Origin: a virus
Virus record (IMG/VR): IMGVR_UViG_3300028608_000014
Span: 1 to 62,294 of that record
Direction: 5' to 3' (one strand)
Length of the DNA: 62,294 bases
Numbering within the stretch: the first letter of the stretch is position 1; every line of letters begins with the position of its first letter. Below are positions 1 to 62,294 of the stretch, one piece after another. The notes beneath the pieces were generated by a model. That model worked only from the letters and a program-made list of their open reading frames with translations, did no database searches and was not told the origin of the DNA. Made by a program: the position numbers and the translations under genes.

Positions 1-12
1 CCTGCCCCCGTC
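1..12. repeat. 12-bp terminal direct repeat, left copy
   Basis: The first 12 bases, CCTGCCCCCGTC, are repeated exactly as the last 12 bases (62283-62294). This fits a genome whose cohesive end was written at both termini, or a short assembly overlap. The neighbouring minus-strand gene blocks at both ends are of the same type, so the two ends would join inside one arm when circular. Confidence 0.6.
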
Positions 13-120
13 CGGGCCCCCGCCTGCAGGCCTTCCCCGGGGCGGCCGGGCCGGCACCCCCCGCGCGGCGGGCGGCCTGGAAACTACCCCTTAAGAAGGC
101 CCCAGGGGGGCTAAACCCGG

Positions 121-149
121 GGGAATTTTCGGAAGATCCGAAAATTCCC
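121..149. other. 12-bp perfect hairpin near left end
   Basis: GGGAATTTTCGG (121-132) and CCGAAAATTCCC (138-149) pair perfectly around a 5-base loop. It lies downstream of the last minus-strand gene of the arm and its terminator, in an otherwise non-coding GC-rich end segment (1-165). It could be an end-processing site or a second terminator; no U-run follows. Confidence 0.5.
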
Positions 150-165
150 GGCGCACCTGGACACA

Positions 166-201
166 AAAACACCCCCCGGCGGATATGCCAGGGGGTGTTT
201 T
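166..201 (-). terminator. Rho-independent terminator of the left arm
   Basis: AAAACACCCCCCGGC (166-180) pairs with GCCAGGGGGTGTTTT (187-201), with one unpaired A. It has T-runs on both strands and sits 22 bp beyond the stop of the last minus-strand gene of the left arm. Confidence 0.85.
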
Positions 202-222
202 TTGCGGTGCCCGTTGTGTGCC

Positions 223-507
223 TTAGCCCGGGGCCAGGGTCACAGTCCCGTTAGTGCTGAAGTGAGCATTCAGGGCCGCACTAATGGCCGCGTCTACAGT
301 GGTGTAATTCTCTGCAGTACGCGGGGCCGGGCACGATACCCGGACCTTATCGCCGTTGTATGTGGTGAGCATGTAGCCGCCGCCGTGAGGCAGGCTGTAG
401 CCTTCCGCCTCAAATACTGACATCCAGGGCGGGGACCATACCGTTAGCCGTTCCCGTTTGTGTGTGGAGCTGTAGTCATAGTCAACTATGACGCCGTAAA
501 CCGTCAT
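223..507 (-). CDS. Hypothetical arm protein, 94 aa
   Basis: Unrecognised. The protein is soluble and compact, with no membrane segment. It is the last gene of the minus-strand arm operon, just before the terminator at 166-201. The start at 507 lies 4 bp after the stop of the upstream gene. Confidence 0.7.
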   Translation of the reverse strand: MTVYGVIVDYDYSSTHKRERLTVWSPPWMSVFEAEGYSLPHGGGYMLTTYNGDKVRVSCPAPRTAENYTTVDAAISAALNAHFSTNGTVTLAPG

Positions 508-511
508 GGCT

Positions 512-733
512 CTAACCCTCGTTTACCGTCGCGGCGACGTCGCCTAGCTGCAGCTCACCCGGGCGGGCGTAGCCGGCGTAAAACTCACCCGCATATTCGG
601 CGTTCAAGTGGCACCGTTCCGGACTCCACAGAATCGCGGTTACCGCCGTGCCTGCAGGGAAGGCGTGGGGGGTGTCGTCCTGCCATTGCTGCAGGGTGAG
701 CGGGGCCAGGGTGACCGCGTGATAAATTTTCAT
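512..733 (-). CDS. Hypothetical arm protein, 73 aa
   Basis: The start MKIYHAVTL at 733 is chosen because its ATG overlaps the upstream stop (ATGA) and a GGAAGG ribosome binding site sits just upstream. The longer frame reading to 871 lacks such a site. No family recognised; it is translationally coupled to its neighbour. Confidence 0.7.
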   Translation of the reverse strand: MKIYHAVTLAPLTLQQWQDDTPHAFPAGTAVTAILWSPERCHLNAEYAGEFYAGYARPGELQLGDVAATVNEG

Positions 734-1320
734 TGCTTCGGGCCTTCCGCCATTGTTTCGGTAATCATGTGTTTGATCCCCTGCAGGGTATCGGCCATAA
801 CCCGGCCATAGCCGGCGCTGTAGTTGGTGGCCACGTATAGCCCGCGCGTGTTGCGGGCGTCTATGTTCCACCCTTTGTACTCACGGGGGAACGGATGAGG
901 CACACGGGGGTTAGTAGATACCAGGGCACCCCCCTTGATAACCGGGGGGTCTTCGGGGGGTGTAAGCGGGGCCACTTTATCCGCCGTGACACGGTATAAG
1001 TGGTGCCCCCTAACCCGTATGTCATACACCCCGCCCGGATAGGCGCGCTCAATATAGCCCGTGGCCCACGCGCCATATTCCGGCGTTTCCTGCAGTAGTT
1101 TGACGGTCATTCCCGCCACATATGCCGGGGGATCTTCCGGGGCCGGGGCGGGATCTTCCGGAAATTCCGGGACACCCGCCCATTCCAAAAGTTCTACATC
1201 CCCGGCGTCTATGTGGGCGGCCAGGGCCTGCAGCTCGCTAATTTCGCCGTAGCTTATGCATTCCGCCTGTATCTGTGACCGGAGATACTCAAGCCGGGCG
1301 GGGATGTCTTCAGTGGTCAT
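730..1320 (-). CDS. Hypothetical arm protein, 196 aa
   Basis: N-terminal helical region (residues 1-45, rich in Glu and Leu), then a Pro/Glu-rich linker (about 50-65), then a mixed beta region. There are no catalytic motifs that I recognise. Both ends overlap neighbouring genes by ATGA, so it belongs to a tightly coupled operon. Confidence 0.7.
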   Translation of the reverse strand: MTTEDIPARLEYLRSQIQAECISYGEISELQALAAHIDAGDVELLEWAGVPEFPEDPAPAPEDPPAYVAGMTVKLLQETPEYGAWATGYIERAYPGGVYDIRVRGHHLYRVTADKVAPLTPPEDPPVIKGGALVSTNPRVPHPFPREYKGWNIDARNTRGLYVATNYSAGYGRVMADTLQGIKHMITETMAEGPKQ

Positions 1321-1685
1321 TGTTCCGGGCCTTCCGTCGTAAGCGCTGCAGCGGGCTTAACCCAATATTGGAATTTCCAGCCGCTGAAATAACTGTTCAC
1401 TTCCATCCGGGGGCCGTCACGCTTGACCCCGTGCGGCTTGATTAGAGCATCTACCCACTTCCGCAACACGTCGGCGGGCGGGCAGGACCACCAACGTAAG
1501 CCGGGTATCTCTTGCACATGCACATAGACGCGGCTAGATCCCGGCGTGTAGCTAATCCAAGTTTCAGTGTCGGGCAGGTACCCCGGGCCGGAGCTGGCCC
1601 GGATATGCCTAGCGGTCACCGGGGCGGGGGCTTCAGCGGGCACGGCGGGCACTGCAGCGGCCCCGGGCGTATAGTCCCGGCTCAC
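1317..1685 (-). CDS. Hypothetical arm protein, 122 aa
   Basis: Ala/Pro-rich N-terminus (residues 6-25) followed by a compact basic region with several tryptophans. The start has GGAAGG upstream and an ATGA overlap with the preceding gene. No family recognised. Confidence 0.65.
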   Translation of the reverse strand: MSRDYTPGAAAVPAVPAEAPAPVTARHIRASSGPGYLPDTETWISYTPGSSRVYVHVQEIPGLRWWSCPPADVLRKWVDALIKPHGVKRDGPRMEVNSYFSGWKFQYWVKPAAALTTEGPEQ

Positions 1686-2281
1686 CGTTCCGGGCCTTCC
1701 GGCTTAGGTGCTGCAGCGGGGCGTATCTGTGAATAGTGGCCCGTGACATCAGTAAACGAGTAGTGAGCCGCGCCGCCGTCCAGGGCGGCTAGCGCGGCGT
1801 CAAGCCCGGCCACGTCACCGGGCGGGAAATAGCGGGCTAAGTCATGCCGGGCCAGGCCGGCCGCTACAGCCGCCGGGGGCTTAGCGCCGTGCGGCTCAAA
1901 CGTCCACACCTCATACCGGGCCGGGCCAGGGGCCTGCAGGCCTTCCGCTACTTTCATCCATTCCGGCCATGCGGCCATAAGATCCCGCGCGCCCTGCAGT
2001 GTGCCCCCGTCCCGGATAGTCTCACATATCAATTCCGCGCCGGGTGAGAGATAGTGATTAGCACCATTCCAGCGGACATAGGCACTCCCGGCACTCCCGG
2101 CATTCCCGTAGTTCACCACATAGACGCGTCGCCACTTCGGCGCGGGGCCACGGGTGCGCACCATGTAGCACGTTGGAATTTTCGGGCCGTAGCCCTTAAT
2201 CGCCTGCCCCGATAGGGGGGTGTCTGTAATTTTTGCGGCCGTAACGTCGCCGGCCTGCAGGTGCTTTAGATCTTCAGTCAT
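1682..2281 (-). CDS. Hypothetical arm protein, 199 aa
   Basis: Start MTEDLKHLQ at 2281 is chosen for its GGAAGG site. The longer frame to 2338 begins with a low-complexity Thr run that is the antisense of the Asp run ending the neighbouring gene. The last 60 residues are Ala-rich and helical. No function assigned. Confidence 0.7.
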   Translation of the reverse strand: MTEDLKHLQAGDVTAAKITDTPLSGQAIKGYGPKIPTCYMVRTRGPAPKWRRVYVVNYGNAGSAGSAYVRWNGANHYLSPGAELICETIRDGGTLQGARDLMAAWPEWMKVAEGLQAPGPARYEVWTFEPHGAKPPAAVAAGLARHDLARYFPPGDVAGLDAALAALDGGAAHYSFTDVTGHYSQIRPAAAPKPEGPER

Positions 2282-2285
2282 TGTC

Positions 2286-2681
2286 CTAGCCTTCCGTGGT
2301 GTCGTCGTCGTCGTCGTCGCCGTATGCCAGCGCCTCAAATTCTTCCGGCGTCAAAAATTTGTCCAGGCGCTCACTAACGCGCCTGCAGGCCTCAAATGTG
2401 CGATACGCGGCCCGGCTATCCGTGTCATAGCCGTATTCCCCCGCCCATTCCTCGAATGAACGCGCGTTGCGGTAGCCGTTGGCGTCATCGATCAAACACT
2501 CCAGTACTTCGGCGGCCGTAGGGGGCGTATTGGGCAGGCCTATGCCCTTATAAAACGGCACGGTGTAACTGTTGCCCCGTGCATTTTTCAGCGTGACTTT
2601 CCACCCGTTGTTAGGTGATCCCCATTCCGTATTTTCCGGGCCAGGTTTGGCCGTGGCGCTGAAGCCGTCCCATTTACTCAC
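2286..2681 (-). CDS. Conserved actinophage hypothetical protein, 131 aa, acidic tail
   Basis: The GTG start at 2681 (VSKWDGFS) is chosen because GGAAGG lies 10-15 bases upstream and the previous gene stops at 2686. The segment with PTAAEVLECLIDDANGYRNA and the following Tyr/Asp-rich helix resembles a conserved small protein seen in many actinobacteriophages; from memory it has no known function. It ends in a run of six Asp residues. Confidence 0.7.
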   Translation of the reverse strand: MSKWDGFSATAKPGPENTEWGSPNNGWKVTLKNARGNSYTVPFYKGIGLPNTPPTAAEVLECLIDDANGYRNARSFEEWAGEYGYDTDSRAAYRTFEACRRVSERLDKFLTPEEFEALAYGDDDDDDTTEG

Positions 2682-2685
2682 GGCG

Positions 2686-3105
2686 CTAGCCTTCCGGGTC
2701 TTCGGGGCGGGTAAATTCCGCGCGGTATGCATTGATAAACGGCAGGGCATACATTCGAGTACCCGCGCGCTTGAATCCTGCAGCGGCCAGGTAGGAATAT
2801 GCGCCCGCGTAGGGCTCACCGTCTTTAGTCCAGTCGCGGGGGGCCGTGACGCCTTCCCATAATTCGAGTTGTGCCACGGCGCGGCCTGCAGCTTCGGCGG
2901 CGGCTATCCGTTTTTCTTCGGTATCGAACCTGTTTTCGGGGGTGCTTAGCCGCCATTCCAACCATGCCAGCGCGGCGGCTAGCTTGACCCGTTCCCGCCC
3001 GTCTTCCGGCCATGCAACGGCGGCGCTCACTAAGGGCAAAATTTCATCCGGGGTCACGGTGACGCTGAAACTAGGCGCACCCCCGGCCCATTGCGGCCCC
3101 GTCAT
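2686..3105 (-). CDS. Hypothetical arm protein, 139 aa
   Basis: Predicted mostly helical, with a long Ala/Glu-rich stretch at residues 35-75. No motif recognised. The start overlaps the upstream stop by ATGA, so it is co-translated with the membrane-segment protein before it. Confidence 0.65.
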   Translation of the reverse strand: MTGPQWAGGAPSFSVTVTPDEILPLVSAAVAWPEDGRERVKLAAALAWLEWRLSTPENRFDTEEKRIAAAEAAGRAVAQLELWEGVTAPRDWTKDGEPYAGAYSYLAAAGFKRAGTRMYALPFINAYRAEFTRPEDPEG

Positions 3106-3722
3106 GACTTCAGCGCGCCCATGCTTGCCAGGAACATTTCGGCGTCAAGCAATGACGGGTGAGCGCCTATCTCATGCCATGCAATGCCGCCGCCGGGCTC
3201 ACCGTCAAAACGGTAAACGGTGCTATCCGCAATGATGTAGCCCTCATTAGCGGGGGTGTAGGGCGCGCGGTAGGCACCCCGGATAATGTGGAATGACTCT
3301 AGCCCGCCGCGCCATTTGGTCACGGCGTTACTGCCGTAATTGGGCACCACGGGCGCGGCCTGCCCCCGTTTGGCCACAAAACGGACGGTCACGTTAGGCG
3401 CGCTGCAGGCCTTCCGTAGTGCCTCAATTGCGCCCGGCACGGTCCCGTCATAGTCAACCAGGACGGCCGAACCATAATCACGGCTAGGCTTAATCGGAAC
3501 GTCCAAACTAGGATCTTCCCATTTATGCGTGGGCACTTGCACGGTTGCATAGGGGCCGTCGTCCTGCAGCGAGACATAGACAAAACCAATTTTGAACGGC
3601 GGGCGCGTTTCCATCAGTGCCCATAGGGTAAAGCCCGCGACTAGGGCGGCCTCAAGAATGGGCACGATAACGGCGTCTACTATCCCGGCTAGCGGGTGTG
3701 TTGCGGGTGTTGCTTCAGTCAT
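3102..3722 (-). CDS. Hypothetical protein with one N-terminal membrane segment, 206 aa
   Basis: Start MTEATPATH at 3722 follows a GGAAGG site. Residues about 13-38 form a hydrophobic helix (around VDAVIVPILEAALVAGF), so the protein is probably anchored in the membrane; the remaining 165 residues are soluble. It is the first gene behind the promoter/operator at 3771-3800. Confidence 0.7.
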   Translation of the reverse strand: MTEATPATHPLAGIVDAVIVPILEAALVAGFTLWALMETRPPFKIGFVYVSLQDDGPYATVQVPTHKWEDPSLDVPIKPSRDYGSAVLVDYDGTVPGAIEALRKACSAPNVTVRFVAKRGQAAPVVPNYGSNAVTKWRGGLESFHIIRGAYRAPYTPANEGYIIADSTVYRFDGEPGGGIAWHEIGAHPSLLDAEMFLASMGALKS

Positions 3723-3770
3723 GGCCCTGGGCCTTCCGTGTTGTGTGTTGGTGAGCGGGTGCATGCAACC

Positions 3771-3800
3771 ATTACAGCACCCTACGTGCGTAGGGTGCAA
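3771..3800 (-). promoter_or_regulatory. Minus-strand arm promoter with 20-bp palindromic operator
   Basis: Read on the minus strand: -35 TTGCAC (3795-3800), 18-bp spacer, -10 TGTAAT (3771-3776). The spacer holds the near-perfect palindrome CACCCTACGTGCGTAGGGTG (3778-3797). The same arrangement recurs at 5663-5692 and 62126-62155. A bound repressor would block polymerase directly. It would drive the genes from 3722 down to 223. Confidence 0.8.
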
Positions 3801-3925
3801 GCCCTACAGCAAAAACGGGATACTGAAAACCAGGATCACTAGGAAAGTGGAGACTATGTGACTTAGCCGGGGTAGTATCCCCCCGTTACTGTCCGTGTGG
3901 TCACTCAAAAATGAGTGGTGCCGGC

Positions 3926-4267
3926 TCACGGTTCACCGGCACAATCGGCCCTAACCGTTGCTTGCACGTCGGGGGGAAGACTGGACCATTTAGCGGACTC
4001 ACGATAGGCCCGGCGGCGGTAGCCGGCCAGGTCATAGGCCGTTATCTCACTGGAGACCCCAAACCCCTGGGCGCTTGACGGGTGCTCACTCATGCCCCGA
4101 TACCAAAGCCAGGTATCGGCGTAAGTGGTGCCGGTGACGCGCTCACGATAGACGACGGTGTACCTATCCCACGTTTTACCGCCGTTGTCATAGATGGCCA
4201 GGACTCCCGGGGGGCAGTCGCCGTCCAGGAATTTTTTCGACTGACGGCGCGGGCTGTAGGCAGTCAT
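3926..4267 (-). CDS. Conserved actinophage hypothetical protein, 113 aa
   Basis: The segment YDNGGKTWDRYTVVY, followed by a MSEHP...GFG stretch, matches from memory a widespread small phage protein of unknown function in actinobacteriophages. No membrane segment or catalytic motif is visible. The start overlaps the upstream stop by ATGA. Confidence 0.75.
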   Translation of the reverse strand: MTAYSPRRQSKKFLDGDCPPGVLAIYDNGGKTWDRYTVVYRERVTGTTYADTWLWYRGMSEHPSSAQGFGVSSEITAYDLAGYRRRAYRESAKWSSLPPDVQATVRADCAGEP

Positions 4268-4491
4268 GCCGCTAGCCCTAGAGTGAGCAACGATTCTTGA
4301 CGCGAGCCCGCGCCGGCCGGGTGCATGTTGTTTATGTGCGCCTCACCCGTGAGCCATTCCCCTAGCGGCCCCCGGCGGTGAATCCACCACACATTAGCCT
4401 TAGGGTGCCGGTCCAGGACTTCCCATGTATCGGGGCTACCGTCCACCGTGACCGCCGCGCCGTGTTTGATGTCTTTTGCTTGCATTGCCAT
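4264..4491 (-). CDS. Hypothetical arm protein, 75 aa
   Basis: Start MAMQAKDIKHG at 4491 lies 12 bases after GGAAGG; a second in-frame ATG at 4485 is possible. The sequence suggests a small beta-rich fold (AAVTVDGSPDTWEVLDR), as in many short phage accessory proteins. No function assigned. Confidence 0.65.
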   Translation of the reverse strand: MAMQAKDIKHGAAVTVDGSPDTWEVLDRHPKANVWWIHRRGPLGEWLTGEAHINNMHPAGAGSRQESLLTLGLAA

Positions 4492-4495
4492 GGCC

Positions 4496-4843
4496 CTAGG
4501 CCGCCTTCCGTGTGGTGTTTGAGTCCTGCCATTCCTGCAGTGTCTGCAGCACGGGCGCACACTTGACGCGCCGTTTACCGGGGCCGGGGATAGTCCGGGC
4601 CGATAGTTGTTTGAGTAGGGATTCAACGTTGATAGCCCCCCGGGAGACACCCCGGGCCGTTTTCCTATCCGGCGTAGTGTCCCCGTCCAGGGTGAGGAAA
4701 CACCTGAATGTTGTTCCGGGAATAGTCACTACATGAGTAGTGCCGGGGCCAGGCGCGAGCGGTTCAACGCGGCGGCCTAGGGGGTTAGGCGGGGCAGAAA
4801 ATGAGGAATAGCCGGGGCCGTAGTTGCGGGCTTTATACGACAT
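4496..4843 (-). CDS. Hypothetical arm protein, 115 aa
   Basis: Basic protein with a Pro/Gly-rich N-terminus (residues 1-35) and a Lys/Arg-rich C-terminal half. A GGAAGG-type ribosome binding site precedes the ATG at 4843. No family recognised. Confidence 0.65.
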   Translation of the reverse strand: MSYKARNYGPGYSSFSAPPNPLGRRVEPLAPGPGTTHVVTIPGTTFRCFLTLDGDTTPDRKTARGVSRGAINVESLLKQLSARTIPGPGKRRVKCAPVLQTLQEWQDSNTTRKAA

Positions 4844-4862
4844 TTTGTGATCCTTCCGGGGG

Positions 4863-5069
4863 TTAGAAATTGAGTGAGCCTAGAGTCATGAGGGCGGCGG
4901 CCCCGCCTATTGCGGCGGCCCACTGCAGGGCGGGGCTAAGACGGCGGGCGGCGCGGTCCAGGTCACGGGATACCCGCGCGGCCGGCGCGCTAGTCCAGTA
5001 GTCACGGCGGGCGGCCCGGCGCGCTGCAGGGGACACCCGGCGGCGGCTCACACGGTGCCGGCGGCTCAC
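4863..5069 (-). CDS. Small basic protein with C-terminal membrane segment, 68 aa
   Basis: The GTG start at 5069 is chosen because it overlaps the upstream stop as GTGA. The first 45 residues are very Arg-rich and the last 20 (around ALQWAAAIGGAAALMTLG) are hydrophobic, consistent with a tail-anchored protein. The composition could also reflect a poorly conserved ORF, so confidence is moderate. Confidence 0.5.
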   Translation of the reverse strand: MSRRHRVSRRRVSPAARRAARRDYWTSAPAARVSRDLDRAARRLSPALQWAAAIGGAAALMTLGSLNF

Positions 5070-5596
5070 GGGGTCACCTGCAGGCACTTAGTGATGGCCT
5101 CATCTTGCACGGCGGTAATCATGGCCCGCGCGGGGTAATAGTCCAGGGCCGTACTCATGACTTGTTGTTCCGTGTCCAGGGGCCGGGCGGGCGACTCCCA
5201 ATAATCCCCGGCGTCTATGCCGCCTAGTATTTCCTCAATACTGAATCGGCCTAGAGTCGCCGTGACCGTCACGCCGTAATAGTGCCAATCATCATTTTTC
5301 CAGGCGGCCAGGTCTTCCGGGTCATAGCATTCCAAGTCTTCCGGTGACCCGTCATAGTCGCGCCATATCTCATAGGTGAGAGTCACCCCGGCGTTAGTAT
5401 CCTGCAGCGTGTAAACGGCGTGCACGCGCTCACTGAAGATCAATTCAGCGGTGAAGCCCTGCAGCGCCTGCAGCACGGCCGCTACGTAACGCGCCGCTAT
5501 TAGGGCGTATTGGGCCGTGCGGCCTAGGGCGCGGTTAGCGCGGTAGATAGACGCCGGGCTAGTCCGGCGGGTGTCGGTCATATCAAAAGTGAGCAT
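5066..5596 (-). CDS. Hypothetical arm protein, 176 aa
   Basis: Start MLTFDMTDTRR at 5596 follows GGAAGG (5606-5611); the longer frame to 5665 would run through the promoter. N-terminal helical half, acidic centre (residues 85-115). It is the first gene behind promoter 5663-5692. No family recognised. Confidence 0.7.
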   Translation of the reverse strand: MLTFDMTDTRRTSPASIYRANRALGRTAQYALIAARYVAAVLQALQGFTAELIFSERVHAVYTLQDTNAGVTLTYEIWRDYDGSPEDLECYDPEDLAAWKNDDWHYYGVTVTATLGRFSIEEILGGIDAGDYWESPARPLDTEQQVMSTALDYYPARAMITAVQDEAITKCLQVTP

Positions 5597-5662
5597 TTTT
5601 CTAAGCCTTCCGTGTGGTGAGCGGTCCAGGCTGCAGGGGTGTAGAGCTGCAGGCCGTCCCCC

Positions 5663-5692
5663 CATGATGCGCCCTAGTTATGTAGGGTGCAA
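5663..5692 (-). promoter_or_regulatory. Minus-strand arm promoter with operator
   Basis: On the minus strand, -35 TTGCAC (5687-5692) and a -10-like CATCAT (5664-5669) are 17 bp apart. The spacer carries the imperfect palindrome CACCCTACATAACTAGGGCG, the same operator type as at 3778 and 62133. Confidence 0.7.
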
Positions 5693-5699
5693 GCCCCCA

Positions 5700-5900
5700 A
5701 AAAATACAGCTCTATATGCACGGCGGGGCAATTGTTCCAGGGTAAACCTGGCGGCAGGATGTAGGACGTCCTATGTCAGTAGGCCTGGCCGGGTGAGAAG
5801 CGTTCTCAACAGCAGGCCCGGCCGGCCAGGTCCGAGAGCCCGACTCTCACTTACCGAAGTTCATGATTTTGCATGGGAAAGAACCCTAAAGAACCCAAAA
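5700..5900. other. Non-coding divergent region with palindrome and nested inverted repeat
   Basis: No convincing gene lies between 5597 and 6055. GTAGGACGTCCTAT at 5761 is a near-perfect palindrome, and the 16-mer GATGTAGGACGTCCTA around it recurs on the other strand at 44611. Just downstream (about 5781-5832), CCTGGCCGGG pairs with a CCCGGCC...GGCCAGG arm around an inner GAGAA-GCG-TTCTC hairpin. These look like regulatory or structured-RNA elements between diverging units. Confidence 0.5.
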
Positions 5901-5931
5901 CCCGGGGAAACCCGGGGAAAACTGCGGAAAT

Positions 5932-6020
5932 CTTGATCCAATCTTGAGAAACAGGTAGTAGGGCATTGATAAACCTGAGTACCTATGGAACTCTCTAGGT
6001 ACTGGCCCTGTAAGTACAGG
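5932..6020 (+). promoter_or_regulatory. Plus-strand promoter with 11-bp repeats and structured leader
   Basis: Two 11-bp units, CTTGATCCAAT and CTTGAGAAACA (5932-5953), start the region. TTGAGA (5944-5949) and GATAAA (5968-5973) are 18 bp apart and could be -35/-10. The leader holds two hairpins: AGTACCTA/TAGGTACT (5978-5985, 5996-6003) and CCTGTA/TACAGG (6007-6020). It precedes the first rightward gene. Confidence 0.55.
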
Positions 6021-6055
6021 CCTACACACCATCTCGCAACAGGAGCACACCCCAC

Positions 6056-6421
6056 ATGGTCTTGATTAACGACGGCGCGCACTTGTCAGTCATCGAGGGG
6101 ATGAAGGACAAGGGCGAGTGCGCCGGAGGCTGCAACCACGACGCACGGTCAGGCCCCAAAGAACCCCTGTCCCCGCAAAACCCGGCAGGCACCGGCCGTT
6201 TTGATGAGGCCCTGAAGCAGCTGCAGATCGCCAAGCTGGCGCACGAGCACCGCAAACTCCGCACCGAGGCGGAGAACACGCTACGGGATCTGGACTTCAA
6301 ACTGACCCTGGAAAAGCTGACCTATGAGGCCTCGCTGGACGGTGTGCCCGTCCGGCACATCACCGCCTCCCATGACCAGGCATTCGAGGCCCTGGAGGCC
6401 GCGCAGCAAAGGATTGCCTGA
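6056..6421 (+). CDS. Hypothetical early protein, 121 aa
   Basis: First gene of the rightward block, preceded by the AGGAGCACAC leader typical of the early genes here. Residues 45-121 are strongly helical (EALKQLQIAKLAHEHRKL...), probably a coiled coil. No function recognised. Confidence 0.65.
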   Translation: MVLINDGAHLSVIEGMKDKGECAGGCNHDARSGPKEPLSPQNPAGTGRFDEALKQLQIAKLAHEHRKLRTEAENTLRDLDFKLTLEKLTYEASLDGVPVRHITASHDQAFEALEAAQQRIA

Positions 6422-6422
6422 G

Positions 6423-6671
6423 ATGACCGCCCTGCCTCCGGTCGGGGACGCGCCGGACATCCTGCTCCGGCTCAACCGGGCACACGAGGCCATGCACGAT
6501 GAGATCAACGCGCACCAGAGCGCCTGCAACGCGGCCCTGGCGGATCTCTGGAAGAAGCATGCGCCGTTCATCACCGAGGCCAAGAGCGTGTTTCTGCAGG
6601 TCCAGGCGGAGGCCTACCGCGCAGGCTTCACCGACGATGAGATCAACACGGCGCTGCCCGAGTGTGACTGA
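6423..6671 (+). CDS. Hypothetical early protein, 82 aa
   Basis: Start MTALPPVGD at 6423 is one base after the upstream stop, with AAAGGA in the coding end of the neighbour. The protein is helical throughout and rich in Ala/Glu. It is co-transcribed with the preceding gene. Unknown function. Confidence 0.65.
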   Translation: MTALPPVGDAPDILLRLNRAHEAMHDEINAHQSACNAALADLWKKHAPFITEAKSVFLQVQAEAYRAGFTDDEINTALPECD

Positions 6672-6862
6672 GGGGACACCCCCCTTGGTAAATCTCAAAG
6701 AGGCACACCCTCCTGGGTAAATTTCAAAGCGACACACCCCGTATCAATTACTGCCTGCGCCGTCTTATTGATTATTCTGTGTACTGGTGTCACTGTTGCT
6801 TTACTGCACACAGGTAAAGAGGCAGGAGCGAAACACATACACACAGAGGGAGCAACCATCAC

Positions 6863-7516
6863 ATGAGCAGTGATATGACGGCGCTACAGACACTTCAGTT
6901 CCAGTGGAGAAATTTCGCCATTGACCGGGGCAAGGCGCGGCGCGAGGTGCAGGCCGATGTGGACATCAAGCAGGAGCAGATGAATGCCCTGCGCGAGGAG
7001 ATCCTGGCCCTGGAGCAGAACTTCGAGGAGAAGTGGAAGAACCGCAAGACCGAACTGCGCAGCGCCCTGGATGAGGCCGTGAAGGCGGAGCTGCGCAGCG
7101 GACGTTCGGCCCAGTCGGTGCTGCGCGAACTCGGCAGCCAGAACACGGTCTGGATGTACGGCCTCGCGGCCGAGGTCAAGGAGGAGGGCGGCCAGCCGGC
7201 CGCGCCCGACTTCCAGCCGGTGCCCGATGCGGAGATTGAAGGCGTCGAGTGGCTGCACCATGACCACACGGGCGTGCACCGCTGGCTGCTCTCGGCCGAC
7301 GGCAAATACATCAAGCGCTACGGTGCCGAGGGCTCGGACTTCGACGGCCAGTCCTTTGTCTGTAACCGGGACTACGCCTTTGTGGCAGGGTCCAAGCCCC
7401 TCTATGAGGCGACGGCCAAGGCCGAGATGGGCAAGCGGGTGGCCATGCTGGAGAAGCTGCTCTCGGGCACCTACGCCGGCAAGATCAAGCTCGGGGACAA
7501 CCGCTGGGTGGCCTAA
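6863..7516 (+). CDS. Coiled-coil early protein, 217 aa
   Basis: Residues about 15-75 form a long charged coiled coil, followed by a compact domain with WLHHDHTGVHRWLLSADGKYI. It is preceded by GGGAGCAACC and a 190-bp gap that contains two copies of GGTAAATYTCAAAG (6688-6735). A terminator follows at 7536. No family recognised. Confidence 0.65.
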   Translation: MSSDMTALQTLQFQWRNFAIDRGKARREVQADVDIKQEQMNALREEILALEQNFEEKWKNRKTELRSALDEAVKAELRSGRSAQSVLRELGSQNTVWMYGLAAEVKEEGGQPAAPDFQPVPDAEIEGVEWLHHDHTGVHRWLLSADGKYIKRYGAEGSDFDGQSFVCNRDYAFVAGSKPLYEATAKAEMGKRVAMLEKLLSGTYAGKIKLGDNRWVA

Positions 7517-7535
7517 AGAAATTGAGTGGCGGGGA

Positions 7536-7568
7536 GACCCCCTTCGGTAAATCCGGAGGGGGTCTTTT
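7536..7568 (+). terminator. Rho-independent terminator
   Basis: GACCCCCT (7536-7543) pairs with AGGGGGTC (7557-7564), then TTTT. It closes the 6056-7516 transcription unit. Confidence 0.85.
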
Positions 7569-7608
7569 GCTGCCCACAATCCTTTGCAGTAGGGCTGTGG
7601 ATTGCATC

Positions 7609-7637
7609 TTGTAGATACCCTACGTGTGTAGTATGTT
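7609..7637 (+). promoter_or_regulatory. Early promoter with operator
   Basis: TTGTAG (7609-7614) and TATGTT (7632-7637) are 17 bp apart. The spacer holds ACCCTACGTGTGTAGTAT (7617-7634), a degenerate copy of the phage operator. It precedes the 60-aa gene at 7675. Confidence 0.65.
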
Positions 7638-7674
7638 GGACGCATACACCAGCACTACACACCAGGAGCACAGC

Positions 7675-7857
7675 ATGAGCTACGATCCCCGCGACGACGA
7701 TTACGAGGCCACCCCCATCGTCCGCGAGCAGTGCGGGCATGAGGACGTGGCCGGCGGCTGGTGCCAGAACTGCGGGGACGCCATCGAGGACTGGGAGCCC
7801 TCCGATGCGCAGATCTTCGCTCAGTACGGCCAGACCATGGAGCCGAGGGCAGCATGA
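7675..7857 (+). CDS. Small acidic protein with zinc-ribbon-like Cys pair, 60 aa
   Basis: Start MSYDPRDDD at 7675 follows AGGAGCACAGC. CGHEDVAGGWCQNCGD supplies Cys20, His22, Cys29 and Cys32, a plausible single metal site. It sits alone behind its own promoter/operator, so it is probably a regulated early or lysogenic product. Function unknown. Confidence 0.6.
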   Translation: MSYDPRDDDYEATPIVREQCGHEDVAGGWCQNCGDAIEDWEPSDAQIFAQYGQTMEPRAA

Positions 7858-7905
7858 AGATCCGTATCCCTACCACGTACCCCTGACATTAAAACCGTAA
7901 CCCCC

Positions 7906-7920
7906 GTCACACGCTGTGAC
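7906..7920 (+). promoter_or_regulatory. Perfect palindrome upstream of HTH gene
   Basis: GTCACA-CGC-TGTGAC is a perfect inverted repeat 33 bp before the HTH gene at 7953. It differs from the dispersed operator and is a candidate autoregulatory site. Confidence 0.5.
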
Positions 7921-7952
7921 AAAGCGATAAACCTTCCAATGATTGGAGTAAC

Positions 7953-8171
7953 GTGACTAGACTCATCTCTCAACAGCTCGTTGACCTGCTTGTTGAGGAA
8001 CGCAAGCGGCAGGGACTCTCCCAGATGGAAGTGGCAGTCCGCATGGGAGCGGCAACATCGTGGATACAGGCAATCGAATACAACCAGCAAGCCGGGCGGC
8101 AGGTCTCGGCCTTCCAGCGCTACGCCGACGCACTCGGGGTGGACCTGGAGGTCACCATCGCCCGGCCCTAG
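7953..8171 (+). CDS. XRE-family HTH DNA-binding protein, 72 aa
   Basis: GTG start with TTGGAGTAAC upstream. A helix-turn-helix of Cro/CI type spans residues about 13-60: GLSQMEVAVRMGAATSWIQA, then the recognition region, then ALGVDLEVTI. At 72 residues it is a bare HTH without a dimerisation domain, like Cro-type or small antitoxin-like regulators. The palindrome at 7906-7920 is a likely operator. It is one candidate for the phage repressor. Confidence 0.85.
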   Translation: MTRLISQQLVDLLVEERKRQGLSQMEVAVRMGAATSWIQAIEYNQQAGRQVSAFQRYADALGVDLEVTIARP

Positions 8172-8188
8172 ACTCCAGGGGGAGAAGT

Positions 8189-8512
8189 ATGGGCAACAGG
8201 TCAGGTTGGGAGGCCCGCCGTTTCATGAGAGGTGAAGCGGTCTGGGTCTCCCCTTCGGTGAGCAGCCAGTGGCTGTCCGATGATGAGGCAGTGGTCCTGG
8301 AGGATGTCGGCGCGGGGTATCTTGTGCTGCAGGAGTCGGAGCGTGTCCCGAGCCATGGGCTCGGGCATTTCGTCTGTGACCGGGAGCTGTCCGAACTGTG
8401 CGAAGGCGCACGGCCCGTAATGGTGCGGGTCAAGGTCCGGCGGCTGCGGGAGTTCACGCTCACCCTGGTGCCGCCGGGGGATGCCCGGTGGTGGAGCGCC
8501 CGACATAACTAG
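8189..8512 (+). CDS. Hypothetical protein, 107 aa
   Basis: Start MGNRSGWEAR at 8189 follows GGGGGAGAAGT. Beta-rich sequence with no recognised motif. It shares a unit with the HTH gene (18 bp apart) and is followed by a terminator at 8525. Confidence 0.65.
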   Translation: MGNRSGWEARRFMRGEAVWVSPSVSSQWLSDDEAVVLEDVGAGYLVLQESERVPSHGLGHFVCDRELSELCEGARPVMVRVKVRRLREFTLTLVPPGDARWWSARHN

Positions 8513-8524
8513 GCACTGCGCAAG

Positions 8525-8556
8525 AAAAGGCCTCCAGTGTGGCGGGGGCCTTTTTT
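8525..8556 (+). terminator. Rho-independent terminator
   Basis: AAAAGGCC pairs with GGGGCCTTTT, ending in a T6 run (8551-8556), after the 8189-8512 gene. Confidence 0.85.
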
Positions 8557-8584
8557 CGTGCCATGGTGTTTCTCCGAGTTTTCA

Positions 8585-8614
8585 TTGAACACTACGCGCG
8601 TAGTGTTGTACGCT
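8585..8614 (+). promoter_or_regulatory. Early promoter with perfect 18-bp operator
   Basis: TTGAAC (8585-8590) and TACGCT (8609-8614) are 18 bp apart. ACACTACGCGCGTAGTGT (8589-8606) is a perfect palindrome of the dispersed operator family. A short GCTGT/ACAGC hairpin follows in the leader. It drives 8668 and the helicase unit. Confidence 0.75.
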
Positions 8615-8667
8615 CTGTGTATTGATCTGCTGTAACAGCATCAACCTACACACAGGAGCACAGCATC

Positions 8668-9042
8668 ATGAGCATTCCCACCCTCTCGGCCCGCATGCGG
8701 GTCATCGAACCGCAGGACGAAATGATCGGTTCGCTCACCACCGAGCGCGTGGCCCTCGCCGTCCGCTACGCCGGAGGCCAGGTCATCGACGGCCCCGACG
8801 ACGCCAAGCGCTGGCTGGCCTGGGCGCTGAACACCGACATCCCGTACGGGGCCTGGGACCAGCTGTCCGAGGCGTTCCAGACGGCGCACTACCTCGAAGA
8901 CGCGGATCTGGACTACTGGTACGACGTCCCCAACACGCTCGCCAACCGCGAGGCCATGCTGCGCCACGCCGAACTCATCATCGACTCCTGCGTGGAGAGC
9001 CTGTCCCGGCTGCTCTGCGCCCAGCTGGGCGTGACGGCATGA
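8668..9042 (+). CDS. Hypothetical early protein, 124 aa
   Basis: Preceded by the consensus leader TACACACAGGAGCACAG. Acidic, helical, no recognised motif. First gene of the unit leading to the SF2 helicase; overlaps the next gene by ATGA. Confidence 0.7.
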   Translation: MSIPTLSARMRVIEPQDEMIGSLTTERVALAVRYAGGQVIDGPDDAKRWLAWALNTDIPYGAWDQLSEAFQTAHYLEDADLDYWYDVPNTLANREAMLRHAELIIDSCVESLSRLLCAQLGVTA

Positions 9043-9377
9043 GCAAGCGGGTAGCCATCTGGGGCACCGTGAAACTGAACGGCACCGGCAAGCGGGTGGC
9101 CGCCCTCTGGAACGGCAAGCAGTCCTACACGCGCATGGCCGTGGACTCTGACCCGTGGGGCGGCGTCATGCCCCTGTCCTGGCCGGAGGTGTGGACGTTC
9201 AGGCCCAGGGACGCCGACTGGAAAAACCAGCTGGAGCCTCTGGCCCCCCACTGCAAGAACTGCGCGGCGTACATCAAGCCCGACCCCACGGACTCGGAGA
9301 GCTGGGTGCACCGCTCCAGCGGCGACGGGGCCTGCAATCCCCGGATCGCGGACGCATGGGCGGAGCCTGCCCAGTGA
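9039..9377 (+). CDS. Hypothetical protein with Cys pair, 112 aa
   Basis: MSKRVAIWGTVKL starts at 9039, overlapping the previous stop. The centre contains HCKNCAAYIK (a CxxC pair), with another Cys near the C-terminus (GDGACNPR), which may bind metal. No family recognised. Confidence 0.65.
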   Translation: MSKRVAIWGTVKLNGTGKRVAALWNGKQSYTRMAVDSDPWGGVMPLSWPEVWTFRPRDADWKNQLEPLAPHCKNCAAYIKPDPTDSESWVHRSSGDGACNPRIADAWAEPAQ

Positions 9378-9490
9378 GCCGGCCGGAGACCTACATCATC
9401 GAGTGGACCGGAAACATCCAGGTCCACCAGCCCGTGAGGAACAGGGTGGAAGTCTCCGGCCAGGAACACGGCGAGGCAACGGAGCAGTGA
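9374..9490 (+). CDS. Very small coupled protein, 38 aa
   Basis: GTG start overlaps the previous stop (GTGA), and its own stop overlaps the next GTG start. The peptide begins VSRPETYIIEWTGN and ends EATEQ. The exact fit between two genes supports translation, but the length leaves doubt. Confidence 0.5.
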   Translation: MSRPETYIIEWTGNIQVHQPVRNRVEVSGQEHGEATEQ

Positions 9491-9792
9491 GCGCCATCTT
9501 CGAGCGGGCCGCCGGGCAGTGGGCGCAGATGCGCAGCGACTATGAGCGCTACGTGGACGCCGCCTACAACACGGCGCTGGAAGCCTGCTCGGGGGTGCTG
9601 GTCAACGCCGAAGGCAGGTTCGCCCGGATCGACGGCTACAGCCTGTTCACCGGCCCCGCCATCCGGGCACACAGGTTCGCCAGCTGGGAGCTGGTGGAGC
9701 ACTGGCAGCGCGTCCCCCGGCTGAGCCTGGCCGAGTTCGAGAAGCAATGGGTGGAAGGGAGCATCGGACACTATGAGCAGCAGGCTGCTTGA
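9487..9792 (+). CDS. Hypothetical protein, 101 aa
   Basis: GTG start at 9487 overlapping the upstream stop. Helical; RASWEL and VEHWQRVPRL segments. It overlaps the helicase gene by 20 bp, implying translational coupling. No function recognised. Confidence 0.65.
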   Translation: MSAIFERAAGQWAQMRSDYERYVDAAYNTALEACSGVLVNAEGRFARIDGYSLFTGPAIRAHRFASWELVEHWQRVPRLSLAEFEKQWVEGSIGHYEQQAA

Positions 9793-11215
9793 ACGCTGGA
9801 CACCGCGCCCGGACCAGCTGGCCGCCACCAATGAGATCCTGCAGGCCAAACGGCATCTGTGCCGGGCCGAGGTGGGCGCAGGCAAGACACTGGTGGGCGT
9901 GGAGGCCGTGCTGCGTTCCCGTGTGCCCGTGACGCTGGTGGTGGGGCCGCTGAACACCCGCTCCGGATGGGAGAAGGCCTTTGCCCGGCAGTCCGGCGGC
10001 ACCGTGGACTTCCACTTCATCGACGGCTCCAAGCGCGGCACGGCCGCCTTCCACGCGCTGGCCCGGGGCCAGTGGGGCGTCTATTTCATGTCCTGGAACC
10101 GCTTCCGGATGTATGACTGGGCCGCGTTCCCCATCGACTTCATCATCTACGATGAGGTCCACGAGGGGCAGAACCGCAAGTCGGCCACGCACCGCGCCAT
10201 GGTCTCGGCCGCCCGGATCGAGTACCAGGTGGGCCTCTCGGCCACGCTGGCGGGCAACCGGGTGGAGGGCCAGTGGGCCATCCAGCACAGTTTCTGGCCG
10301 GACAAAGCCATCACCCCGGCGTTCTGGACCTGGGTCACCAAGTACCTGAAGACCGAACGGCACAAGCAGGCCGGCAAGGCGATCCTGGGCGAGAAGGAGC
10401 CCGGCACGGTCTGGAGCCTGCTGCCGTCCAAGTCGGCGTTCCCCTCCCCGTACCAGGAGGAGCCGATCATCTTCAACATCGAGGTGGACCTGCTGCCGTT
10501 CCAGCGGAAAATCTACGACAGGTTCGAGAAGGAGGCCGTGGTCTGGCTCGAAGGCCACCCGCTGGTCGAGGAGCTGCCCGCCATCCAGCAGCTGCGGCTG
10601 CGGCAGATGTGCCTGGCCGTCCCGTCCATCCGGGAGGTCTGGAAGACCCGCACCGTCGATGAGTTCGGCCAGCCGTGCGAGCCCTGGGACGAACTGGTCG
10701 AGGAGGTCTACTTCGAGGAGGATGCCAAGTCCACCAAGGCGGAGGCGGTCATCGAACAGGTCCGGCACCTGTACGAGAACGGCGGCACCGAGCCGATCAT
10801 CATGTTCACGCACTCCCGAAAATTCGCCACCATGCTCACGCTGCGGCTGCAGGCGAAGGGCTACCGGGCGCGCCGGTTTGTCGGCGGCATGTCCGACGCC
10901 GAGCGCACCTGGAAGCGGGAGGCCTTCGGGACCGAATACGACATCATGGTGGCCACCCAGGCGGCCGTGGGCATCGGCACCGACGGCATCCAGGAGGTCT
11001 GCAGGATCGAGTTCTGGGTCTCCCTCAGTGACAACCGGCTGCACAACAAGCAGGGCACCGGCAGGCTGAACCGGCCCGGCCAGAAACGCACCGTGCTGCG
11101 CTACAACTTCCTCGCCCGCGACACCGTGGAGGTCAAGCGGCTGGCGCAGATGGCGGCCGACCAGGAGCAGCTGGACGCCAGCTACGGCTACGAACCGCAG
11201 GACACCGCCGCATGA
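9773..11215 (+). CDS. SF2 helicase (SNF2-like, DEVH box)
   Basis: 480 residues with full SF2 signatures: Walker A EVGAGKT (about 33-39), Walker B DEVH (127-130), motif III GLSAT (154-158), and motif VI QGTGRLNRPGQ (427-437) in the second RecA-like lobe. Such phage proteins are ATP-driven DNA translocases used in replication or recombination. Its place before the WhiB, nuclease, Sak4-like and primase genes supports a DNA-metabolism role. The single RecA pair with no extra domain is typical of compact phage SNF2-type helicases. Confidence 0.9.
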   Translation: MSSRLLERWTPRPDQLAATNEILQAKRHLCRAEVGAGKTLVGVEAVLRSRVPVTLVVGPLNTRSGWEKAFARQSGGTVDFHFIDGSKRGTAAFHALARGQWGVYFMSWNRFRMYDWAAFPIDFIIYDEVHEGQNRKSATHRAMVSAARIEYQVGLSATLAGNRVEGQWAIQHSFWPDKAITPAFWTWVTKYLKTERHKQAGKAILGEKEPGTVWSLLPSKSAFPSPYQEEPIIFNIEVDLLPFQRKIYDRFEKEAVVWLEGHPLVEELPAIQQLRLRQMCLAVPSIREVWKTRTVDEFGQPCEPWDELVEEVYFEEDAKSTKAEAVIEQVRHLYENGGTEPIIMFTHSRKFATMLTLRLQAKGYRARRFVGGMSDAERTWKREAFGTEYDIMVATQAAVGIGTDGIQEVCRIEFWVSLSDNRLHNKQGTGRLNRPGQKRTVLRYNFLARDTVEVKRLAQMAADQEQLDASYGYEPQDTAA

Positions 11216-11237
11216 TGACCTGTCGGAAAGAAAAGTA

Positions 11238-11267
11238 TTGACACCATGCACGTAGGGTCTGTAACGT
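11238..11267 (+). promoter_or_regulatory. Early promoter with half-operator
   Basis: Exact TTGACA (11238-11243), 18-bp spacer and TAACGT (11262-11267). The spacer has one good operator half (CGTAGGGT) and one degenerate half. A hairpin ATTGCT/AGCAAT follows in the leader, then TAGGAGCACACA before the ATG at 11321. Confidence 0.75.
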
Positions 11268-11320
11268 CTTCCTTATAAACATTGCTCTACACAGCAATCC
11301 ACACACCCTAGGAGCACACA

Positions 11321-11761
11321 ATGACCCTCGAACTCAACTTCGGACAGGTCCGCCTCGCAGACGGCACCGTCAGTGACGTTGCAAAGGAGCTGGAACTGAT
11401 GTCCGCACCTTCCGCCGCCGATATCGAACTGGAGCACCTGGCCGAAGCCGCCCTCCAGGCCGACATCGAGTTCAAGGAGGCCGAGACCAAGAAGGACAGC
11501 GCCAAGGCCGCCTTCAAGAAGGCCCTCGAAGCCCGTGGCCAGCTGGACCCGGACACCCGGAGCGTCGGCGTGGTCCGCACCATCATCAAGCGCATGCGCC
11601 GGTTCGACCCGGCCCTCGCCAAGCAGCTGCTCACGGCGGAGGAGGTCGCCAGGTACAGCGACATCAGCAGCGCGCTGGTCAAGGCCAACGTCGCCCCCAA
11701 CGTCTATGAAATGTTCCAGAAGGACGCCGGCTTCAGCCTCGAAATCAAAGTCGCTGATTAG
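11321..11761 (+). CDS. Hypothetical coiled-coil protein, 146 aa
   Basis: Residues about 30-75 are a charged helix (LEHLAEAALQADIEFKEAE and following), with a C-terminal segment ending SLEIKVAD. It has its own strong promoter (11238) and terminator (11771), suggesting high, separate expression. Position before the recombination genes is compatible with a nuclease accessory protein, but that is only inference. Confidence 0.65.
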   Translation: MTLELNFGQVRLADGTVSDVAKELELMSAPSAADIELEHLAEAALQADIEFKEAETKKDSAKAAFKKALEARGQLDPDTRSVGVVRTIIKRMRRFDPALAKQLLTAEEVARYSDISSALVKANVAPNVYEMFQKDAGFSLEIKVAD

Positions 11762-11770
11762 GCAGCCGAC

Positions 11771-11803
11771 GGCAGGAGGGGGATTTTCCCCTTCCTGCCT
11801 TTA
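11771..11803 (+). terminator. Rho-independent terminator
   Basis: GGCAGGA (11771-11777) pairs with TCCTGCC (11793-11799); inner GGGG/CCCC pairs; a short T-run follows. Confidence 0.75.
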
Positions 11804-11839
11804 GTTGTTTCCCGCAGAGCACACCAAAGGAGCAGCAGC

Positions 11840-12196
11840 ATGTCCCTCGACATGGCCCAGGCGTTCGCGATTTTCTCCGGACTCAACCTCGGACAGGACG
11901 AAGCGCAGGCAGCGCTGGACGCACTGACTCCGCCCGAGCGGGAGGAGTACCAGCAGCACGCCGCCGATTTTGTTGACGTGGCCGAACAGTACAGCGCGCA
12001 GGCCTACGCCGAACTCGGCCGGCTCACCTTTGAACACAACCTGCAGCTGAAGCCCGAGGATCTGACCCTGTGGACCATCCAGGACTACCGGGACGCGCTG
12101 GACGCCATCGAGGGCTCCGAGTTCGAGGCCATCCACCTGGCCAACCTCTGCCGGACCCCGGCCACACGGCACATCCTCGCGCTGGTGAAGCCATGA
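11840..12196 (+). CDS. Hypothetical protein, 118 aa
   Basis: Preceded by AAAGGAGCAGCAGC. Acidic and helical throughout; no family recognised. First gene of the unit that runs through WhiB to the Sak4-like ATPase. Confidence 0.65.
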   Translation: MSLDMAQAFAIFSGLNLGQDEAQAALDALTPPEREEYQQHAADFVDVAEQYSAQAYAELGRLTFEHNLQLKPEDLTLWTIQDYRDALDAIEGSEFEAIHLANLCRTPATRHILALVKP

Positions 12197-12206
12197 AAGG
12201 AACGCC

Positions 12207-12530
12207 ATGGGAAGAACACCCGGCCGGGCAACGACCCGCTTTGAAGGCCGTGTCGTGAGCAGCCTGCAGAAGAACTTCCTGGCGGCGATGGTGGACAACC
12301 CGCCGCCCTGCACCGAAGAAGACCCGGAGATCTTCTTCGGCGGCTCCGACTCCACGGCCGCGGCCCGCAACGTTGCGGCAGCCAAGGCGGTGTGCCGCAC
12401 CTGCCCGCTGATTTTTGCCTGCCTGCAATTCGCCCTGGAGACCAATGACCAGTTCGCCATCATGGGCGGCAAAACCCCCAACGAGCGCGCACGGGCCCAG
12501 TCCAGGTACAACGAAAGGCAAGCCGCATGA
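12207..12530 (+). CDS. whiB: WhiB-family transcription regulator
   Basis: 107 residues with the four-Cys iron-sulfur pattern of WhiB proteins: Cys35, Cys63, Cys66 and Cys72 (VCRTCPLIFAC), then a turn IMGGKTPNERA where hosts have a G[VI]WGG loop, and a short basic C-terminus. WhiB proteins are actinobacterial Fe-S regulators that contact the principal sigma factor. Phage versions such as WhiBTM4 can interfere with host WhiB2 and septation (established for that phage). Starts with AAAGGAACGCC upstream; overlaps the next gene by ATGA. Confidence 0.9.
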   Translation: MGRTPGRATTRFEGRVVSSLQKNFLAAMVDNPPPCTEEDPEIFFGGSDSTAAARNVAAAKAVCRTCPLIFACLQFALETNDQFAIMGGKTPNERARAQSRYNERQAA

Positions 12531-13255
12531 GAACCCCCCGGGTGCTGGTCGCCTGCGAGTATTCAGGCATTGTCCGTGCCGCCTTTGCCGCCCGCGGCTG
12601 GGACGCCTGGTCCTGTGACCTGCTGGAATCCGAACGGCCCGGCGGCAACCACTACCAGGGCGACGTCAACGACATCCTGCATGAGGGCTGGGATCTCATG
12701 GTCGCGCACCCGCCGTGCACCTACCTGACCCTCTCCGGCGTGAAATGGCTGTACGAGGAATGGACCGACGCCGAGCGCGCCGCCCACCTGGATGCATTCG
12801 GCACAGTACTGACCGGCCACAGCCGCCGCCCTGACCTGCAACGCTGGCGGGACATGCGGGAGGGCGCAGACTTCTTCCTGCGGCTGTGGGATGCCGACAT
12901 CGAGCACATCGCCGTGGAGAACCCGCAGATGCACGGGCATGCCATCAGGGCCACGGGCGGCAAGCCCACCCAGTTTGTCCAGCCCTACGAGTACGGCACA
13001 CCGGAGTCCAAGCGCACCGGCCTGCGGCTGAAGAACCTGCCGCCGCTGACCCCCAATGAGGGCTGGGAGAAGGTGCTGGCCCACGGCAAGACGCTGCCGA
13101 AGAAGGTCTTCGAGCGGGTCCACTACCTCCCGCCGTCGCCCACCCGGTGGAAGGAACGCTCCCGCACCTTCCCCGGCATCGCCCAGGCCATGGCAGACCA
13201 GTGGGGGCCATACATCGAAGCCAGAATCGACGCAGAGGAGCTGCAGGCAGCATGA
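12527..13255 (+). CDS. DNA methyltransferase-like protein
   Basis: 242 residues. The N-terminus VLVACEYSGIVRAAF resembles motif I of Rossmann methyltransferases. AHPPCTYLT (about residues 60-68) resembles the PC motif of cytosine methyltransferases, and VENPQMHG fits the ENV-type motif. From memory this family is common in actinophages and annotated as a DNA methylase. Target recognition is not visible. It could protect phage DNA from restriction together with the C5 enzyme at 59340. Confidence 0.75.
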   Translation: MRTPRVLVACEYSGIVRAAFAARGWDAWSCDLLESERPGGNHYQGDVNDILHEGWDLMVAHPPCTYLTLSGVKWLYEEWTDAERAAHLDAFGTVLTGHSRRPDLQRWRDMREGADFFLRLWDADIEHIAVENPQMHGHAIRATGGKPTQFVQPYEYGTPESKRTGLRLKNLPPLTPNEGWEKVLAHGKTLPKKVFERVHYLPPSPTRWKERSRTFPGIAQAMADQWGPYIEARIDAEELQAA

Positions 13256-14055
13256 CAGACTTTCCCCCGCTGGAGGCCGTGGAGCACATGTTCCTGAAGG
13301 CCTTCACCAAACCCTCCAGCCGGTCCCTGCAGTCCAAGCTCGGACCCTCCGAGGTGGGTGGCTGCCCGTACTGCGTCGGCTACACGATGGCCGCCAAACT
13401 CTGCAAGATGCCGCCGCGCGAGGCTGACCCGTTCGGCTACGCGGCCCACATCGGCACCATGTGCCACTACTACCTGGAGCACAAGCTGGACCTGGTGTAC
13501 GGGGCCGGCTATGAGATCGCCTCGCACCGGGAAACCAAGCTGAAGAACATCTTCGAGATACCCGGCTACGGCCCCATCGGGGGCAGCTCCGATCTGTTCG
13601 TGCCGGACTGGGGGCGCACGTTCGACTACAAGTTCCCCGGCAAATACAGCTATGACCTGGTGAAGCTGGCCATCGCCAAGGGCCTGCAGGCGCTGGCGCG
13701 CGGCGAGAAGTTCGAGAAGGCACATGCCCCGAGCATGAGGTACCGGGCGCAGCAGCAGATCTACCGCAAGGGCTGGGAGAACCTCGGCCACGAGGTTGGT
13801 AGCTCGGTTATTATTTTTCTGCCGAGACACAGTAACTCAATAAAGGATGTACTATTCTGGGAAGAGCCCAAGAACGACCGGCTCCTCGAAGACGCAATGG
13901 CGCGGACGGAGAAGATCTGGGAGTACGTCTTGGACGGCCAGCTTGACGGGCTCCCCTCGGACCCGGACTGCTACACCTGCGACACCGAGGGCCGGGGCAA
14001 CACGGCAAGCTACAACCAACTACACAGCAACCACATCAAGGAGCACGCAGCATGA
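13252..14055 (+). CDS. Cas4/RecB-like PD-(D/E)XK nuclease
   Basis: 267 residues. Signs of the PD-(D/E)XK fold are the N-terminal LGPSEVGGCPY (Cys), GTMCHYYLE with a conserved His, GSSDLFVPD and the catalytic DYKF-type segment (TFDYKFPG), plus a C-terminal Cys pair (CYTC). These are single-strand exonucleases working with a recombinase such as the ATPase that follows (ATGA overlap). An AT-rich stretch at 13796-13865 departs sharply from the codon use around it. Confidence 0.85.
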   Translation: MTDFPPLEAVEHMFLKAFTKPSSRSLQSKLGPSEVGGCPYCVGYTMAAKLCKMPPREADPFGYAAHIGTMCHYYLEHKLDLVYGAGYEIASHRETKLKNIFEIPGYGPIGGSSDLFVPDWGRTFDYKFPGKYSYDLVKLAIAKGLQALARGEKFEKAHAPSMRYRAQQQIYRKGWENLGHEVGSSVIIFLPRHSNSIKDVLFWEEPKNDRLLEDAMARTEKIWEYVLDGQLDGLPSDPDCYTCDTEGRGNTASYNQLHSNHIKEHAA

Positions 14056-14861
14056 GCACCGAAACCGTCGAAGTCGGGACGATTGTTCCCGGCACCGAGC
14101 GCGGGCTGCCCGCACCAACGGCGGAGATGTTCGACTTCGCCAGCATCGGCGTCAAGGTCGAACGGCCCCGCAAACCATCCAAGAAGTTCTCCGCCGTCCT
14201 GTACTCGCCGCCGAAGATCGGCAAGACGTCCCTGATCGGCTCCTGCGCCGACGTCCCGGCACTGTGCCCCGTACTGCTGCTGGCCGTCGAGGACGGCAGC
14301 TCCGTACTGGATGAACAGTACGCCGATGACGACAACCTCGACGTCATCAACGTGGAGGACTGGCCGACGGCGGCCCGGATCATCACCGCCGTGGCCGAGG
14401 GCAAGACCCGCTACAAGACCATCGGCGTGGACACCATCTCCGAACTCCAGGAACTGATGAAGGAGCACACCAACGAGGAGGGTTACGCCCTCTGGGCCTT
14501 CATCGCGGACGAGACCATCAAGGTGGTCAAGATGCTGCACCGGAGCCCCCACGTCAACGTCATCTTCACCACCCACGCGGAGAAGGTGCGGGACGAATCC
14601 ACCGGCAAGATCCTCAACAGCCCGTACTTCCTGGGCAAGAAGGCCCTGGCCGAGGTGCTGAAGCCCATCGACCTGATCCTCTACCTCGCCGTCACGGAGG
14701 ACAAGACAACCAGGGAGCCGATCCGGGTGCTCCTCACCAAGCCCGACGGCAAGAACGACGCCGGGGACCGCACGGGCAAGCTCGATATGTACATCCCCAA
14801 CCCGAATTTCTCGGAAATCTACGCACAGATGAAGGCCCAGGAGTTCGCCCAGGCCAGCTGA
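14052..14861 (+). CDS. Sak4-like RecA-fold ATPase
   Basis: 269 residues with Walker A SPPKIGKTS (52-60), Walker B-like TIGVDTIS, and VIFTTHAE near the end of the core, as in phage nucleotide-binding proteins of the Sak4 class. These anneal or pair DNA in phage recombination with a partner ssDNA-binding protein. Here it lies between a Cas4-like nuclease and a DUF669-type protein, the usual recombination trio. Confidence 0.85.
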   Translation: MSTETVEVGTIVPGTERGLPAPTAEMFDFASIGVKVERPRKPSKKFSAVLYSPPKIGKTSLIGSCADVPALCPVLLLAVEDGSSVLDEQYADDDNLDVINVEDWPTAARIITAVAEGKTRYKTIGVDTISELQELMKEHTNEEGYALWAFIADETIKVVKMLHRSPHVNVIFTTHAEKVRDESTGKILNSPYFLGKKALAEVLKPIDLILYLAVTEDKTTREPIRVLLTKPDGKNDAGDRTGKLDMYIPNPNFSEIYAQMKAQEFAQAS

Positions 14862-14905
14862 GCACCACCTAAACAAGAAACCAGAAACAAAGGAAACAGA
14901 TCACC

Positions 14906-15469
14906 ATGGCACGTCTGACTCTCAACATCGACCAGGACGCTTTCGACGGAGCGGGTTTTGAGCCCGTGCCGGTTGGTCCGTACAAGGTCAACATCTACTC
15001 CATTGACGTCCGGGAAGTGAAGCAGGGCGATCACAAGGGCAAGCCCCGCCTCAATTTTCAGTTCCGCATTCAGGACGGCGAGACCTCGCCCGAGGGCAAG
15101 CGGCAGGGCAACCGCCGGCTGTTCGTGGAGCTGAACGCCTTCGAGATGCCGAACAAGAAAGACCCCTCCAAGATGAACGCGCCGTTCGAGCTGATCGCCA
15201 TCGGCAAGGCCATCGGCCTGGACCGGGACCAGATCAATGCCCTGGACACCGATGACTGGCTGGGCAAGGAACTGCAGCTCTCCGTGGCGGCCCACGAGGA
15301 CAAGATGGCCAAGAACCCGGCCACCAACAAGTACGACATCGCCACGGGCGAGAAGCGTGAAGTCATCAAGGGCTTCCGCTCCCTGGAGTCCGCCGGCACC
15401 GCTGTGGCGGCCAGCGCCGGAGTCCTGGCCAAGTCCGGCGGCAAGTCCAACTCCGCGTTTGACCTCTAG
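14906..15469 (+). CDS. DUF669-type protein, probable ssDNA-binding partner
   Basis: 187 residues starting MARLTLNIDQDAF, with a beta-rich body (residues 20-120) and a flexible Gly/Ser-rich C-terminus ending in AFDL, reminiscent of SSB tails. DUF669 proteins accompany Sak-type recombinases in many phages, and an OB-like ssDNA-binding role is accepted for related proteins. Preceded by AAAGGAAACAG. A tRNA-like hairpin set and a terminator follow. Confidence 0.75.
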   Translation: MARLTLNIDQDAFDGAGFEPVPVGPYKVNIYSIDVREVKQGDHKGKPRLNFQFRIQDGETSPEGKRQGNRRLFVELNAFEMPNKKDPSKMNAPFELIAIGKAIGLDRDQINALDTDDWLGKELQLSVAAHEDKMAKNPATNKYDIATGEKREVIKGFRSLESAGTAVAASAGVLAKSGGKSNSAFDL

Positions 15470-15476
15470 ACGTACC

Positions 15477-15523
15477 GCCTGTGCTGTGATGGCACACCGC
15501 CCGTTCGAGACGGGCCACAGGCA
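15477..15523 (+). ncRNA. Candidate tRNA-like three-helix RNA
   Basis: GCCTGTG (15477-15483) pairs perfectly with CACAGGC (15516-15522), 7 bp as in a tRNA acceptor stem. Inside are a short hairpin TGTG-ATGG-CACA (15485-15496) and GCCCG-TTCGAGA-CGGGC (15499-15515), which has the exact 5-bp stem and 7-nt loop of a T-arm and abuts the 7-bp helix with no gap. The next base is A (discriminator position) but no CCA follows. No anticodon arm is present. It lies between a stop codon and a terminator. Confidence 0.5.
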
Positions 15524-15530
15524 CTGAACC

Positions 15531-15554
15531 TCCAGTCCTGCGGCTGGATTTTTT
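15531..15554 (+). terminator. Rho-independent terminator
   Basis: TCCAG (15531-15535) pairs with CTGGA (15544-15548), followed by TTTTTT. It ends the recombination unit, and would also give the tRNA-like RNA a defined 3' end. Confidence 0.75.
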
Positions 15555-15596
15555 ATCGGAGGAGCACGGGCTAATGCGTTACAACGGGAGTCGGGC

Positions 15597-17810
15597 ATGA
15601 GCAGCCAGACGGAGGAGTTCTTCCGGTTTCTGCACCGGGACAACACGGGTCTGGCGGTCATCGCGTTGCTGGGCAGCAGCGGGCAGCTGACCAACCAGAA
15701 ATTCTTCTCCTGGCCCGAGCAGGCCGAGCAGCTGCTGGCCTACTGCGCGGCGAACGCCGCCAAGGACGTCTACACCTCCGGCACCCTGTTCAAGGGCACC
15801 CGGGCGCGGAAAACCAACGCCAAGGCCGTGAGTTTTGTGCACGCCGACGCGGACACCTTCAACGTCGATGATGCCCGTGTGCCCCCGTCGATGATCGTGC
15901 GCTCCTCGCCGGGCAAGACGCAGCTGTGGTGGCTGGTGCAGGGCACCTCGGACCCGGCCCGGATCGAACCGCTCTCGCACGCGGTCTCCCTCGCGCACCC
16001 GAAGAACGCCTCGGGCCTGGACGACGGCTGGGCCGTCAACAAGCTCATGCGCGTCCCCGGCACCACCAACCTGAAGTACGACATGCCCCACCCGGTCACG
16101 ATGGAGATCACCGGGCACGTCTACACCCTGGCCGAGTTCGAGGCGGCCTACCCTCCGGCCCCGGACGCGGCCGTGACCAGCCGGGCGATGGGGGAGCTGC
16201 CCACCCGGGGCGAGGCGCTGGGGACACTGCGGGCCTCGCCGGGCCTGATGCAGCTGCTGAACAAGAAGGACGCCTCCGGCGTGGACCGCTCCGACGCGCT
16301 GTTCCTGCTGGAGCAGGAGCTGTTCCGCTGCGGGGCCACCGATGAGGTGGCCTTTGTCATCTGCAAGGACCACCCCTTCAACAAATTCGAGGCCGACGGC
16401 AAATACAACGCCGACGAAAAGCTCTGGGACGACATCCAGCGGGCGCGGCACAAGTCCGAACTCGGCGTCCCGGCCGAGCCGGACGCGGCGGAGATCCCGG
16501 ACGCCCAGGTCACCGTGGAGCCCACCAAGAAGCACAAGATGGTGGACTTCCTCACGGCCGAGGAAAAGGACCACATGGCCTCCACGTTCGTGGACGACTA
16601 CGTGGAGTGGGCGCGGTCCAAGACCGACGCCGCGCACGAGTACCACGTCGCCGGGGCCTTCACGGTGCTCTCCACCGTGTTCTCCGACTACGGCCACGCC
16701 ATGCCCAAGTTCGGCCGCCTGCCGCTGAATTTGTGGTTCATGGTGCTGGGCTCCACGACGAGATCCCGCAAGTCCACCACCAAGGACATGATGATGCGGT
16801 TCATCGAGGCCCTCGGGGACGATGAGAACTACCGCTATGACCTGGGCTCCGACTTCACGGCCGAGGCCCTGGACAACGCGCTGCTGGACCGGCCGAACCG
16901 CTCCGCGCTGGTGAACCGGGATGAGTTCCAGGGCCTTTTGATGGAGATGAGATCCAAGGCCTACATGTCCGGCATGTCGCAGAAAATGACAGACATCTAC
17001 GGCGGGAAGGTCTCCGGCAAGCTGCGCGCCACCGGGGAGCAGAAACGCCGAGCCTCGGTGAACGCCTCCCTGGTGCTGTACGTGATGGGCATCAAGAACC
17101 AGGTGGCCGACGTGCTCTCCGAGGAGGACTTCCAAAGCGGCTTTCTGACACGGTTCATCTACATCTCGGCCGAGGCCCCCAAACGCACCCCGGAATCCGA
17201 CTACTTGGAGCAGGCGGACCTCTCCGAGATCAAGCAGGGAGACCCGGTGTTCACCGAGCTGCTGCAGCGGCTGGAGACCTCACGGGGACACTGGGACAGC
17301 TTTGTCGAAGTCGATGGACCCACGCAGGCCGTCCCGTGTGCCCCGGACGCCTGGGCGCGGCTGAACAAATTCATCGTGGACGTGCTCGACGCGGCCGAGG
17401 GCCACGAGAAGGCCGGGATCATCGAGGCCTCCTCGCAGCGCCTGACACTCTCGATCCTGAAGGCGGCCACGCTGCTGGCCATGTTTGATTGCTGCGACAG
17501 GGTGGAATTGCCGCACATGCTGGCCGCCATCAACTACTGCGCCACCTGGTTCGTGCACATGGTCGAGATGGCCAACGCGGTCTCCTCCTCGCTGTGGCGC
17601 AAGAAACAGAAGGCCATCGAGGATCTGCTGCTCTCCAAGGGCGGGGAGGTCAAGTGGGAGGTGGTCTACAAGGCGATGAACCGGCAGCTGGACATGCGGC
17701 CCCGCGACTTTGCCGAGGTCATCACCGCGATGCAGGAGTCCGGCGTGGTGAACCCCCGGATAGACGACAAGAAGGAACGCTGGATTCAACTGTTGGAGTT
17801 CGCGGCATGA
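15597..17810 (+). CDS. Primase-helicase (primase-polymerase-like N-terminus, DUF3987-like helicase)
   Basis: 737 residues. The first 200 residues contain FVHADADTF and NKLMRVPGTTNLKY, typical of RepB/primase-polymerase domains of phage and plasmid primases. The centre has a P-loop-like GSTTRSRKST (about 385-395) and downstream motifs (VNRDEFQGLL) of helicase-like DUF3987 proteins. It would prime and unwind at the phage fork. GGGAG precedes the ATG at 15597. The fused layout is common in actinophages without a DnaB homologue. Confidence 0.8.
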   Translation: MSSQTEEFFRFLHRDNTGLAVIALLGSSGQLTNQKFFSWPEQAEQLLAYCAANAAKDVYTSGTLFKGTRARKTNAKAVSFVHADADTFNVDDARVPPSMIVRSSPGKTQLWWLVQGTSDPARIEPLSHAVSLAHPKNASGLDDGWAVNKLMRVPGTTNLKYDMPHPVTMEITGHVYTLAEFEAAYPPAPDAAVTSRAMGELPTRGEALGTLRASPGLMQLLNKKDASGVDRSDALFLLEQELFRCGATDEVAFVICKDHPFNKFEADGKYNADEKLWDDIQRARHKSELGVPAEPDAAEIPDAQVTVEPTKKHKMVDFLTAEEKDHMASTFVDDYVEWARSKTDAAHEYHVAGAFTVLSTVFSDYGHAMPKFGRLPLNLWFMVLGSTTRSRKSTTKDMMMRFIEALGDDENYRYDLGSDFTAEALDNALLDRPNRSALVNRDEFQGLLMEMRSKAYMSGMSQKMTDIYGGKVSGKLRATGEQKRRASVNASLVLYVMGIKNQVADVLSEEDFQSGFLTRFIYISAEAPKRTPESDYLEQADLSEIKQGDPVFTELLQRLETSRGHWDSFVEVDGPTQAVPCAPDAWARLNKFIVDVLDAAEGHEKAGIIEASSQRLTLSILKAATLLAMFDCCDRVELPHMLAAINYCATWFVHMVEMANAVSSSLWRKKQKAIEDLLLSKGGEVKWEVVYKAMNRQLDMRPRDFAEVITAMQESGVVNPRIDDKKERWIQLLEFAA

Positions 17811-18250
17811 TGGACATTTTCCCCGTCGAAGACCAAACCTCCCGGCTGCAGGACGACAGGCTGCGTGCCCTGGAGAAGGCCGCAAAAACTTGGAAGCTCT
17901 CGTACTACGGGGACCGGAAGGAACGCCTCGCCTACGCCCGGGAACTGCACGCCGAGCGGCTGTTTTCGCTGAACCAGCTGGCCAAGATCTGCCGGCTGTC
18001 GGTGCCGACGGTCTCCCGCGTGCTGAAGAAGAACTCGCCGGGCGGACGTTTTGCGCCGGAAGGCTTGTCATCACTAACCTACATACGTAAGGTTGTCATT
18101 GCCGGAGAAAAAATACCAATGAACCTAGTAAGGTCGCTGGTAGAGGGGGGCACTTCCATCAGCACCATCTCCCGCCTGACCGGCGCACCCGAAACCCAGA
18201 TGTACGTCCACTATGCAGCCACCAGCAGACATCTCAGGAGCAGAGCATGA
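17807..18250 (+). CDS. HTH DNA-binding protein, 147 aa
   Basis: Starts at the overlapping ATGATGG following the primase gene. A helix-turn-helix covers residues about 54-77 (SLNQLAKICRLSVPTVSRVL) and a second helical pair lies near residues 105-130 (GTSISTISRLTGAPETQ). The coding DNA from about 18060 to 18130 turns AT-rich and holds a promoter with a copy of the phage operator, so the protein may read its own gene. It is a candidate for the operator-binding repressor. Confidence 0.75.
   Translation: MMDIFPVEDQTSRLQDDRLRALEKAAKTWKLSYYGDRKERLAYARELHAERLFSLNQLAKICRLSVPTVSRVLKKNSPGGRFAPEGLSSLTYIRKVVIAGEKIPMNLVRSLVEGGTSISTISRLTGAPETQMYVHYAATSRHLRSRA
18065..18094 (+). promoter_or_regulatory. Promoter with operator embedded in a coding region
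   Basis: TTGTCA (18065-18070), 17-bp spacer and TAAGGT (18088-18093). The palindrome AACCTACATACGTAAGGTT (18076-18094) is a variant of the dispersed operator. It would drive the dNMP kinase and DNA polymerase genes. The local AT-rich composition sets it off from the GC-rich coding sequence. Confidence 0.6.
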
Positions 18251-18834
18251 ACGTTATCGGATTGACCGGCCTGCCCGGTGCAGGAAAGTCCACCGTCGCC
18301 AACTACCTGGTGCGCGAGCACGGGTACACCCGGATCTCGTTCGCCGGGCCGGTCAAGGACATGCTGCGCACACTCGATCCCTACCTCGCCCCGGCCGAGG
18401 TCACCGCGTCCCGGCGCGCCGTCTCGGCAGCGGTCAGGCTTTCGGACGCCATCGGGCTGTACCCGCATGACACCGAGGCCTTCCTGGAGGCGAACTTCCC
18501 CGAGTACCGCCGCCTGCTGGAGGCCCTGGCCGCCACGCATGAGCCCGACTACTGGGCGGACCTGGCCGAGGAGCAGCTGACCGACGGCAACGGCCTGTAC
18601 GTCTTCGATGACGTCAGCACCCAGGCCCAGGCCGACGTCATCCGGAACTTCAACAAGTGGGGCCTGTGGCACATCGACCGCCCGGCCCAGGACGCCCCCG
18701 AACCCTCCGTCCGGTGGCTGGGCGAGGTTCAGACCCTGTTCAACGTCACCACGCCGGAGTTCCTGTACTCCGAGGTGGACCGGGCGCTGCGGCTGGCGTT
18801 CTCCGACACCGCGCCGCTGGCCGAAGCGTCATGA
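18247..18834 (+). CDS. Deoxynucleoside monophosphate kinase-like protein
   Basis: 195 residues beginning with a P-loop GLPGAGKST (8-16), followed by the FAGPVKDMLR segment seen in phage dNMP kinases. It would phosphorylate dNMPs for DNA synthesis and sits three genes before the polymerase. AGGAGCAGAGC precedes the ATG. Confidence 0.8.
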   Translation: MNVIGLTGLPGAGKSTVANYLVREHGYTRISFAGPVKDMLRTLDPYLAPAEVTASRRAVSAAVRLSDAIGLYPHDTEAFLEANFPEYRRLLEALAATHEPDYWADLAEEQLTDGNGLYVFDDVSTQAQADVIRNFNKWGLWHIDRPAQDAPEPSVRWLGEVQTLFNVTTPEFLYSEVDRALRLAFSDTAPLAEAS

Positions 18835-19031
18835 GCGAGGCCCTGGCGCTGATCGAGAAGCGCATAGCTGATCACTACGCCAAGGCCGAACGTGCCCAGA
18901 AACGCGCCGATGACCTGCTGGACGCGGCCGAGGCCGCCGCCGCCGAGGTCAAGGTCTACCGGGACTGCATCGAGGATCTGGTGCATGACAGGGAACTCCT
19001 GCTCCAGCATCAGGGGGAGCAGGCGGCGTGA
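18831..19031 (+). CDS. Small coiled-coil protein, 66 aa
   Basis: Start MSEALALIEKR at 18831 overlaps the upstream stop; its own stop overlaps the GTG of the polymerase. It is a single charged amphipathic helix with Ala-rich heptads. Its position suggests a polymerase accessory, which is inference only. Confidence 0.65.
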   Translation: MSEALALIEKRIADHYAKAERAQKRADDLLDAAEAAAAEVKVYRDCIEDLVHDRELLLQHQGEQAA

Positions 19032-21214
19032 GGGTCTATCTCCACTCGGCGGACTTCATCACCCCGCAGGCGATGGAGATCCTGAAGCGGGTCAAGCAGG
19101 ACACCATCGGGGACTTCCCGCTCAGCTTCGCCCCGGTCACCGACAACCTGCCGCCGCGCGCGACTGTCTTTGCGATGGGCAAGTACGCCCGGCAGGGGCA
19201 GGAGCGCGTGGTGGTGGCCCCCACCGTCGCCCAGATCGTCACCCGCGCCGACATCGTGACCCGGCTCGGGCAGGCGTTCAGGCTGCTCACCGCCCCGCCG
19301 GAGCTGCCCGAGTTCTCCTGGAAGCTGTTCACCGGGCGGGAGGGGCTGATCGCCTCGCTGCTGGAGTGCGAGGGCGCGGACGTCATGTGCGACATCGAGA
19401 CCTCCGGCGTCGTGGATGAGGACCGGGCCGAGCCCGTCCGGATCATTACGGTGTCGTTCTTCTTCGGCGGCGAGAACGCCTTCGTCATCCCCGAGGAGAT
19501 GTGCCAGGACGCCGAGGTCTATTTCGCGTTCTGCCGCTTCATGGAACGCAACAACATCATGTACGTCAACGGCAAGTTCGACCTGAAATACTTCCCGGAC
19601 TCGGACGCCAATTTTGTCTTCGACCCGCAGCTGGCGCACTACGCGCTGTATCCGGCGGCCGGGGAGCACGGCCTGAAGCCGGTGACCAAGAAGCTGTTCG
19701 GCTTCGAGGACTGGGATGAGGAGCTGCAGCAGTACCTGCCCTCGAAGACCTACGCCGAGCATGAGGAGTTCGAGGACGGCTCCTGGCACGACGCCCGGAC
19801 CTACCCCCGGAAAAACGGCAACGGGTCCGGCTATGAGCGGATTCCGCGTGAACTGCTCTACAAGTACGCGGCCTTCGACGTCTACGCCGGGTGGCACTTC
19901 GCCAAGGCCATGATGGATGACCTCACCCACGATGATGAGGCGCGCAAGGCCACCAAGTTCCTGATGCAGCTCTCCGAAATGTTCCTGCCGGTGGAGACCC
20001 GGGGCATCCGGCTGGACATCCCCTACCTCGAACACCTCTCCGGGGTCATGACCGTGGAAAAGGCCGAGGCCGAGGCCACGCTGAATGAGATCGCCGGGCA
20101 GCCAATCAACCCGCGCTCACCCAAGCAGGTCAAGGACTGGTTCCACGCGCGCGGGAACATGATCTCCGGCACCGCCAAGGACGTCATGGCCGAGTTCATC
20201 GAGTCCATGAGCGCGCCAGAGAATGAGGAGGAGTTCGAGGAGCACCGGCATGAGGTGGAGTTCGCCCAGCAGCTCCAGGTGTGCCGTGACATCACCAAGC
20301 AGCTCGGAACCTACGTGGACGGCTACCGGAACCAGGCCGACGCCTCCGGCCGGGTCTACCCCGGCTACAAGCTCATCGCCTCCACCACCGGGCGGCTGGG
20401 CGGGCAGGGGGCATCCATGCTGACCATCCCCCGCAACAAACGGCTCAAAAGGATGGTCATCGCGGACCCCGGCGAGATCGTCATCGGCGCGGACGCCTCC
20501 CAGATGGAGCTGCGGATCATGGCGTGCGAGTCGATGGACCCCTGGCTGATCGCGGCCTTCCAGCCCGGAGCCGGCGACTTCTTCGACCTGCTGCTCTCGC
20601 AGGCCTACCCGGACAAGGACTGGTTCGATCTGCACCGCGCCGTCGAGGCACACGAGGCGGGGGAGAAGGAATCGAACTTCTACAACGACGCCCGCGCGAG
20701 CATGAAGGGCACGGTGTACGGGGTGTCGTTTAACCGTGGCACCAAGGCCATCGCCGCCGCGCTGAAAATCCCGATGTCCGAGGCCCAGAAGCTGGTGGAC
20801 GCCTTTATCCGTCCCGGCTCTGAGTTCAGCAAGTGGCGGGAGATGATTATCGACAAGGCCGTCAGCGGCGGGTCCATCGTGACCAAGTTCGGCCGCCACT
20901 TCCAGTCCGAACTGGTCACCCGGAAGAACCGGCACCTGGTCATCAACTCGGCGCTGGCCTTCACCTCCCAGTCCACCGGCAACGACATCTGCCTGCTGGC
21001 CACGCTGGAGGCCACACCCCAGCTGGAGAATTACCAGGCCCACCTCATGGGCACCGTGCACGACGCCATCTACACCTCCGGCCCGGAAGCCAACAAGGAC
21101 GTCATCGGCAAACTGCTGACCGACTGCCTGGCGTGGGCCGGGCGGCAGGTTTACGGTGACGTCGTGCCGTTCGCCGCAGCCTGGGGCTACGGACCCACCA
21201 TGGCTGACGTCTAG
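19028..21214 (+). CDS. DNA polymerase I-like family A polymerase
   Basis: 728 residues, GTG start. The 3'-5' exonuclease domain shows CDIETSG with Asp122 and Glu124 (Exo I). The polymerase domain has motif A DASQMELRIMA (about 488-500), motif B RASMKGTVYGVSFNRG (about 555-570) and motif C TVHDAIYT (about 676). No 5' nuclease domain is present, as expected for phage family A replicases. A strong terminator-free junction leads to the lipoprotein promoter at 21222. Confidence 0.95.
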   Translation: MRVYLHSADFITPQAMEILKRVKQDTIGDFPLSFAPVTDNLPPRATVFAMGKYARQGQERVVVAPTVAQIVTRADIVTRLGQAFRLLTAPPELPEFSWKLFTGREGLIASLLECEGADVMCDIETSGVVDEDRAEPVRIITVSFFFGGENAFVIPEEMCQDAEVYFAFCRFMERNNIMYVNGKFDLKYFPDSDANFVFDPQLAHYALYPAAGEHGLKPVTKKLFGFEDWDEELQQYLPSKTYAEHEEFEDGSWHDARTYPRKNGNGSGYERIPRELLYKYAAFDVYAGWHFAKAMMDDLTHDDEARKATKFLMQLSEMFLPVETRGIRLDIPYLEHLSGVMTVEKAEAEATLNEIAGQPINPRSPKQVKDWFHARGNMISGTAKDVMAEFIESMSAPENEEEFEEHRHEVEFAQQLQVCRDITKQLGTYVDGYRNQADASGRVYPGYKLIASTTGRLGGQGASMLTIPRNKRLKRMVIADPGEIVIGADASQMELRIMACESMDPWLIAAFQPGAGDFFDLLLSQAYPDKDWFDLHRAVEAHEAGEKESNFYNDARASMKGTVYGVSFNRGTKAIAAALKIPMSEAQKLVDAFIRPGSEFSKWREMIIDKAVSGGSIVTKFGRHFQSELVTRKNRHLVINSALAFTSQSTGNDICLLATLEATPQLENYQAHLMGTVHDAIYTSGPEANKDVIGKLLTDCLAWAGRQVYGDVVPFAAAWGYGPTMADV

Positions 21215-21221
21215 AAAGACC

Positions 21222-21250
21222 TTGACACTACTTATGTAGGGCTGTAGATT
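21222..21250 (+). promoter_or_regulatory. Early/lysogenic promoter with operator
   Basis: Exact TTGACA (21222-21227), 17-bp spacer and TAGATT (21245-21250). The spacer begins with CACTACTTATGTAGGG, another operator copy. The leader has CTACACAGGAGCGCACC before the lipoprotein ATG. Confidence 0.75.
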
Positions 21251-21299
21251 CCGTTTTACGAGCTACAGCCATACATTCACATCTACACAGGAGCGCACC

Positions 21300-21605
21300 A
21301 TGGGAAAACTGGCAGCAATCACACTCGCCGGAGCACTGCTACTGGCAGGGTGCTCGGCCCCCGAGCCTCCCATCGACAAGGATGCCGTCTATCTGAAGCT
21401 GGTCCACGAGAAGACCGGCAGCACGTCCAGCGACTCCGACCTGGTGGACATGGCCAAAGGTGCCTGCGGGCAGTTGAAGGACGGGCGCACCATGAAAGAC
21501 CTGCAAAACGATGTCGCCGCCACCGGGTTGACCCAGACCTCGAAGCTTGAACTGGCCCGGATCGTCGGGTTCGGCGTCGGTGTCTACTGCCCGGAGTTCC
21601 TGTGA
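21300..21605 (+). CDS. Secreted lipoprotein, 101 aa
   Basis: Signal peptide MGKLAAITLAGALLLAGC with lipobox LAGC (Cys18) directs lipidation outside the membrane. The mature 84 residues contain two further Cys residues (ACGQLKDG and VYCPEFL), a pattern like DUF732-type small secreted proteins. It has its own operator-containing promoter and is the only predicted surface protein of the early block, so a superinfection-exclusion role is a reasonable guess, not shown. Confidence 0.75.
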   Translation: MGKLAAITLAGALLLAGCSAPEPPIDKDAVYLKLVHEKTGSTSSDSDLVDMAKGACGQLKDGRTMKDLQNDVAATGLTQTSKLELARIVGFGVGVYCPEFL

Positions 21606-22081
21606 GAATTCTCTGGCTGGACCCCGGAGCGAAGACGGGCGTGTGCCTCCTCGATACTGAGCACTTCGAGGACATCCATCTGGAAATTATCCCCGACGGG
21701 CTGAAAGGGCTGCAGGCCTGGTACGAGAAGACCCGTAGGCTCTCCGGACTGCACCTCGACGTCATTGGCTGCGAGTCCTTCGAGCTGGAGGAGGGCACAC
21801 ACGGGATCGACTATGAAAGCCCGCTGGCCATCATCCACTGGCTCCAAGAAGGCGGGATGTCCGACAACTACTTCGCACCCATCGTGTGGCAGCGCCGGAT
21901 GCAGCGCGGCAATAACACCGTGGCCTCTGTCGCTGTCCTGAAGCGTGCCGGCCTGTACCCGAAGCGGGGGGAGCTGAAGGAGGGGCACCAGGTGGCGGCC
22001 CTGCAGCATCTGCTGTCCTACCTGATGAGGACCGGCCACCTGAAAACCATCGAACTGCTGCACCCAAGGGAGCTGGAATGA
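21602..22081 (+). CDS. RuvC-like Holliday junction resolvase
   Basis: 159 residues, GTG start overlapping the lipoprotein stop. RNase H-like fold signs: LDPGAKTG with Asp7, CESFELEEG with Glu58 and a C-terminal EGHQVAALQHLL helix. Phage RuvC-like enzymes resolve branched DNA before packaging. The last acidic residue of canonical RuvC is not obvious here. Confidence 0.8.
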   Translation: MRILWLDPGAKTGVCLLDTEHFEDIHLEIIPDGLKGLQAWYEKTRRLSGLHLDVIGCESFELEEGTHGIDYESPLAIIHWLQEGGMSDNYFAPIVWQRRMQRGNNTVASVAVLKRAGLYPKRGELKEGHQVAALQHLLSYLMRTGHLKTIELLHPRELE

Positions 22082-22284
22082 GCACACACGAACGCGACGA
22101 GACCTTCCACTGCGAGAACGTCTGCCACTTCGGCGGCTGTTCCGGGCACGAGTCAAAGCTGATTCTGCAGGACACCGCCGACGTCTTCAGCTACTACGTG
22201 GACGGTGAGCGGAAATGGTCCATGGGGCTCGATGAGATGCAGAAGCTGTACGAGATGATCGTGGGATTGGACTACCTGGAATGA
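22078..22284 (+). CDS. Hypothetical protein, 68 aa, Cys-rich N-terminus
   Basis: N-terminal FHCENVCHFGGCSGHES supplies three Cys and two His residues, possibly a metal site. Overlaps the resolvase stop by ATGA. Last gene of the rightward block. Confidence 0.65.
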   Translation: MSTHERDETFHCENVCHFGGCSGHESKLILQDTADVFSYYVDGERKWSMGLDEMQKLYEMIVGLDYLE

Positions 22285-22321
22285 CTGTGTAAGGCTGGGG
22301 ACGTCCACCCCTAGGGACACA

Positions 22322-22363
22322 GAAAGGCCCCTCACACCTGAGCGGTGAGGGGCCTTTCTTTTT
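22322..22363. terminator. Bidirectional terminator between converging blocks
   Basis: GAAAGGCCCCTCAC (22322-22335) pairs perfectly with GTGAGGGGCCTTTC (22345-22358), 14 bp, with T-runs on both strands. It separates the rightward replication block from the leftward ParB-like gene. Confidence 0.95.
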
Positions 22364-23279
22364 AAGCGTCCTGGAGGTCCAGGGTGTACTGGTTCGGGTC
22401 CACGTAGAGCGGGTCGTGCTCGGGGATGTAGTTGTTCTTCGGCTCCACCTCATGGAAGTCCGGCAACTTGTTCTTGAACCTGTTGTTGTAGAGCCGGTGG
22501 ATCGCCTCGGCGGAATTGGCTCCGAGGGAACTGCCCTTGATCTTGGCATCGCGCAGCGTGCGCGCCTGAATGGCCAGCTGCCGGGGGGCGATGCCCTCCA
22601 GCACGTAGATGAGCCGGTCATAGTCGATCCTGGAGCCGAAGGTGGCGATGAAAACACCGAGGCCTTCGAGCATCACCTTTGAGTACGTCATCCGGTCCCC
22701 CTGGGAGCCGTAAGCCCTGTGCAGCGTCCTGATGACCTTATCCACCAGCTCCGGGTACTCGCCCTCCGGGCGGACACCCGCTCCGGCGTAGACCTTCTCC
22801 AGGGTGTTGATTGCGGAGATGACTCCGAGGGAGGCGTTGTTGGCCCAGTCCACATGCAGGCCGTAGGCCTTCAGGACATTGTTGATGTTGACGGCAGACT
22901 GGTCTCCCATCGTGACGCGGACCTTGAAGCGGTCAATCGCCTGGACCGCCCGGCTGAAATTGAGTGCCAGAAAAAGCTCCGCTTCTTCCTTCAGTGTCAA
23001 GTCATAGAAGACCTTTGTGTCGAGCAGTCCGGGGTAGTCGCACTTCCGCGCAGCCGACATCCGGTGGCCTCCGTCGATCACGTAAAGATGGCCGTCTTCC
23101 CGTTTTGAGGCGTTGATAATGCCCAGGGCGTGAGGCTTGAAATCCGCTGCCATCTCATCGACGCGCTGCTCATTGAGTTGGCGCTGGACTTTCAGGTCAA
23201 TGCTGAACTCTTTCGCACTGAGCTGCATCAGCTCAGATCGCCTTTCCAGCAGGTTGATCTTGGGTTTCTTCTCGGTCAT
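22362..23279 (-). CDS. ParB-fold protein of the DUF6551 type
   Basis: 305 residues. N-terminal ParB/Srx-like domain with IDGGHRMSAAR (68-78) preceded by VQRQLNEQRV, and a long helical C-terminal domain. These proteins are frequent in actinophages; some ParB-superfamily members are nucleases or regulators rather than partition proteins. It is 29 kb from ParA, so a direct partition role is doubtful. GAGGAG lies upstream of the ATG. Confidence 0.75.
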   Translation of the reverse strand: MTEKKPKINLLERRSELMQLSAKEFSIDLKVQRQLNEQRVDEMAADFKPHALGIINASKREDGHLYVIDGGHRMSAARKCDYPGLLDTKVFYDLTLKEEAELFLALNFSRAVQAIDRFKVRVTMGDQSAVNINNVLKAYGLHVDWANNASLGVISAINTLEKVYAGAGVRPEGEYPELVDKVIRTLHRAYGSQGDRMTYSKVMLEGLGVFIATFGSRIDYDRLIYVLEGIAPRQLAIQARTLRDAKIKGSSLGANSAEAIHRLYNNRFKNKLPDFHEVEPKNNYIPEHDPLYVDPNQYTLDLQDA

Positions 23280-23369
23280 GCTAAAGCTCCTCGATTGTGT
23301 AGAGGCGGTAACTGTCTAAGTGAGCCTAATACAGCAAGGCAGCTTTCTTGCACATCCGGCGCTGTAAAA

Positions 23370-23391
23370 CTTGAGCAAATCTTGAGCAAAT
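23370..23391. repeat. Two perfect 11-bp tandem repeats
   Basis: CTTGAGCAAAT occurs twice in a row with no gap. Related 11-bp tandem units occur at 5932 and 56809. Here they lie in the 116-bp gap upstream of the ParB-like gene. Confidence 0.65.
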
Positions 23392-23395
23392 GGGA

Positions 23396-23641
23396 CTAGA
23401 GTCCCGTCACTTCCCTAAAATGCGTCTGCCGCCAAGTCTCCACCGAGTCGTCCCGGACGGCGTTCCGGCCGTAGGTCTTGCGCAGGGCACGGGTCAGGCC
23501 GGCGGCCGGAATGTTCGGGTTCGCCAGGGCGTGCTGCAGGACGTCGAGATCCTCGGAGAACTCCAATTCCTTCAGGAGTTTGTCGATGGGGTGCTTTTCC
23601 GGCTGGCTGGTATTGGCGGCTAGCGCATTCTTCAGTCTCAT
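23396..23641 (-). CDS. Hypothetical protein, 81 aa, HTH-like
   Basis: Contains ALANPNIPAAGLTRALRKTYG followed by DDSVETWRQTHFREV, which could form a small HTH-like DNA-binding fold. It is the last gene of the lysis-adjacent run of small coupled genes. No family recognised with certainty. Confidence 0.6.
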   Translation of the reverse strand: MRLKNALAANTSQPEKHPIDKLLKELEFSEDLDVLQHALANPNIPAAGLTRALRKTYGRNAVRDDSVETWRQTHFREVTGL

Positions 23642-23781
23642 TTCACTCCCTGCGCGCGTGCGCCTGATCGTCCGTCGTCTTCGGGTGCCCGCATCTCATC
23701 ACATGCGGCGCACTCCCCGGGCTCGCGCAGCCAGCTGGTGATATGCCAGTGGCGCGGTTCGCGCGGCTGCGGTGTCACCAT
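23638..23781 (-). CDS. Hypothetical protein, 47 aa, CxxC
   Basis: Start MVTPQPREPRHWHITS at 23781 overlaps the stop of the upstream 24-aa gene; its stop overlaps the next ATG. Contains ECAACDE, a CxxC pair. The ribosome binding site is weak, so expression probably depends on coupling. Confidence 0.5.
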   Translation of the reverse strand: MVTPQPREPRHWHITSWLREPGECAACDEMRAPEDDGRSGARAQGVK

Positions 23782-23849
23782 GGCCACCACAGCCCTACCA
23801 CTATCCCGGCCACGACGGCGGCGAGGGGCAAGATCCCTCTGAGCTTCAT
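23775..23849 (-). CDS. 24-aa single-span membrane peptide
   Basis: ATG at 23849 with GGAAGGAGCGGAG upstream and an ATGA overlap with the gene before it. The peptide starts MKLRGILPLAAVVAGI and ends in WWPW, a single hydrophobic helix with a basic N-terminus. It lies just downstream of the holin and endolysin genes, so it may be an auxiliary lysis peptide. Confidence 0.6.
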   Translation of the reverse strand: MKLRGILPLAAVVAGIVVGLWWPW

Positions 23850-23986
23850 TTCTCCGCTCCTTCCGGGCAGCAGCTGAGAAAGCGGATCTGCCACGGGTCC
23901 AGGTCATAGTCCTTGGCCAGGGCCTCCAGCAGCGGGATGGGGATGTTGGCCGGTTCAGGCCGTGAGGGTGGGGTCTGGATCGACAT
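23846..23986 (-). CDS. Hypothetical protein, 46 aa
   Basis: ATG at 23986 with GAAGAAGG upstream; begins MSIQTPPSRPEPANIP and ends with a CC pair before EGAEK. It overlaps the end of the holin gene in another frame and is coupled to the 24-aa peptide by ATGA. Function unknown. Confidence 0.55.
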   Translation of the reverse strand: MSIQTPPSRPEPANIPIPLLEALAKDYDLDPWQIRFLSCCPEGAEK

Positions 23987-24224
23987 TCGGGGCCTTCTTC
24001 AGTCGGAGCAGGTAGGAGCCGAACGCGGTCAGCACGGACTTGACCACCAGCAGGCCCAGGCCCACCCAGAACGCCTGCGCGGTGATCTCCACCGAGTTGA
24101 GCAGTTCGAGCAGGCCCGCGCCGATGAGCAGCAGGGCGTCCGCGCCGAACGCGGTGTAGAGGGTGCGGGCGGCGCGGTTGATCGCGTCCGCCTTGACGGA
24201 CTGCGGGGGAGAGGTGATCGCCAT
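23955..24224 (-). CDS. Holin
   Basis: 89 residues with two membrane helices (about 28-45 and 50-73), a short charged loop between them and a basic segment RLKK after the second, as in class II holins. It is encoded directly downstream of the endolysin and has a good ribosome binding site (GGAAGG). It would open the membrane to release or trigger the amidase. Confidence 0.8.
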   Translation of the reverse strand: MAITSPPQSVKADAINRAARTLYTAFGADALLLIGAGLLELLNSVEITAQAFWVGLGLLVVKSVLTAFGSYLLRLKKAPNVDPDPTLTA

Positions 24225-24236
24225 GGTGGGCCTTCC

Positions 24237-25088
24237 TTACTTCTTGATGATGAGACGGTTGCCGATGTAGATGGTGGCGTCCGGGCCGGGCAGCCCGTTC
24301 AGCCGGGCCAGGTACGCGGGGTCGAGCCCGTAGTAACGGGCCACGGAGCGGATCGTGTCCGGGCCTTCGATGACCCAGACCAGCGGACCCGGAATCCAGA
24401 TCTTCTGCCCCGGGGTGAGCTGGTTGGGGTTGATGTTGTTGTAGGCCGCGATCTGCGCCACGGACGGCCCGTTGTAGTATTTCTGGATCTTGCCCAGCGT
24501 GTCGCCCTTGGACACCACCCAGTGCAGGTCCGAGGCGGGGTACACCTTGGGCTTCTGGACGGCGGGCTTAGGCTTGGTGGCCGGTGTGCTCGATGCCGGC
24601 ACCACCACGGGCTTGGCCTGCTTTGCGGCAACGATCTGCTTGGCGCGGGACACCAGCCACGGGATGTGCTGCTCCCACACCCCGGGGCACTGCGTGGAGG
24701 TGAACCTCTTGTGCGGGTAGGCGACAAGGGGCACACCGTTGAGGATGTGCTGGTCCGCCATCAGCTCGGCCACGGTCTCCCGGTCGGCGGCCGTACAGCG
24801 CGGATTACATTCGATGGACACCAGGTTCAGGTTTCCCCATCCGGCACCGCCGTCACCCTGCGCCCACGCGACGTTCCTGGGACTGACAAGGCAGGCAACG
24901 GTCCCGGCCTCGGCAACAAAGTTCACCGATGCGGACTCCTGCCTGCCCCGTTCGAGCAGCACGTTGACGATCCCCAGGAACGTCGGCTGCTGGGCAGGAT
25001 CACCCCACCAATGGATTGCGAAACCCTTCGGCACCATGGCAGGCCCGACGAACGTGCTGCTGTACTGTTCAAGCAGTTTGTAGGTCAT
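24237..25088 (-). CDS. Endolysin: N-acetylmuramoyl-L-alanine amidase with two LysM domains
   Basis: 283 residues; start MTYKLLEQY at 25088 follows GGGGAAG. The N-terminal 165 residues form a PGRP/Amidase_2-type zinc amidase: FAIHWWGD gives a first His ligand, and AYPHKRFTSTQCPG the second His and the Cys. A Pro/Ala/Lys linker (about 165-187) leads to two LysM repeats (about 188-235 and 238-283), which bind peptidoglycan. It cleaves the amide between muramic acid and the peptide stem at lysis. Confidence 0.92.
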   Translation of the reverse strand: MTYKLLEQYSSTFVGPAMVPKGFAIHWWGDPAQQPTFLGIVNVLLERGRQESASVNFVAEAGTVACLVSPRNVAWAQGDGGAGWGNLNLVSIECNPRCTAADRETVAELMADQHILNGVPLVAYPHKRFTSTQCPGVWEQHIPWLVSRAKQIVAAKQAKPVVVPASSTPATKPKPAVQKPKVYPASDLHWVVSKGDTLGKIQKYYNGPSVAQIAAYNNINPNQLTPGQKIWIPGPLVWVIEGPDTIRSVARYYGLDPAYLARLNGLPGPDATIYIGNRLIIKK

Positions 25089-25110
25089 GCGTTCTTCCCC
25101 TTGCAATAGG

Positions 25111-25566
25111 TCACGGCCGGCCGCCCGGCGGAGTCTCCTCGACGTGCGTGTTGGCCGAGGGATGGCCGGAGATCCGGACACCTGATGGCGGCCGGGGGAT
25201 CAGGTTGATGCCGCCCAGATCCCGGATGATCCGGATGAGGGCGTAGATGAAGTCCAGGAGCACGTTGCGTTCCTGCCGGTAGCCTTCGAGGCGGTTGTCC
25301 AGTTCCTCGACCTTCGCGCCGAGTTCCTTGATCTGTTTGTCACGGCTGGCGAGCATGTCCTCGAAGCGCTGCAGCAGCTTTTCGTCGGCCTCGATGTCCA
25401 GCCTGCGGTCCTCGCGGTTGTCCGCCGGGGTGCGGACCTTTTTGGACCAGATGTAGGTGATGAGGGCCGTCAGGACCGAGGCCGTCAGGGTCAAGGCCCC
25501 GAGCAGCAGCGGAAGCGGCAAGGGCAGGACGGCCTCGACCGCCTCAAACGGCACTTCAGGCCTCAT
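25111..25566 (-). CDS. Membrane-anchored coiled-coil protein, 151 aa
   Basis: One membrane helix (about residues 15-42), then a long coiled coil (55-100) and a Pro-rich tail. This resembles DUF2746-type proteins encoded next to actinophage endolysins. A role in lysis timing or as a second holin-like factor is possible. Confidence 0.65.
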   Translation of the reverse strand: MRPEVPFEAVEAVLPLPLPLLLGALTLTASVLTALITYIWSKKVRTPADNREDRRLDIEADEKLLQRFEDMLASRDKQIKELGAKVEELDNRLEGYRQERNVLLDFIYALIRIIRDLGGINLIPRPPSGVRISGHPSANTHVEETPPGGRP

Positions 25567-26062
25567 CGGGACCGTCCTCCATGTAGTGATAAAGGGCCGC
25601 GCGGTTCTTGTCGGCCATCCGGATCATGACCATGCGGGCACGGACGGCCAGGCAAATCACCACCGCGAACATCACGGCCACGGCCCGCTGCTGGCCCGTG
25701 ATAATCCACAGCCCAGCCATGAGGGAAGCGAACACCGCCGGACCTGCGAACAGCAGCCACAGGCCGAACATCTCGACGCGGAACCCCCTGCGCCGGTTCT
25801 GCGCGCCCATGATGAGGCCGGTAAGGCTGATCCAGAACCCAAGAATCGTGACGGCACACCAAAGCACCAGGAAAAAGACGGTGGTGTTGTCCCGGACGGA
25901 CGGAAGCTGCACCAGAGGGACCATGAGCAGAATCCCGAGGGATGCCTTGAACTGGATGAACGCCCTATCGACGGGACTCAGCGCCGAAAGTGCCCGGTGC
26001 ACGCCTCTCAGGGCTCCCCGGACCCGGCTATCCGAAGCATTACTGCCATCAGGAATCGCCAT
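25556..26062 (-). CDS. Polytopic membrane protein, 168 aa
   Basis: Four likely membrane helices (about residues 42-58, 62-85, 97-118 and 122-142) with a basic loop RNRRRGF. It precedes the coiled-coil membrane protein and overlaps its start by 11 bp. In other actinophages the lysis cassette carries such extra membrane proteins. No catalytic motif. Confidence 0.7.
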   Translation of the reverse strand: MAIPDGSNASDSRVRGALRGVHRALSALSPVDRAFIQFKASLGILLMVPLVQLPSVRDNTTVFFLVLWCAVTILGFWISLTGLIMGAQNRRRGFRVEMFGLWLLFAGPAVFASLMAGLWIITGQQRAVAVMFAVVICLAVRARMVMIRMADKNRAALYHYMEDGPDEA

Positions 26063-26117
26063 TTATTATTTCCCCCTTGCAGCAGACTTCACTAAACACA
26101 AGTCTACAGGGGTGGGG

Positions 26118-26681
26118 TTAGGCGGTGGCGTACATCAGGGTCACCCGGAGGTTGGCTCCCCGCATGTGCACAGTGTCCGAGCGCCCGGCACCAACCCGGA
26201 GCCGCCCGTAGATGGTGTCCCCGACATCAAGCATCTGCGCCGAGGTAATGGTGGCGTTGGAGAAGGCCTCGGGGTCCGACACAAAGGGCTGGGACACATC
26301 GGCCACGTTCCCGAGCCAGAGCGACAGGTCGATGGGCACGGTGTCCCCGAAGTCCGCCGTCGCGGTCAGCACGATCAGGTAAAGGCCCGGCCGCTTGACC
26401 TTCACCACGCCGCCCGCGAGGTCCATGTTGGTGACGTAGTTCCGGTAGCCGGTCCTCTGGACCGGCAGGATGATGCCCGTATCCGCGATGGTGCCCGCCC
26501 CGGTGATGCTGAACGACCCGCCCAGGGTGGAGGCGGACACGCCTGCGCGGGCCTCCTGCCGGGCCATGCGCACGCCGAGGCCCTGGCTGATGGACTCGGC
26601 CATCATGGGGGACCAGACATCGGCTTCGAGGGTGTCATCCTCATCCGGTGTCCAGATGCCGTCTGCGTTTACGTTTCCCAT
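26118..26681 (-). CDS. Minor tail protein, C-terminal beta domain
   Basis: 187 residues. An N-terminal 50-residue adhesin-like start is followed by a beta-rich domain (residues 60-187, alternating hydrophobics, LYLIVLTATADFGDTVPIDL), consistent with a trimeric fibre tip. It is the last gene of the tail-fibre module, a position typical of receptor-binding subunits. Confidence 0.65.
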   Translation of the reverse strand: MGNVNADGIWTPDEDDTLEADVWSPMMAESISQGLGVRMARQEARAGVSASTLGGSFSITGAGTIADTGIILPVQRTGYRNYVTNMDLAGGVVKVKRPGLYLIVLTATADFGDTVPIDLSLWLGNVADVSQPFVSDPEAFSNATITSAQMLDVGDTIYGRLRVGAGRSDTVHMRGANLRVTLMYATA

Positions 26682-26690
26682 GGGAGCGTC

Positions 26691-27953
26691 CTATTCTGCT
26701 GCGGTAATGTTGATGTCAGCCGAGGGGTAGACCCCGGATTCCCCCAGCGCTGAGATGGAATTGAACTCGCTGACAAAGGCGTCCGCCGGGATGGTGAGCC
26801 GGGCATCGAAGGTGCCGTCCGACTCGGCGTTGATGGTGTTCAGCATGTCCCCGCCGACGTACAGGTCCACGGTCTCGCCGGGGGTAAAGCTCTGGCCGAT
26901 GACCTGCACCACGGAGCCGATGGGCGCGGTGGAGGGCACCTGAATCCTGCGGTTCTGGACGGCCGTGGAGGTGGAGGCGTCCGGCTCTCCGGTCCAGGAG
27001 TAGCTGTAGTCGGGGTCGTCAGGGGTTGCGCCGTTCCAGCTCCCCAGCGTCCAGTTCATCATGTCCCCGGACACCAGCAGGTCATCGACGTAAATGGTGG
27101 CCGAGCCGAGCGAGGGCAGCGTGACGCCAAGCGCCAGTGCGGTGTCCAGCTGCGGGCCGTAAAAGCCGTCGTCGCCGCCCGAGCCTGTGACCTGCAGCTG
27201 CTGCCACACACCCGGCTCCAGGTACACCCGGTCCTGGTAGTTGGTCTGCCGGTAGCCGTCGTAAACAAAGTCAAAGTAGGCATCGACGGCGATGCCCGTG
27301 TCATAGGTCATCACCCAGACGCGGTACGTGTGGGCCGTTAGGAGGTTGCCGAACGACATGATGGTGACGCCGGACTCGGGGATGATGGTGACACCGTTGT
27401 AGTAATCGACCCTCATGCAGCTGCCGCCCCCGCGCCCGCCCGAGGACAGGCTGGCGACGGCGGTGGACGGGACGTTGTTCCGGGAGTCATCCCACGCCCA
27501 GTTGCCGGTGCTGTTCTCGAAGCGCGGGTCGGTGATGACGTTGGTGTACGTCCGGAACCAGCCCCAGGTGTCTGCCGGGAGGAAGCCAGCCTCCGGATCG
27601 GGCACGTAGTAGGAGGCCGGATCGCCCAGCGGGAACTCCTTGGGCAGCTGCACGGTGTCATGGGCGCGGGCCACCCATTTGCCGCGCTTGCCGTCGAACG
27701 TGAGCAGATCCCCGTCCTGCGCGTCCCGGATGTCCAGATCCTGCAGGGAGGGCAGCTTCAGCTGCACCGGGTTGTCCACCGACGGCGTAGCGCCCGTGTA
27801 AAGCCCGCGTCCGGGGTTGGCGATGTCCAGGCCGAAGTCGCTGCAGATCCGGCGCGCCATTTCCTGCAGCTGCGCCAGGGTCTCCAGCGCCTTGCTGACC
27901 TCGCGCGCCCAGTCGTTTGCGCCTCCGGGCAGGCCCATGTTGTTCTGGCCCAT
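26691..27953 (-). CDS. Minor tail protein with carbohydrate-binding-like domain
   Basis: 420 residues. The N-terminal helical part (1-60) is probably the virion-attachment end. Residues about 140-300 look like a galactose-binding/CBM jelly roll (TDPRFENSTGNWAWDDS, LEPGVWQQLQVTG), and the C-terminal 90 residues look like an Ig/IPT-type fold (SFTPGETVDLYVGG). Likely involved in host-wall binding. Its start overlaps the preceding gene by one base. Confidence 0.75.
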   Translation of the reverse strand: MGQNNMGLPGGANDWAREVSKALETLAQLQEMARRICSDFGLDIANPGRGLYTGATPSVDNPVQLKLPSLQDLDIRDAQDGDLLTFDGKRGKWVARAHDTVQLPKEFPLGDPASYYVPDPEAGFLPADTWGWFRTYTNVITDPRFENSTGNWAWDDSRNNVPSTAVASLSSGGRGGGSCMRVDYYNGVTIIPESGVTIMSFGNLLTAHTYRVWVMTYDTGIAVDAYFDFVYDGYRQTNYQDRVYLEPGVWQQLQVTGSGGDDGFYGPQLDTALALGVTLPSLGSATIYVDDLLVSGDMMNWTLGSWNGATPDDPDYSYSWTGEPDASTSTAVQNRRIQVPSTAPIGSVVQVIGQSFTPGETVDLYVGGDMLNTINAESDGTFDARLTIPADAFVSEFNSISALGESGVYPSADINITAAE

Positions 27954-30460
27954 TAGATGCTCCTCAACGGTTTGATGTTGAACTGCCGGATGCTCTGGCC
28001 CCGGTGCCGGGCCTTCTCATCAGCGAGGGTGGCCCCGGCCGGGTAGGTCTTCTTGTACTCACCCAGCGTGGTGTGCGGCACGGCGCGGCCGGAGACCTGC
28101 ATGGAGGTCTGGGAGGCCTCCATGATCCTGAAGTTCCGCTCCCCGTCGGTGAACAGCGCACCGGCCGGATACTGCCCGAACACGGTGGCCGCGCCGAAGT
28201 CGGCGGGCAGCTCGTACTGGACGTCGGCCACGGCCGAGCTGTACTCATGCGCCATCCGGGCCGCGACGTCGAAGACCTCACGCGCGCCGGAGACGAACGG
28301 GGAGGTGAACACGGAATCGAAGCCCTGCCGCGCGCGGGTCGCGCCCGTGTTGATGTGGACCTCCTTGGGGTCATTGATGACACCGGAGCCGGAGATGTAC
28401 AGGGCCGGGCGGTCGGCCGCGCCCTCGGAGATCCGGTACGGGGCGCGCACGGAGTCCACGTCGGGGGCGGTGATCTTCAGGGAGATCTCGCCCTGCTTCT
28501 CGGTCAGGGAGACCTCGACCTTGCCGCCGTGATCCAGCCACCACTGCGGGGCGATGATGTAGCCGTCCGCCCCCGTGACGACGTACTGGCCGCCGCCCGC
28601 GGTGTACGGGAACGGGGTGATGCCGCCCACCGGCACCGGGTTGGCCACGGAGATGATAGAGTGCGCGGTCTGCACGGTGGTCTCGAAGACCTCGCGGGTG
28701 TTCAGCTGGTACACGGAATCCGCGCGCCACAGCACGCCCTGGTCATTGCTGACGGCCTTGGACTGGTTGTCGGTCACGGCCACCTGCTTGAACTTCTCGC
28801 GCCGCTCGGCGGTCTTGATGAGCCGGGAGAACTTGGTCCCGGTCACCACGTTGGACTGGCGCGGGCCGACATGCACGCGGCCGTCCTTGAACTGGATGTC
28901 CAGCCGGGCGATGGAGCAGAACTCGTTGAGCATCTTCCACACGTTGCCCTGGAAGCCGGAGACAAACGGGTAGTCCCGGGTGGTCTGGGCGAGCACCTTT
29001 TGCACGGCCGGGAGGCCCCTGGGGTGCCCGTCGGCCACGGACAGGTAGGTGCCCCAGCGCAGCATCTGGTCCCCGAAGCCGCCGTCGGACCTGTGGTCCA
29101 CCGCGCGCAGCTGCAGGACGCCGGGCAGGGCGTAGGCGGTGCCCGTGGCCGTGCCGTCGTGCAGCAGGGTGCCGGAACCGTTGAGGTCATCGCTGTGCAC
29201 GGTCAGCTTGGCGGCCACGGCGGTGCCGGAGACGCGCTCGATGGAGAGGGTGAAGCGGTACTCGCCGTCCTCGGCCGGGAGTGTGGCCGTGGCCAGCACG
29301 GCGGAGCCCAGCGTGGCCGTGACCGCCCCGTCCGAGGTCACGGTGATGCCCGCGACGTGGACGGTGTTGGTGGGGGACTCCAGGTTCCACAGCACCGAGG
29401 CGGTGCGGTCGAAGCCGCGCAGCGCGATGCCTGCGGACAGGATCAGCTTCTTGCCCAGCTGGAGCATGACGGGCACACGGGCTGCGGTGTTCTCGTACAT
29501 GGCCGCGACGGAGAGGGTGTCAGCGCCGAAGCTGCGCACCGAGCGGCCGTTGAGCAGCACGGGAGCGGCGGCACCGTAGATCTTGTCGTAGAAGCGGTGC
29601 GGGTTCTCGGCCGCGAAGCCGATGGTGTGCCCGAAGCCGGAGGCGTAGTAGGCGCAGTCGCCGGGCACCGCGTCGTAGAACACCCCGGCCTGCTGGGTCC
29701 AGTAGTCGATGGCGCGGGCCGCCGTCCAGCGCTGTTCGGAGTCGATGAGGGGGGCCAGGTGCAGGTCTTTGTTGGTCAGCGTGAGCAGGGTGTCCACGGA
29801 CAGACTCACGGCGTCGGAGCCTCCGGTGACTTCCAGCCGGACCACTTCGCCCGTGTAGGAGCCGATGGCCGGGTTGGTGATCTCCAGATCCTGCCCCAGC
29901 ACGTACTCCGGGTCCACGCCCCGGGTGTAGCTCGGGGACACCGAGGGCGCGGAGCCGGAGCCCTCGGCGGGGTTCAGCGGGACGGCGGAGTTGAACACGC
30001 TGTAGCCGATGAGCTTGCCCAGCGGGGCGCGGTCCAGGGGGGGCGGGACCGGCGTGTAGAGCAGGTCCGCGAGCAGGACGCCCTCGGAGCCGAAGGCGGC
30101 GCTGATCCGCCGGTAGTTGAAAAAGCCGGAATCCAGCGAGCCCTCGCCGGAGAACCCGGCCGCGATCTGCCGCAACGTGGCCTGCAGCGTGCCCGCTCCG
30201 CTGAAGGCCGAGGTGATGGTGCCTACAATCTTGCCGGTCAGCGTGCCCGCGCCGCTGAAGTCCGCCGTGATCCTTTGGTAGTCACTCAGGCGCGCCGTAA
30301 GGCTGCCCGCGCCGGCGAAGTCGGCGGGAACTTTCCGGAACCCGGTCAGGGAGGTGGTCAGCGTTCCCGCGCCGTCGAAGTTGACCTCGATGCCGAAGGT
30401 CGGCAGCCACCGCTCTGCCGAGTCGATGACGGCGGTGCCGCCAGCCCACGGCGTCGTCAT
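27953..30460 (-). CDS. Large minor tail protein (baseplate/central fibre)
   Basis: 835 residues. The first 150 carry five imperfect repeats around a core such as FSGAGTLT, each followed by a variable strand (at about 30, 49, 70, 88 and 107). The remainder has a lectin-like beta region and a segment with FVSGFQGNVWKMLNEFCS, typical of large actinophage tail-tip proteins. It follows the smaller tail genes and precedes the CBM protein. The repeats could form a beta-solenoid shaft. Confidence 0.75.
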   Translation of the reverse strand: MTTPWAGGTAVIDSAERWLPTFGIEVNFDGAGTLTTSLTGFRKVPADFAGAGSLTARLSDYQRITADFSGAGTLTGKIVGTITSAFSGAGTLQATLRQIAAGFSGEGSLDSGFFNYRRISAAFGSEGVLLADLLYTPVPPPLDRAPLGKLIGYSVFNSAVPLNPAEGSGSAPSVSPSYTRGVDPEYVLGQDLEITNPAIGSYTGEVVRLEVTGGSDAVSLSVDTLLTLTNKDLHLAPLIDSEQRWTAARAIDYWTQQAGVFYDAVPGDCAYYASGFGHTIGFAAENPHRFYDKIYGAAAPVLLNGRSVRSFGADTLSVAAMYENTAARVPVMLQLGKKLILSAGIALRGFDRTASVLWNLESPTNTVHVAGITVTSDGAVTATLGSAVLATATLPAEDGEYRFTLSIERVSGTAVAAKLTVHSDDLNGSGTLLHDGTATGTAYALPGVLQLRAVDHRSDGGFGDQMLRWGTYLSVADGHPRGLPAVQKVLAQTTRDYPFVSGFQGNVWKMLNEFCSIARLDIQFKDGRVHVGPRQSNVVTGTKFSRLIKTAERREKFKQVAVTDNQSKAVSNDQGVLWRADSVYQLNTREVFETTVQTAHSIISVANPVPVGGITPFPYTAGGGQYVVTGADGYIIAPQWWLDHGGKVEVSLTEKQGEISLKITAPDVDSVRAPYRISEGAADRPALYISGSGVINDPKEVHINTGATRARQGFDSVFTSPFVSGAREVFDVAARMAHEYSSAVADVQYELPADFGAATVFGQYPAGALFTDGERNFRIMEASQTSMQVSGRAVPHTTLGEYKKTYPAGATLADEKARHRGQSIRQFNIKPLRSI

Positions 30461-30464
30461 GGGA

Positions 30465-31613
30465 CTACACCGCTACGGCGAAGGGCACGGCCACAATGAT
30501 GGAGCGGGTGATGGCACCGTTGTTCGCCACCGAGCCGAACGGTCCCCACGCGACGCTGGTGCCGTCGCCCTTGTTCACCGCCACCAGCTTGTAGACGATG
30601 CCGCCGTAGCTGACCTTCGTGCCCACCGGGTCGGGGAAGTCGGTGACCGGGGAGGGCGACGTGGTGCCGCAGTAGAAGAAGGTGGACAGCCTGCCCCGGA
30701 TGCCCTCCGCCTCGCTGACCATGACGTAGGGGAACAGGTAGGTGTTGCCGTCGATGGTGCAGGTGCGGTTCATCGTCACCACGTCGGTGGTGTAGATCGT
30801 CGGCCAGTCCAGTGAGGCGAGGCGGCCCGGCTGCCAGGACGCGGTGTTGGCGAAGTCCCGGCTGACCGCGACCTGGTGGCTGTTGGCGACCGATACCGCC
30901 GGGGTGGACGCACCGTTGGTGGAGCCCGAGATGCCGATCACGGCACCTGTGGTGTCGGCGGCATGGTAGGGAACCAGGTCGCAGACGGCGAAGTAGTTCT
31001 TGATCGAGCCGTAGGTGGTGGATGTGGGGCCGGTCTCGAACGGGCGGGGGCCTTCAATGGCGAAAAAGAGATGGTTCTTGCCGACGCTGAGGGTGACGTG
31101 GAGCGGAACGGTCATCACCGCTCCTGAGGTCTTCCAGTACAGCCAGTAGTTCTTGCTGTCGGTGTGCCCCCCGGGTGCGGTGCCGGCGTACGCCCGGTAG
31201 GTGGTGGTGCCGATGTAGGCACCACTGAGGCCGCCGCCTTCGAGGTCAACGATGAGGTCCACGCCCCGGTCGGACGTTGATTTCAGCACCGTGTTGCGGG
31301 TGCGGAAGGTGCTGCCGGAGGCGAAGATGACACCCCAGGTGCCGACGACGGTGAGGACGTTGCCTGCGATGGAGCTGACCTGATAGAGGGCATCTGAGGT
31401 GCCGGGGTTCACCACGATCCACTGGCCCGCCACAAAACCGGCGGCGCTGGTTAGCGTGACGGTGGACTGCGCGGCCACAGTCGCGCCTGTGGAGGTGGTG
31501 GACACAGCGACGACACCCTGGTCGGTCCAGTGCGTGTTGGCCAGGATCTTCGTTTTCAGCGCGGCGATCAACGTCGCCGGAGTGGAATCGAATTCCTCGT
31601 AGGTAATAGTCAT
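30465..31613 (-). CDS. Minor tail protein, 382 aa
   Basis: Start MTITYEEFDSTP at 31613 has GGAG upstream. The protein is beta-rich and Thr/Ser/Val-rich throughout, with motifs like TLTSAAGFVAGQWIVV that recur in tail-fibre proteins. No enzymatic motif. Part of the adhesion module. Confidence 0.65.
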   Translation of the reverse strand: MTITYEEFDSTPATLIAALKTKILANTHWTDQGVVAVSTTSTGATVAAQSTVTLTSAAGFVAGQWIVVNPGTSDALYQVSSIAGNVLTVVGTWGVIFASGSTFRTRNTVLKSTSDRGVDLIVDLEGGGLSGAYIGTTTYRAYAGTAPGGHTDSKNYWLYWKTSGAVMTVPLHVTLSVGKNHLFFAIEGPRPFETGPTSTTYGSIKNYFAVCDLVPYHAADTTGAVIGISGSTNGASTPAVSVANSHQVAVSRDFANTASWQPGRLASLDWPTIYTTDVVTMNRTCTIDGNTYLFPYVMVSEAEGIRGRLSTFFYCGTTSPSPVTDFPDPVGTKVSYGGIVYKLVAVNKGDGTSVAWGPFGSVANNGAITRSIIVAVPFAVAV

Positions 31614-31614
31614 T

Positions 31615-32280
31615 TCAGGCTCCAGTCGCCGTGTCTTGAATCTTGGTGTCCCGGCCCCGATAACCAAAGGCAGGCGAAATGAAAGCAGCGCCGTCGCTAA
31701 ATGTCAGGGCATTTGTCTGCAGCCCGCCGGTCAGGTCTGGTTCGGAAATTACCGGTGCGTCAGTGCCCAGTAAATTGTCGATCCGAACCTGGTTCGTGCT
31801 TTGCCGGACCCCGTGCAAATGACTGGTGATCGGGGCATCCAAAAGCCAGCGGAACACCAGCACGCCATCGACGTAGGCCCGGACAATCCCGTCCTTGTAA
31901 TGGGCCTTGCAGACGGACGAATTGATAGTTGGCGGTTTCACGCTGGAGGCGTACAACGTCACACTGCCGCCCGTGGTCACCCGGACCAGCGACACCGCGT
32001 TGTTGCCGACGAAACTTACATAGTAGTAGTCCGTGCCGCCCACATAGCCCAGGACGACACTGGCGATGATGCCGTTGATGTTCACGGCCAGGAAGCTGAT
32101 CTCGACGTCTGCGGTTCCCAGATCGTAGGTCGCAACCATCGGCCCGGTGGGGGCGTACATCTGGTTTCCTGATATGCCGCCGACACCTGTCTGCACCACC
32201 GGAGACGGCCCGGTCTGGGGCGCGCCGATGACCGAGGCGTTGTCGGCCCGGTTGAAGTTGTCGCTGAGGAGGGTCGCCAC
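31615..32280 (-). CDS. Minor tail protein with LamG/concanavalin-like domain
   Basis: 221 residues beginning LLSDNFNRADN, the typical start of phage LamG-like lectin domains, with SFLAVNING and YYYVSFVGNN strands and DGVLVFRW. Such domains bind wall polysaccharide. It is adjacent to other fibre genes. Confidence 0.75.
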   Translation of the reverse strand: MATLLSDNFNRADNASVIGAPQTGPSPVVQTGVGGISGNQMYAPTGPMVATYDLGTADVEISFLAVNINGIIASVVLGYVGGTDYYYVSFVGNNAVSLVRVTTGGSVTLYASSVKPPTINSSVCKAHYKDGIVRAYVDGVLVFRWLLDAPITSHLHGVRQSTNQVRIDNLLGTDAPVISEPDLTGGLQTNALTFSDGAAFISPAFGYRGRDTKIQDTATGA

Positions 32281-32283
32281 GGG

Positions 32284-32628
32284 CTAGACCTGCGTGTAGG
32301 AAAAATTGACGGTCACCGTGTCCTGGACAGGGACGGTCACGGTGGCCACGGTCTTGCCGTCTACGTAGTTACCGGCGGTGGCGGCATCATGCAGGCCGGT
32401 GCCCACAATGTCCGTGCCTGCCGGGATGTCAAAGACCGCCGAGGCGGTGATGACACCGGCAGTGGGCGCGCTCCAAGTCAGGGGTTTGCGGGCGAACGCG
32501 GGGGTGCCACCGGAGGGCTCGGTACCGGCAGTCGCGCCCGGGGCCGTGGTGTAAACCGTGCCGTGCGTGGCCTGTGCGCCGTACTCAGTGGCCAGTGCAT
32601 TCTTGGTAAAAGTAGAGGCAATAGTCAC
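32284..32628 (-). CDS. Tail fibre-type protein, 114 aa
   Basis: MTIASTFTKNALATEYGAQA and the following beta-rich body resemble a short conserved phage tail fibre protein found in many actinophages. The sequence is rich in Thr/Ala/Val, with no catalytic residues. Located between the distal tail protein and the LamG-like protein. Confidence 0.7.
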   Translation of the reverse strand: MTIASTFTKNALATEYGAQATHGTVYTTAPGATAGTEPSGGTPAFARKPLTWSAPTAGVITASAVFDIPAGTDIVGTGLHDAATAGNYVDGKTVATVTVPVQDTVTVNFSYTQV

Positions 32629-32646
32629 GTTGTTCTCCCGGAATTC

Positions 32647-33477
32647 TTATTCGACTTCAATTACATCGAGCGACAAACCAATCCTATCAAAACGCTTTGT
32701 TTGGATAACGCCGGACAAATCACTGGAGAATTTCACCGCGCCGACGCCGAGGCCGGGCAGCCGCGTGCTATTTCCGGAAATTCCGGTGACATTGATGTGG
32801 TCCAAAGTAAGGGTCGAATCGGCCGGGCAGTACAATTCCAGCTTCATCGCGGAATAGGTGTTGGCCGTCCCGTCGGCGGCGGAAATCAGGACGCTTTGTC
32901 CCGGCGTTGGGGACGGCACATAATTCACCGGGTCCGTCCAGTTGCCCGTGGCCTTTTCGCGCAGCGAGACCCGCAGCGCAGCCGTCCCGCTCCGTGTGCC
33001 CCACAGGTGCAGGTACGCCGGGGTGTCGGGCACACAGGGCAGGATCTCGGAGATGCCCTCGGCCGGGAACCGCCCCTGGGTGTTGGAGAACGTGACCGCC
33101 TGGCCGGCGAGGGCCGCGCTGGAGGTCTGCACCTCGGGCGCGCCCCAGCTGCCGGTGACGTAAGCGAGCATGTAGGCGGTGGCCCAGCGGGTGGGCAGGA
33201 TGTTCCCGGCCGTGTAGTTGAACTCGGTCAGGTAGAACGGGCCGGGGCCGTAGACGCCCGTGTAGAGGTCCACGATGTTCTGCAGGCCCGCCGTGCCGCC
33301 CTTGTAGTTCAGCGAGTAGGACCGGAACGGGGTGGGCGCGGTGTAGACGTGCCGCCCGCCGGAGAGCAGGCTGGTGGTCTCGACGTCGCGGGCCTGGTTC
33401 CAGTTCATCCCGGTCTGCGGCCAGGGCACTTCGAGCATGTGGTCCAGCGGGCCGAACAGCATGGTCTTGGCGGTCAT
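32647..33477 (-). CDS. Distal tail-like minor tail protein, 276 aa
   Basis: First gene after the tape measure, the usual place of the distal tail protein. N-terminal 100 residues contain YTAPTPFRSYSLNYKG and FYLTEFNYTAGNILP; a carbohydrate-binding-like jelly roll follows (SAMKLELYCPADSTLTLD). Start overlaps the tape measure stop by ATGA. Assignment rests on position plus general beta character. Confidence 0.7.
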   Translation of the reverse strand: MTAKTMLFGPLDHMLEVPWPQTGMNWNQARDVETTSLLSGGRHVYTAPTPFRSYSLNYKGGTAGLQNIVDLYTGVYGPGPFYLTEFNYTAGNILPTRWATAYMLAYVTGSWGAPEVQTSSAALAGQAVTFSNTQGRFPAEGISEILPCVPDTPAYLHLWGTRSGTAALRVSLREKATGNWTDPVNYVPSPTPGQSVLISAADGTANTYSAMKLELYCPADSTLTLDHINVTGISGNSTRLPGLGVGAVKFSSDLSGVIQTKRFDRIGLSLDVIEVE

Positions 33478-36400
33478 CGGTTGCGTCCTTCTGCTGCGAG
33501 CTGGCGGTTGCCGTCGTTGACGGAGGTGGCGAGTTCCCGGCTGTCGGCGTAGAGCCGGATCTCCTGCTTCAGCGAGGCGAGGAAGCTCAGCGTCTCGGCG
33601 TCCAGGCCCACGATGGAGGGCATGCCGTAGCCGGTGCCGGAGGCCCCGGACGGGGAGCCGCCGAGGTTGAACTTGGGCAGCGACAGTGTGCGGATCGCCT
33701 CCATGAAGTCCGGGCCGTAGTAGTCCACGGCCTCCTCGGGCTGGATGAACTCCCGGCTGCGGACCTTGATGAGGCCCTTGCCGTCCACCTGGGCCATCAT
33801 GTTGTCCGCACGCGGGTTCTGCGGGGGCCTGCCGGGGACCAGGCCGCCGGAGGCGAACGCCCGGACCTGCCCGCCCCGGTTGTACAGCCTCTGGCCGGTG
33901 TCCTTGCCATCGACGCTGACGCGGTAGACCTGCTGGCCGCCGTTCTTTTCGTCCGCGCCGAGGAAGTAGCCCGGAATCTTTTCGACCGTGCCGGTCTTCA
34001 CGTCCACGGTGATGCTCCCGTGCCGGGGCGTGGTGAGGCCATCGAAAAGTGCGCCGAGGGCTTCAAGCTTGCCGGTGGCCTCCTCGGTGTCGGCCTCGAC
34101 TTTGGTGGGCTTCAGGAAGGGCACACGGTTCACGACGCCGATGTAGCGTTCCATGCTGCCCTGCATCCCGGCCACGGCACCCATGTTCAGGCCCATCTGA
34201 CCGACGTCGGTCTGGAACTGGGCGGTCAGCTGGGCGGCCTTGGCCCGGACCTGATCCACGGATGCGCCCGTGTTGGCGTAGGCCACCACCATGTCGATCA
34301 TCTTGGTCTCCAGGTCGCGCAGCGCGGCCCGGTTGTCGATGGCCGCCTGGGAGAAGCCGGTGAGCTTGCCGATGCCGTCGGCCAGTTCGCGCGACTGCTT
34401 GTTGGTCGCGTCGATGTCCTTCTGCTTCGCGGCGGCGGCGTCCAGCGCGGTCTGGGCCTGGTTGCCGTAGTCCATGGCCCGGTCGGTCTCGCCGTATTTG
34501 AGCGAGATGCGCTGCTCGATCTTGGCCTTGTTGGCGTCGATCAGATCCTTGTTCCGCTCGTTGTTGAGTTCCTTGACCTTCTCCTTCATGTCGGAGAGCT
34601 GCTGCAGCTCCTCCTCGTGCTTCTTGGTGATTGCGTTCAGCGCGGAGTGGTAGGCGTCGGTGGCCGAGACCATGCCGTACTGCTTGTCGAACGCGGACAT
34701 CAGGCCGGTCTTCAGCCGGTTCGCGTAATCGTTGATCTTGGACGTGGCCTCATCAATGCCGTCGCCCATGTCCTGCCAGACTTCTTCGTTTTTCTTCCTG
34801 GCCTTCTCGGCCGCGTCCTGGACCTTCTTGTAGCCGTCGGCCACCGCGTCCAGGTTCAGGCCCGGCATGGCCAGGTCGGCCTCCTGCTTGGTCTTGACCT
34901 GCTTGGGTGCAGCAACGGTGGTGGAGACCATGCCGGGGCGCGTGCTGGTGGGGCCGTTGCCGTACCAGTCGCGCCCCAGCGCGAGGTTGGAGGAGCCCTT
35001 GAAAAAGCCTCCCGCCTGGTTGTCGCCGCCCGTCCTGAAGGCGTAATCGTATTCTTTCTGCAGCTGGGCCAGTTCCTGCTTGGCGTAGGTGGAGAAGTTC
35101 TTCACGTTGGCGATGGCGGCTGTGGTGTCCGCGTTGACGTCGGCGGTGTAAGTGTCGTCGGTGATGGAGACGATGAGCTTCTGGAGCTGCTTGCCCTTCT
35201 CGGAGGCAGGATCGGTCAGAGCATTGACCACCACGTTGTAGTCCCAGCCGGTGATGGTTGCCAGGTATGAGGCCAGCCGCAGGACTTCGGTCTTGGCCTC
35301 CGAGGAGTCCGCGCCGACTTTCAGCGTCGGCGCGACCTGATCGAGGAGGATCTGCGCGGCGGTACGGGTGTCCCTGGCCACGGCAGTGACCTGCGTGGGG
35401 TCGGTTTTCACCGGGATGGTGACCGGCCGGCCGCCGATGGCGGCCTCGAACACGGCCTTGGTCTGGTTGGCCATCGCAACGATGGGCGTGGGGTCGCCGC
35501 CCGTGGCGCGGATTTTGGCGATGAGCGCGTCCACAAACTGGGCGTAGCCCTGCGCGGCCTGCTGCGCGGTTGCCATGTCCTTGTCCATGAGGTTCTTGTA
35601 GTAGTCACGGGCGGACTGCAGGCCTTCTTCGAGGTTCTCGATGTTGGTGCGCCCGCCCTCGGAGCGGGTGTCGAAGGCCCCGGACTTGCCGAGCCCCTCA
35701 CCGATTTTCGCCATGGAGCCCTGCAGCTTGGTCTCGGCGTTGAGAGTGCCGAAGATGGTGTCGTTCAGGGCCTTCAGGGCGTCATCCATTTTTTCGATGG
35801 CCGTCTTGGCGGTCTCGAAATCTTCCGGCAGATCTGCGGCGGCCGAGCCCGCCTTGGGCGCGGCGGCCTCGACGTCTTTCAGCCCTTCGGCGGCGGACTT
35901 TTCGCTTTCGGCCATTTCCTTGGCGACACGCCCCAGCCAGCCGTAGGCGTCCACCTTGCCCTTGTCGAAGCCGGCCTTGCCCTTCAGTTCATCCATTTTC
36001 GCCTGGAATTTGGCCGCTGACTCGGTGCCGCCGGACACGGCGTCCACGATGTCCTCGAAGGAGACCCCCACCGAGCGTGCCACCTCGGTCACGCTCTGGT
36101 TCAGCCTTTCAAAGCTGATGTCACCCTCGGAGATGGAGAGCTGGACCTTGCGCTCGTTCAGGGCCTTGGCTACCGCATATCGGCCGGACTCGGCTCCGGC
36201 CTGCATGGCCTCGGCAATGGTCTTCCCCGCCGCCTGGGCCTCCATGGAGGCGTTCAGGAAGCCGCCCGCCAGCACGGCCAGGGCACCGATGGCAATGCCG
36301 ATGGGGCCTCCGGTCATGGCCAGCAGCCCGGAGGCGAATTTGCCTACCCGCGAGGTGCCCGTGCCCATGGCCCCGGCCGTGGCCACGGTGCTGGTGGCCA

Positions 36401-38195
36401 GTTGGGCGTTGGCTCCGGAGGCCGCCGTCGCAGCCGCCGAGTGCCGCCCCAGCGCTGCGCTGGAGGCGTTGGACTGGCCGGAGAGCAGTGTGAAGGTCCG
36501 GCCCAGTTCTTTGAGGACACCGGAGAGGGACATGGCCGAGACGACGGCGCGGTTGCCCGCCATCTGCTGGAAGCCGATCAGCCCGGCCAGGACGAACGCC
36601 TGCGCGGCCTTGAAGCCGAGGAACACGGCGGTCACGGCCGCGAAGCCCAGCAGGAGCGCGATCAGCCCGCCCACCAGCGGAACCTGGCGGATCAGGTCAT
36701 CGAGCCCGTTGGCCAGCCCTGCCACGATGTCGATGACCGCCGCCAGGGGTGCCAGGGAGGCCCCGCCCACGGAATCCGCCAGGTTGGACCAGGCGTTGGC
36801 CAGCTTCTGCAGCTTGGCGATCACGGTGTCAAAGACCGGCTTGGCCATCTGGTCCAACGCGGTTCCCTCGGTGAAGCCCTTGTCGGCTGCCTTCATCGAA
36901 AGGGCCAGTGTGTCGTAGCCGACGGCGAGCTTGGTCAGCGCGGAGACGTCGCGGGAGGCCTTGATGCCCATCGCGTCGAACGCAGCCGTCTTCTCGGCGC
37001 TGGAGAGGCCATGCAGCCCCTCGATGACCCTGTTGAAGAACTCGGACGGGTCAGACTCCCACAGGGCCTTTGCCTGCTCGCCGGAGAGATTGCCGATGAC
37101 TTTGCCGTAGGTCTCCAGTTCGGGGGCACCCTCGGCGGCGAGCCGGTTGATCTGGCCGAACACACGGGTCAGGGTGCCCCGGGCGAGTTCGGGCTGGACC
37201 CGCACCGAGGCAAGCGCGGCGGCCAGGCCGATGGTCTGCTCGGCGGTCATCCCGGCATTCGCGCCAAGGGAGCCGATCTGGTTCATCATCGAGGCAATTT
37301 CCGGATCGGTGGCCACCGTCTTGGCACCGACGTAGGCGATGGCCGAGCCCACCTTGTTGAAGAAATCCGGGATCGTCCTGTCCGGGTTGAAGCTGGATTC
37401 CAGGCGGCCGAACAGCTGGGCGGACTGGTCCGCGCCGATGCCGGTCACGGCCACGAACTTGGCGGCGGTCTCGGTAAAGGCCGAGAGCTGATCGTTGGCG
37501 ATGCCCATCTGCGCGCCGAGTTGGGTGATCCGGGTCAGCTCCGCGAAGCCCACCGGGATGTCGCGGGCGATGTCCTTGATGGAGTTGCGCAGTTCCAGGC
37601 CGCCATTGGTCAGATCCTCGGTCACACGCAGCACCTGGGCGAAGTCGCGCTGATAGGCCATCGACACGGCGGCGGTGGCAGCCGGGACGGCCATGAGCGC
37701 GCCGGAGAGGATGCCGAGGGTGGCCCCGACGTCGTACATCATGTACCGGGTGTTGGACAGACTCTCGGTCATTCGCCGGTTCGCGTCGGCAGCGTTGGCG
37801 GTGGTACGGGCGGCACGTTCCTGGATGGCCGCGGTGCGGGCGTCGGCGGTAGCCCCCTGGGCCTTGGCCTGGTTCTTGCGGGCCTCGAACATCGCCGTCT
37901 TGGCGGCTTCCTGGTTGGCCTTGGCGTCGGCGGTGGTTTTGATCGCGGTGGCGCGGGCGGCGGAGACCATGTTGGCGGCTTCATCCTTGGCCGCCGCCGC
38001 GTTCTGCCGCCGCGCCGCCGCCAGCGCCGTCATCTTCCCGGCGGCCTCTGCGATATTCGTTTTGGATTCGTTGAGGGTCTTGTTGAAGTCCCGGAATTGC
38101 GCGGCGTTTTCCTTGACCTCCGCTTTGAGGTTGCGCAGGTTGTTTACCGCGTCCGCTGTGGAAATTTCCACCTTTGCGTCAAACGAGCCTGCCAA
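33474..38195 (-). CDS. Tail tape measure protein
   Basis: 1573 residues, the longest gene. N-terminal 170 residues are a long Ala/Lys/Glu coiled coil; then TP901-type tape-measure signatures (VLRVTEDLTNGGLELRNSI, GIGADQSAQLFGRL). Hydrophobic segments near 480-520 (LIALLLGFAAVTAVFLGF) and 600-640 are typical of the membrane-interacting part. With the usual 1.5 angstrom per residue, the tail would be roughly 240 nm. It is preceded by the frameshifted chaperone pair. Confidence 0.95.
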   Translation of the reverse strand: MAGSFDAKVEISTADAVNNLRNLKAEVKENAAQFRDFNKTLNESKTNIAEAAGKMTALAAARRQNAAAAKDEAANMVSAARATAIKTTADAKANQEAAKTAMFEARKNQAKAQGATADARTAAIQERAARTTANAADANRRMTESLSNTRYMMYDVGATLGILSGALMAVPAATAAVSMAYQRDFAQVLRVTEDLTNGGLELRNSIKDIARDIPVGFAELTRITQLGAQMGIANDQLSAFTETAAKFVAVTGIGADQSAQLFGRLESSFNPDRTIPDFFNKVGSAIAYVGAKTVATDPEIASMMNQIGSLGANAGMTAEQTIGLAAALASVRVQPELARGTLTRVFGQINRLAAEGAPELETYGKVIGNLSGEQAKALWESDPSEFFNRVIEGLHGLSSAEKTAAFDAMGIKASRDVSALTKLAVGYDTLALSMKAADKGFTEGTALDQMAKPVFDTVIAKLQKLANAWSNLADSVGGASLAPLAAVIDIVAGLANGLDDLIRQVPLVGGLIALLLGFAAVTAVFLGFKAAQAFVLAGLIGFQQMAGNRAVVSAMSLSGVLKELGRTFTLLSGQSNASSAALGRHSAAATAASGANAQLATSTVATAGAMGTGTSRVGKFASGLLAMTGGPIGIAIGALAVLAGGFLNASMEAQAAGKTIAEAMQAGAESGRYAVAKALNERKVQLSISEGDISFERLNQSVTEVARSVGVSFEDIVDAVSGGTESAAKFQAKMDELKGKAGFDKGKVDAYGWLGRVAKEMAESEKSAAEGLKDVEAAAPKAGSAAADLPEDFETAKTAIEKMDDALKALNDTIFGTLNAETKLQGSMAKIGEGLGKSGAFDTRSEGGRTNIENLEEGLQSARDYYKNLMDKDMATAQQAAQGYAQFVDALIAKIRATGGDPTPIVAMANQTKAVFEAAIGGRPVTIPVKTDPTQVTAVARDTRTAAQILLDQVAPTLKVGADSSEAKTEVLRLASYLATITGWDYNVVVNALTDPASEKGKQLQKLIVSITDDTYTADVNADTTAAIANVKNFSTYAKQELAQLQKEYDYAFRTGGDNQAGGFFKGSSNLALGRDWYGNGPTSTRPGMVSTTVAAPKQVKTKQEADLAMPGLNLDAVADGYKKVQDAAEKARKKNEEVWQDMGDGIDEATSKINDYANRLKTGLMSAFDKQYGMVSATDAYHSALNAITKKHEEELQQLSDMKEKVKELNNERNKDLIDANKAKIEQRISLKYGETDRAMDYGNQAQTALDAAAAKQKDIDATNKQSRELADGIGKLTGFSQAAIDNRAALRDLETKMIDMVVAYANTGASVDQVRAKAAQLTAQFQTDVGQMGLNMGAVAGMQGSMERYIGVVNRVPFLKPTKVEADTEEATGKLEALGALFDGLTTPRHGSITVDVKTGTVEKIPGYFLGADEKNGGQQVYRVSVDGKDTGQRLYNRGGQVRAFASGGLVPGRPPQNPRADNMMAQVDGKGLIKVRSREFIQPEEAVDYYGPDFMEAIRTLSLPKFNLGGSPSGASGTGYGMPSIVGLDAETLSFLASLKQEIRLYADSRELATSVNDGNRQLAAEGRNR

Positions 38196-38232
38196 AATAA
38201 CACCGCCAATTCCACCGGGTAATGAATCATCC

Positions 38233-38257
38233 CCAGTCTATCAATTGGTGGTTTTGT
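38233..38257 (-). promoter_or_regulatory. Late motif (extended -10) upstream of tape measure
   Basis: On the minus strand, ACCAATTGATAGACTGG contains TG-A-TAGACT, an extended -10. The same 24-25 bp motif occurs before several late genes (39520, 40844, 42572, 45752, 48536). Confidence 0.55.
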
Positions 38258-38271
38258 GCCCTGTAAATAGT

Positions 38272-38305
38272 AAATGCAGCCCCATCAATTGATAGGGCTG
38301 CATTT
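38272..38305 (-). other. 11-bp hairpin between chaperone and tape measure genes
   Basis: AAATGCAGCCC (38272-38282) pairs perfectly with GGGCTGCATTT (38295-38305); the loop itself contains ATCAATTGAT. There is no long U-run on the minus strand, so attenuation or RNA processing is likelier than full termination. Confidence 0.6.
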
Positions 38306-39473
38306 CAGGCGACGGCCGTTTGTTTTTCCTTTTCCCGCGCCGCTTTCAGCGCGGCCTTGCGCAGCTTCGCCGCATAGAAATCCGAGCGGCCCGGCAGCTC
38401 CTCGTGACCTTCGGCCGGGACGGCGCGCACCGTGTACCGTTCGCCGGGGCGGGGCTTGCGGTCCTTGCCCTGGTCATCAGCGTGCTTGCACGAGTAGCAG
38501 ATGTGCAGATCTTCGGTGAAGCCGACGGCCGAGTCCTCCGAGTAGGCGTACCAGATGGGCACACCGCAGGAGGGGCATTTCTCCTCGGTCAGCACCTGCA
38601 CCGCATGCGCGAGGGCGTAGTCCGCCGGGTGGTGCTCACGCGGGTCTTGGGCATTGCGGAGGATCGCGGACGGAGACCAGCCCCACGCCTGCGCCGTCTT
38701 CACCATCGCGACGTACTCGCGGTTGCGCGGCCAGGTCAGGGCTTCGACAAAAAATCCGCGTCCTGCTCGATGGCCCGGTTGAACAGGGTGTGCGCGAAGG
38801 ACAGATCCTGCATCTTCAGCCGGAGCTTCTCGTACTCGGTCTCCAGCAGGATCTCGTGCAGGCCTTCGACGTCCGGGGCCTTCCAGACCTTGGAGTCCAC
38901 CTCGCCCTTGGCGTTCTCCACTTTGACGATGGCGGCGGCGATGCACTCGAAGTTGACCAGGTTGTTCCGGGCCATGTTCCGCTCGAAGACCTCCAGCTCG
39001 TACTCCTCCTGGCCATCCTCATCCTGGGGGTAGTTCTTCCGGGCCGGGGGCTTGATGGCCTTGCGGCATTTCTTGTCGATCAGCTCGACCAGTTTGGGGG
39101 CCACGCCGCGCATGTGGAAGATCAGCGCCGTGGCGTTGACCTGCCCGATGAGCCGGGCCACCTTGGCTTCCGCCTCGCCGGCCTCCTGCTTTTTGGCCTC
39201 GGCTTCGGCGAGCTTGTCAGCGTAGCCTTCCGGTTCGGCAATGCTGGACTCCGCCTGCAGCATTGCCTCGGCCTCCTTGAATGCCCGCTCGGACTCCCAG
39301 CCGAGCCGGGCGGCCTCCTCGGCTTCGAGGTTCATGGTGTGCGCGAGGGCGGCGTTGATGCGCACCACCACCTTGTCGGCGGGGTAGGTCTGTCCCGACA
39401 GTGCCTGCTGGACGTCGAACGTTGCCGGGGATTTCAGTTCCTCGGCGGCGGCGACTGCGGCGTCAATGCTCAT
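38305..39473 (-). CDS. Tail assembly chaperone, -1 frameshifted long form
   Basis: The short form reads to 38736. At 38754-38748 the minus strand reads T TTT TTG, a canonical -1 slippery heptamer (X XXY YYZ), 12 bases before the stop. A -1 shift continues in the frame ending at 38305, giving about 389 residues. This is the G/GT chaperone arrangement before tape measure genes. The added 147 residues contain a two-CxxC zinc ribbon (CPSC and CYSC), unusual for a tail chaperone. Confidence 0.85.
38736..39473 (-). CDS. Tail assembly chaperone, short form
   Basis: 245 residues, mostly helical, with an Ala/Glu-rich centre (residues 60-110) and C-terminal EQDADFLSKP at the slippery site. It binds and protects the tape measure protein during tail assembly, as known for lambda gpG. 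A hairpin and a late motif lie upstream of its start. Confidence 0.85.
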   Translation of the reverse strand: MSIDAAVAAAEELKSPATFDVQQALSGQTYPADKVVVRINAALAHTMNLEAEEAARLGWESERAFKEAEAMLQAESSIAEPEGYADKLAEAEAKKQEAGEAEAKVARLIGQVNATALIFHMRGVAPKLVELIDKKCRKAIKPPARKNYPQDEDGQEEYELEVFERNMARNNLVNFECIAAAIVKVENAKGEVDSKVWKAPDVEGLHEILLETEYEKLRLKMQDLSFAHTLFNRAIEQDADFLSKP

Positions 39474-39491
39474 GTGTGCCCCTATAGGTCT

Positions 39492-39521
39492 GTAGCCCGG
39501 TAGATTTTTCTACCGGGCTAC
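39492..39521 (-). other. 13-bp perfect hairpin after the tail tube gene
   Basis: GTAGCCCGGTAGA (39492-39504) pairs perfectly with TCTACCGGGCTAC (39509-39521), loop TTTT. No U-run follows on the minus strand. It lies between tail tube and chaperone genes, where phages often reduce expression of downstream genes. Confidence 0.7.
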
Positions 39522-39542
39522 AGCTTACCAAACAGGGTTATG
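39520..39542 (-). promoter_or_regulatory. Late motif upstream of chaperone gene
   Basis: Minus strand ATAACCCTGTTTGGTAAGCTG contains TG-G-TAAGCT, an extended -10 similar to the other late motifs; it overlaps the hairpin at 39492. Confidence 0.45.
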
Positions 39543-40059
39543 CGACTACCGTGCGGTTGAGGTAGAACTCGCCCTGCGCGCCGAACTCGATCTCGACGCG
39601 GTTGGGGGCACCCTTGTCGCCGTCCAGCTCGCGCACGAAATCGTTGATGAACCGGAACACGGAGACCTCCTGCCCGACGGCGTAGGCCACGGTCTTCTTG
39701 TGGCCGAAGCGCTTGACCAGCCAGCCCTCGACGCGGCCGTCCTTCCACAGCTCGAAGGCCGTGGTGAAGATGGTGGCGTTCTCGGGGGCGGCGTTGCTGC
39801 CGGAGCCGATGTCATCCTTGAAGATGGTCAGCAGACCCTCATAGTTGCCGATGGTGGGCGTTTCCCGGTTGCCGTCGTCACCGATGGTCTTGGAGTCGTC
39901 CGTGTCCGAGGCCGTGGCACCGAGCTTGTAGCCGGGCTCGATGGCGTCGGTGAGGTTGGTGGCCAGGTTCAGCTCGGACGCCTTGGGCGCACCGGGCGTG
40001 GTGAGTCCGGCAACCGGAACCCAGTCGATCCGGATGTTCGGGGGGAGCATTTTCGTCAT
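39538..40059 (-). CDS. Major tail (tube) protein, second paralogue
   Basis: 173 residues. AIEPGYKLGATASDTDDSKT, NYEGLLTIFKD and AYAVGQEVSVFRFI align with the neighbouring 40071 gene product. Such proteins polymerise into the tail tube. Presence of two tandem copies is unusual. Confidence 0.85.
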   Translation of the reverse strand: MTKMLPPNIRIDWVPVAGLTTPGAPKASELNLATNLTDAIEPGYKLGATASDTDDSKTIGDDGNRETPTIGNYEGLLTIFKDDIGSGSNAAPENATIFTTAFELWKDGRVEGWLVKRFGHKKTVAYAVGQEVSVFRFINDFVRELDGDKGAPNRVEIEFGAQGEFYLNRTVVA

Positions 40060-40070
40060 GTCAGATCTCC

Positions 40071-40574
40071 TTAGACCAGAGCCTTGAACAGCGCCATGCT
40101 GGCCTGCTGCTTGAAGTCCACAGTGAACCGGACGGGGGCGGAGGCGTCATCGACGTCCTGCGGGTTGTCGGGGATGAACCGGAAGGAGGAAACCTCCTGG
40201 CCGGCCGCCGGGGCGACGTCACGGGTGTAGCCGACCCGGCGCACCAGGTAGCCCTCCTGCTGGGCCTCGGTGCCGTCCTTGAAGAAGTCCCAGGCCTTGG
40301 CGAAGTCGGTGGTGGTGGCCGCCAGGTCGCCTTCGCGGAACATCGTCAGCGAGCCCTCGTAATTGGGGAGCGTGAACGTGTCGGTGTTGGCGTTGTCGCA
40401 GATCGTGGAGGAGTTGTCCACGTCGGACTTGACCGGCCCGAGCTTGTAGCCCTGCTCGATGGCGCAGCTGATGTTCCGTGCGGCGGTCAGCAGCGCAGCC
40501 TGCGGTGCGTCAGGGTTGTACGTCGGATCTGTGACCCACCAAATGCTGGTGCGGCCCGACATCTGCTTTCCCAT
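40071..40574 (-). CDS. Major tail (tube) protein, first paralogue
   Basis: 167 residues, colinear with the 39538 gene product: AIEQGYKLGPVKSDVDNSST, NYEGSLTMFRE and APAAGQEVSSFRFI. Identity looks moderate, so the duplication is old or was acquired. One copy could be the main tube protein and the other a tail-terminal or minor form. Confidence 0.85.
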   Translation of the reverse strand: MGKQMSGRTSIWWVTDPTYNPDAPQAALLTAARNISCAIEQGYKLGPVKSDVDNSSTICDNANTDTFTLPNYEGSLTMFREGDLAATTTDFAKAWDFFKDGTEAQQEGYLVRRVGYTRDVAPAAGQEVSSFRFIPDNPQDVDDASAPVRFTVDFKQQASMALFKALV

Positions 40575-40814
40575 TTACTTGACCCCTTCTTCCATGGCGG
40601 CTGCTTTCGCAGCGGCTGCGGCTGCGGACTTCGGAGACGGAGTGCGGTACTCGCCGTACAGTTCCATTTCTTCCTTGCGCCGGAGTTCGATGATCTGAGC
40701 CTCCGACAGCTCCTTAAAAAGGTCCGGGTAGATGGTATCCACATACCGGCGAGGGACCGTGGAAACTTTCGCCGTTTTTGTGTGGAGAGTCGTTACAAAA
40801 TCGCTGGCGGCCAT
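40575..40814 (-). CDS. Hypothetical protein, 79 aa
   Basis: Helical, charged, with a C-terminal Ala/Lys tract (SPKSAAAAAAKAAAMEEG). It sits between tail terminator-type and tail tube genes, so a virion-assembly role is likely but unproven. Confidence 0.65.
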   Translation of the reverse strand: MAASDFVTTLHTKTAKVSTVPRRYVDTIYPDLFKELSEAQIIELRRKEEMELYGEYRTPSPKSAAAAAAKAAAMEEGVK

Positions 40815-40843
40815 GCAATTCTCCTAAAGTCTAATCACTCATT

Positions 40844-40868
40844 CAAGTTTAGCAGTTGGGCATTTCAG
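40844..40868 (-). promoter_or_regulatory. Late motif upstream of the 79-aa gene
   Basis: Minus strand AAATGCCCAACTGCTAAACTTG has TG-C-TAAACT as extended -10; 30 bp from the ATG at 40814. Confidence 0.55.
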
Positions 40869-41293
40869 GGATTCATAATAAAGCGGAACGCCTGCGCCGC
40901 CGAATAACGCGCAGGGTCCGCCAATGTGGAACTCTCACCGATTCCGGCAAAGAATGCAGGACGAATTTCCCCGCAGTTTGTCGGCTCGAAGCCGAGCAGT
41001 TTCTTCAGGAGCGCCGCATTCACGGCGCGGGCGCTGGCCTTTGTGCTCGCCACGGAATGCCCGCTGAATTGCTGGAGATACCCGTCAAGTTCCGCCCCGG
41101 CAATTCCCTGGTTCCCGTTCGGGGCCTCGGTAATTCCGGTGAAATCCAACACAATGTAGGGACGGATCTGGGTGGAGCCGGGGATAAGTTTGGGCTGCCA
41201 GCCGTCGGGCACACCCCCTTCGAAGACGTCGGCTCCGGGCGTCTCCCGGGCGCGGGCCATGATCTGGTTGATGGTGGCGTTCGGGTCAATCAC
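40865..41293 (-). CDS. Tail terminator-like protein
   Basis: 142 residues; N-terminal MIDPNATINQIMARAR and YIVLDFTGITEAPNGNQGIAG match the general pattern of tail terminator/completion proteins. Position between the neck proteins and tail tube genes supports this. Sequence alone is not decisive. Confidence 0.65.
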   Translation of the reverse strand: MIDPNATINQIMARARETPGADVFEGGVPDGWQPKLIPGSTQIRPYIVLDFTGITEAPNGNQGIAGAELDGYLQQFSGHSVASTKASARAVNAALLKKLLGFEPTNCGEIRPAFFAGIGESSTLADPARYSAAQAFRFIMNP

Positions 41294-41706
41294 TGTGCCT
41301 TCAGTCCATTCAGGGTCAGGGTGCGGAGCATGGCGGTGTGCGCGGCCTGCAGTGCGTGCATCGGGGCGACGGTGACTGCACCCTTCGTGAAGCCCTCCTC
41401 TTGGAGCAGGAAGTAGCCTTCCTTGATGTTCAGCCAGCCCGCGCGCAGGGTGATGGTGTTGCCCCGGCGCTCGACCTTGGAGTCCAGGGACTGGTTCATC
41501 TTGAACGTCCAGTTGCGGTTTGGCTTGCCTGGGCGCAGCCCGGAGGGGGTGTTGTCGATGGTGTCGTGCGCCGCCTGCTCGCCGTCGATGGCCGCCGTCA
41601 GCGCCACGTCCTGGATGTCTTTGAGCAGGTGGTTCTCGTAGCCCCGGATCGCGCCCAGCAGCCCGTCGGTGACCTCCTTGTGGCCGATCAGCCCGGTCGC
41701 CGGCAT
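41290..41706 (-). CDS. Tail completion/neck protein (HK97 gp10-like)
   Basis: 138 residues; NTPSGLRPGKPNRNWTFKMNQSLDSKVE and FLLQEEGF are typical of HK97 gp10-like minor tail/neck proteins. Overlaps the next gene by ATGA. Joins head connector to tail. Confidence 0.7.
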   Translation of the reverse strand: MPATGLIGHKEVTDGLLGAIRGYENHLLKDIQDVALTAAIDGEQAAHDTIDNTPSGLRPGKPNRNWTFKMNQSLDSKVERRGNTITLRAGWLNIKEGYFLLQEEGFTKGAVTVAPMHALQAAHTAMLRTLTLNGLKAQ

Positions 41707-42161
41707 CAGGAGCCCTGCTTGGCCGAGGTGCGGCAGACCAGGTTCATCACCCAGTCGAAGGAGGAGCCCGCGTCGCCGTGCACGTAGTAGATCTGCCCTT
41801 CCAGCGAGGGGTTGGCCGGGTTCTCCAGCACCACCACACGGTCCCCGGACTGGTAGTTCGGGGCGGTCTCGGGGGCCAGCTCGTTGTCCTCCGGCTCCAG
41901 CGGGATCTGCACCTCGATGACCTGGTTGTCGGCGGCGTCGAAGACGAAATCCCGGCGGGTCGGCCGGGCCACCTTCTCGATGGCCGCCCTGCCCTGGTAC
42001 AGCGGCAGCACGTCGCCCTCGCTCACGGTCCCGGTCTCGGGGTCGTAGACGCCCTCGGTGCCGACGCGCTCGATTCGGACCCGGGAGAGGTGCAGGGACT
42101 TCGCCGTGGCCCGGTGGTGGGTGAGGAAGCGGGGGTGGATGGCGGAGCGGCTCAGCGCCAC
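41706..42161 (-). CDS. Head-tail stopper-like protein (DUF6093 type)
   Basis: 151 residues. VRIERVGTEGVYDPETGTVSE, LYQGRAAIE and SGDRVVVLENPANPSLEGQIYYV are typical of the small beta-barrel stopper proteins in actinophages. They close the connector after packaging. Located directly after the adaptor gene. Confidence 0.75.
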   Translation of the reverse strand: MALSRSAIHPRFLTHHRATAKSLHLSRVRIERVGTEGVYDPETGTVSEGDVLPLYQGRAAIEKVARPTRRDFVFDAADNQVIEVQIPLEPEDNELAPETAPNYQSGDRVVVLENPANPSLEGQIYYVHGDAGSSFDWVMNLVCRTSAKQGS

Positions 42162-42568
42162 AGGATCACCTCGCCCCCGCCGTACTCAAAGAGATCCCAC
42201 TGGGACACCGGGTCCTGGAAGTCCACGATCTCCACGGCAGACTCGGCGTCCAGTTCCTCGGCTTCCTGCCGGGCGCGGGCGCGCAGCGCGGCGGCGTGCA
42301 GCCGGATCGCGTTGGCCACGGACGCGCCGTCGGTCTGGACCGACTCGGAGCGCAGTTTCTTGGAGACGTAGGCCTCGTTGGTGGCCAGGACATCCAGCGC
42401 GTCGGCAGCCGCGTATTTGACGTTCGCGGCATTGATCGTCAAATAGCCGCCGATAAAACCGTCCGAGAAAATGTATTCCCCGCCGTGGTCCTGAATGGTA
42501 TCCCCGATGAGAAGGCGCACCTGCCCGACGGGTGAATTGGGGTCTGCGGGAAAAACGTCTTCGGCCAT
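42152..42568 (-). CDS. Head-tail adaptor
   Basis: 138 residues. SPVGQVRLLIGDT near the N-terminus is the hallmark of phage adaptor/connector proteins; helical core follows (AADALDVLATNEAYVSKKL). It docks beneath the portal. A -10-like TAGAAT sits 6 bases before its ATG, so it may be leaderless. Confidence 0.8.
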   Translation of the reverse strand: MAEDVFPADPNSPVGQVRLLIGDTIQDHGGEYIFSDGFIGGYLTINAANVKYAAADALDVLATNEAYVSKKLRSESVQTDGASVANAIRLHAAALRARARQEAEELDAESAVEIVDFQDPVSQWDLFEYGGGEVILWR

Positions 42569-42571
42569 AAA

Positions 42572-42596
42572 GCAATTCTACCAATTGGCAATTTCA
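42572..42596 (-). promoter_or_regulatory. Late motif upstream of adaptor gene
   Basis: Minus strand AAATTGCCAATTGGTAGAAT contains TG-G-TAGAAT; 6 bases then the ATG at 42568, the expected distance for a leaderless mRNA. Confidence 0.55.
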
Positions 42597-42641
42597 CAAA
42601 AACGGAGGCGGCCGACGGGGAGCAACCGTCGAACCGCCTCC
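42597..42641 (-). terminator. Terminator between capsid and connector genes
   Basis: GGAGGCGG (42604-42611) pairs with CCGCCTCC (42634-42641), inner CGACGG/CCGTCG pairs; on the minus strand a GTTTTTG run follows. The plus-strand flank carries CTACACACAACCACAGGAGC, the early-gene leader sequence, but no gene starts there. Confidence 0.7.
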
Positions 42642-42692
42642 GCTGCGCTACACACAACCACAGGAGCAAGATAATTCTATCAGCCCCGGAAT

Positions 42693-42911
42693 TTAGTCAA
42701 CAAAGCCGATGTGCACCGTTTCAGTGCGGGCGTAGAGTTCGCCGTCCTTGCCCATTTCGACCACCTTGTTGGTGCCGTTGAAGATGAAATTCTCCAGTTC
42801 CACGCCGTCATAGGTGACGGTCATGGACCGCGCCCGGTTGGGGTCAATTCCAAGCTGCCGGAATGAATCCATTAGCGCCGTGCGGGAAATCAATTCAGGG
42901 GTTTTTGTCAT
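42693..42911 (-). CDS. Hypothetical virion-region protein, 72 aa
   Basis: Start MTKTPELISR at 42911 has AGGACCGAG upstream; the longer frame would start inside the terminator hairpin. Contains DGVELENFIFNGTNKVVEMG. Lies between capsid and connector genes and is expressed as a separate short gene. Function unknown. Confidence 0.6.
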   Translation of the reverse strand: MTKTPELISRTALMDSFRQLGIDPNRARSMTVTYDGVELENFIFNGTNKVVEMGKDGELYARTETVHIGFVD

Positions 42912-42931
42912 TGCTCGGTCCTGTCCGGCCG

Positions 42932-42970
42932 CGAGAAAGCCCCGCCGAGATGTTCTCATCGGCGGGGCTA
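42932..42970 (-). terminator. Terminator after the major capsid gene
   Basis: AGCCCCGCCGA (42938-42948) pairs perfectly with TCGGCGGGGCT (42959-42969), followed on the minus strand by TTTCTC. It would reduce transcription past the capsid gene. Confidence 0.8.
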
Positions 42971-42985
42971 TCCTCGATCAGCCTG

Positions 42986-44155
42986 TTACGGGGTGTTGAA
43001 CTGGCTCGGTGCCGCTGCCGCCTCGGTGCCCTTGGAGGCCAGGAGAGCCTGGCCGTTGAGGAACGCGCCGGAGACAACGTGCCTGATCCTGTACTCGATG
43101 GAATCGTTCAGCAGCGAGCCTTCCAGGCCCGGGACTTCCCCGCCGCCGATGTACTTGCCGGTGTCCGAGGAGATCCGCAGGTCCGGGCGTTCGTTGTTCT
43201 GCAGGAACGCCACGGCGAGGGACTTGCGGGTGCCGTCGAAGCCCTTGTCCGGCACCAGGTACCAGGTGGTGCCCGCGCTGGCGGACTGGTCGATTTCCTC
43301 CAGCCAGTCGCTGGAGGTCAGTGCGACGTCGGAGTTGGAGGTCTTGGCCTTGACCTCCGTGGTGTTGCCCGCGTTCCGGATGGTCAGTTCCTGGATGCCC
43401 AGGATGTACTCGGCCTGGTCCCGCATGGAGGTGGGGACGATGAGGCGGAACCTCGGGACGGAGACCTTGCGGCCGTTGACCCGGCGGGCGCGGATCGCCT
43501 TCTTGGCCAGCACCAGCGCGTCCAGGGACAGCTTGTATTCCTTGTTGAACAGTGTGCCGGTGGCGTTCAGGTTGCCGTTCTCGGTGCGGAACGTGGTGGC
43601 GTTGGGGCCGGTCTTGGAGACCAGGATGCCGTAGGCCTGGGTGTCCTCGGTGCGGGAGGCGTAACGGACCAGCTCGCCGGGGATCTGCGAGATGGTGTTC
43701 CACTCATCGTTGATAACCATCTCCCAGCCGAAGCCGAAGCGGGCACCTTTCTTGGAGAGCGCCACACCGGCAGCGGAGGTCGTGAACCCGAACATCGGGT
43801 ACTCGGTGCCTTCAGGGATGTTCGGCAGCGAGCCGGGCATCGTCTCTTCGCCGCCGTTTTCAGTCAGCTGGATGTCGTCATCGAACAGCAGCTCGCGCAG
43901 GAACTGCGGGCGGAAGTCGGTGAACGTCAGCCGGGTGGCGAAATCCGTCCACGTCGGGGTCAGCTGGGCATACTGCGCCTGCAGCTTCTGCGTGGTGCCG
44001 ATCTGGAATGCGGCGGCCAGGTCCGAGCTGGCGAAGGACTCGGTGATGTAGGCGGAGCCGTCCACCACCGCCTTGATGCGGCCCTGGGCGGCGCGGTCGC
44101 CTTCAAGAGCGGCACCGAAGATCTTTCCAGCTTCCTGGATGGTCTGAATACGCAT
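42986..44155 (-). CDS. Major capsid protein
   Basis: 389 residues. Features of HK97-fold capsid proteins related to Mu gpT/actinophage capsids: helical N-terminal arm, ITESFASSDLAAAFQIGTTQ, then FRPQFLRELL, and C-terminal FLQNNERPDLRISSD. It lies between decoration and connector genes and ahead of a strong terminator, as expected for the most abundant protein. Confidence 0.9.
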   Translation of the reverse strand: MRIQTIQEAGKIFGAALEGDRAAQGRIKAVVDGSAYITESFASSDLAAAFQIGTTQKLQAQYAQLTPTWTDFATRLTFTDFRPQFLRELLFDDDIQLTENGGEETMPGSLPNIPEGTEYPMFGFTTSAAGVALSKKGARFGFGWEMVINDEWNTISQIPGELVRYASRTEDTQAYGILVSKTGPNATTFRTENGNLNATGTLFNKEYKLSLDALVLAKKAIRARRVNGRKVSVPRFRLIVPTSMRDQAEYILGIQELTIRNAGNTTEVKAKTSNSDVALTSSDWLEEIDQSASAGTTWYLVPDKGFDGTRKSLAVAFLQNNERPDLRISSDTGKYIGGGEVPGLEGSLLNDSIEYRIRHVVSGAFLNGQALLASKGTEAAAAPSQFNTP

Positions 44156-44170
44156 TGGTGGGTGCCTTCC

Positions 44171-44590
44171 TTACGCGCCGTCAGCGACGATGCCGCCGTT
44201 GAGGATCTTGACGTTGACGGGGCCGAGCGCGGCACCCTTGGCACCGAGGGCAGCGCCGAACAGCTTGGTGCCGGCAGCTGCAGTAATCTGCAGGGAACTG
44301 TCGGAGGTCTTGATGTAGACCGGAGTGCCGTAGGCGGTGACTCCCGTGACATTCAGAATGGCCGAGCCCTTCAGGGCAGCGGAGGCAAAGCCGGGCTTGT
44401 TGCCGATGCCGCCGGAGGGCTGGGTCTGGGTCACGCCGTAGCCGACGTCGATGGTCTGCGTGGCAGAGCCTTCATCGGTCACGGTGACGGCATTCAGAAT
44501 GCCCACGCGGACAGGGGAACCGGCGCGGGTGCCCGAAGGGACCGGAAGCGAAAGGTATTCCGCTTCCTTGAAAACAAAGTTCTTAGCCAT
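44171..44590 (-). CDS. Capsid decoration/head fibre-base protein (DUF2190-like)
   Basis: 139 residues starting MAKNFVFKEAEYLSLPVPSG. Beta-rich with TQTIDVGYGV and GTPVYIKTSDS; this pattern matches DUF2190-type proteins encoded directly before major capsid genes. It probably stabilises the capsid. Confidence 0.8.
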   Translation of the reverse strand: MAKNFVFKEAEYLSLPVPSGTRAGSPVRVGILNAVTVTDEGSATQTIDVGYGVTQTQPSGGIGNKPGFASAALKGSAILNVTGVTAYGTPVYIKTSDSSLQITAAAGTKLFGAALGAKGAALGPVNVKILNGGIVADGA

Positions 44591-44610
44591 TTGCCATAAG
44601 CCTTTCAGAG

Positions 44611-44624
44611 GTAGGACGTCCTAC
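44611..44624. promoter_or_regulatory. Perfect 14-bp palindrome upstream of decoration gene
   Basis: GTAGGACGTCCTAC. The minus strand reads GATGTAGGACGTCCTA here, identical over 16 bases to the plus strand at 5758-5773. A TATTAT sequence lies just upstream on the minus strand and could be a -10, placing the palindrome at the transcription start. Confidence 0.55.
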
Positions 44625-44674
44625 ATCATTAATTCAATAATAGCGCATTTGCATTTGCGCCTAAGCGGGGAATA

Positions 44675-44723
44675 GGGCGGGGTATTCGCCTCGGACAATT
44701 GCTCGCTGGTAAATACCCCGCCC
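44675..44723 (-). other. 12-bp hairpin between protease/scaffold and decoration genes
   Basis: GGGCGGGGTATT (44675-44686) pairs perfectly with AATACCCCGCCC (44712-44723). No U-run. Placed where expression must change from scaffold to capsid; likely attenuation or mRNA processing. Confidence 0.6.
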
Positions 44724-44779
44724 TTGCCGCACTGCCCCGAAAGACCGCCTGCAGCGGGCGAGATATGACCACCTCCCGG

Positions 44780-45187
44780 CTAGTCCCCGTAAATGGAAGC
44801 CCCGATGCTCTTTTTGGTTTCCTGGAGGTCCGATACCTCGTGGCCGGAGAAATTCCTTCCGGCTTCTTCGAGAATCGTCTTGGAATAGTCCTTTTCGGCG
44901 GTGACGGCTTCGGCCAGATCCTTGCCGAGCTTTACGGCGTCGAGCACACGGGCCTGGCCGGCGGGCGGAAGGCCGGACTCGGCCAGCTGCTTGGCGACGT
45001 CCAGCGGGTCAACCTCGGGGGCCTTGGCGGCTTCCTCGGCCTCCTTGCGGGCGGTCTCGGCAAGGTCCGCCTTCTCCTTGTCGTCCTTGTCGGCGCGCTC
45101 CACCAGCGTGGCCACGGCGGCGGCGGTCTGCTTGCTGGACTCCACGAGAGCGTCCAGGGCTGCGGCAAGTTCCTTGGGCAGTTCCAT
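44780..45187 (-). CDS. Nested scaffolding protein (internal in-frame start)
   Basis: An in-frame ATG at 45187 (MELPKELAAAL) is preceded by GAGGAACAA, a good ribosome binding site inside the protease gene. The 135-residue product would be the coiled-coil scaffold (Lys/Glu/Ala-rich, residues 20-80), as lambda Nu3 is nested in gene C. Confidence 0.7.
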   Translation of the reverse strand: MELPKELAAALDALVESSKQTAAAVATLVERADKDDKEKADLAETARKEAEEAAKAPEVDPLDVAKQLAESGLPPAGQARVLDAVKLGKDLAEAVTAEKDYSKTILEEAGRNFSGHEVSDLQETKKSIGASIYGD

Positions 45188-45727
45188 TTGTTCCTCTTTC
45201 TTATGGGACTCTGCGTCACTCTCGGAAGCAGAAATCTTGCGCTCGGATTCGAGCAGGGTGTCGAAGCCGCCACCGGCTCCGGGGGTGGTCACCACGTCAA
45301 CGGAGTGCACGGCCGTGAACCGGGCCAGTTCCATGCCGTTGTCGCCTTCGGACATTTCGCCTTCGGCCCGGATCGACATTCCGATAACCCCGGCCTCGGC
45401 ACGTTCCTTGATAAAGTCCTGGTGCTCGGAAAAGAATGTGGCCTTGGCATAAAGGTCTTTCCCGTCGTATTCCGCGTCCTCGGAAAGGTAGCCGATAATG
45501 TCGCGCACCCGGCGTTCCGGCTGGCTCCTTTTATCCTCGGCACTCGGGTGGTTCTCGTAAATCCGGATGCCGCTTCGGAAAAGGCCCTTGCCGGACTCCA
45601 GCGCCTCTTTCGGATACCAGGCCGAGGAGCCCTGCCGGTCGCCCTCAATAATCTTGATGCGCCACGATTTCCCGGTGAGCTGGTCAGGCGCAATTCGCCC
45701 CGCCTCGACAATTTGCTGCACGGACAT
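44780..45727 (-). CDS. Capsid maturation protease with scaffold domain
   Basis: 315 residues. The N-terminal 170 have protease-like features: FRSGIRIYENHPSAEDK with a His, VIGMSIRAEGEM with the nucleophile-type Ser, and ARFTAVHSVDVVTTPGA. The C-terminal 135 residues are a charged coiled coil, as in scaffolds. An internal start makes the scaffold alone. Located between portal/fibre genes and decoration gene. Confidence 0.85.
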   Translation of the reverse strand: MSVQQIVEAGRIAPDQLTGKSWRIKIIEGDRQGSSAWYPKEALESGKGLFRSGIRIYENHPSAEDKRSQPERRVRDIIGYLSEDAEYDGKDLYAKATFFSEHQDFIKERAEAGVIGMSIRAEGEMSEGDNGMELARFTAVHSVDVVTTPGAGGGFDTLLESERKISASESDAESHKKEEQMELPKELAAALDALVESSKQTAAAVATLVERADKDDKEKADLAETARKEAEEAAKAPEVDPLDVAKQLAESGLPPAGQARVLDAVKLGKDLAEAVTAEKDYSKTILEEAGRNFSGHEVSDLQETKKSIGASIYGD

Positions 45728-45751
45728 AAAGGTGTCTCCAATCCTCGTTTA

Positions 45752-45776
45752 CCAGTTTAGCAGTTTGGTATTTAGA
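45752..45776 (-). promoter_or_regulatory. Late motif upstream of protease/scaffold gene
   Basis: Minus strand TAAATACCAAACTGCTAAACTGG includes TG-C-TAAACT; 25 bp from the ATG at 45727. Confidence 0.6.
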
Positions 45777-45813
45777 GAATTGGAGACACAGGAGTAAATA
45801 CTAAAGGGCGCTA

Positions 45814-46551
45814 TTACCCGGTGACCGTCCATCCCTTCGCCGTGGCGATGGACCGGTTACAGGCCCCCGAGCCGGGGGTGCCGCTGATCGTGACGACCGC
45901 GCCGCCCAGCGCCGTGCCGAGGCTGGTGAACAGGGTGTTGAGGCGCGTCGCGTCCAAGTTGCTGTTCTGCACGCTGAAGCTGGCCCGCATTCCGCCCATC
46001 GTCAGGTTGGTCAGCCCCGAGCAACTCTGGAACACGCCGCTGGCGGACGTGACGTTGCCCAGACTCGTGAGGTTCGCGGTCGCGAAGGGGCTGCCGCAGT
46101 ACGCGAACATCTCGAAGATGTCCGTGGCGGCAGGCAGGTCAAGCGTCGCGCTAGTCAGCAAGTGTGCACCGCCATTCGGCGAGAACGTGGACCGCAGGGT
46201 CTGCGCCGCGCTGAAATTCCACGGCGGCAGGGCGGTAATCTTCTTGACACCGAAGAATGCCCCGTTGAAGTTCGTCACGTTTGAGGTGTTCCATGCCGGG
46301 ACGGTGGCCAGCAACGTGTCGTTCCTGAAAATGTCGATGAGCGAGGTGGCACTGGACGTGTCGATCATGGGCGCTTCGACCAGCGCTGGCAGGTCCTTAA
46401 ACAGGCCGGTCAGCGAAGTCTGTCCGGCGGTGTTGAGGGGGAACGGAATCTTGTCGATCAAGTTGAGCAGGACCGTCTGCCCTGCCGTGGGCGTGCGGGT
46501 GGCGGCGGGTACGGCCTGAAATCCGCTTGCGGTCTTGATGTAGAAGGTCAT
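45814..46551 (-). CDS. BspA-like leucine-rich repeat protein (head fibre?)
   Basis: 245 residues with DUF285/BspA-type repeats: SSATSLIDIFRND, AWNTSNVTNFNGAFFG, KITALPPWNFSAAQTLRSTF and LDLPAATDIFEMFAYCGS, then GNVTSASGVFQSCSGLTNL. Such repeats form solenoids used in surface adhesion. Its place between portal and protease genes, next to the collagen-like gene, suggests a capsid-borne fibre rather than a tail fibre. Confidence 0.75.
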   Translation of the reverse strand: MTFYIKTASGFQAVPAATRTPTAGQTVLLNLIDKIPFPLNTAGQTSLTGLFKDLPALVEAPMIDTSSATSLIDIFRNDTLLATVPAWNTSNVTNFNGAFFGVKKITALPPWNFSAAQTLRSTFSPNGGAHLLTSATLDLPAATDIFEMFAYCGSPFATANLTSLGNVTSASGVFQSCSGLTNLTMGGMRASFSVQNSNLDATRLNTLFTSLGTALGGAVVTISGTPGSGACNRSIATAKGWTVTG

Positions 46552-46554
46552 GGC

Positions 46555-46941
46555 TCAGCCCGCCGTGTTGAAGAACAGGTCGTAGGTGGCGGCGTTCGCG
46601 GGCTGCACCGAGCCGATCCAGTAGACGGCGGCCACTCCGGAGGGCCGGGCAACGTTCGCGTCCGCGCCATGGCTCACGGTAACTATGACGTTCGACGGCG
46701 CAGTGCCTGCTGGACCTGCTGGCCCCGCCGCTCCGGTGGCTCCGGGACTTCCGGCAGGGCCAGCCGGGCCGGGGACGGTTGAGGCAGCCCCAGCAGGCCC
46801 CTGCGGTCCAGGTACAGTGGATGCGGCCCCGGCAGGCCCGGCAGGCCCGGCGGGGCCTGCCGGGCCTGGTGTGGCAACCAGTTCGGCTTTGATCTTCTCC
46901 AGCTTGCGGGCAATCATCAGGTCGGTGAATGCGTTGGACAT
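46555..46941 (-). CDS. Collagen-like head fibre protein
   Basis: 128 residues. A helical N-terminus (1-24) is followed by about 19 Gly-X-Y triplets (residues 25-82, GPAGPAGPAGPAG and variants), then a 45-residue beta-like domain. Collagen repeats form trimeric shafts; the ends would be attachment and trimerisation domains. The next gene product has LRR-type repeats, so the two may form one fibre. Confidence 0.85.
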   Translation of the reverse strand: MSNAFTDLMIARKLEKIKAELVATPGPAGPAGPAGPAGAASTVPGPQGPAGAASTVPGPAGPAGSPGATGAAGPAGPAGTAPSNVIVTVSHGADANVARPSGVAAVYWIGSVQPANAATYDLFFNTAG

Positions 46942-46955
46942 TGGGTGTTCTCCTT

Positions 46956-48494
46956 CTAAACTTTCGCGCCGGAACGCCCGGCCCTGGTGGCGTCCGAACG
47001 GTAGGAGTTGTCCCCGTTGGAAGGGTTGTAGTTGTCCGGCTGCTCGGCGGCCTTGGCCTTCATCTCGGCGTCGGCCTTCGCCTGCTCGGCCTGTTTGGTC
47101 ATCTGCAGGATCAGGTTGCCCAGTTGCTCCTCGGTGGGCACAGCGGAGTCCAGATCGAGGTCGAAGGCATGGATGAGCATGTCCCGGACCTCCTCGGCGG
47201 AGAACACGTTCAGCGCGGCGGCCTGGACAATGGACTGGATCTGCCGGTAGACGGCCTCCTCGCTGATCTTGGGGAACTTCACCTCGATGTCCATGCCGAA
47301 GTAGGTGAAGACCTGTTCGAAGAACGCCTTGTGCTCGGCCTGGCGTTCCTTGAAGATCTTCTCGTTGGTTCCGGTCAGGGTCTCGGCCGAGGCGCGGTTG
47401 GCTTCCCCGGCGTCGGCCGTCAGTTCGTTCAGCGGCACGTTCAGGCCGGCCGCGACGTACCCGGCCAGCGGGATGCCCGCCTTGAAGTCCACCGAGCCTC
47501 CCGTGCGGCCCAGCGCGGAGATGGTGGCCCCCTGCGAGGCGAGGAAGGTGGCCCCGACATGGTTGGGCTCGCCCGTGTGCGGGTCCAGCGTGGGGCTGGT
47601 GCCCACCTTGGCCGCCGCCGCCCTGACGGTGGAGGTGGCCGGGGCCGTGACCTTGAAGGCGTACCGGGCGTAGGACTTCACCAGCGAGGCCTGGGTCTCA
47701 AGGAACTCCTTGTGCGCCTTGGCCCAGCTCATGACCGAGAGCACGTCGGGGACGCCCCAGCGCCAGCCGGACTGCTTGTTGGGGTTGGACACCGCGATGG
47801 CGCTGGACCAGTCCACCGGCTTGCCTCGCCAGCGGCGCGGGCGGCCGTAGACCTCGGCGTCGTAGTCGGTGGCCGGGTAGTACACAGTGTTGTGCTCCAC
47901 CACATCGGTGCTCTCATCGGTCTGGGAGGAGACCACGGAGTCCCACTCGCGCCGGTAGAACCAGATCTCCTCGAAATTGTCCGGGTTGTTGATGGTCCCG
48001 GTGATCTGGTGCAGCGGGATTCGCTGGACGCGGGGCTTGGGCAGCTTGGTCAGCAGCAGGAAGAAATTGCCGTCGGTGCCCAGGCACATCTCCATCTCGG
48101 AGTGCGCCTTGGGCGAGACCAGCCACTTCTTGTTGTCCGGGAACTCGAAGAACTCCTTGTAGCTCTCCGCGCCCTTGAACTCCACGCCGCCGCCCCAGAT
48201 GTAGGCGGTGCGCACGTTCATGCCGCGCTTGACCAGCGGGTTGATGGTGACCAGCGCCCGGGTGATGACGGAGTTCTTCTTGGCTGACTCCAGCGGGTAC
48301 TCGGTGCCGTTGTAGTCCTCGCCCAGCGGCTTCCAGCCGATGTCCTCCATGCGCAGCAGCGCGTCCCGGAGGGATTCCTGCAGGTATTCCAGGCCGTTCT
48401 GCAGGGCGGTGTTATTCTCCCGGAGTTCGGCAAGCTCGCGCAGGGAGGAGGGTGCTTCCGCAAGCTTTACCTGCGTGCGACGGTTCCTGGCCAA
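46956..48494 (-). CDS. Portal protein
   Basis: 512 residues. N-terminal LRELAELRENNTALQNGLEYLQ, then ALVTINPLVKRGMNVRTAYIWG, WGVPDVLSVMSWAKAHKEFLE and EANRASAETLTG, all typical of actinophage portals. It forms the dodecameric packaging ring. Preceded by the large terminase, as usual. Confidence 0.92.
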   Translation of the reverse strand: MARNRRTQVKLAEAPSSLRELAELRENNTALQNGLEYLQESLRDALLRMEDIGWKPLGEDYNGTEYPLESAKKNSVITRALVTINPLVKRGMNVRTAYIWGGGVEFKGAESYKEFFEFPDNKKWLVSPKAHSEMEMCLGTDGNFFLLLTKLPKPRVQRIPLHQITGTINNPDNFEEIWFYRREWDSVVSSQTDESTDVVEHNTVYYPATDYDAEVYGRPRRWRGKPVDWSSAIAVSNPNKQSGWRWGVPDVLSVMSWAKAHKEFLETQASLVKSYARYAFKVTAPATSTVRAAAAKVGTSPTLDPHTGEPNHVGATFLASQGATISALGRTGGSVDFKAGIPLAGYVAAGLNVPLNELTADAGEANRASAETLTGTNEKIFKERQAEHKAFFEQVFTYFGMDIEVKFPKISEEAVYRQIQSIVQAAALNVFSAEEVRDMLIHAFDLDLDSAVPTEEQLGNLILQMTKQAEQAKADAEMKAKAAEQPDNYNPSNGDNSYRSDATRAGRSGAKV

Positions 48495-48535
48495 TGAAAC
48501 TCCTAAAGTCCGAGGCTAAAAGGAATAGCCATTCC

Positions 48536-48560
48536 CCAGTTTATCAAGTGGGTATTTAGT
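48536..48560 (-). promoter_or_regulatory. Late motif upstream of portal gene
   Basis: Minus strand CTAAATACCCACTTGATAAACTGG has TTGATAAACT (extended -10 TG-A-TAAACT), 42 bp before the portal ATG. Confidence 0.6.
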
Positions 48561-48580
48561 GATTTCTTCGTACAGGGTTA

Positions 48581-50074
48581 TCAATACATCGAAATAGACA
48601 TTTCCTGCTCGGCCAGAAATTGCTCCATGCCGATCTCGAAGGTTTCCCCGATTTTCAGTTTCGACACCGGATCTTTCGGGTCCACCGGCAGGTCCGCGCA
48701 GGCGTACATGGCCGCGTCGGCAAAGTCGGGGGACTTCACGCCGCGCCGGATCATGTCATCCTTGGACTCGATCTGGACGGCCCCGCGCGGGCTGAATTTG
48801 TACTGGATGCCCTCCAGCTCCTCCTTCAGGGACTTGTCGCCGTACTCCATGTCGATGTGGCCGGTGGCCATCTTCTCGCGCAGGGTGTCGTAGGCGTAGG
48901 CGCGGTAGTTGGCCCACTTGTCCAGGTCCGGGGACGCCGCATTGCCCACCAGGCCGATGGTCTCCCAGCGCGAAATGGCCAGCCGGGTCACCTGGTCATA
49001 GACGCCCGCGCCGATGCCCACGCCGTCGATCCGGACCTCATCGACGCCCAGCTTGATGGCCCATTCCACGATCCGCTCGGCCGTCTCCACGGTGTCCTTC
49101 TTGCCCCACTTATCCACCAGGCGGAGCACACCGTCGTGCCAGCTGTAGAGCACCGTGTAGTCCGCGCCGAAGCGGGCGATGTCGCAGCCGAGCTTGGGCT
49201 TGGATTCCGGGTCAGGCCGCAGCGTGGTGTTGATGGCGTTGGCCAGGGTCTTCTGGCTGAACAGCGTGTTGATGCCCTGGCCGGGGAACTCGCCCAGCAC
49301 CTTGGACATGTAACGGGCCGAGTCCTCGCCCCACTCGCGCTTCTTCTCCTCCACCCATTCGGGGGAGATCAGGCCGTCCTTGGCGTCCTCGGGCAGGTAC
49401 TCCCCGGTGAAGTTGGGGGTATCGAAGGCCGAGATGGTGATCTTGGACCAGCCGTTGTCGTCGTCCGCGAAGATCTTGCCCAGCTCGGAGGCGGGATCAT
49501 CGGGGTTGGCGATGGCCAGGATGCGGTCATTTTTACCCGTGGTGATGGTGGCAACGCCGGTCCACAGCGATTCCGCGATGCCGCAGGCCTCATCGAGCAC
49601 CGCGAGGACACCCTGCCGGCGGTGGATGCCCTGGAAGCCGTGCTGATTGGTGTCCGAGGGCTTGCGGCCGAAGCCCACGATACGGCCGCCGACGTCCTTC
49701 CACTCATCGTCCATGGTGATCTTGCCGGGCAGGTCGTACTTGGCCGACAGGGTGCGCAGGTACTCCCAGAGGATCTTGTTGACCTGCTCATAGGTGGGCG
49801 CGGTGGAGACCACGATGGCGTCCAGCTCGATCCGGGTGTCCACCCACCAGGCGATGACCACCGAGGCGGTGAAGGACTTGCCCGAGGCGTGGCAGGACTT
49901 GACCGCCGTTTTCTTGTTGGCGATCAGTGAGTTGGCGATCTCGATCTGCTTGGACCACAGGTGGATGCCGAGCCGCTCCCGCGCCCAGAGCGCGATGTCA
50001 TGCCGGTAGCAGTCCAGTTTCTGGCGGTGCGCGAGCCCGAGGGCCGCGCCCTGCATGGCCGCATGGATGCTCAT
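48581..50074 (-). CDS. terL: Terminase large subunit
   Basis: 497 residues. Walker A SCHASGKSF (60-68), Walker B AVLDEACG (158-165) and coupling SNPD-like ANPDDPAS. The nuclease half has CDIARFGADYTVLYSW (about 298-315), with an Asp at the usual catalytic position, and DEVRIDGVGIGAGVYDQV. It drives ATP-dependent packaging and cuts concatemers. Confidence 0.95.
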   Translation of the reverse strand: MSIHAAMQGAALGLAHRQKLDCYRHDIALWARERLGIHLWSKQIEIANSLIANKKTAVKSCHASGKSFTASVVIAWWVDTRIELDAIVVSTAPTYEQVNKILWEYLRTLSAKYDLPGKITMDDEWKDVGGRIVGFGRKPSDTNQHGFQGIHRRQGVLAVLDEACGIAESLWTGVATITTGKNDRILAIANPDDPASELGKIFADDDNGWSKITISAFDTPNFTGEYLPEDAKDGLISPEWVEEKKREWGEDSARYMSKVLGEFPGQGINTLFSQKTLANAINTTLRPDPESKPKLGCDIARFGADYTVLYSWHDGVLRLVDKWGKKDTVETAERIVEWAIKLGVDEVRIDGVGIGAGVYDQVTRLAISRWETIGLVGNAASPDLDKWANYRAYAYDTLREKMATGHIDMEYGDKSLKEELEGIQYKFSPRGAVQIESKDDMIRRGVKSPDFADAAMYACADLPVDPKDPVSKLKIGETFEIGMEQFLAEQEMSISMY

Positions 50075-50304
50075 TCGCTCTCCCTCACCACCTTCAGGTG
50101 GTACTGCAGAGTCTCGAACGCGGCGGTGTCCTCATACACGTCCCACATCAGGTGCAGCAGGTCCAGCGTCAGGCCGTAGGAGTTGCCCATTGCAGCGAAC
50201 AGCCGGGTCTTGATGGCGGCCCAGTCCGGCTCCGCGCCGTCGCGTGCGTAGAACAGGTCCAGGATCTCGCAGGCGTCGGGGGTGAAATGCTCGGCCGCGC
50301 TCAT
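50071..50304 (-). CDS. Hypothetical protein between terminase subunits, 77 aa
   Basis: Helical and acidic (EILDLFYARDGAEPDWAAIK...). It overlaps both neighbouring terminase genes by ATGA, so it is probably part of the packaging unit. No family recognised. Confidence 0.65.
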   Translation of the reverse strand: MSAAEHFTPDACEILDLFYARDGAEPDWAAIKTRLFAAMGNSYGLTLDLLHLMWDVYEDTAAFETLQYHLKVVRESE

Positions 50305-50852
50305 GCTCCCTGCTCCTCGGGGTGCGCCGAGAGGGCCTTCTGCGCCTCGGCAAGGAAGGTGGTGTCGAAGTTGTCCAGTACCTCGCCCCGGATGGCCTTC
50401 AGGGTCTTGCCCTTGTCAAAGGCGATCTCCAGCTGCTGCTTGAAGTTGCCCTGCAGCGTCATCATGGCGTTCAGAATGATCTGTGTCTGGGCCTTGGTCA
50501 GTTCCACCAGGGCGTCCTGGGCCTCGGTCTTACGGGCCTTGTTCAGCGCCTGCAGGGCCTCGATCCGGTCGAAAATCTTCAGGAACAGTTCCAGATCCTC
50601 GGCCGTGGCGGCGGAATTGGCCCGCTGGTGTGCCATCACGAGGAGCTTTTCGAGCCGGATCAGGTGCAATACCCACTGTTCCTCGGGGCTCATCACCGCG
50701 CGGGACTCGATGTATTCTTTCCACGCCCGCACAGCCTCATCGACGGAAATGTCCTGCTCGGTCGCAATTTCCTCGAAGGTATAACCCTCGCTGCGGCGGT
50801 CCACCACAATCGTGGTGAGCATATCCACGGTGTTTTCGATGTTTTCCGCCAT
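50301..50852 (-). CDS. Terminase small subunit-like protein
   Basis: 183 residues. An HTH is likely in the first 50 residues (EGYTFEEIATEQDISVDEAVRAW), followed by two long helices (60-110 and 120-165), as in small terminases that recognise the packaging site. Located two genes before the large subunit. The ATG lies 6 bases after a -10-like TAAGCT. Confidence 0.75.
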   Translation of the reverse strand: MAENIENTVDMLTTIVVDRRSEGYTFEEIATEQDISVDEAVRAWKEYIESRAVMSPEEQWVLHLIRLEKLLVMAHQRANSAATAEDLELFLKIFDRIEALQALNKARKTEAQDALVELTKAQTQIILNAMMTLQGNFKQQLEIAFDKGKTLKAIRGEVLDNFDTTFLAEAQKALSAHPEEQGA

Positions 50853-50856
50853 GGAA

Positions 50857-50878
50857 CCAGCTTATTACAAATGCACAT
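50857..50878 (-). promoter_or_regulatory. Late promoter-like motif at terminase start
   Basis: Minus strand ATTTGTAATAAGCTGGTTCC precedes the ATG at 50852; TAAGCT then six bases then ATG fits a leaderless transcript. Confidence 0.45.
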
Positions 50879-50913
50879 CTGCAATTCATAAATACAGAGG
50901 CATCAATTACAAA

Positions 50914-50947
50914 GCAAAAGGCTCCGGCCCTTATGAGGGCCGGAGCC
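50914..50947 (-). terminator. Minus-strand terminator
   Basis: GGCTCCGGCCCT (50920-50931) pairs perfectly with AGGGCCGGAGCC (50936-50947); on the minus strand TTTTGCTTT follows. It sits just downstream of the 24-aa membrane peptide gene and upstream of the terminase gene. Confidence 0.85.
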
Positions 50948-50985
50948 TGCGCCCGGATGGCATGGGGGTTACCGGACGCAGGGGC

Positions 50986-51060
50986 TCAGATGCGCCGGAC
51001 CAGCAGAACAATCAGCACGATGATGGCAACAACGACGAGTATGTACATCAGGTTGTCCAT
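50986..51060 (-). CDS. 24-aa single-span membrane peptide
   Basis: ATG at 51060, stop at 50986; starts MDNLMYILVVVAIIV and ends LVRRI, one hydrophobic helix with a basic end. TAAACT lies 6 bases before the ATG, fitting a leaderless mRNA, and a perfect terminator follows. Too short to be certain. Confidence 0.5.
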   Translation of the reverse strand: MDNLMYILVVVAIIVLIVLLVRRI

Positions 51061-51176
51061 GGATTCAGTTTACAGGACTCGATACAGAACCCCGCCGCGC
51101 CGATAAGCACCCTTATGACAAGCTGGCGGCCCGGAAAGCGCCGCTGACCTGCAGCAACACGCCCGTTAAAGCAGCA

Positions 51177-51205
51177 AAGCCCGGACCTTGGCGGAGTCCG
51201 GGCTA
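51177..51205. other. 9-bp hairpin before the structured region
   Basis: AGCCCGGAC (51178-51186) pairs with GTCCGGGCT (51196-51204). It may insulate the structured region that follows from transcription upstream. Confidence 0.5.
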
Positions 51206-51210
51206 CTGTG

Positions 51211-51720
51211 TTGCTTACCAATAAAAATTGAATAACTAGAGTCTATCGTAAGGTCTTGGCGGACAACACGATAGGTCCAGGGCGGCGTGTCGGAAAAACG
51301 CCGGGCAGTCCCTGCGGGAACCACGGGCAACCGTGGCGGACGTGTCCCAGCGGCTAACCCACCGCGTGTAGCGAGAGGCCCAATTGAAGGCCAGAGGGGT
51401 TTCCTAGAGCAGTCCCCTGCGCGTAAAGGCAGACCAGGAGCGACGAGGGCGCAGCGGTGCGCCTTGCCGGGGAGGCGGTGTGCCCCGGAGGCGACTGCTC
51501 ATACCCCGGTCCTGCGCTCCGAGTAATCCCCGAAGCGACGGCGAAAAATTTTTTCGTCGGCCCCCTGCAGGGGGGCTACTCTGTCGTGAATACCTCACCT
51601 CCACGACAGGGGCTCCCGCCCCAGGCCCTGGCGGGCCTCCCCCGGCAGCCGCACCGCGCAAGCGCGGCCCGGCACGTAGGTCTTGTCCCACCTAACGCTG
51701 GACTACTAAGGGTGGAGACT
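51211..51720 (+). ncRNA. Candidate large structured RNA
   Basis: About 500 bases without a credible gene but dense in perfect hairpins: CTATCGT/ACGATAG (51243, 51268), CGGCGT/ACGCCG (51283, 51298), CCACGG-GCAA-CCGTGG (51321-51336), GGCGCA-GCGG-TGCGCC (51448-51463), CCGGGG/CCCCGG (51467, 51483), TGTCGTG/CACGACA (51582, 51602) and CCGCGC-AA-GCGCGG (51654-51667). GAGCAGT/ACTGCTC (51407, 51494) and GGAGCG/CGCTCC (51437, 51515) interleave, as in a pseudoknot. TTGCTT (51211) and TAACTA (51233) could be a promoter. Strand is inferred from that. Confidence 0.5.
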
Positions 51721-51767
51721 TTCAAAAGGTGACCCACCTTAAGTGACGCGCGCGCGAAAAACCGTGC

Positions 51768-51956
51768 TCATTCTTCCGAATCGAGCACGAAGAACAGCCC
51801 ATCAGCAACCGCTTCCTCGACCCAGAATCTGGTCCTGGGTGTTGTCCGTTGCCGGGCGATTTCCTCCAGCCGGGCCCTGTCATTGCCGACGGAGTACACC
51901 ATCCGTCCGGTGCCGTCCGTCCGCTCCGCCATCAGCAGGTACCTGTACTCAGCCAT
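51768..51956 (-). CDS. Hypothetical protein, 62 aa
   Basis: GGAGGGAC precedes the ATG. The sequence starts MAEYRYLLMAERTDGTGRM, an alternating pattern suggesting a small beta fold. Last gene of the partition operon; overlaps the RHH gene stop. Function unknown. Confidence 0.6.
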   Translation of the reverse strand: MAEYRYLLMAERTDGTGRMVYSVGNDRARLEEIARQRTTPRTRFWVEEAVADGLFFVLDSEE

Positions 51957-52239
51957 CTGTCCCTCCGAGCAAATGGCCGTATTTTTCCTCCAGCAGCGGC
52001 CACAGCTCGCGCTCCACGAACTTCTGCTGGCTGATCTCCTGCAGGTCCGCCGCGGCCTTCAGCAGCTCCAGCTGGGACTTGCTCAGCCGCAGGTTGAAGC
52101 CGTGGGACTTCGGCTCGCGGTTCCGCTGCTTCCACTTGGGCTCATCGGCCTTGGTGGGCCGCTCCGGCTTCTCGGCCGCGTCCCCGAAGGCCTCGATCTC
52201 CTTCTCCATCTCGGGGGTCGGCTCCCTCATCTTCACCAT
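51949..52239 (-). CDS. Ribbon-helix-helix protein, probable centromere-binding ParB
   Basis: 96 residues. N-terminal 50 are charged and disordered; residues about 50-88 fit a ribbon-helix-helix: strand GFNLRLS, helix KSQLELLKAAADLQ, then SQQKFVERELWPLLEEKY. RHH proteins pair with small ParA ATPases in type Ib partition systems, bind helically phased repeats and repress the operon. It overlaps the parA stop and lies about 0.9 kb from the 11-bp repeat array. Confidence 0.75.
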   Translation of the reverse strand: MVKMREPTPEMEKEIEAFGDAAEKPERPTKADEPKWKQRNREPKSHGFNLRLSKSQLELLKAAADLQEISQQKFVERELWPLLEEKYGHLLGGTDG

Positions 52240-52868
52240 GACAGGGCCTCCTGCAGCAGCAGCTGGATCTCGGCTTTGGCCTTGCGATCCCGCGTTTCCA
52301 CCGCTCCCTTGCCATCACCCATCGCCTTGCGGAAGACCTTGCGGTCGTGCAGGACCGTCCTGGCCAGCACCAGATCCGGGTATTTCGTCATGTAGGTGCG
52401 GGCCTCGCCCTCCTCATCGTCCCAAACGTGCGGAGATACCCGATTCAGCACGCCCATGAGCTTCAGGTCCGGGTTGAACTTCCGTGCCTCCTTGACGGTG
52501 GCCAGCAGCGACTTCGAGGTGTCCAGATCCGGCTGGGAGGGCAGCAGCGGTGCCAGCAGCAGATCGCAGGCCGTCATCGCGGTGCGCAGTTCCTTGGAGT
52601 CCTTCCCGGCGGCGTCCACCAGCACGACGTCGTGGGCCTTGTCGAGGTTTATCAGTTTGGTGTAGAGGTTGCCGCTTACCTGTTCGGTCTTGATGGGCGC
52701 TCCGCCGGCCTCCACGCGGTCGGCGGCCCAGATGCTGGTCGTGTGCACGGTCGGGTCCGCCTCCACGATGCAGACTTTTCGGCCCCGGCGCTGCAGCTCG
52801 GCGGCGAGGTTGACGGTGATGGTGCTCTTGCCGACGCCGCCCTTGTGGTGGCCGATGAGGATCAGCAC
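52233..52868 (-). CDS. parA: ParA-family partition ATPase
   Basis: 211 residues, GTG start. Deviant Walker A GHHKGGVGKST (6-16) with the signature Lys, and Walker B-like VLVDAAGKD. The short length without an N-terminal HTH is typical of type Ib ParA, which partners an RHH protein. It would distribute the prophage plasmid to daughter cells. Together with lack of an integrase it suggests extrachromosomal lysogeny. Confidence 0.9.
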   Translation of the reverse strand: MLILIGHHKGGVGKSTITVNLAAELQRRGRKVCIVEADPTVHTTSIWAADRVEAGGAPIKTEQVSGNLYTKLINLDKAHDVVLVDAAGKDSKELRTAMTACDLLLAPLLPSQPDLDTSKSLLATVKEARKFNPDLKLMGVLNRVSPHVWDDEEGEARTYMTKYPDLVLARTVLHDRKVFRKAMGDGKGAVETRDRKAKAEIQLLLQEALSW

Positions 52869-52870
52869 GG

Positions 52871-53083
52871 CTACTCCCCCGCTTCCGTCGCGGCGCGGTG
52901 CTGCGTCAGGGCATCGAACATGGCGATGAAGTCTGAGGCCCTGGACATGGCCACGGGCCTGGACGGGCCGTAGTCGTCCCAGTGCTCAATGACAAATTCG
53001 AGGTCAACGGCGTCATCGCTGGCGACCAGGGCCTGCGCGACGGCGGTGCGCTCATCGCGGGCATGGTTCGGTTGTGCTCCCAT
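52871..53083 (-). CDS. Hypothetical protein upstream of parA, 70 aa
   Basis: Helical, acidic; begins MGAQPNHARDERTAVAQ. It is the first gene after the repeat array and ends 2 bp before parA, so it is part of the operon. No known partition component matches. Confidence 0.6.
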   Translation of the reverse strand: MGAQPNHARDERTAVAQALVASDDAVDLEFVIEHWDDYGPSRPVAMSRASDFIAMFDALTQHRAATEAGE

Positions 53084-53102
53084 TTTGCTCCCCTAGTGGT
53101 TG

Positions 53103-53340
53103 TGTAGTGCTTTGGTAGCTGTGCAGTAGCTCTATGGTACCCCTTTGGTAGCTAAAGGGTACCCATAGCGTAGTTATTTCATACCAGAACGGTAGTTGTT
53201 GCATAGCACTACCAAACTAAAACGGTAGCTCTTTGGTATTGATCTGGTAGCACGATGGTAGTTATGTGGTAGTACTCTGGTACCACTTTGATAGTTCTAC
53301 GGTAGCGATTATGGTAGTTCTACGGTAGCGGTAGGGTAGC
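53103..53340. repeat. Helically phased 11-bp repeat array, candidate parS/centromere
   Basis: GGTAG[CT] or close variants recur every 11 bp. Units start at 53103, 53114, 53125, 53136, 53147, 53158, 53169, 53180, 53191, 53202, 53213, 53224, 53235, 53246, 53257, 53268, 53279, 53290 and 53301, then one 12-bp step to 53313, 53324 and 53335. The TA of each unit is almost invariant; 13 of 22 units have GGTA. The array is AT-richer than its surroundings and lies in the promoter region of the parA operon. Confidence 0.85.
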
Positions 53341-53365
53341 TGCCCGTCCGCCGGGCCGCAGGGCA

Positions 53366-53409
53366 CAAAAAAAAAAATCCCCTCCCAGGAGCACCAGGAG
53401 GGGATTTTC
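53366..53409. terminator. Bidirectional terminator
   Basis: ATCCCCTCC (53377-53385) pairs with GGAGGGGAT (53397-53405), with an A11 run on the left and TTTT on the right. A leader-like CTACACAGGAGCC follows at 53424 without a gene start. Confidence 0.9.
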
Positions 53410-53442
53410 GCTGCAACAGCTCTACACAGGAGCCACTCTAGC

Positions 53443-53664
53443 CTATTCCGGCTCCAGATACCGCCCGCCGACGCTCATTTCCTCGCCGTAGGAGGGGACG
53501 GGCGTGTCCAGGCGTACCAGATACATCTCACGAGGCCCCGGAGGCACCAGCACCACAGTTGCGCAGCTGCCTGCCGCAATAGTGAATACAGGGTCCGGGA
53601 GATCCGGCCAGTCCAGGCAGTACCGGACGCGCTCACCGGGGCCGAACCGCTTCTGATCCGTCAT
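53443..53664 (-). CDS. Hypothetical protein, 73 aa, SH3-like
   Basis: Start MTDQKRFGPGERVRYC at 53664. The pattern FGPGERVRYCLDWPDLPD...VVLVPPGPREMYLVRLD suggests a small beta barrel. Last gene of its unit. Unknown function. Confidence 0.6.
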   Translation of the reverse strand: MTDQKRFGPGERVRYCLDWPDLPDPVFTIAAGSCATVVLVPPGPREMYLVRLDTPVPSYGEEMSVGGRYLEPE

Positions 53665-53866
53665 TGCGCTGCTCCTTGTCGTTTGAGGGGCGGTAGGGGT
53701 TGGAAAAAGCGGCCTTGGCGTCCGCGCCGTAGGTGTGCTCGCGCTCGATGGCGGCCTCGCCGCCTTCATCCCACGCCTCGGCCATGAGTTTCCGGATCAC
53801 CGGCACGATGAGGCCCTGGCGGTCCTCCAGACCCTCGCAAATGCGATCTTTCAGGCTTTTCGCCAC
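53633..53866 (-). CDS. Hypothetical protein, 77 aa
   Basis: GTG start at 53866 with GGGAGGAAATGCC upstream; begins VAKSLKDRICEGLED. Helical and acidic. Overlaps genes at both ends. Confidence 0.6.
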   Translation of the reverse strand: MAKSLKDRICEGLEDRQGLIVPVIRKLMAEAWDEGGEAAIEREHTYGADAKAAFSNPYRPSNDKEQRNDGSEAVRPR

Positions 53867-54084
53867 GGCATTTCCTCCCTCAATGTGCCCTCCGCGATGT
53901 CCCACATGAGTTCCCAGCCCGAATCGGTCCACCTGTAGGCCTTCACAGGGGTGGAAAGCGCCTCATCCCGGAGCCGGAACAGCACCGCCTTCTTGGTCTG
54001 TCCGAGATTCGCATGGGCCTTCTGGCGGGGCACACGGTCGGGAACGATGGTCAGATAGGGCATGATTTCCGGCTTTTCGGTCAC
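53851..54084 (-). CDS. Hypothetical protein, 77 aa
   Basis: MTEKPEIMPYLTIVPDR; basic, with AYRWTDSGWELMWDIAEG near the C-terminus. Overlap of 4 bp with the upstream gene (ATGA). No family recognised. Confidence 0.6.
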   Translation of the reverse strand: MTEKPEIMPYLTIVPDRVPRQKAHANLGQTKKAVLFRLRDEALSTPVKAYRWTDSGWELMWDIAEGTLREEMPWRKA

Positions 54085-54218
54085 AGGAACAGCCTTTCTA
54101 TCCGCTGATCGGCCCTTTTCCAGGCCCGGGAGCCTCTTTCGAGCCGTTCCCGGGCGTCCAGCGCCCGGATGGCCCGGTAGTGCCAGATGGTGCCTTGAAT
54201 GCGTCTCCAGAGCCTCAT
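54081..54218 (-). CDS. Small basic protein, 45 aa
   Basis: ATG at 54218 with GAGGAGG upstream and ATGA overlap with the phosphoesterase gene. Begins MRLWRRIQGTIWHYRAI; very Arg-rich amphipathic helix, potentially nucleic-acid binding. Confidence 0.6.
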   Translation of the reverse strand: MRLWRRIQGTIWHYRAIRALDARERLERGSRAWKRADQRIERLFL

Positions 54219-54682
54219 GCGGCCTCCTCTTTCCGGTGATTGGAGTGGATCGCCCTGTCGTTGCCCCACCACAGCACCGGGGCCTCCAGGTACACGATGC
54301 GCGGGAGCTTCATCACGGTGATCCTCTCGTTGCTCATCGTGATGTGCGGGATGAAGCCGTGGTCGTCGGAGGGCGGGATGCCGAGGTTGGTCAGGTGCTC
54401 CGCCATGACGTCGCGGGTGTAGCGCAGGTGCGGGCTGAACATGCTGTAGAGCCGCAGCACCGGGACGTCCTTGTTCGCCCCGAACCAATCGATGGAGGCC
54501 TGCAGGCTGACGGGGCCGGGGGCGATGTCGCGGAAGGCGGCCACGACGTCCTGGACATCGCCGCGCCCGTAATCCGCGTCCGTCGTTTTGCCCAGGAACA
54601 GGGCGGTGACGTGCAGCTCGGGGTCCGTGGAGCCCTCGAACCAGGCCGGCCAGACGACGCAGATGCTCTTGTGCTCGCTCAT
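54215..54682 (-). CDS. 2H phosphoesterase-like protein
   Basis: 155 residues; start MSEHKSICVV at 54682. Two H-x-T motifs, HVT at 24-26 and HIT at 113-115, in the spacing of the 2H superfamily (LigT, tRNA cyclic phosphodiesterase, Acb1). They hydrolyse 2',3' or 2',5' linkages. In a phage this could process RNA ends or degrade a cyclic nucleotide alarm signal; anti-CBASS Acb1 is a member. No direct evidence for either here. Confidence 0.8.
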   Translation of the reverse strand: MSEHKSICVVWPAWFEGSTDPELHVTALFLGKTTDADYGRGDVQDVVAAFRDIAPGPVSLQASIDWFGANKDVPVLRLYSMFSPHLRYTRDVMAEHLTNLGIPPSDDHGFIPHITMSNERITVMKLPRIVYLEAPVLWWGNDRAIHSNHRKEEAA

Positions 54683-54855
54683 GCCGCTGCCCCGTTCCGC
54701 AGGTAGCTCTCGAAGTCCCTGGCCACATCCAGCGTCCATTCCCGGCTGGCCTTGCCCTGTCCCAGCTGGACGGCGGCGTTCAGGGCGGTGGCCCGGATCT
54801 CCAGATCCGTCCGTATGGCCGAGGGGACGGTGATCTCACCGTCTACGCGGTTCAC
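54679..54855 (-). CDS. Hypothetical protein, 58 aa
   Basis: GTG start at 54855 overlaps the upstream stop (GTGA) and its stop overlaps the phosphoesterase start (ATGA). Begins VNRVDGEITVPSAIRTDLE; helical with Ala-rich repeats. No family recognised. Confidence 0.6.
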   Translation of the reverse strand: MNRVDGEITVPSAIRTDLEIRATALNAAVQLGQGKASREWTLDVARDFESYLRNGAAA

Positions 54856-55097
54856 TGCAGGCCCAGCCGTTCATTGACCTGCTTCAGCATCGACTCCGCC
54901 CTTTCAGGCAGGAGGCCATAGGTCACCTCACCGTGTGTGACGTCTCCCGAGGTGTAGAGGGCGATCAGGCTGGCGGTGCGCTGCTCGTAGGCGAGGGCGA
55001 GCGTGGCCTGCGCCTGGGCGTAGGAGGCGGCGTCGATTTCCTGGTAGGTGGCCTCATCGAAGTGCGGATTGCCGGGCAGGGATTGCTGCTGGTTCAT
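54852..55097 (-). CDS. Hypothetical protein, 81 aa
   Basis: AAGGAGCACCCA precedes the ATG, the usual early leader. Gln/Ala-rich helix, tyrosine-rich centre. First gene of the unit running to the 2H phosphoesterase. A bulged hairpin GTAG.TCTGT/ACAGACTAC lies upstream. Confidence 0.65.
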   Translation of the reverse strand: MNQQQSLPGNPHFDEATYQEIDAASYAQAQATLALAYEQRTASLIALYTSGDVTHGEVTYGLLPERAESMLKQVNERLGLQ

Positions 55098-55170
55098 TGG
55101 GTGCTCCTTGAAGTGTGTAGGTCTGTAAGAACAGACTACACATCCATCGATTACAAGGCCACCCTTGGGG

Positions 55171-55518
55171 TCACGGTTTTTCGGTGCCCAGGCCCTCCCG
55201 GATCAGCGTCTGCTGGACGGGCTCCGCCGAGCCCAGCGGGGACACGGTGCCCAGGTACCGGGTGAAGGAGCGGCCGTTCTGGATGGCGAGGGGCACCGGG
55301 GACTTGCGGGTGTCGCAGAAGACCATGCTGTCCGGCGGGCACAGCTGCTCGGCGCGGGCTTTGGCCTCCGGCCCGCCCGGGTCATCGATTTCGGGGCAGT
55401 ACAGCGCGATGAGCCGGATGTGCTGGATGCACCAGTCATCGAAGCCCTTGTCGATGAACAGGACCACCGTGTCCCCGTCAATCCAGCGGATCACCCGGGC
55501 CTTGTAGTCGTACACCAT
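55171..55518 (-). CDS. Thermonuclease (SNase-like)
   Basis: 115 residues. IDGDTVVLFIDKG at the N-terminus, then IRLIALYCPEID and RSFTRYLGTV give Arg35, Glu43 and Arg87, the three catalytic residues of staphylococcal nuclease. It lacks a signal peptide, so it would act in the cytoplasm. The ribosome binding site is in a strong hairpin (55519-55562). Confidence 0.85.
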   Translation of the reverse strand: MVYDYKARVIRWIDGDTVVLFIDKGFDDWCIQHIRLIALYCPEIDDPGGPEAKARAEQLCPPDSMVFCDTRKSPVPLAIQNGRSFTRYLGTVSPLGSAEPVQQTLIREGLGTEKP

Positions 55519-55562
55519 GCCCCCTGTACATAAAGTCTGCTGAACAACAGACTACAGGGGGC
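55519..55562 (-). promoter_or_regulatory. Hairpin masking the thermonuclease ribosome binding site
   Basis: GCCCCCTGTA (55519-55528) pairs with TACAGGGGGC (55553-55562), and AGTCTG with CAGACT inside. The pairing covers the ACAGGGGGC ribosome binding site just before the ATG at 55518 and includes the stop codon of the upstream gene, so translation of that gene may open it. Confidence 0.6.
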
Positions 55563-55995
55563 GGCGGATCTGCCACGGCTTCTTCACCCGGTGCCGCCTG
55601 CGCACTGGGGCCAGGCCCAGCACCTCCCGGCGCTGGTAGACGCTGCCCAGGGAACGCCCCAGGGCCATCGCAATGGCCTCATAGCCCACGACGTCCACGT
55701 TGTCGCGCAGGAATCTGTCGTCCTCGGCAGTCCACCGCATGCGGGTGTTGGTCTGCAGGTTCATCGGCGGCCTCGGGGCCGGCACACCGATGCCGCGCTC
55801 CTCCCGGTCCCGCTTCTTCCTGGCGTTGTGGCACTTGTGGCAGTGCTTGCGGCGGGCTCCGTTGCCGGAGATGACGGGGAAGGAGGGGCCGTCGGCCAGT
55901 TCGCCGCAGGAGCCGCAGGTGCGGGCCACCAGGGTCCGCCCGGCGGGCGAGAACGGGCTGTTCGGACCCTTGCTGGGCAGCGGCTTAGCCGTCAT
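55552..55995 (-). CDS. Zinc-ribbon/SANT-like DNA-binding protein, 147 aa
   Basis: Start MTAKPLPSK at 55995. An N-terminal four-Cys region (CGSCGE...HCHKCHN) and a C-terminal Myb/SANT-like HTH (WTAEDDRFLRDNVDVVGYEA, ALGRSLGSVYQRREVLGL). This resembles DNA-binding proteins that accompany HNH enzymes, but no HNH catalytic residues are seen. Confidence 0.7.
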   Translation of the reverse strand: MTAKPLPSKGPNSPFSPAGRTLVARTCGSCGELADGPSFPVISGNGARRKHCHKCHNARKKRDREERGIGVPAPRPPMNLQTNTRMRWTAEDDRFLRDNVDVVGYEAIAMALGRSLGSVYQRREVLGLAPVRRRHRVKKPWQIRRPL

Positions 55996-56104
55996 GGCTG
56001 CAGCCGCAGGCAACAACGAGGTCAGCTGCCCGGTCCAGGGCGTAGCCGACGCAGCTGGCGTGCCTGCCGGCCCGGCATTCCGGGCACAGCGGCCGGGCAG
56101 TCAC
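55985..56104 (-). CDS. Small Cys-rich protein, 39 aa
   Basis: GTG at 56104 overlaps the upstream stop. LCPECRAGRHASC and ACGCSH provide five Cys and two His, consistent with a metal-binding finger. It overlaps the following gene by 11 bp. Confidence 0.55.
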   Translation of the reverse strand: MTARPLCPECRAGRHASCVGYALDRAADLVVACGCSHDG

Positions 56105-56226
56105 GAGCGCGCCTTGTGGTGCCAGCGCCCGTCTTCCTCGCTGTAGTGAACCCACTGCCTGCAGTACCCGCACTGGTAGCGGTGGAACTCCTGGATGTAC
56201 TGCGGGCTGACGGGGTGCTCCCTCAT
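56101..56226 (-). CDS. Small zinc-finger-like protein, 41 aa
   Basis: ATG at 56226 overlaps the neighbour's stop. Begins MREHPVSPQYIQEFHRY and contains CGYC with WHH near the end, a possible CCHH site. No family recognised. Confidence 0.55.
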   Translation of the reverse strand: MREHPVSPQYIQEFHRYQCGYCRQWVHYSEEDGRWHHKARS

Positions 56227-56375
56227 CCCCCGGCCTCCTTTTCCGCCTCATCCAGCACCTTCCCGATGATGCGCACGCCCATCGGCGTGATGTCATCCGG
56301 GCTGATGAGCCGCAGCGCGGCCCGCAGCCGGGCGATGAGCGCCGTCATTCCGCTGTCATCCGGTGGCTGTGGCAT
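56223..56375 (-). CDS. Hypothetical protein, 50 aa
   Basis: MPQPPDDSG at 56375 overlaps the upstream stop (ATGA); a second ATG at 56348 has a better ribosome binding site. Helical (ALIARLRAALRLI, IIGKVLDEAEKE). Confidence 0.55.
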   Translation of the reverse strand: MPQPPDDSGMTALIARLRAALRLISPDDITPMGVRIIGKVLDEAEKEAGG

Positions 56376-56701
56376 CACAGGACGTGGAAGGCCCGCAGCA
56401 GCGTCCACGCGCAGACCACCATGTTCAGGGCGAACGCGGCCATCGAGCCCCGGAACAGCCTGCGGCTGATGCGCCGGTATCGCAGGACTTCCTCATCCGA
56501 GTACCAGGGGTGGTCTTTGAGCTGTGGCAGGCCCCCGTCCACCTGCGAGACGTTGAGCAGCCCGCCCCGGATGCCGGGGGCCTGGACCATGCACTTGTCC
56601 GTGTGGCCGGGTTTGAGCAGGCACGGGCCGAGGGCGTCGAAGGGCGGGTCCAGCAGCTTCCCGCAGGTCTTGATGCCGTACTGCGGCAGGTCCGTGCTCA
56701 T
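56375..56701 (-). CDS. Hypothetical protein with C-terminal membrane segment, 108 aa
   Basis: N-terminal 45 residues include three Cys and a His (CGKLLD, GPCLLKPGH, KCMVQ) like a small metal-binding domain. Residues about 85-105 (SMAAFALNMVVCAWTLL) form one membrane helix. First gene of its minus-strand unit. Confidence 0.65.
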   Translation of the reverse strand: MSTDLPQYGIKTCGKLLDPPFDALGPCLLKPGHTDKCMVQAPGIRGGLLNVSQVDGGLPQLKDHPWYSDEEVLRYRRISRRLFRGSMAAFALNMVVCAWTLLRAFHVL

Positions 56702-56808
56702 GCTCTCCCCCGGGGTAAGTGTGTGGTGATGTCCGGGGCTGCGCCGTAGTCGGCTGGGGGGACAACAGCAGCGCAGCCCCGGACACCGGAAATAACCCTA
56801 GCAGGAAA

Positions 56809-56852
56809 CTTGAGCCAATCCTGAGCCAATCCTGATGACGTCCTGAGCCTGC
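56809..56852. repeat. Four 11-bp tandem repeats
   Basis: CTTGAGCCAAT, CCTGAGCCAAT, CCTGATGACGT and CCTGAGCCTGC follow each other without gaps between diverging genes. Same family as the repeats at 5932 and 23370. A promoter for the rightward genes may lie in TTGACC (56873) and beyond. Confidence 0.65.
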
Positions 56853-56903
56853 CGTGTTACCGAAGGGTGCCCTTGACCTGCGGTTACACCATAAGCTGGG
56901 GGC

Positions 56904-57242
56904 ATGGACTTGTTTTTTGACCGGCAGGGGACGCCGATCAGCCTGGAGCGCTGGGCTGCCCTCATGGGGCGGCAGGACCGCCATGTCGGGCTCACCGATC
57001 TGGGCGCGCTCGGGAGGGTCTCCACCGTGTGGCTGGGCCTGAACCACGCCTGGGGCGACGGTCCCCCGCTGATCTTCGAGACCATGATCTTCGGCGGCCC
57101 GATGGACCAGTACCAGGAGCGCTACAGCACCGAGGAGCAGGCCGCCATCGGGCACGGGTTCGCCGTGCAGGCCCTCATGTACTACCGGCCGGAGGCCAAA
57201 CGGCCGCCACTGATCCAAAACGGAAGGAAACCCCGAAAATGA
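56904..57242 (+). CDS. Conserved actinophage hypothetical protein, 112 aa
   Basis: VSTVWLGLNHAWGDGPPLIFET and RYSTEEQAAIGHG match, from memory, a conserved small phage protein of unknown function in actinophages. GGGGG precedes the ATG. First gene of the rightward accessory unit. Confidence 0.7.
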   Translation: MDLFFDRQGTPISLERWAALMGRQDRHVGLTDLGALGRVSTVWLGLNHAWGDGPPLIFETMIFGGPMDQYQERYSTEEQAAIGHGFAVQALMYYRPEAKRPPLIQNGRKPRK

Positions 57243-57475
57243 GCGCACGAGTGCTGCTGGAAGTCACCGCCGGACTCATCCCGGAGCGGCCGGAGCCAGA
57301 GCTGACGAGACAGTGGGCGATCACCAGCGCGGAGTGGCAGGAGGCCCAGCAGACCGAGAGCGGGCAGGGATTCCTGCTGTCCACCCGCAACGGCCAGGCG
57401 CAGGGCTACGCCGCCTTCCTCATGATGCAGCCTGACCGCGTGAACTGGGTGCGGACGGACTGGATCTGGCTGTGA
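57239..57475 (+). CDS. Hypothetical protein, 78 aa
   Basis: Overlaps the upstream stop by ATGA. MSARVLLEVTAGLIPERP; ends WVRTDWIWL. No family recognised. Confidence 0.65.
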   Translation: MSARVLLEVTAGLIPERPEPELTRQWAITSAEWQEAQQTESGQGFLLSTRNGQAQGYAAFLMMQPDRVNWVRTDWIWL

Positions 57476-57681
57476 GCATGGAGCTGACCTTCGCCACCGA
57501 CGCGCGGTTTGGGTTTCTGGAGCCTGATGACAACGTGCTGGCGCTCGATCCGCTGCAGCCGGGCCAGGAGGCCCTGTTCATCACCAGCCAGGACTTCGAG
57601 GGCGTGACCCTCATCGGCACACCGGAGGAGCTGCGGGGCTTCGCGGCGGCACTCGACGGCTTCCTGAAGGCCACCTTATGA
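57472..57681 (+). CDS. Hypothetical protein, 69 aa
   Basis: GTG start overlapping the upstream stop (GTGA). Contains ITSQDFEGVTLIGTPEELRGF. Its tail ends at the next ATG. Unknown function. Confidence 0.65.
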   Translation: MSMELTFATDARFGFLEPDDNVLALDPLQPGQEALFITSQDFEGVTLIGTPEELRGFAAALDGFLKATL

Positions 57682-57857
57682 GCGACGGGACGCACCCGGC
57701 CGTGCAGGCCGCCGCAGAACAGGTCCAGGCCGCCTGGATCAACCCCGGAGCCTCGGTCCTGACCCACATCCAGGCGCAGATCAGGCTGGCCGACGAATGG
57801 CCCACCCTGGCCCACGCCGTCATCCGGCTCTCCGACGTCCTGGACGGGGTGGAATGA
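57678..57857 (+). CDS. Hypothetical protein, 59 aa
   Basis: ATG at 57678 overlaps the stop of the previous gene; its stop overlaps the next ATG (57854). Begins MSDGTHPAVQAAAEQVQAAW; one long helix and a short second. No family recognised. Confidence 0.6.
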   Translation: MSDGTHPAVQAAAEQVQAAWINPGASVLTHIQAQIRLADEWPTLAHAVIRLSDVLDGVE

Positions 57858-58258
57858 CCGCCCCGGAGCATCCCGGTGCCCGGCTAAAACTGGAACTGGA
57901 GAAGCGGAGCTGGGCGCAGAAAGAGCTGGTGGAGATCCTGGAGCGCCCGGCGCAGATGGTCAGCGAGATCATCGGCGGCAAAAAGGAGATCACCAGGCAG
58001 ACAGCGGCGCAGCTCGCGGCTGCCCTGGACACCGAGCCGGAGTTTTGGCTGGTCCTGCAGGACAACTGGGCGCTGCACCACCTGACAAACGATGCGGCCT
58101 TCCAGAAGTCGCTGGAGGAGATCCGGGCCCGCGCAGAGGAGATGGCCAACAGACCGCCCCGGCACAACCACCGCGCCTCCCGGGACATCAAGCCGCAGGG
58201 TGAGTGCCCGGCCTGCGATGTGTATTGGGATGGCCTGAAGGCAAGGGGGATGGCATGA
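57854..58258 (+). CDS. HigA-like XRE HTH protein, 134 aa
   Basis: Residues about 10-70 match the HigA-type XRE fold: SWAQKELVEILERPAQMVSE, IIGGKKEITRQTAAQLAAAL and EPEFWLVLQDNW. The C-terminal 45 residues include ECPACD. HigA antitoxins usually pair with HigB; no toxin gene is adjacent, so this is an orphan antitoxin-like regulator or a phage repressor. Confidence 0.8.
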   Translation: MTAPEHPGARLKLELEKRSWAQKELVEILERPAQMVSEIIGGKKEITRQTAAQLAAALDTEPEFWLVLQDNWALHHLTNDAAFQKSLEEIRARAEEMANRPPRHNHRASRDIKPQGECPACDVYWDGLKARGMA

Positions 58259-58485
58259 ACTGGTTCGGGGAGCCCTGGCCCAGCGCCACGCTGCGCGCCC
58301 CCGTCTGCGAGGATGACGCGCTGCGGGTGCCGCCCCCGCCCGCCGGGGAACTGTGCGTGATGTGCGGGAACCGTTTCGCGGCCGGGGACCGGGGCATCCT
58401 GCTGCCGCACGTCAACGGCACCCGGCAGGTCTCGATGCGCTACCTGCACCTGGAATGCCTGCTCGGCAACGTCGGCGTGTCCTGA
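58255..58485 (+). CDS. Zinc-binding small protein, 76 aa
   Basis: Start MNWFGEPWPS at 58255. CVMCGNRF, followed 25 residues later by HLEC, gives a CxxC...HxxC zinc-finger pattern seen in small conserved phage proteins. Coupled to both neighbours by short overlaps. Confidence 0.65.
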   Translation: MNWFGEPWPSATLRAPVCEDDALRVPPPPAGELCVMCGNRFAAGDRGILLPHVNGTRQVSMRYLHLECLLGNVGVS

Positions 58486-58709
58486 TGCGGCGGCACACGG
58501 TGGCCGACATCGGGGAACTGCAGGCCCTGATCCGGTGGGAACTGCGGGCGCAGGGCAGGACGCAGACGGCGATGGCCGAGCACCTGGGCTTCAGCCAGAA
58601 GCACGTCAGCCAGATGCTCACCGGCAGGACCAGCATCTCGCTGGCGAACCTGTTCGAGATCTGCGCCTACCTCGGGCTGTCCGTGACGATTGACCCTGCG
58701 GCGAAATAG
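58485..58709 (+). CDS. XRE-family HTH protein, 74 aa
   Basis: Start at 58485 overlaps the previous TGA. GRTQTAMAEHLGFSQKHVSQ, MLTGRTSISLANLFEICAYL and GLSVTIDP make a complete Cro/CI-type helix-turn-helix. Third XRE protein of the genome and another repressor candidate. Confidence 0.85.
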   Translation: MRRHTVADIGELQALIRWELRAQGRTQTAMAEHLGFSQKHVSQMLTGRTSISLANLFEICAYLGLSVTIDPAAK

Positions 58710-58747
58710 CCGCGATTCACTTGATCCATGCCCCGCACGGAATGCTC

Positions 58748-59077
58748 TCACTGCTCCGGGGCCAGTTTCCCCTCCCGGTACAGGGCGTGCTTGTGCCGGC
58801 GGTGCTCCCGGATCGCCGCGGCGTGCTTCTCCGGGTCATAGTAGCGCCCGTCCCTGCGGCGCTCGGCGTACTGCGCCTTGGCCCGGGCCTCCTTCTCCGG
58901 GTCCAGGATGAACGAGATGAGCCGCCGCGAGACCCCGAAGTGCTCCGCGAGCCGGCGCTGGGACGCACCTAACGCGTGCTGGGTCCGGATCTCCTCGCGC
59001 TGGGCGTCGCTGAGCTTGCGCCGCCGGTCGTCGGCGGGCCGGATGTACTGGCCGGGCTTCTCGGACTTGTAGGGCAT
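58748..59077 (-). CDS. HTH DNA-binding protein, 109 aa
   Basis: Residues about 20-55 contain RKLSDAQREEIRTQHALGA and SQRRLAEHFGVSRRLISFIL, a resolvase-type HTH. The C-terminal half is Arg/Lys/Tyr-rich (YAERRRDGRYYDPEKHAAA). Likely a DNA-binding regulator. Confidence 0.75.
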   Translation of the reverse strand: MPYKSEKPGQYIRPADDRRRKLSDAQREEIRTQHALGASQRRLAEHFGVSRRLISFILDPEKEARAKAQYAERRRDGRYYDPEKHAAAIREHRRHKHALYREGKLAPEQ

Positions 59078-59322
59078 CAGCCCTCCGGCTCTACGCCGAG
59101 CCGCCAGGGTTCCTCGGCGTAGAGCCGGAGCGCGGCGACGTACTGCTGCCGCAGTTTCGGCGGCTGCAGCTCCAGGGCGTCCGCTGCTTCCCGCAACGCC
59201 TGCGCCGCGAGGTGCGGTGCCGCGGCTTCGAGGGCGGAGCGCATGTACTTCCTGGAGACACTCACTCCCATATTGTCGAGCTGCCCGCGGGCTTCCTCTA
59301 CCGCTTCGTCGGAAATGTCCAT
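59077..59322 (-). CDS. Hypothetical protein, 81 aa
   Basis: Helical, Ala/Glu-rich; MDISDEAVEEARGQLDNMG. Overlaps the HTH gene start (ATGA). No family recognised. Confidence 0.65.
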   Translation of the reverse strand: MDISDEAVEEARGQLDNMGVSVSRKYMRSALEAAAPHLAAQALREAADALELQPPKLRQQYVAALRLYAEEPWRLGVEPEG

Positions 59323-59339
59323 AGGTGAATATTACACGC

Positions 59340-60002
59340 CTATGCCGCCTCGGCGTCCTCGGCCGTCAGATACTCCAGCACCTGCGCCCCGAGGTACTGC
59401 GTGTACGCCGGCGGGATGGATTCCCGCAGCCCGTCCCGGGTCATCCAGTCGATGCCCATGGCTGCCTTGGCCTTCTCCACGCCGGAAAAGTTTCCGACAA
59501 CGTGCATCATCTCGCCGTCCACGGGCCTGCGGCCCATCTTGGTGGTCCGGGTGGTGTGTTCCGGGTGAGCCGGGGCAACCAGCGGCAGGCTGGACTCGAA
59601 CAGGCGGTGCCGGTAGGTGCCGAGCCCGAACATGGCCCCGCACAGCTCGATGGGCTCGACCAGCGGGGCCCCGGGCACGTTCTCGATGATGTAGGGCACA
59701 CCGAGGAAGTCCAGCAGCTCGCGGGTGGGCCCGATGAGGTCGGGGTGGTCGTTGGCCATGATCTTCTGCGCGTTCGTGTGGGCCTGGCACGGCGGGGAGG
59801 CGTGCACCGCGTCGTATTCGTGTCCGTGCCGGCGCAGGAACTCCAGCGCATCGCCCTGGTGGAACGTGAACGGGTAGCGGGGCTGGGGGAACAGGTCCAC
59901 GCCGGTCACCTCGAAGCCTGCGAGGTGGTAGCCCATTCCGGCACCGCCCTGGCAGCAGAACAGATCCAGGAGCCTCCGGCGGGCAAAAGGGCTGGCATCC
60001 AT
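59340..60002 (-). CDS. C5 cytosine DNA methyltransferase
   Basis: 220 residues; start MDASPFARRR at 60002 with AAGGAGCCCC. Motif I DLFCCQGGAGMGYHL, motif IV SPPCQ (Cys72), motif VI IIENVPG (Glu107) and a motif VIII-like TYRHRLFES are present. The region for target recognition is very short. It methylates cytosine in a short sequence, probably for anti-restriction. Confidence 0.88.
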   Translation of the reverse strand: MDASPFARRRLLDLFCCQGGAGMGYHLAGFEVTGVDLFPQPRYPFTFHQGDALEFLRRHGHEYDAVHASPPCQAHTNAQKIMANDHPDLIGPTRELLDFLGVPYIIENVPGAPLVEPIELCGAMFGLGTYRHRLFESSLPLVAPAHPEHTTRTTKMGRRPVDGEMMHVVGNFSGVEKAKAAMGIDWMTRDGLRESIPPAYTQYLGAQVLEYLTAEDAEAA

Positions 60003-60099
60003 GGGGCTCCTTGGTCTGTTGGCCTGTACTGGGAGTCTACCAGGGCATAACGACACAGGTGTTGTACAAGGGGGCCCTTGCCCTGCGTATATATGCAGC

Positions 60100-60480
60100 G
60101 CCCGGTTTTTCAGGGGGAGGGGTTTGTCCACAGGCTGTGGAAAATGATCCAGGCATTCAAGCGGACTTGAATCGTGGCCGGCGCGTTCAAGTGAAGCGGC
60201 ATTTGACTAGAAAATGTGGATAACTTTGTCGCCCTGCGGAAAAAGTGCCGCGCGGTGAAAGTTTGTCGAAGATTTGGCCAGCGCCCCCTGGCCGGCCGCG
60301 CAAAACTGATTCAGGCCTACCGTTTATTTGTTGCCTGCCATGCAACTAAGAGTCAGCTCTCATGCCGGGCTGCAGTGCATAGTGATACATATTCCTGTAT
60401 AAAAATTCCGCCGATAATCCACATTATGTCAACCTGTAAATTATCGCTGTATATATACAGCCCTGCAGGGTCAGGGGTTA
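60100..60480. other. Candidate replication origin with DnaA boxes
   Basis: Part of a 1-kb non-coding gap (60003-61035). TTGTCCACA (60124-60132) and TGTGGAAAA (60136-60144, a reversed TTTTCCACA) face each other 3 bp apart. TGTGGATAA (60215-60223) is a reversed TTATCCACA, and TAATCCACA (60415-60423) has one mismatch. TTCAAGCGGACTTGAA and another TTCAAG lie between. An AT-rich stretch (about 60380-60460) with the perfect palindrome GCTGTATATATACAGC (60446-60461) could unwind. Confidence 0.6.
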
Positions 60481-60650
60481 CAGGGCCCTGTTTACCAATA
60501 CAAACAACAGCACAAAAATTTTCCCATTTTCCAGGAAAGCCCTGTGCGCGTTTCTCCGGCCCTGTGACTGCCGTTAGCTATCACCATACCACCATGGCCC
60601 CGGCGTGCCTGCAGCGGCCCGCGTAGGGCCTGCCGCGGGCATGAGGGGGA

Positions 60651-60699
60651 CACTACGCCCATAGGGCAGGGCAGGGGGGACACCCTACAGGCATAGGGG
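60651..60699. promoter_or_regulatory. Two tandem operator copies beside the origin region
   Basis: CACTACGCCCATAGGG (60651-60666) and CACCCTACAGGCATAGGGG (60681-60699) match the dispersed operator (CCCTAC-N4-GTAGGG type) but have no promoter around them. About 30 bp separate their starts. Confidence 0.55.
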
Positions 60700-60980
60700 C
60701 CGGGGGAATGCGTTAGGCATGGGCGGATATGGTACTGCAGGGGCCGTTTTTGCAGGCCCTAGCCTAGATCCCCCTATGCCCCTGTAGATCTTTATTTTTT
60801 TCTACAGACATACATACCTAAAGGGGGTTAGGGGCAGGGGCTCGCGCATTACGGCGTGTCTGTAACGCATTCCCGTATGCCTTACACATTCCTCCGGCCT
60901 GTCTCCCCTGCCTTCCCCCTATGTTCCGCATTCCTTACACCCTACGCACATGACACCCCCTCACGAGGGGCACAACAAAA

Positions 60981-61008
60981 CACCCCCTGCAGGTGTCTGC
61001 AGGGGGTG
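60981..61008 (-). terminator. Terminator of the right-arm operon
   Basis: CACCCCCTGCAG (60981-60992) pairs perfectly with CTGCAGGGGGTG (60997-61008); on the minus strand TTTTGTTG follows. It ends the unit starting at 62126. Confidence 0.9.
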
Positions 61009-61035
61009 CATGGGGGGTGCAATGGGGGGTGCTGT

Positions 61036-61389
61036 CTACGGGTTCAATTCCCGATATTTTGCCGCTACGGCGCGCGCCACGTCCGCTACGGGTGTCCCCG
61101 GTTCAATGTCCCATGATGGCGGGTCACTGTCCCTAGGCTCACCCTCACGGGTGAGAGTGTCGGGGCCGTAATACAGGTCTTCCGTGGTGAAACTGGACAG
61201 ATGCGGATAGGTCCAGTCATAGCTACCGGGGCCGATTAGCAACGGCTCACTACAGCCGGGGCCGTTGTCCACCATGAGGGCGGCCGTCCCCCCGCCCATT
61301 TGTTCCACCGTGGCAGTCAGGCCTTCCGCCTGCAGGGCGGTAATCAGCTCGCGCGCCTGAAACGTGCAATCCATGTCTTCAGTGTCCAT
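61036..61389 (-). CDS. Hypothetical arm protein, 117 aa
   Basis: GGAAGG upstream of the ATG, as in the left arm. Contains SYDWTYPHLSSF and a C-terminal ADVARAVAAKYRELNP. No motif recognised. Last gene of the right-arm operon. Confidence 0.7.
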   Translation of the reverse strand: MDTEDMDCTFQARELITALQAEGLTATVEQMGGGTAALMVDNGPGCSEPLLIGPGSYDWTYPHLSSFTTEDLYYGPDTLTREGEPRDSDPPSWDIEPGTPVADVARAVAAKYRELNP

Positions 61390-61393
61390 TGTC

Positions 61394-61546
61394 CTAGCCT
61401 TCCGTAATGCGGCAGACAGTCGCCGCCTTGAGATCTTTCATGGTGTGGAGATAGTAGCGGCGACGTGCGCGAGCTTCGGCCCGACTCGTGCAATACATGC
61501 GTTCTACGGTGCCGTTATCGAACGTGAGCAAGACAAACCATTCCAT
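61394..61546 (-). CDS. Hypothetical arm protein, 50 aa
   Basis: ATG at 61546 with AAAGGGGAAAC upstream. Begins MEWFVLLTFDNGTVERMY; basic helix after it (RAEARARRRYYLH). Fits exactly between its neighbours. Confidence 0.65.
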   Translation of the reverse strand: MEWFVLLTFDNGTVERMYCTSRAEARARRRYYLHTMKDLKAATVCRITEG

Positions 61547-61558
61547 GACGTTTCCCCT

Positions 61559-62083
61559 TTAGAATTCCGGGCGGCCTGCAGCTAACCACGCGCTAACGCG
61601 GTTAGATGCGGGATTGAAAATAGCGACATTGGCACTCATGCGCGCTTCGGCCTCATCTTCCGATTCATCATCAGTCGGGCCGTCATACCATTCTTCCGCC
61701 AACATGTTGGCGTCGATGTAGTCATGCAATTCCGAAAAACTGGAGACGGTAACGGGAATGATCCCTACGGCGATATAGCTCCTAATTTCCACTTGCATGG
61801 CGAACACAACGGCGTCAATAATATCGGCGGGGCGCATGGGCTTTACCCTTACCAATTCTTCGGCGTCATATTCAACCGCGCCGCGCGTGGTGTCGATAGT
61901 GGTGCACGGGCCGTGCTGCCACGTCTTGACGATGGGGGCGGGCGTCTTGCGGGTGAGCCGTTCGCCCTCAATCTGGACATCGTAAATTTTCATGCCGGGC
62001 TTCAGGTCTTCAGCGGCTACGCGCTTGCCTGTAATGGCTTGCTTGGAAAGCCCGGCGTGGGGGGTGGGATCTTTAGCGAGCAT
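61559..62083 (-). CDS. Hypothetical arm protein, 174 aa
   Basis: Start MLAKDPTPH at 62083 follows AGGA. The N-terminal 80 residues suggest a small beta barrel (DLKPGMKIYDVQIEGE, TIDTTRGAVEYDAEE); a charged acidic stretch follows (TDDESEDEAE). First gene behind promoter 62126. Confidence 0.7.
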   Translation of the reverse strand: MLAKDPTPHAGLSKQAITGKRVAAEDLKPGMKIYDVQIEGERLTRKTPAPIVKTWQHGPCTTIDTTRGAVEYDAEELVRVKPMRPADIIDAVVFAMQVEIRSYIAVGIIPVTVSSFSELHDYIDANMLAEEWYDGPTDDESEDEAEARMSANVAIFNPASNRVSAWLAAGRPEF

Positions 62084-62125
62084 TTCGGGTCCTGCTTTCA
62101 GGTGTAGGGGGTGTGTATGGACACC

Positions 62126-62155
62126 ATTAGAACACCCTACTTGCATAGGGTGCAA
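62126..62155 (-). promoter_or_regulatory. Right-arm promoter with 20-bp operator
   Basis: Minus strand: TTGCAC (62150-62155), 18-bp spacer, TCTAAT (62126-62131). The spacer has CACCCTACTTGCATAGGGTG (62133-62152). Twin of the promoters at 3771 and 5663. Confidence 0.75.
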
Positions 62156-62282
62156 GCCCGTGTGAAGAATGGTTTTTATGGCATACCGTGCCCCGCCGTG
62201 CCTACGGGCAGGCCCCGTTTTCTCCCGTGCAACACGCTGCAGCTGCCCCATGCTGCAGGGTGCCTATTGTGCTGCCCTGCCC

Positions 62283-62294
62283 CCTGCCCCCGTC
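62283..62294. repeat. 12-bp terminal direct repeat, right copy
   Basis: CCTGCCCCCGTC, identical to bases 1-12. Confidence 0.6.

Follow-up and report, generated by a model that had tools for sequence, protein, structure and literature searches.

RNA-dependent replication origins of extrachromosomal prophages and a probable distant variant

Around 20% of the cluster A phages carry parABS in place of an integrase and the majority of those lack repA (PMC7157519). It was shown that extrachromosomal replication of the prophage requires the ncRNA-expressing region adjacent to parABS and that this region suffices for it (Wetzel 2020, PMC7157519). In these non-RepA phages the RNA is expressed upstream of parA and in the reverse direction, and about 600 bp, with no protein required, are enough for plasmid replication (PMC7157519). 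For RedRock and Gladiator it was reported that the region alone, without ORFs, replicates autonomously, and replication still occurs if stop codons are placed in the overlapping ORFs (PMC7157519). Deletion of the RNA region in Alma and LadyBird resulted in normal lytic growth and unstable lysogens, and removal of parABS alters the copy number (PMC7157519). According to the authors, extrachromosomal temperate actinophages belong almost exclusively to cluster A, and the term "secondary structure" is absent from the text of their report (PMC7157519). Among the large, pseudoknotted RNAs of phages, the classes GOLLD and ROOL are found in the vicinity of tRNA islands (PMC12286853).

Gene context of the locus

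The window, i.e., the complete virus record of 62,294 bp analyzed here, has its late genes on the minus strand (Table 1). A gap of 915 bp (50853-51767) separates the small-terminase-like gene from the next ORF and holds the stretch 51211-51720, for which a sequence-only reading had proposed a large ornate ncRNA and had stated that no gene fits; indeed, no ORF with any coding signal was found within the gap. A 24-codon ORF at 50987-51061 on the minus strand, encoding the hydrophobic peptide MDNLMYILVVVAIIVLIVLLVRRI, lies just before the intrinsic terminator that precedes the small terminase gene. Positions 1-12 and 62283-62294 of the record are identical (CCTGCCCCCGTC), are located 11 kb from the RNA region and look like a cohesive end or cos site of a complete genome. 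Amigo (NC_041949) has gene sets of equal length at both ends (370-1335 and 57959-58924), which would fit a direct terminal repeat of some 1 kb or longer, in contrast to the 12 nt of the window despite the related terminase.

Table 1. Features of the window in and around the structured RNA (strand left empty where none is assigned)
Feature	Position	Strand	Basis or remark
Large terminase (TerL)	48581-50074	-	
Small-terminase-like gene	50301-50852	-	
Intrinsic terminator before small terminase gene	50919-50948	-	
Conserved part of structured RNA, candidate RNA-based origin	51159-51546	+	L146 alignment from CACGCCCGTTAAA onward
5' hairpin AGCCCGGAC-CTTGGCGGA-GTCCGGGCT	51178-51204		near-identical in L146
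AT-rich stretch	51205-51242	+	sequence
Hairpin CTATCGT...ACGATAG	51243-51274	+	
Hairpin GGCGTGTCGGAAAAACGCC	51284-51302	+	unchanged in L146
Hairpin ACGG-GCAA-CCGT, GNRA-type loop on + strand	51323-51334	+	L146: stem kept, letters changed
Stem P1, 5' strand (GAGCAGTC)	51407-51414	+	covariation, 18 sequences
38-nt stretch with AAAGGCAGACC motif (AGAAGGACAGCCC in mycobacteriophages)	51415-51452	+	identical in L146
Pseudoknot helix, 5' strand (GCAGACC)	51429-51435	+	
Variable hairpin GGCGC-AGCGGT-GCGCC	51448-51463	+	L146: GGCGCG-GTGA-CGCGCC
Variable hairpin CCGGGG...CCCCGG	51467-51488	+	L146: ACGGGGG...CCCCCGT
3' module	51487-51546	+	covariance model R1 (window and L146 left out)
Stem P1, 3' strand (GACTGCTC)	51493-51500	+	covariation
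Pseudoknot helix, 3' strand (GGT-C-CTGC)	51508-51515	+	
Hairpin P3 CGCT-CC-GAGTAATCCCC-GA-AGCG	51515-51537	+	family-wide loop GAGUAAUnCCC
Hairpin-rich 3' tail	51537-51720	+	51547-51720 not conserved in L146, the nearest relative
96-aa ORF immediately following parA, presumed partner (ParB/CBP)	51949-52239	-	position
parA-like partition ATPase	52233-52868	-	phrog_164, 6.8e-39; Pfam AAA_31
11-bp iterons GGTAGnnnnnn, about 20 copies; candidate parS (centromere)	53103-53345		upstream of par genes

On its other side the gap is followed by a partition cassette, directed opposite to the RNA. The 96-aa ORF of this cassette has no protein family match, and parA together with this ORF is similar in DNA to plasmids of Pseudarthrobacter and Paenarthrobacter, which suggests that the host of the phage is probably a member of the Arthrobacter group. 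Domains of tyrosine integrases (PF00589), serine recombinases (PF00239) and Rep3 initiators (PF01051) were found nowhere in the record, and the Pfam hits obtained with 50 window proteins included no Rep family. The window phage is probably a phage-plasmid, for which a novel initiator protein unlike the known Rep families is conceivable.

The closest relatives of TerL are those of L014, L015 and L017 (52-56%), followed by the Arthrobacter Amigoviruses (49%). The same genomic slot holds tRNA genes in the former and tRNA genes plus another structured RNA in the latter, and the window RNA was found in none of the terminase, small-terminase and ParA relatives examined. As the closest TerL relatives lack it, the RNA does not travel with the terminase. 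The partition cassette is the meaningful neighbor of the RNA and the terminase nearby is incidental.

Other RNA features were observed at this slot in the relatives. Immediately ahead of the small terminase gene, L014 (1-290), L015 (4550-5180) and L017 (4590-5180) possess small arrays of tRNAs and tRNA-like remnants that end in a terminator of the GGGGCCTTTGCTTTG type. Amigoviruses, including Molivia (L004:5253-5575) and Amigo (L005:4300-4640), encode, between their tRNA genes and the late genes, a structured RNA of some 300 nt that carries no RNA annotation, with 70% identity between Molivia and Amigo, two-sided changes at 12 of 84 predicted pairs and a strong terminator at its end; it has no Rfam match and is partly annotated as hypothetical protein. 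An identity of this RNA with that of the window was discarded, its core pattern matching only within a part of the window that appears to be coding.

Relatives of the RNA in phages and plasmids

The gap contains at least eight local stems, where at least seven had been counted before, among them the six local hairpins listed in Table 1 between 51178 and 51488 and two more at 51537-51558 and 51581-51609. Compared to shuffled sequences the folding energy is only mildly unusual (z of -2.2 on the plus and -3.2 on the minus strand). For a structured RNA the number of stems is by itself not decisive; conservation and covariation are.

The conservation of the region is too patchy for direct blastn, which returned no relatives among phages and plasmids. 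L146, a viral contig of 10 kb, was identified with a 17-nt pattern taken from the mid-region core, and a 20-mer pattern from the 3' tail yielded no relative. L146 is 77% identical over 412 nt (window 51145-51546), with the 38-nt stretch unchanged and the surrounding stems altered on both sides. Of the extent originally proposed (51211-51720) the richness in hairpins stands, but conservation begins about 50 nt further upstream and ends near 51546. In L146 the RNA sits in a gene context unlike that of the window, and its translations read as ParA-like and RHH-like genes about 1.5 kb from the RNA.

The slot that is syntenic in the relatives holds tRNA genes, and the hairpins could accordingly be chance products of a decayed tRNA array; however, neither ARAGORN nor Rfam detected a tRNA or tmRNA in the window and the RNA is strongly conserved with L146 despite the different gene context, so that we give this explanation hardly any credence.

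The 3' core of L146 led to short intergenic matches in the Gordonia phages Schiebs and Daredevil, in the Mycobacterium phage Phlei and in three Streptomyces plasmids. A pattern built from those matches was found in 19 viral contigs, mostly isolate phages of about 50-53 kb with the same organization. In Phlei, the RNA adjoins ParA and an Arc-like repressor, is located upstream of ParA and directed opposite to it, and blastn with the Phlei RNA returned 128 phage records, 125 of them of Mycobacterium. Two further contigs were discarded, L147 as a chance pattern match and L165, in which the sequence is coding-like and the match looks like chance.

In the Streptomyces plasmids NZ_CP109058, NZ_CP108823 and, more weakly, NZ_CP063809, the 3' core with the GAGUAAUCCCC loop is found in an intergenic gap. 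The non-coding gaps of the plasmids span 1.2-1.5 kb (L151:2078-3540, L152:2301-3494, L153:2269-3617) and contain extra conserved domains besides the core; in NZ_CP109058 the gap extends over roughly 31.05-32.5 kb and in NZ_CP108823 over roughly 20.5-21.7 kb. Two of the plasmids encode a MobF relaxase and a partition gene and have no annotated Rep, and no Rep domain was found among ten proteins of one plasmid. The plasmids thereby share with the window the 3' core with its loop and a partition gene, but differ by the much larger gap, by conjugation genes and by the lack of phage genes, none of which were seen; the function of their RNA is putative.

Covariation and strand of the RNA core

The core shared in 18 sequences consists of the stem P1, a pseudoknot and the hairpin P3 with the loop GAGUAAUnCCC. 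P1 encloses the 5' arm of the pseudoknot helix and the partner arm lies outside of P1; the interleaved pair of stems that had been noticed in the sequence before is real. Over the 18 sequences and the 19 pairs of P1, pseudoknot and P3, 94.4% of the cells are paired compared to 66.7±1.7% with shuffled partners (0/2000), whereby the alignment of the core blocks by eye inflates the paired fraction and the shuffle control leaves that bias in place. Two-sided changes occur at 14 of the 19 pairs, and the RNA thus passed the covariation test in related phages that had been proposed for it. In the window copy 18 of the 19 pairs can form, but the pseudoknot and P3 share C51515, i.e., two pairs compete.

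For the 3' module, a covariance model (R1) was built from 16 sequences excluding the window and L146. It matches the window at the expected place (51487-51546) with 32.6 bits (E 2.7e-6), the next window match having 9.8 bits, and L146 with 43.3 bits (E 6e-9), although these E-values are rough as R1 is short and can score 29.8 bits by chance within a genome of 1.9 Mb. That match, in a Microbacteriaceae genome, reads as ordinary coding sequence and was treated as chance. The Streptomyces plasmids are matched with 38.9 and 34.4 bits. A scan of 297 genomes with a stricter filter returned nothing and carries little weight. A leave-out sequence profile has window 51505-51537 as its top match (E 2.3e-4; next E 1.6), and a relaxed 3' module matches once in the window and not at all in 2.6 Mb of other loci. 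The hairpin-rich stretch is therefore an evolutionarily conserved structured RNA, and the original suggestion of a large ornate ncRNA is borne out by conservation and covariation.

The core pairs comprise 17 G.U cells and one A.C cell, which argues that the RNA is read from the plus strand, and the orientation to parA that follows from it is the one seen in the published RNA-seq data. When only window and L146 were folded together, RNAalifold showed no preference for the plus over the minus strand (z of -3.4 and -5.9). An RNA of the minus strand belonging to the late operon was first favored by synteny with the tRNA arrays and by a slightly better fold, and was dropped on the G.U/A.C test.

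Comparison with mapped mycobacteriophage origins

The blastn matches in three mycobacteriophages coincide with or fall inside the published "non-RepA" origins (PMC7157519, Table 4): 24465-24894 (minus strand) with the origin 24464-25062 in Gladiator, 25874-26247 (minus strand) with 25875-26522 in LadyBird and 26596-26794 (minus strand) with 26448-27060 in Alma. By its sequence and predicted pairing, the window RNA is homologous to the origin RNAs of the non-RepA parABS mycobacteriophages, a similarity that is limited to the core of about 150 nt and partly linked through L146. The origins of RedRock, Alma, LadyBird, Gladiator and Et2Brutus share with the window the P1/pseudoknot/P3 core with the loop GAGUAAUnCCC, the location in a non-coding gap beside a parA cassette and the orientation opposite to parA. 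In neither the non-RepA cluster A phages nor the window was an integrase or a Rep3-type initiator detected.

In contrast to these systems, the window phage does not belong to cluster A, its TerL being 49% identical to that of an Arthrobacter Amigovirus, and its ParA is only 28% identical to Phlei ParA. The window RNA is located downstream of the par operon, whereas it is upstream of parA in the mycobacteriophages, which is a positional and not a mechanistic feature. Its 5' domain and 3' tail are distinct from the cluster A RNAs and shared only in part, best with L146. The window RNA is most likely a distant variant of the known RNA-based prophage origins, far outside cluster A.

The homology to mapped origins bears on two further explanations, both touched on in the sequence-only reading. 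A GOLLD/ROOL-like, cage-forming RNA in the late-operon slot would fit the size and the pseudoknot of the window RNA and the tRNA genes, in Amigoviruses together with another structured RNA, found in this slot of the nearest TerL relatives. The genomic context is different, however: the window has no tRNA and the relatives of the RNA are found beside parA or on plasmids. Rfam searches at the gathering threshold and at E<=10 returned no credible family, GOLLD and ROOL included, and the homology to the mapped origins contradicts this assignment, which we regard as very unlikely. The RNA region immediately precedes the small and large terminase genes, as a packaging (pac/cos) region could, but the likely cos site lies at the record ends, covariation with G.U pairs marks an RNA and not a DNA element, and the relatives are found mid-genome by parA in mycobacteriophages, where they coincide with the mapped prophage origins, and on plasmids that show no phage genes. 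A role in packaging is thus highly improbable.

Proposed function in plasmid prophage replication

By analogy with the mapped origins, we infer that the window RNA is transcribed and functions in replication. It is likely, in our assessment, that this structured ncRNA of the plus strand forms the core of a replication origin free of a Rep protein, on which the phage would rely while it is maintained as a plasmid prophage of low copy number. Transcription in the lysogen would start from the AT-rich stretch that follows the 5' hairpin, with the 5' end of the RNA predicted near 51205-51245. This stretch is possibly a promoter or the 5' end of the RNA, judged by its composition; no good match to a sigma-70 promoter was found in it. 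The 5' hairpin reads as terminator-like on the minus strand (stem, then TTTGCTGCTTTAA) and would act as terminator against opposing transcripts, thereby shielding the RNA. The transcript would then adopt the core fold of P1, pseudoknot and P3 hairpin, the loop of which is nearly invariant, and in this form would start DNA synthesis, either as a primer similar to ColE1 RNA II or as a trigger that opens the origin DNA. ParA, its 96-aa partner and the 11-bp iterons would segregate the plasmid copies. ColE1 RNA II, in which a structured RNA and not a Rep protein starts plasmid replication, serves as working analogy; no sequence relation to it was found, no RNA I counter-transcript was identified in the window and priming is putative.

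Alternatively, the RNA may regulate replication and not initiate it, as an antisense or a copy-number/incompatibility RNA acting on the par or the late operon, with a protein initiator elsewhere in the phage. The antisense orientation to its neighbors, the DNA polymerase, primase and helicase encoded by the window phage itself, and the altered copy number upon parABS removal in the published systems (PMC7157519) are in line with this. However, the autonomous replication of the homologous region without ORFs in RedRock and Gladiator and the replication left intact by stop codons in overlapping ORFs (PMC7157519) argue against it, and we consider a purely regulatory RNA unlikely.

A possible wider class of RNA-based origins

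Carriers of the RNA include the window phage, whose structural module resembles that of Amigoviruses, further phage contigs and Streptomyces plasmids. What goes beyond the origins described so far is the type of phage, the fold of the RNA and the occurrence of family members on plasmids. Comparison of these sequences suggests that the core shared by phages and plasmids marks a wider class. We see about even chances that this is a broad actinobacterial class of protein-free replicons with a single pseudoknotted RNA core as initiator, to which conjugative-type Streptomyces plasmids without recognized Rep belong as well as the phage-plasmids found in Mycobacterium, Gordonia and Arthrobacter-group hosts. 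In a literature search confined to open-access papers no earlier description of that breadth was found.

The core of 18 sequences, a candidate new RNA family, is a concrete model comprising P1, the pseudoknot and the P3 loop and makes the question of how such RNAs start replication directly testable. RNA-based origins offer a possible route to new low-copy vectors for Actinobacteria. The findings suggest a portable and widespread class of origins that act without Rep and would escape replicon typing that relies on Rep genes.
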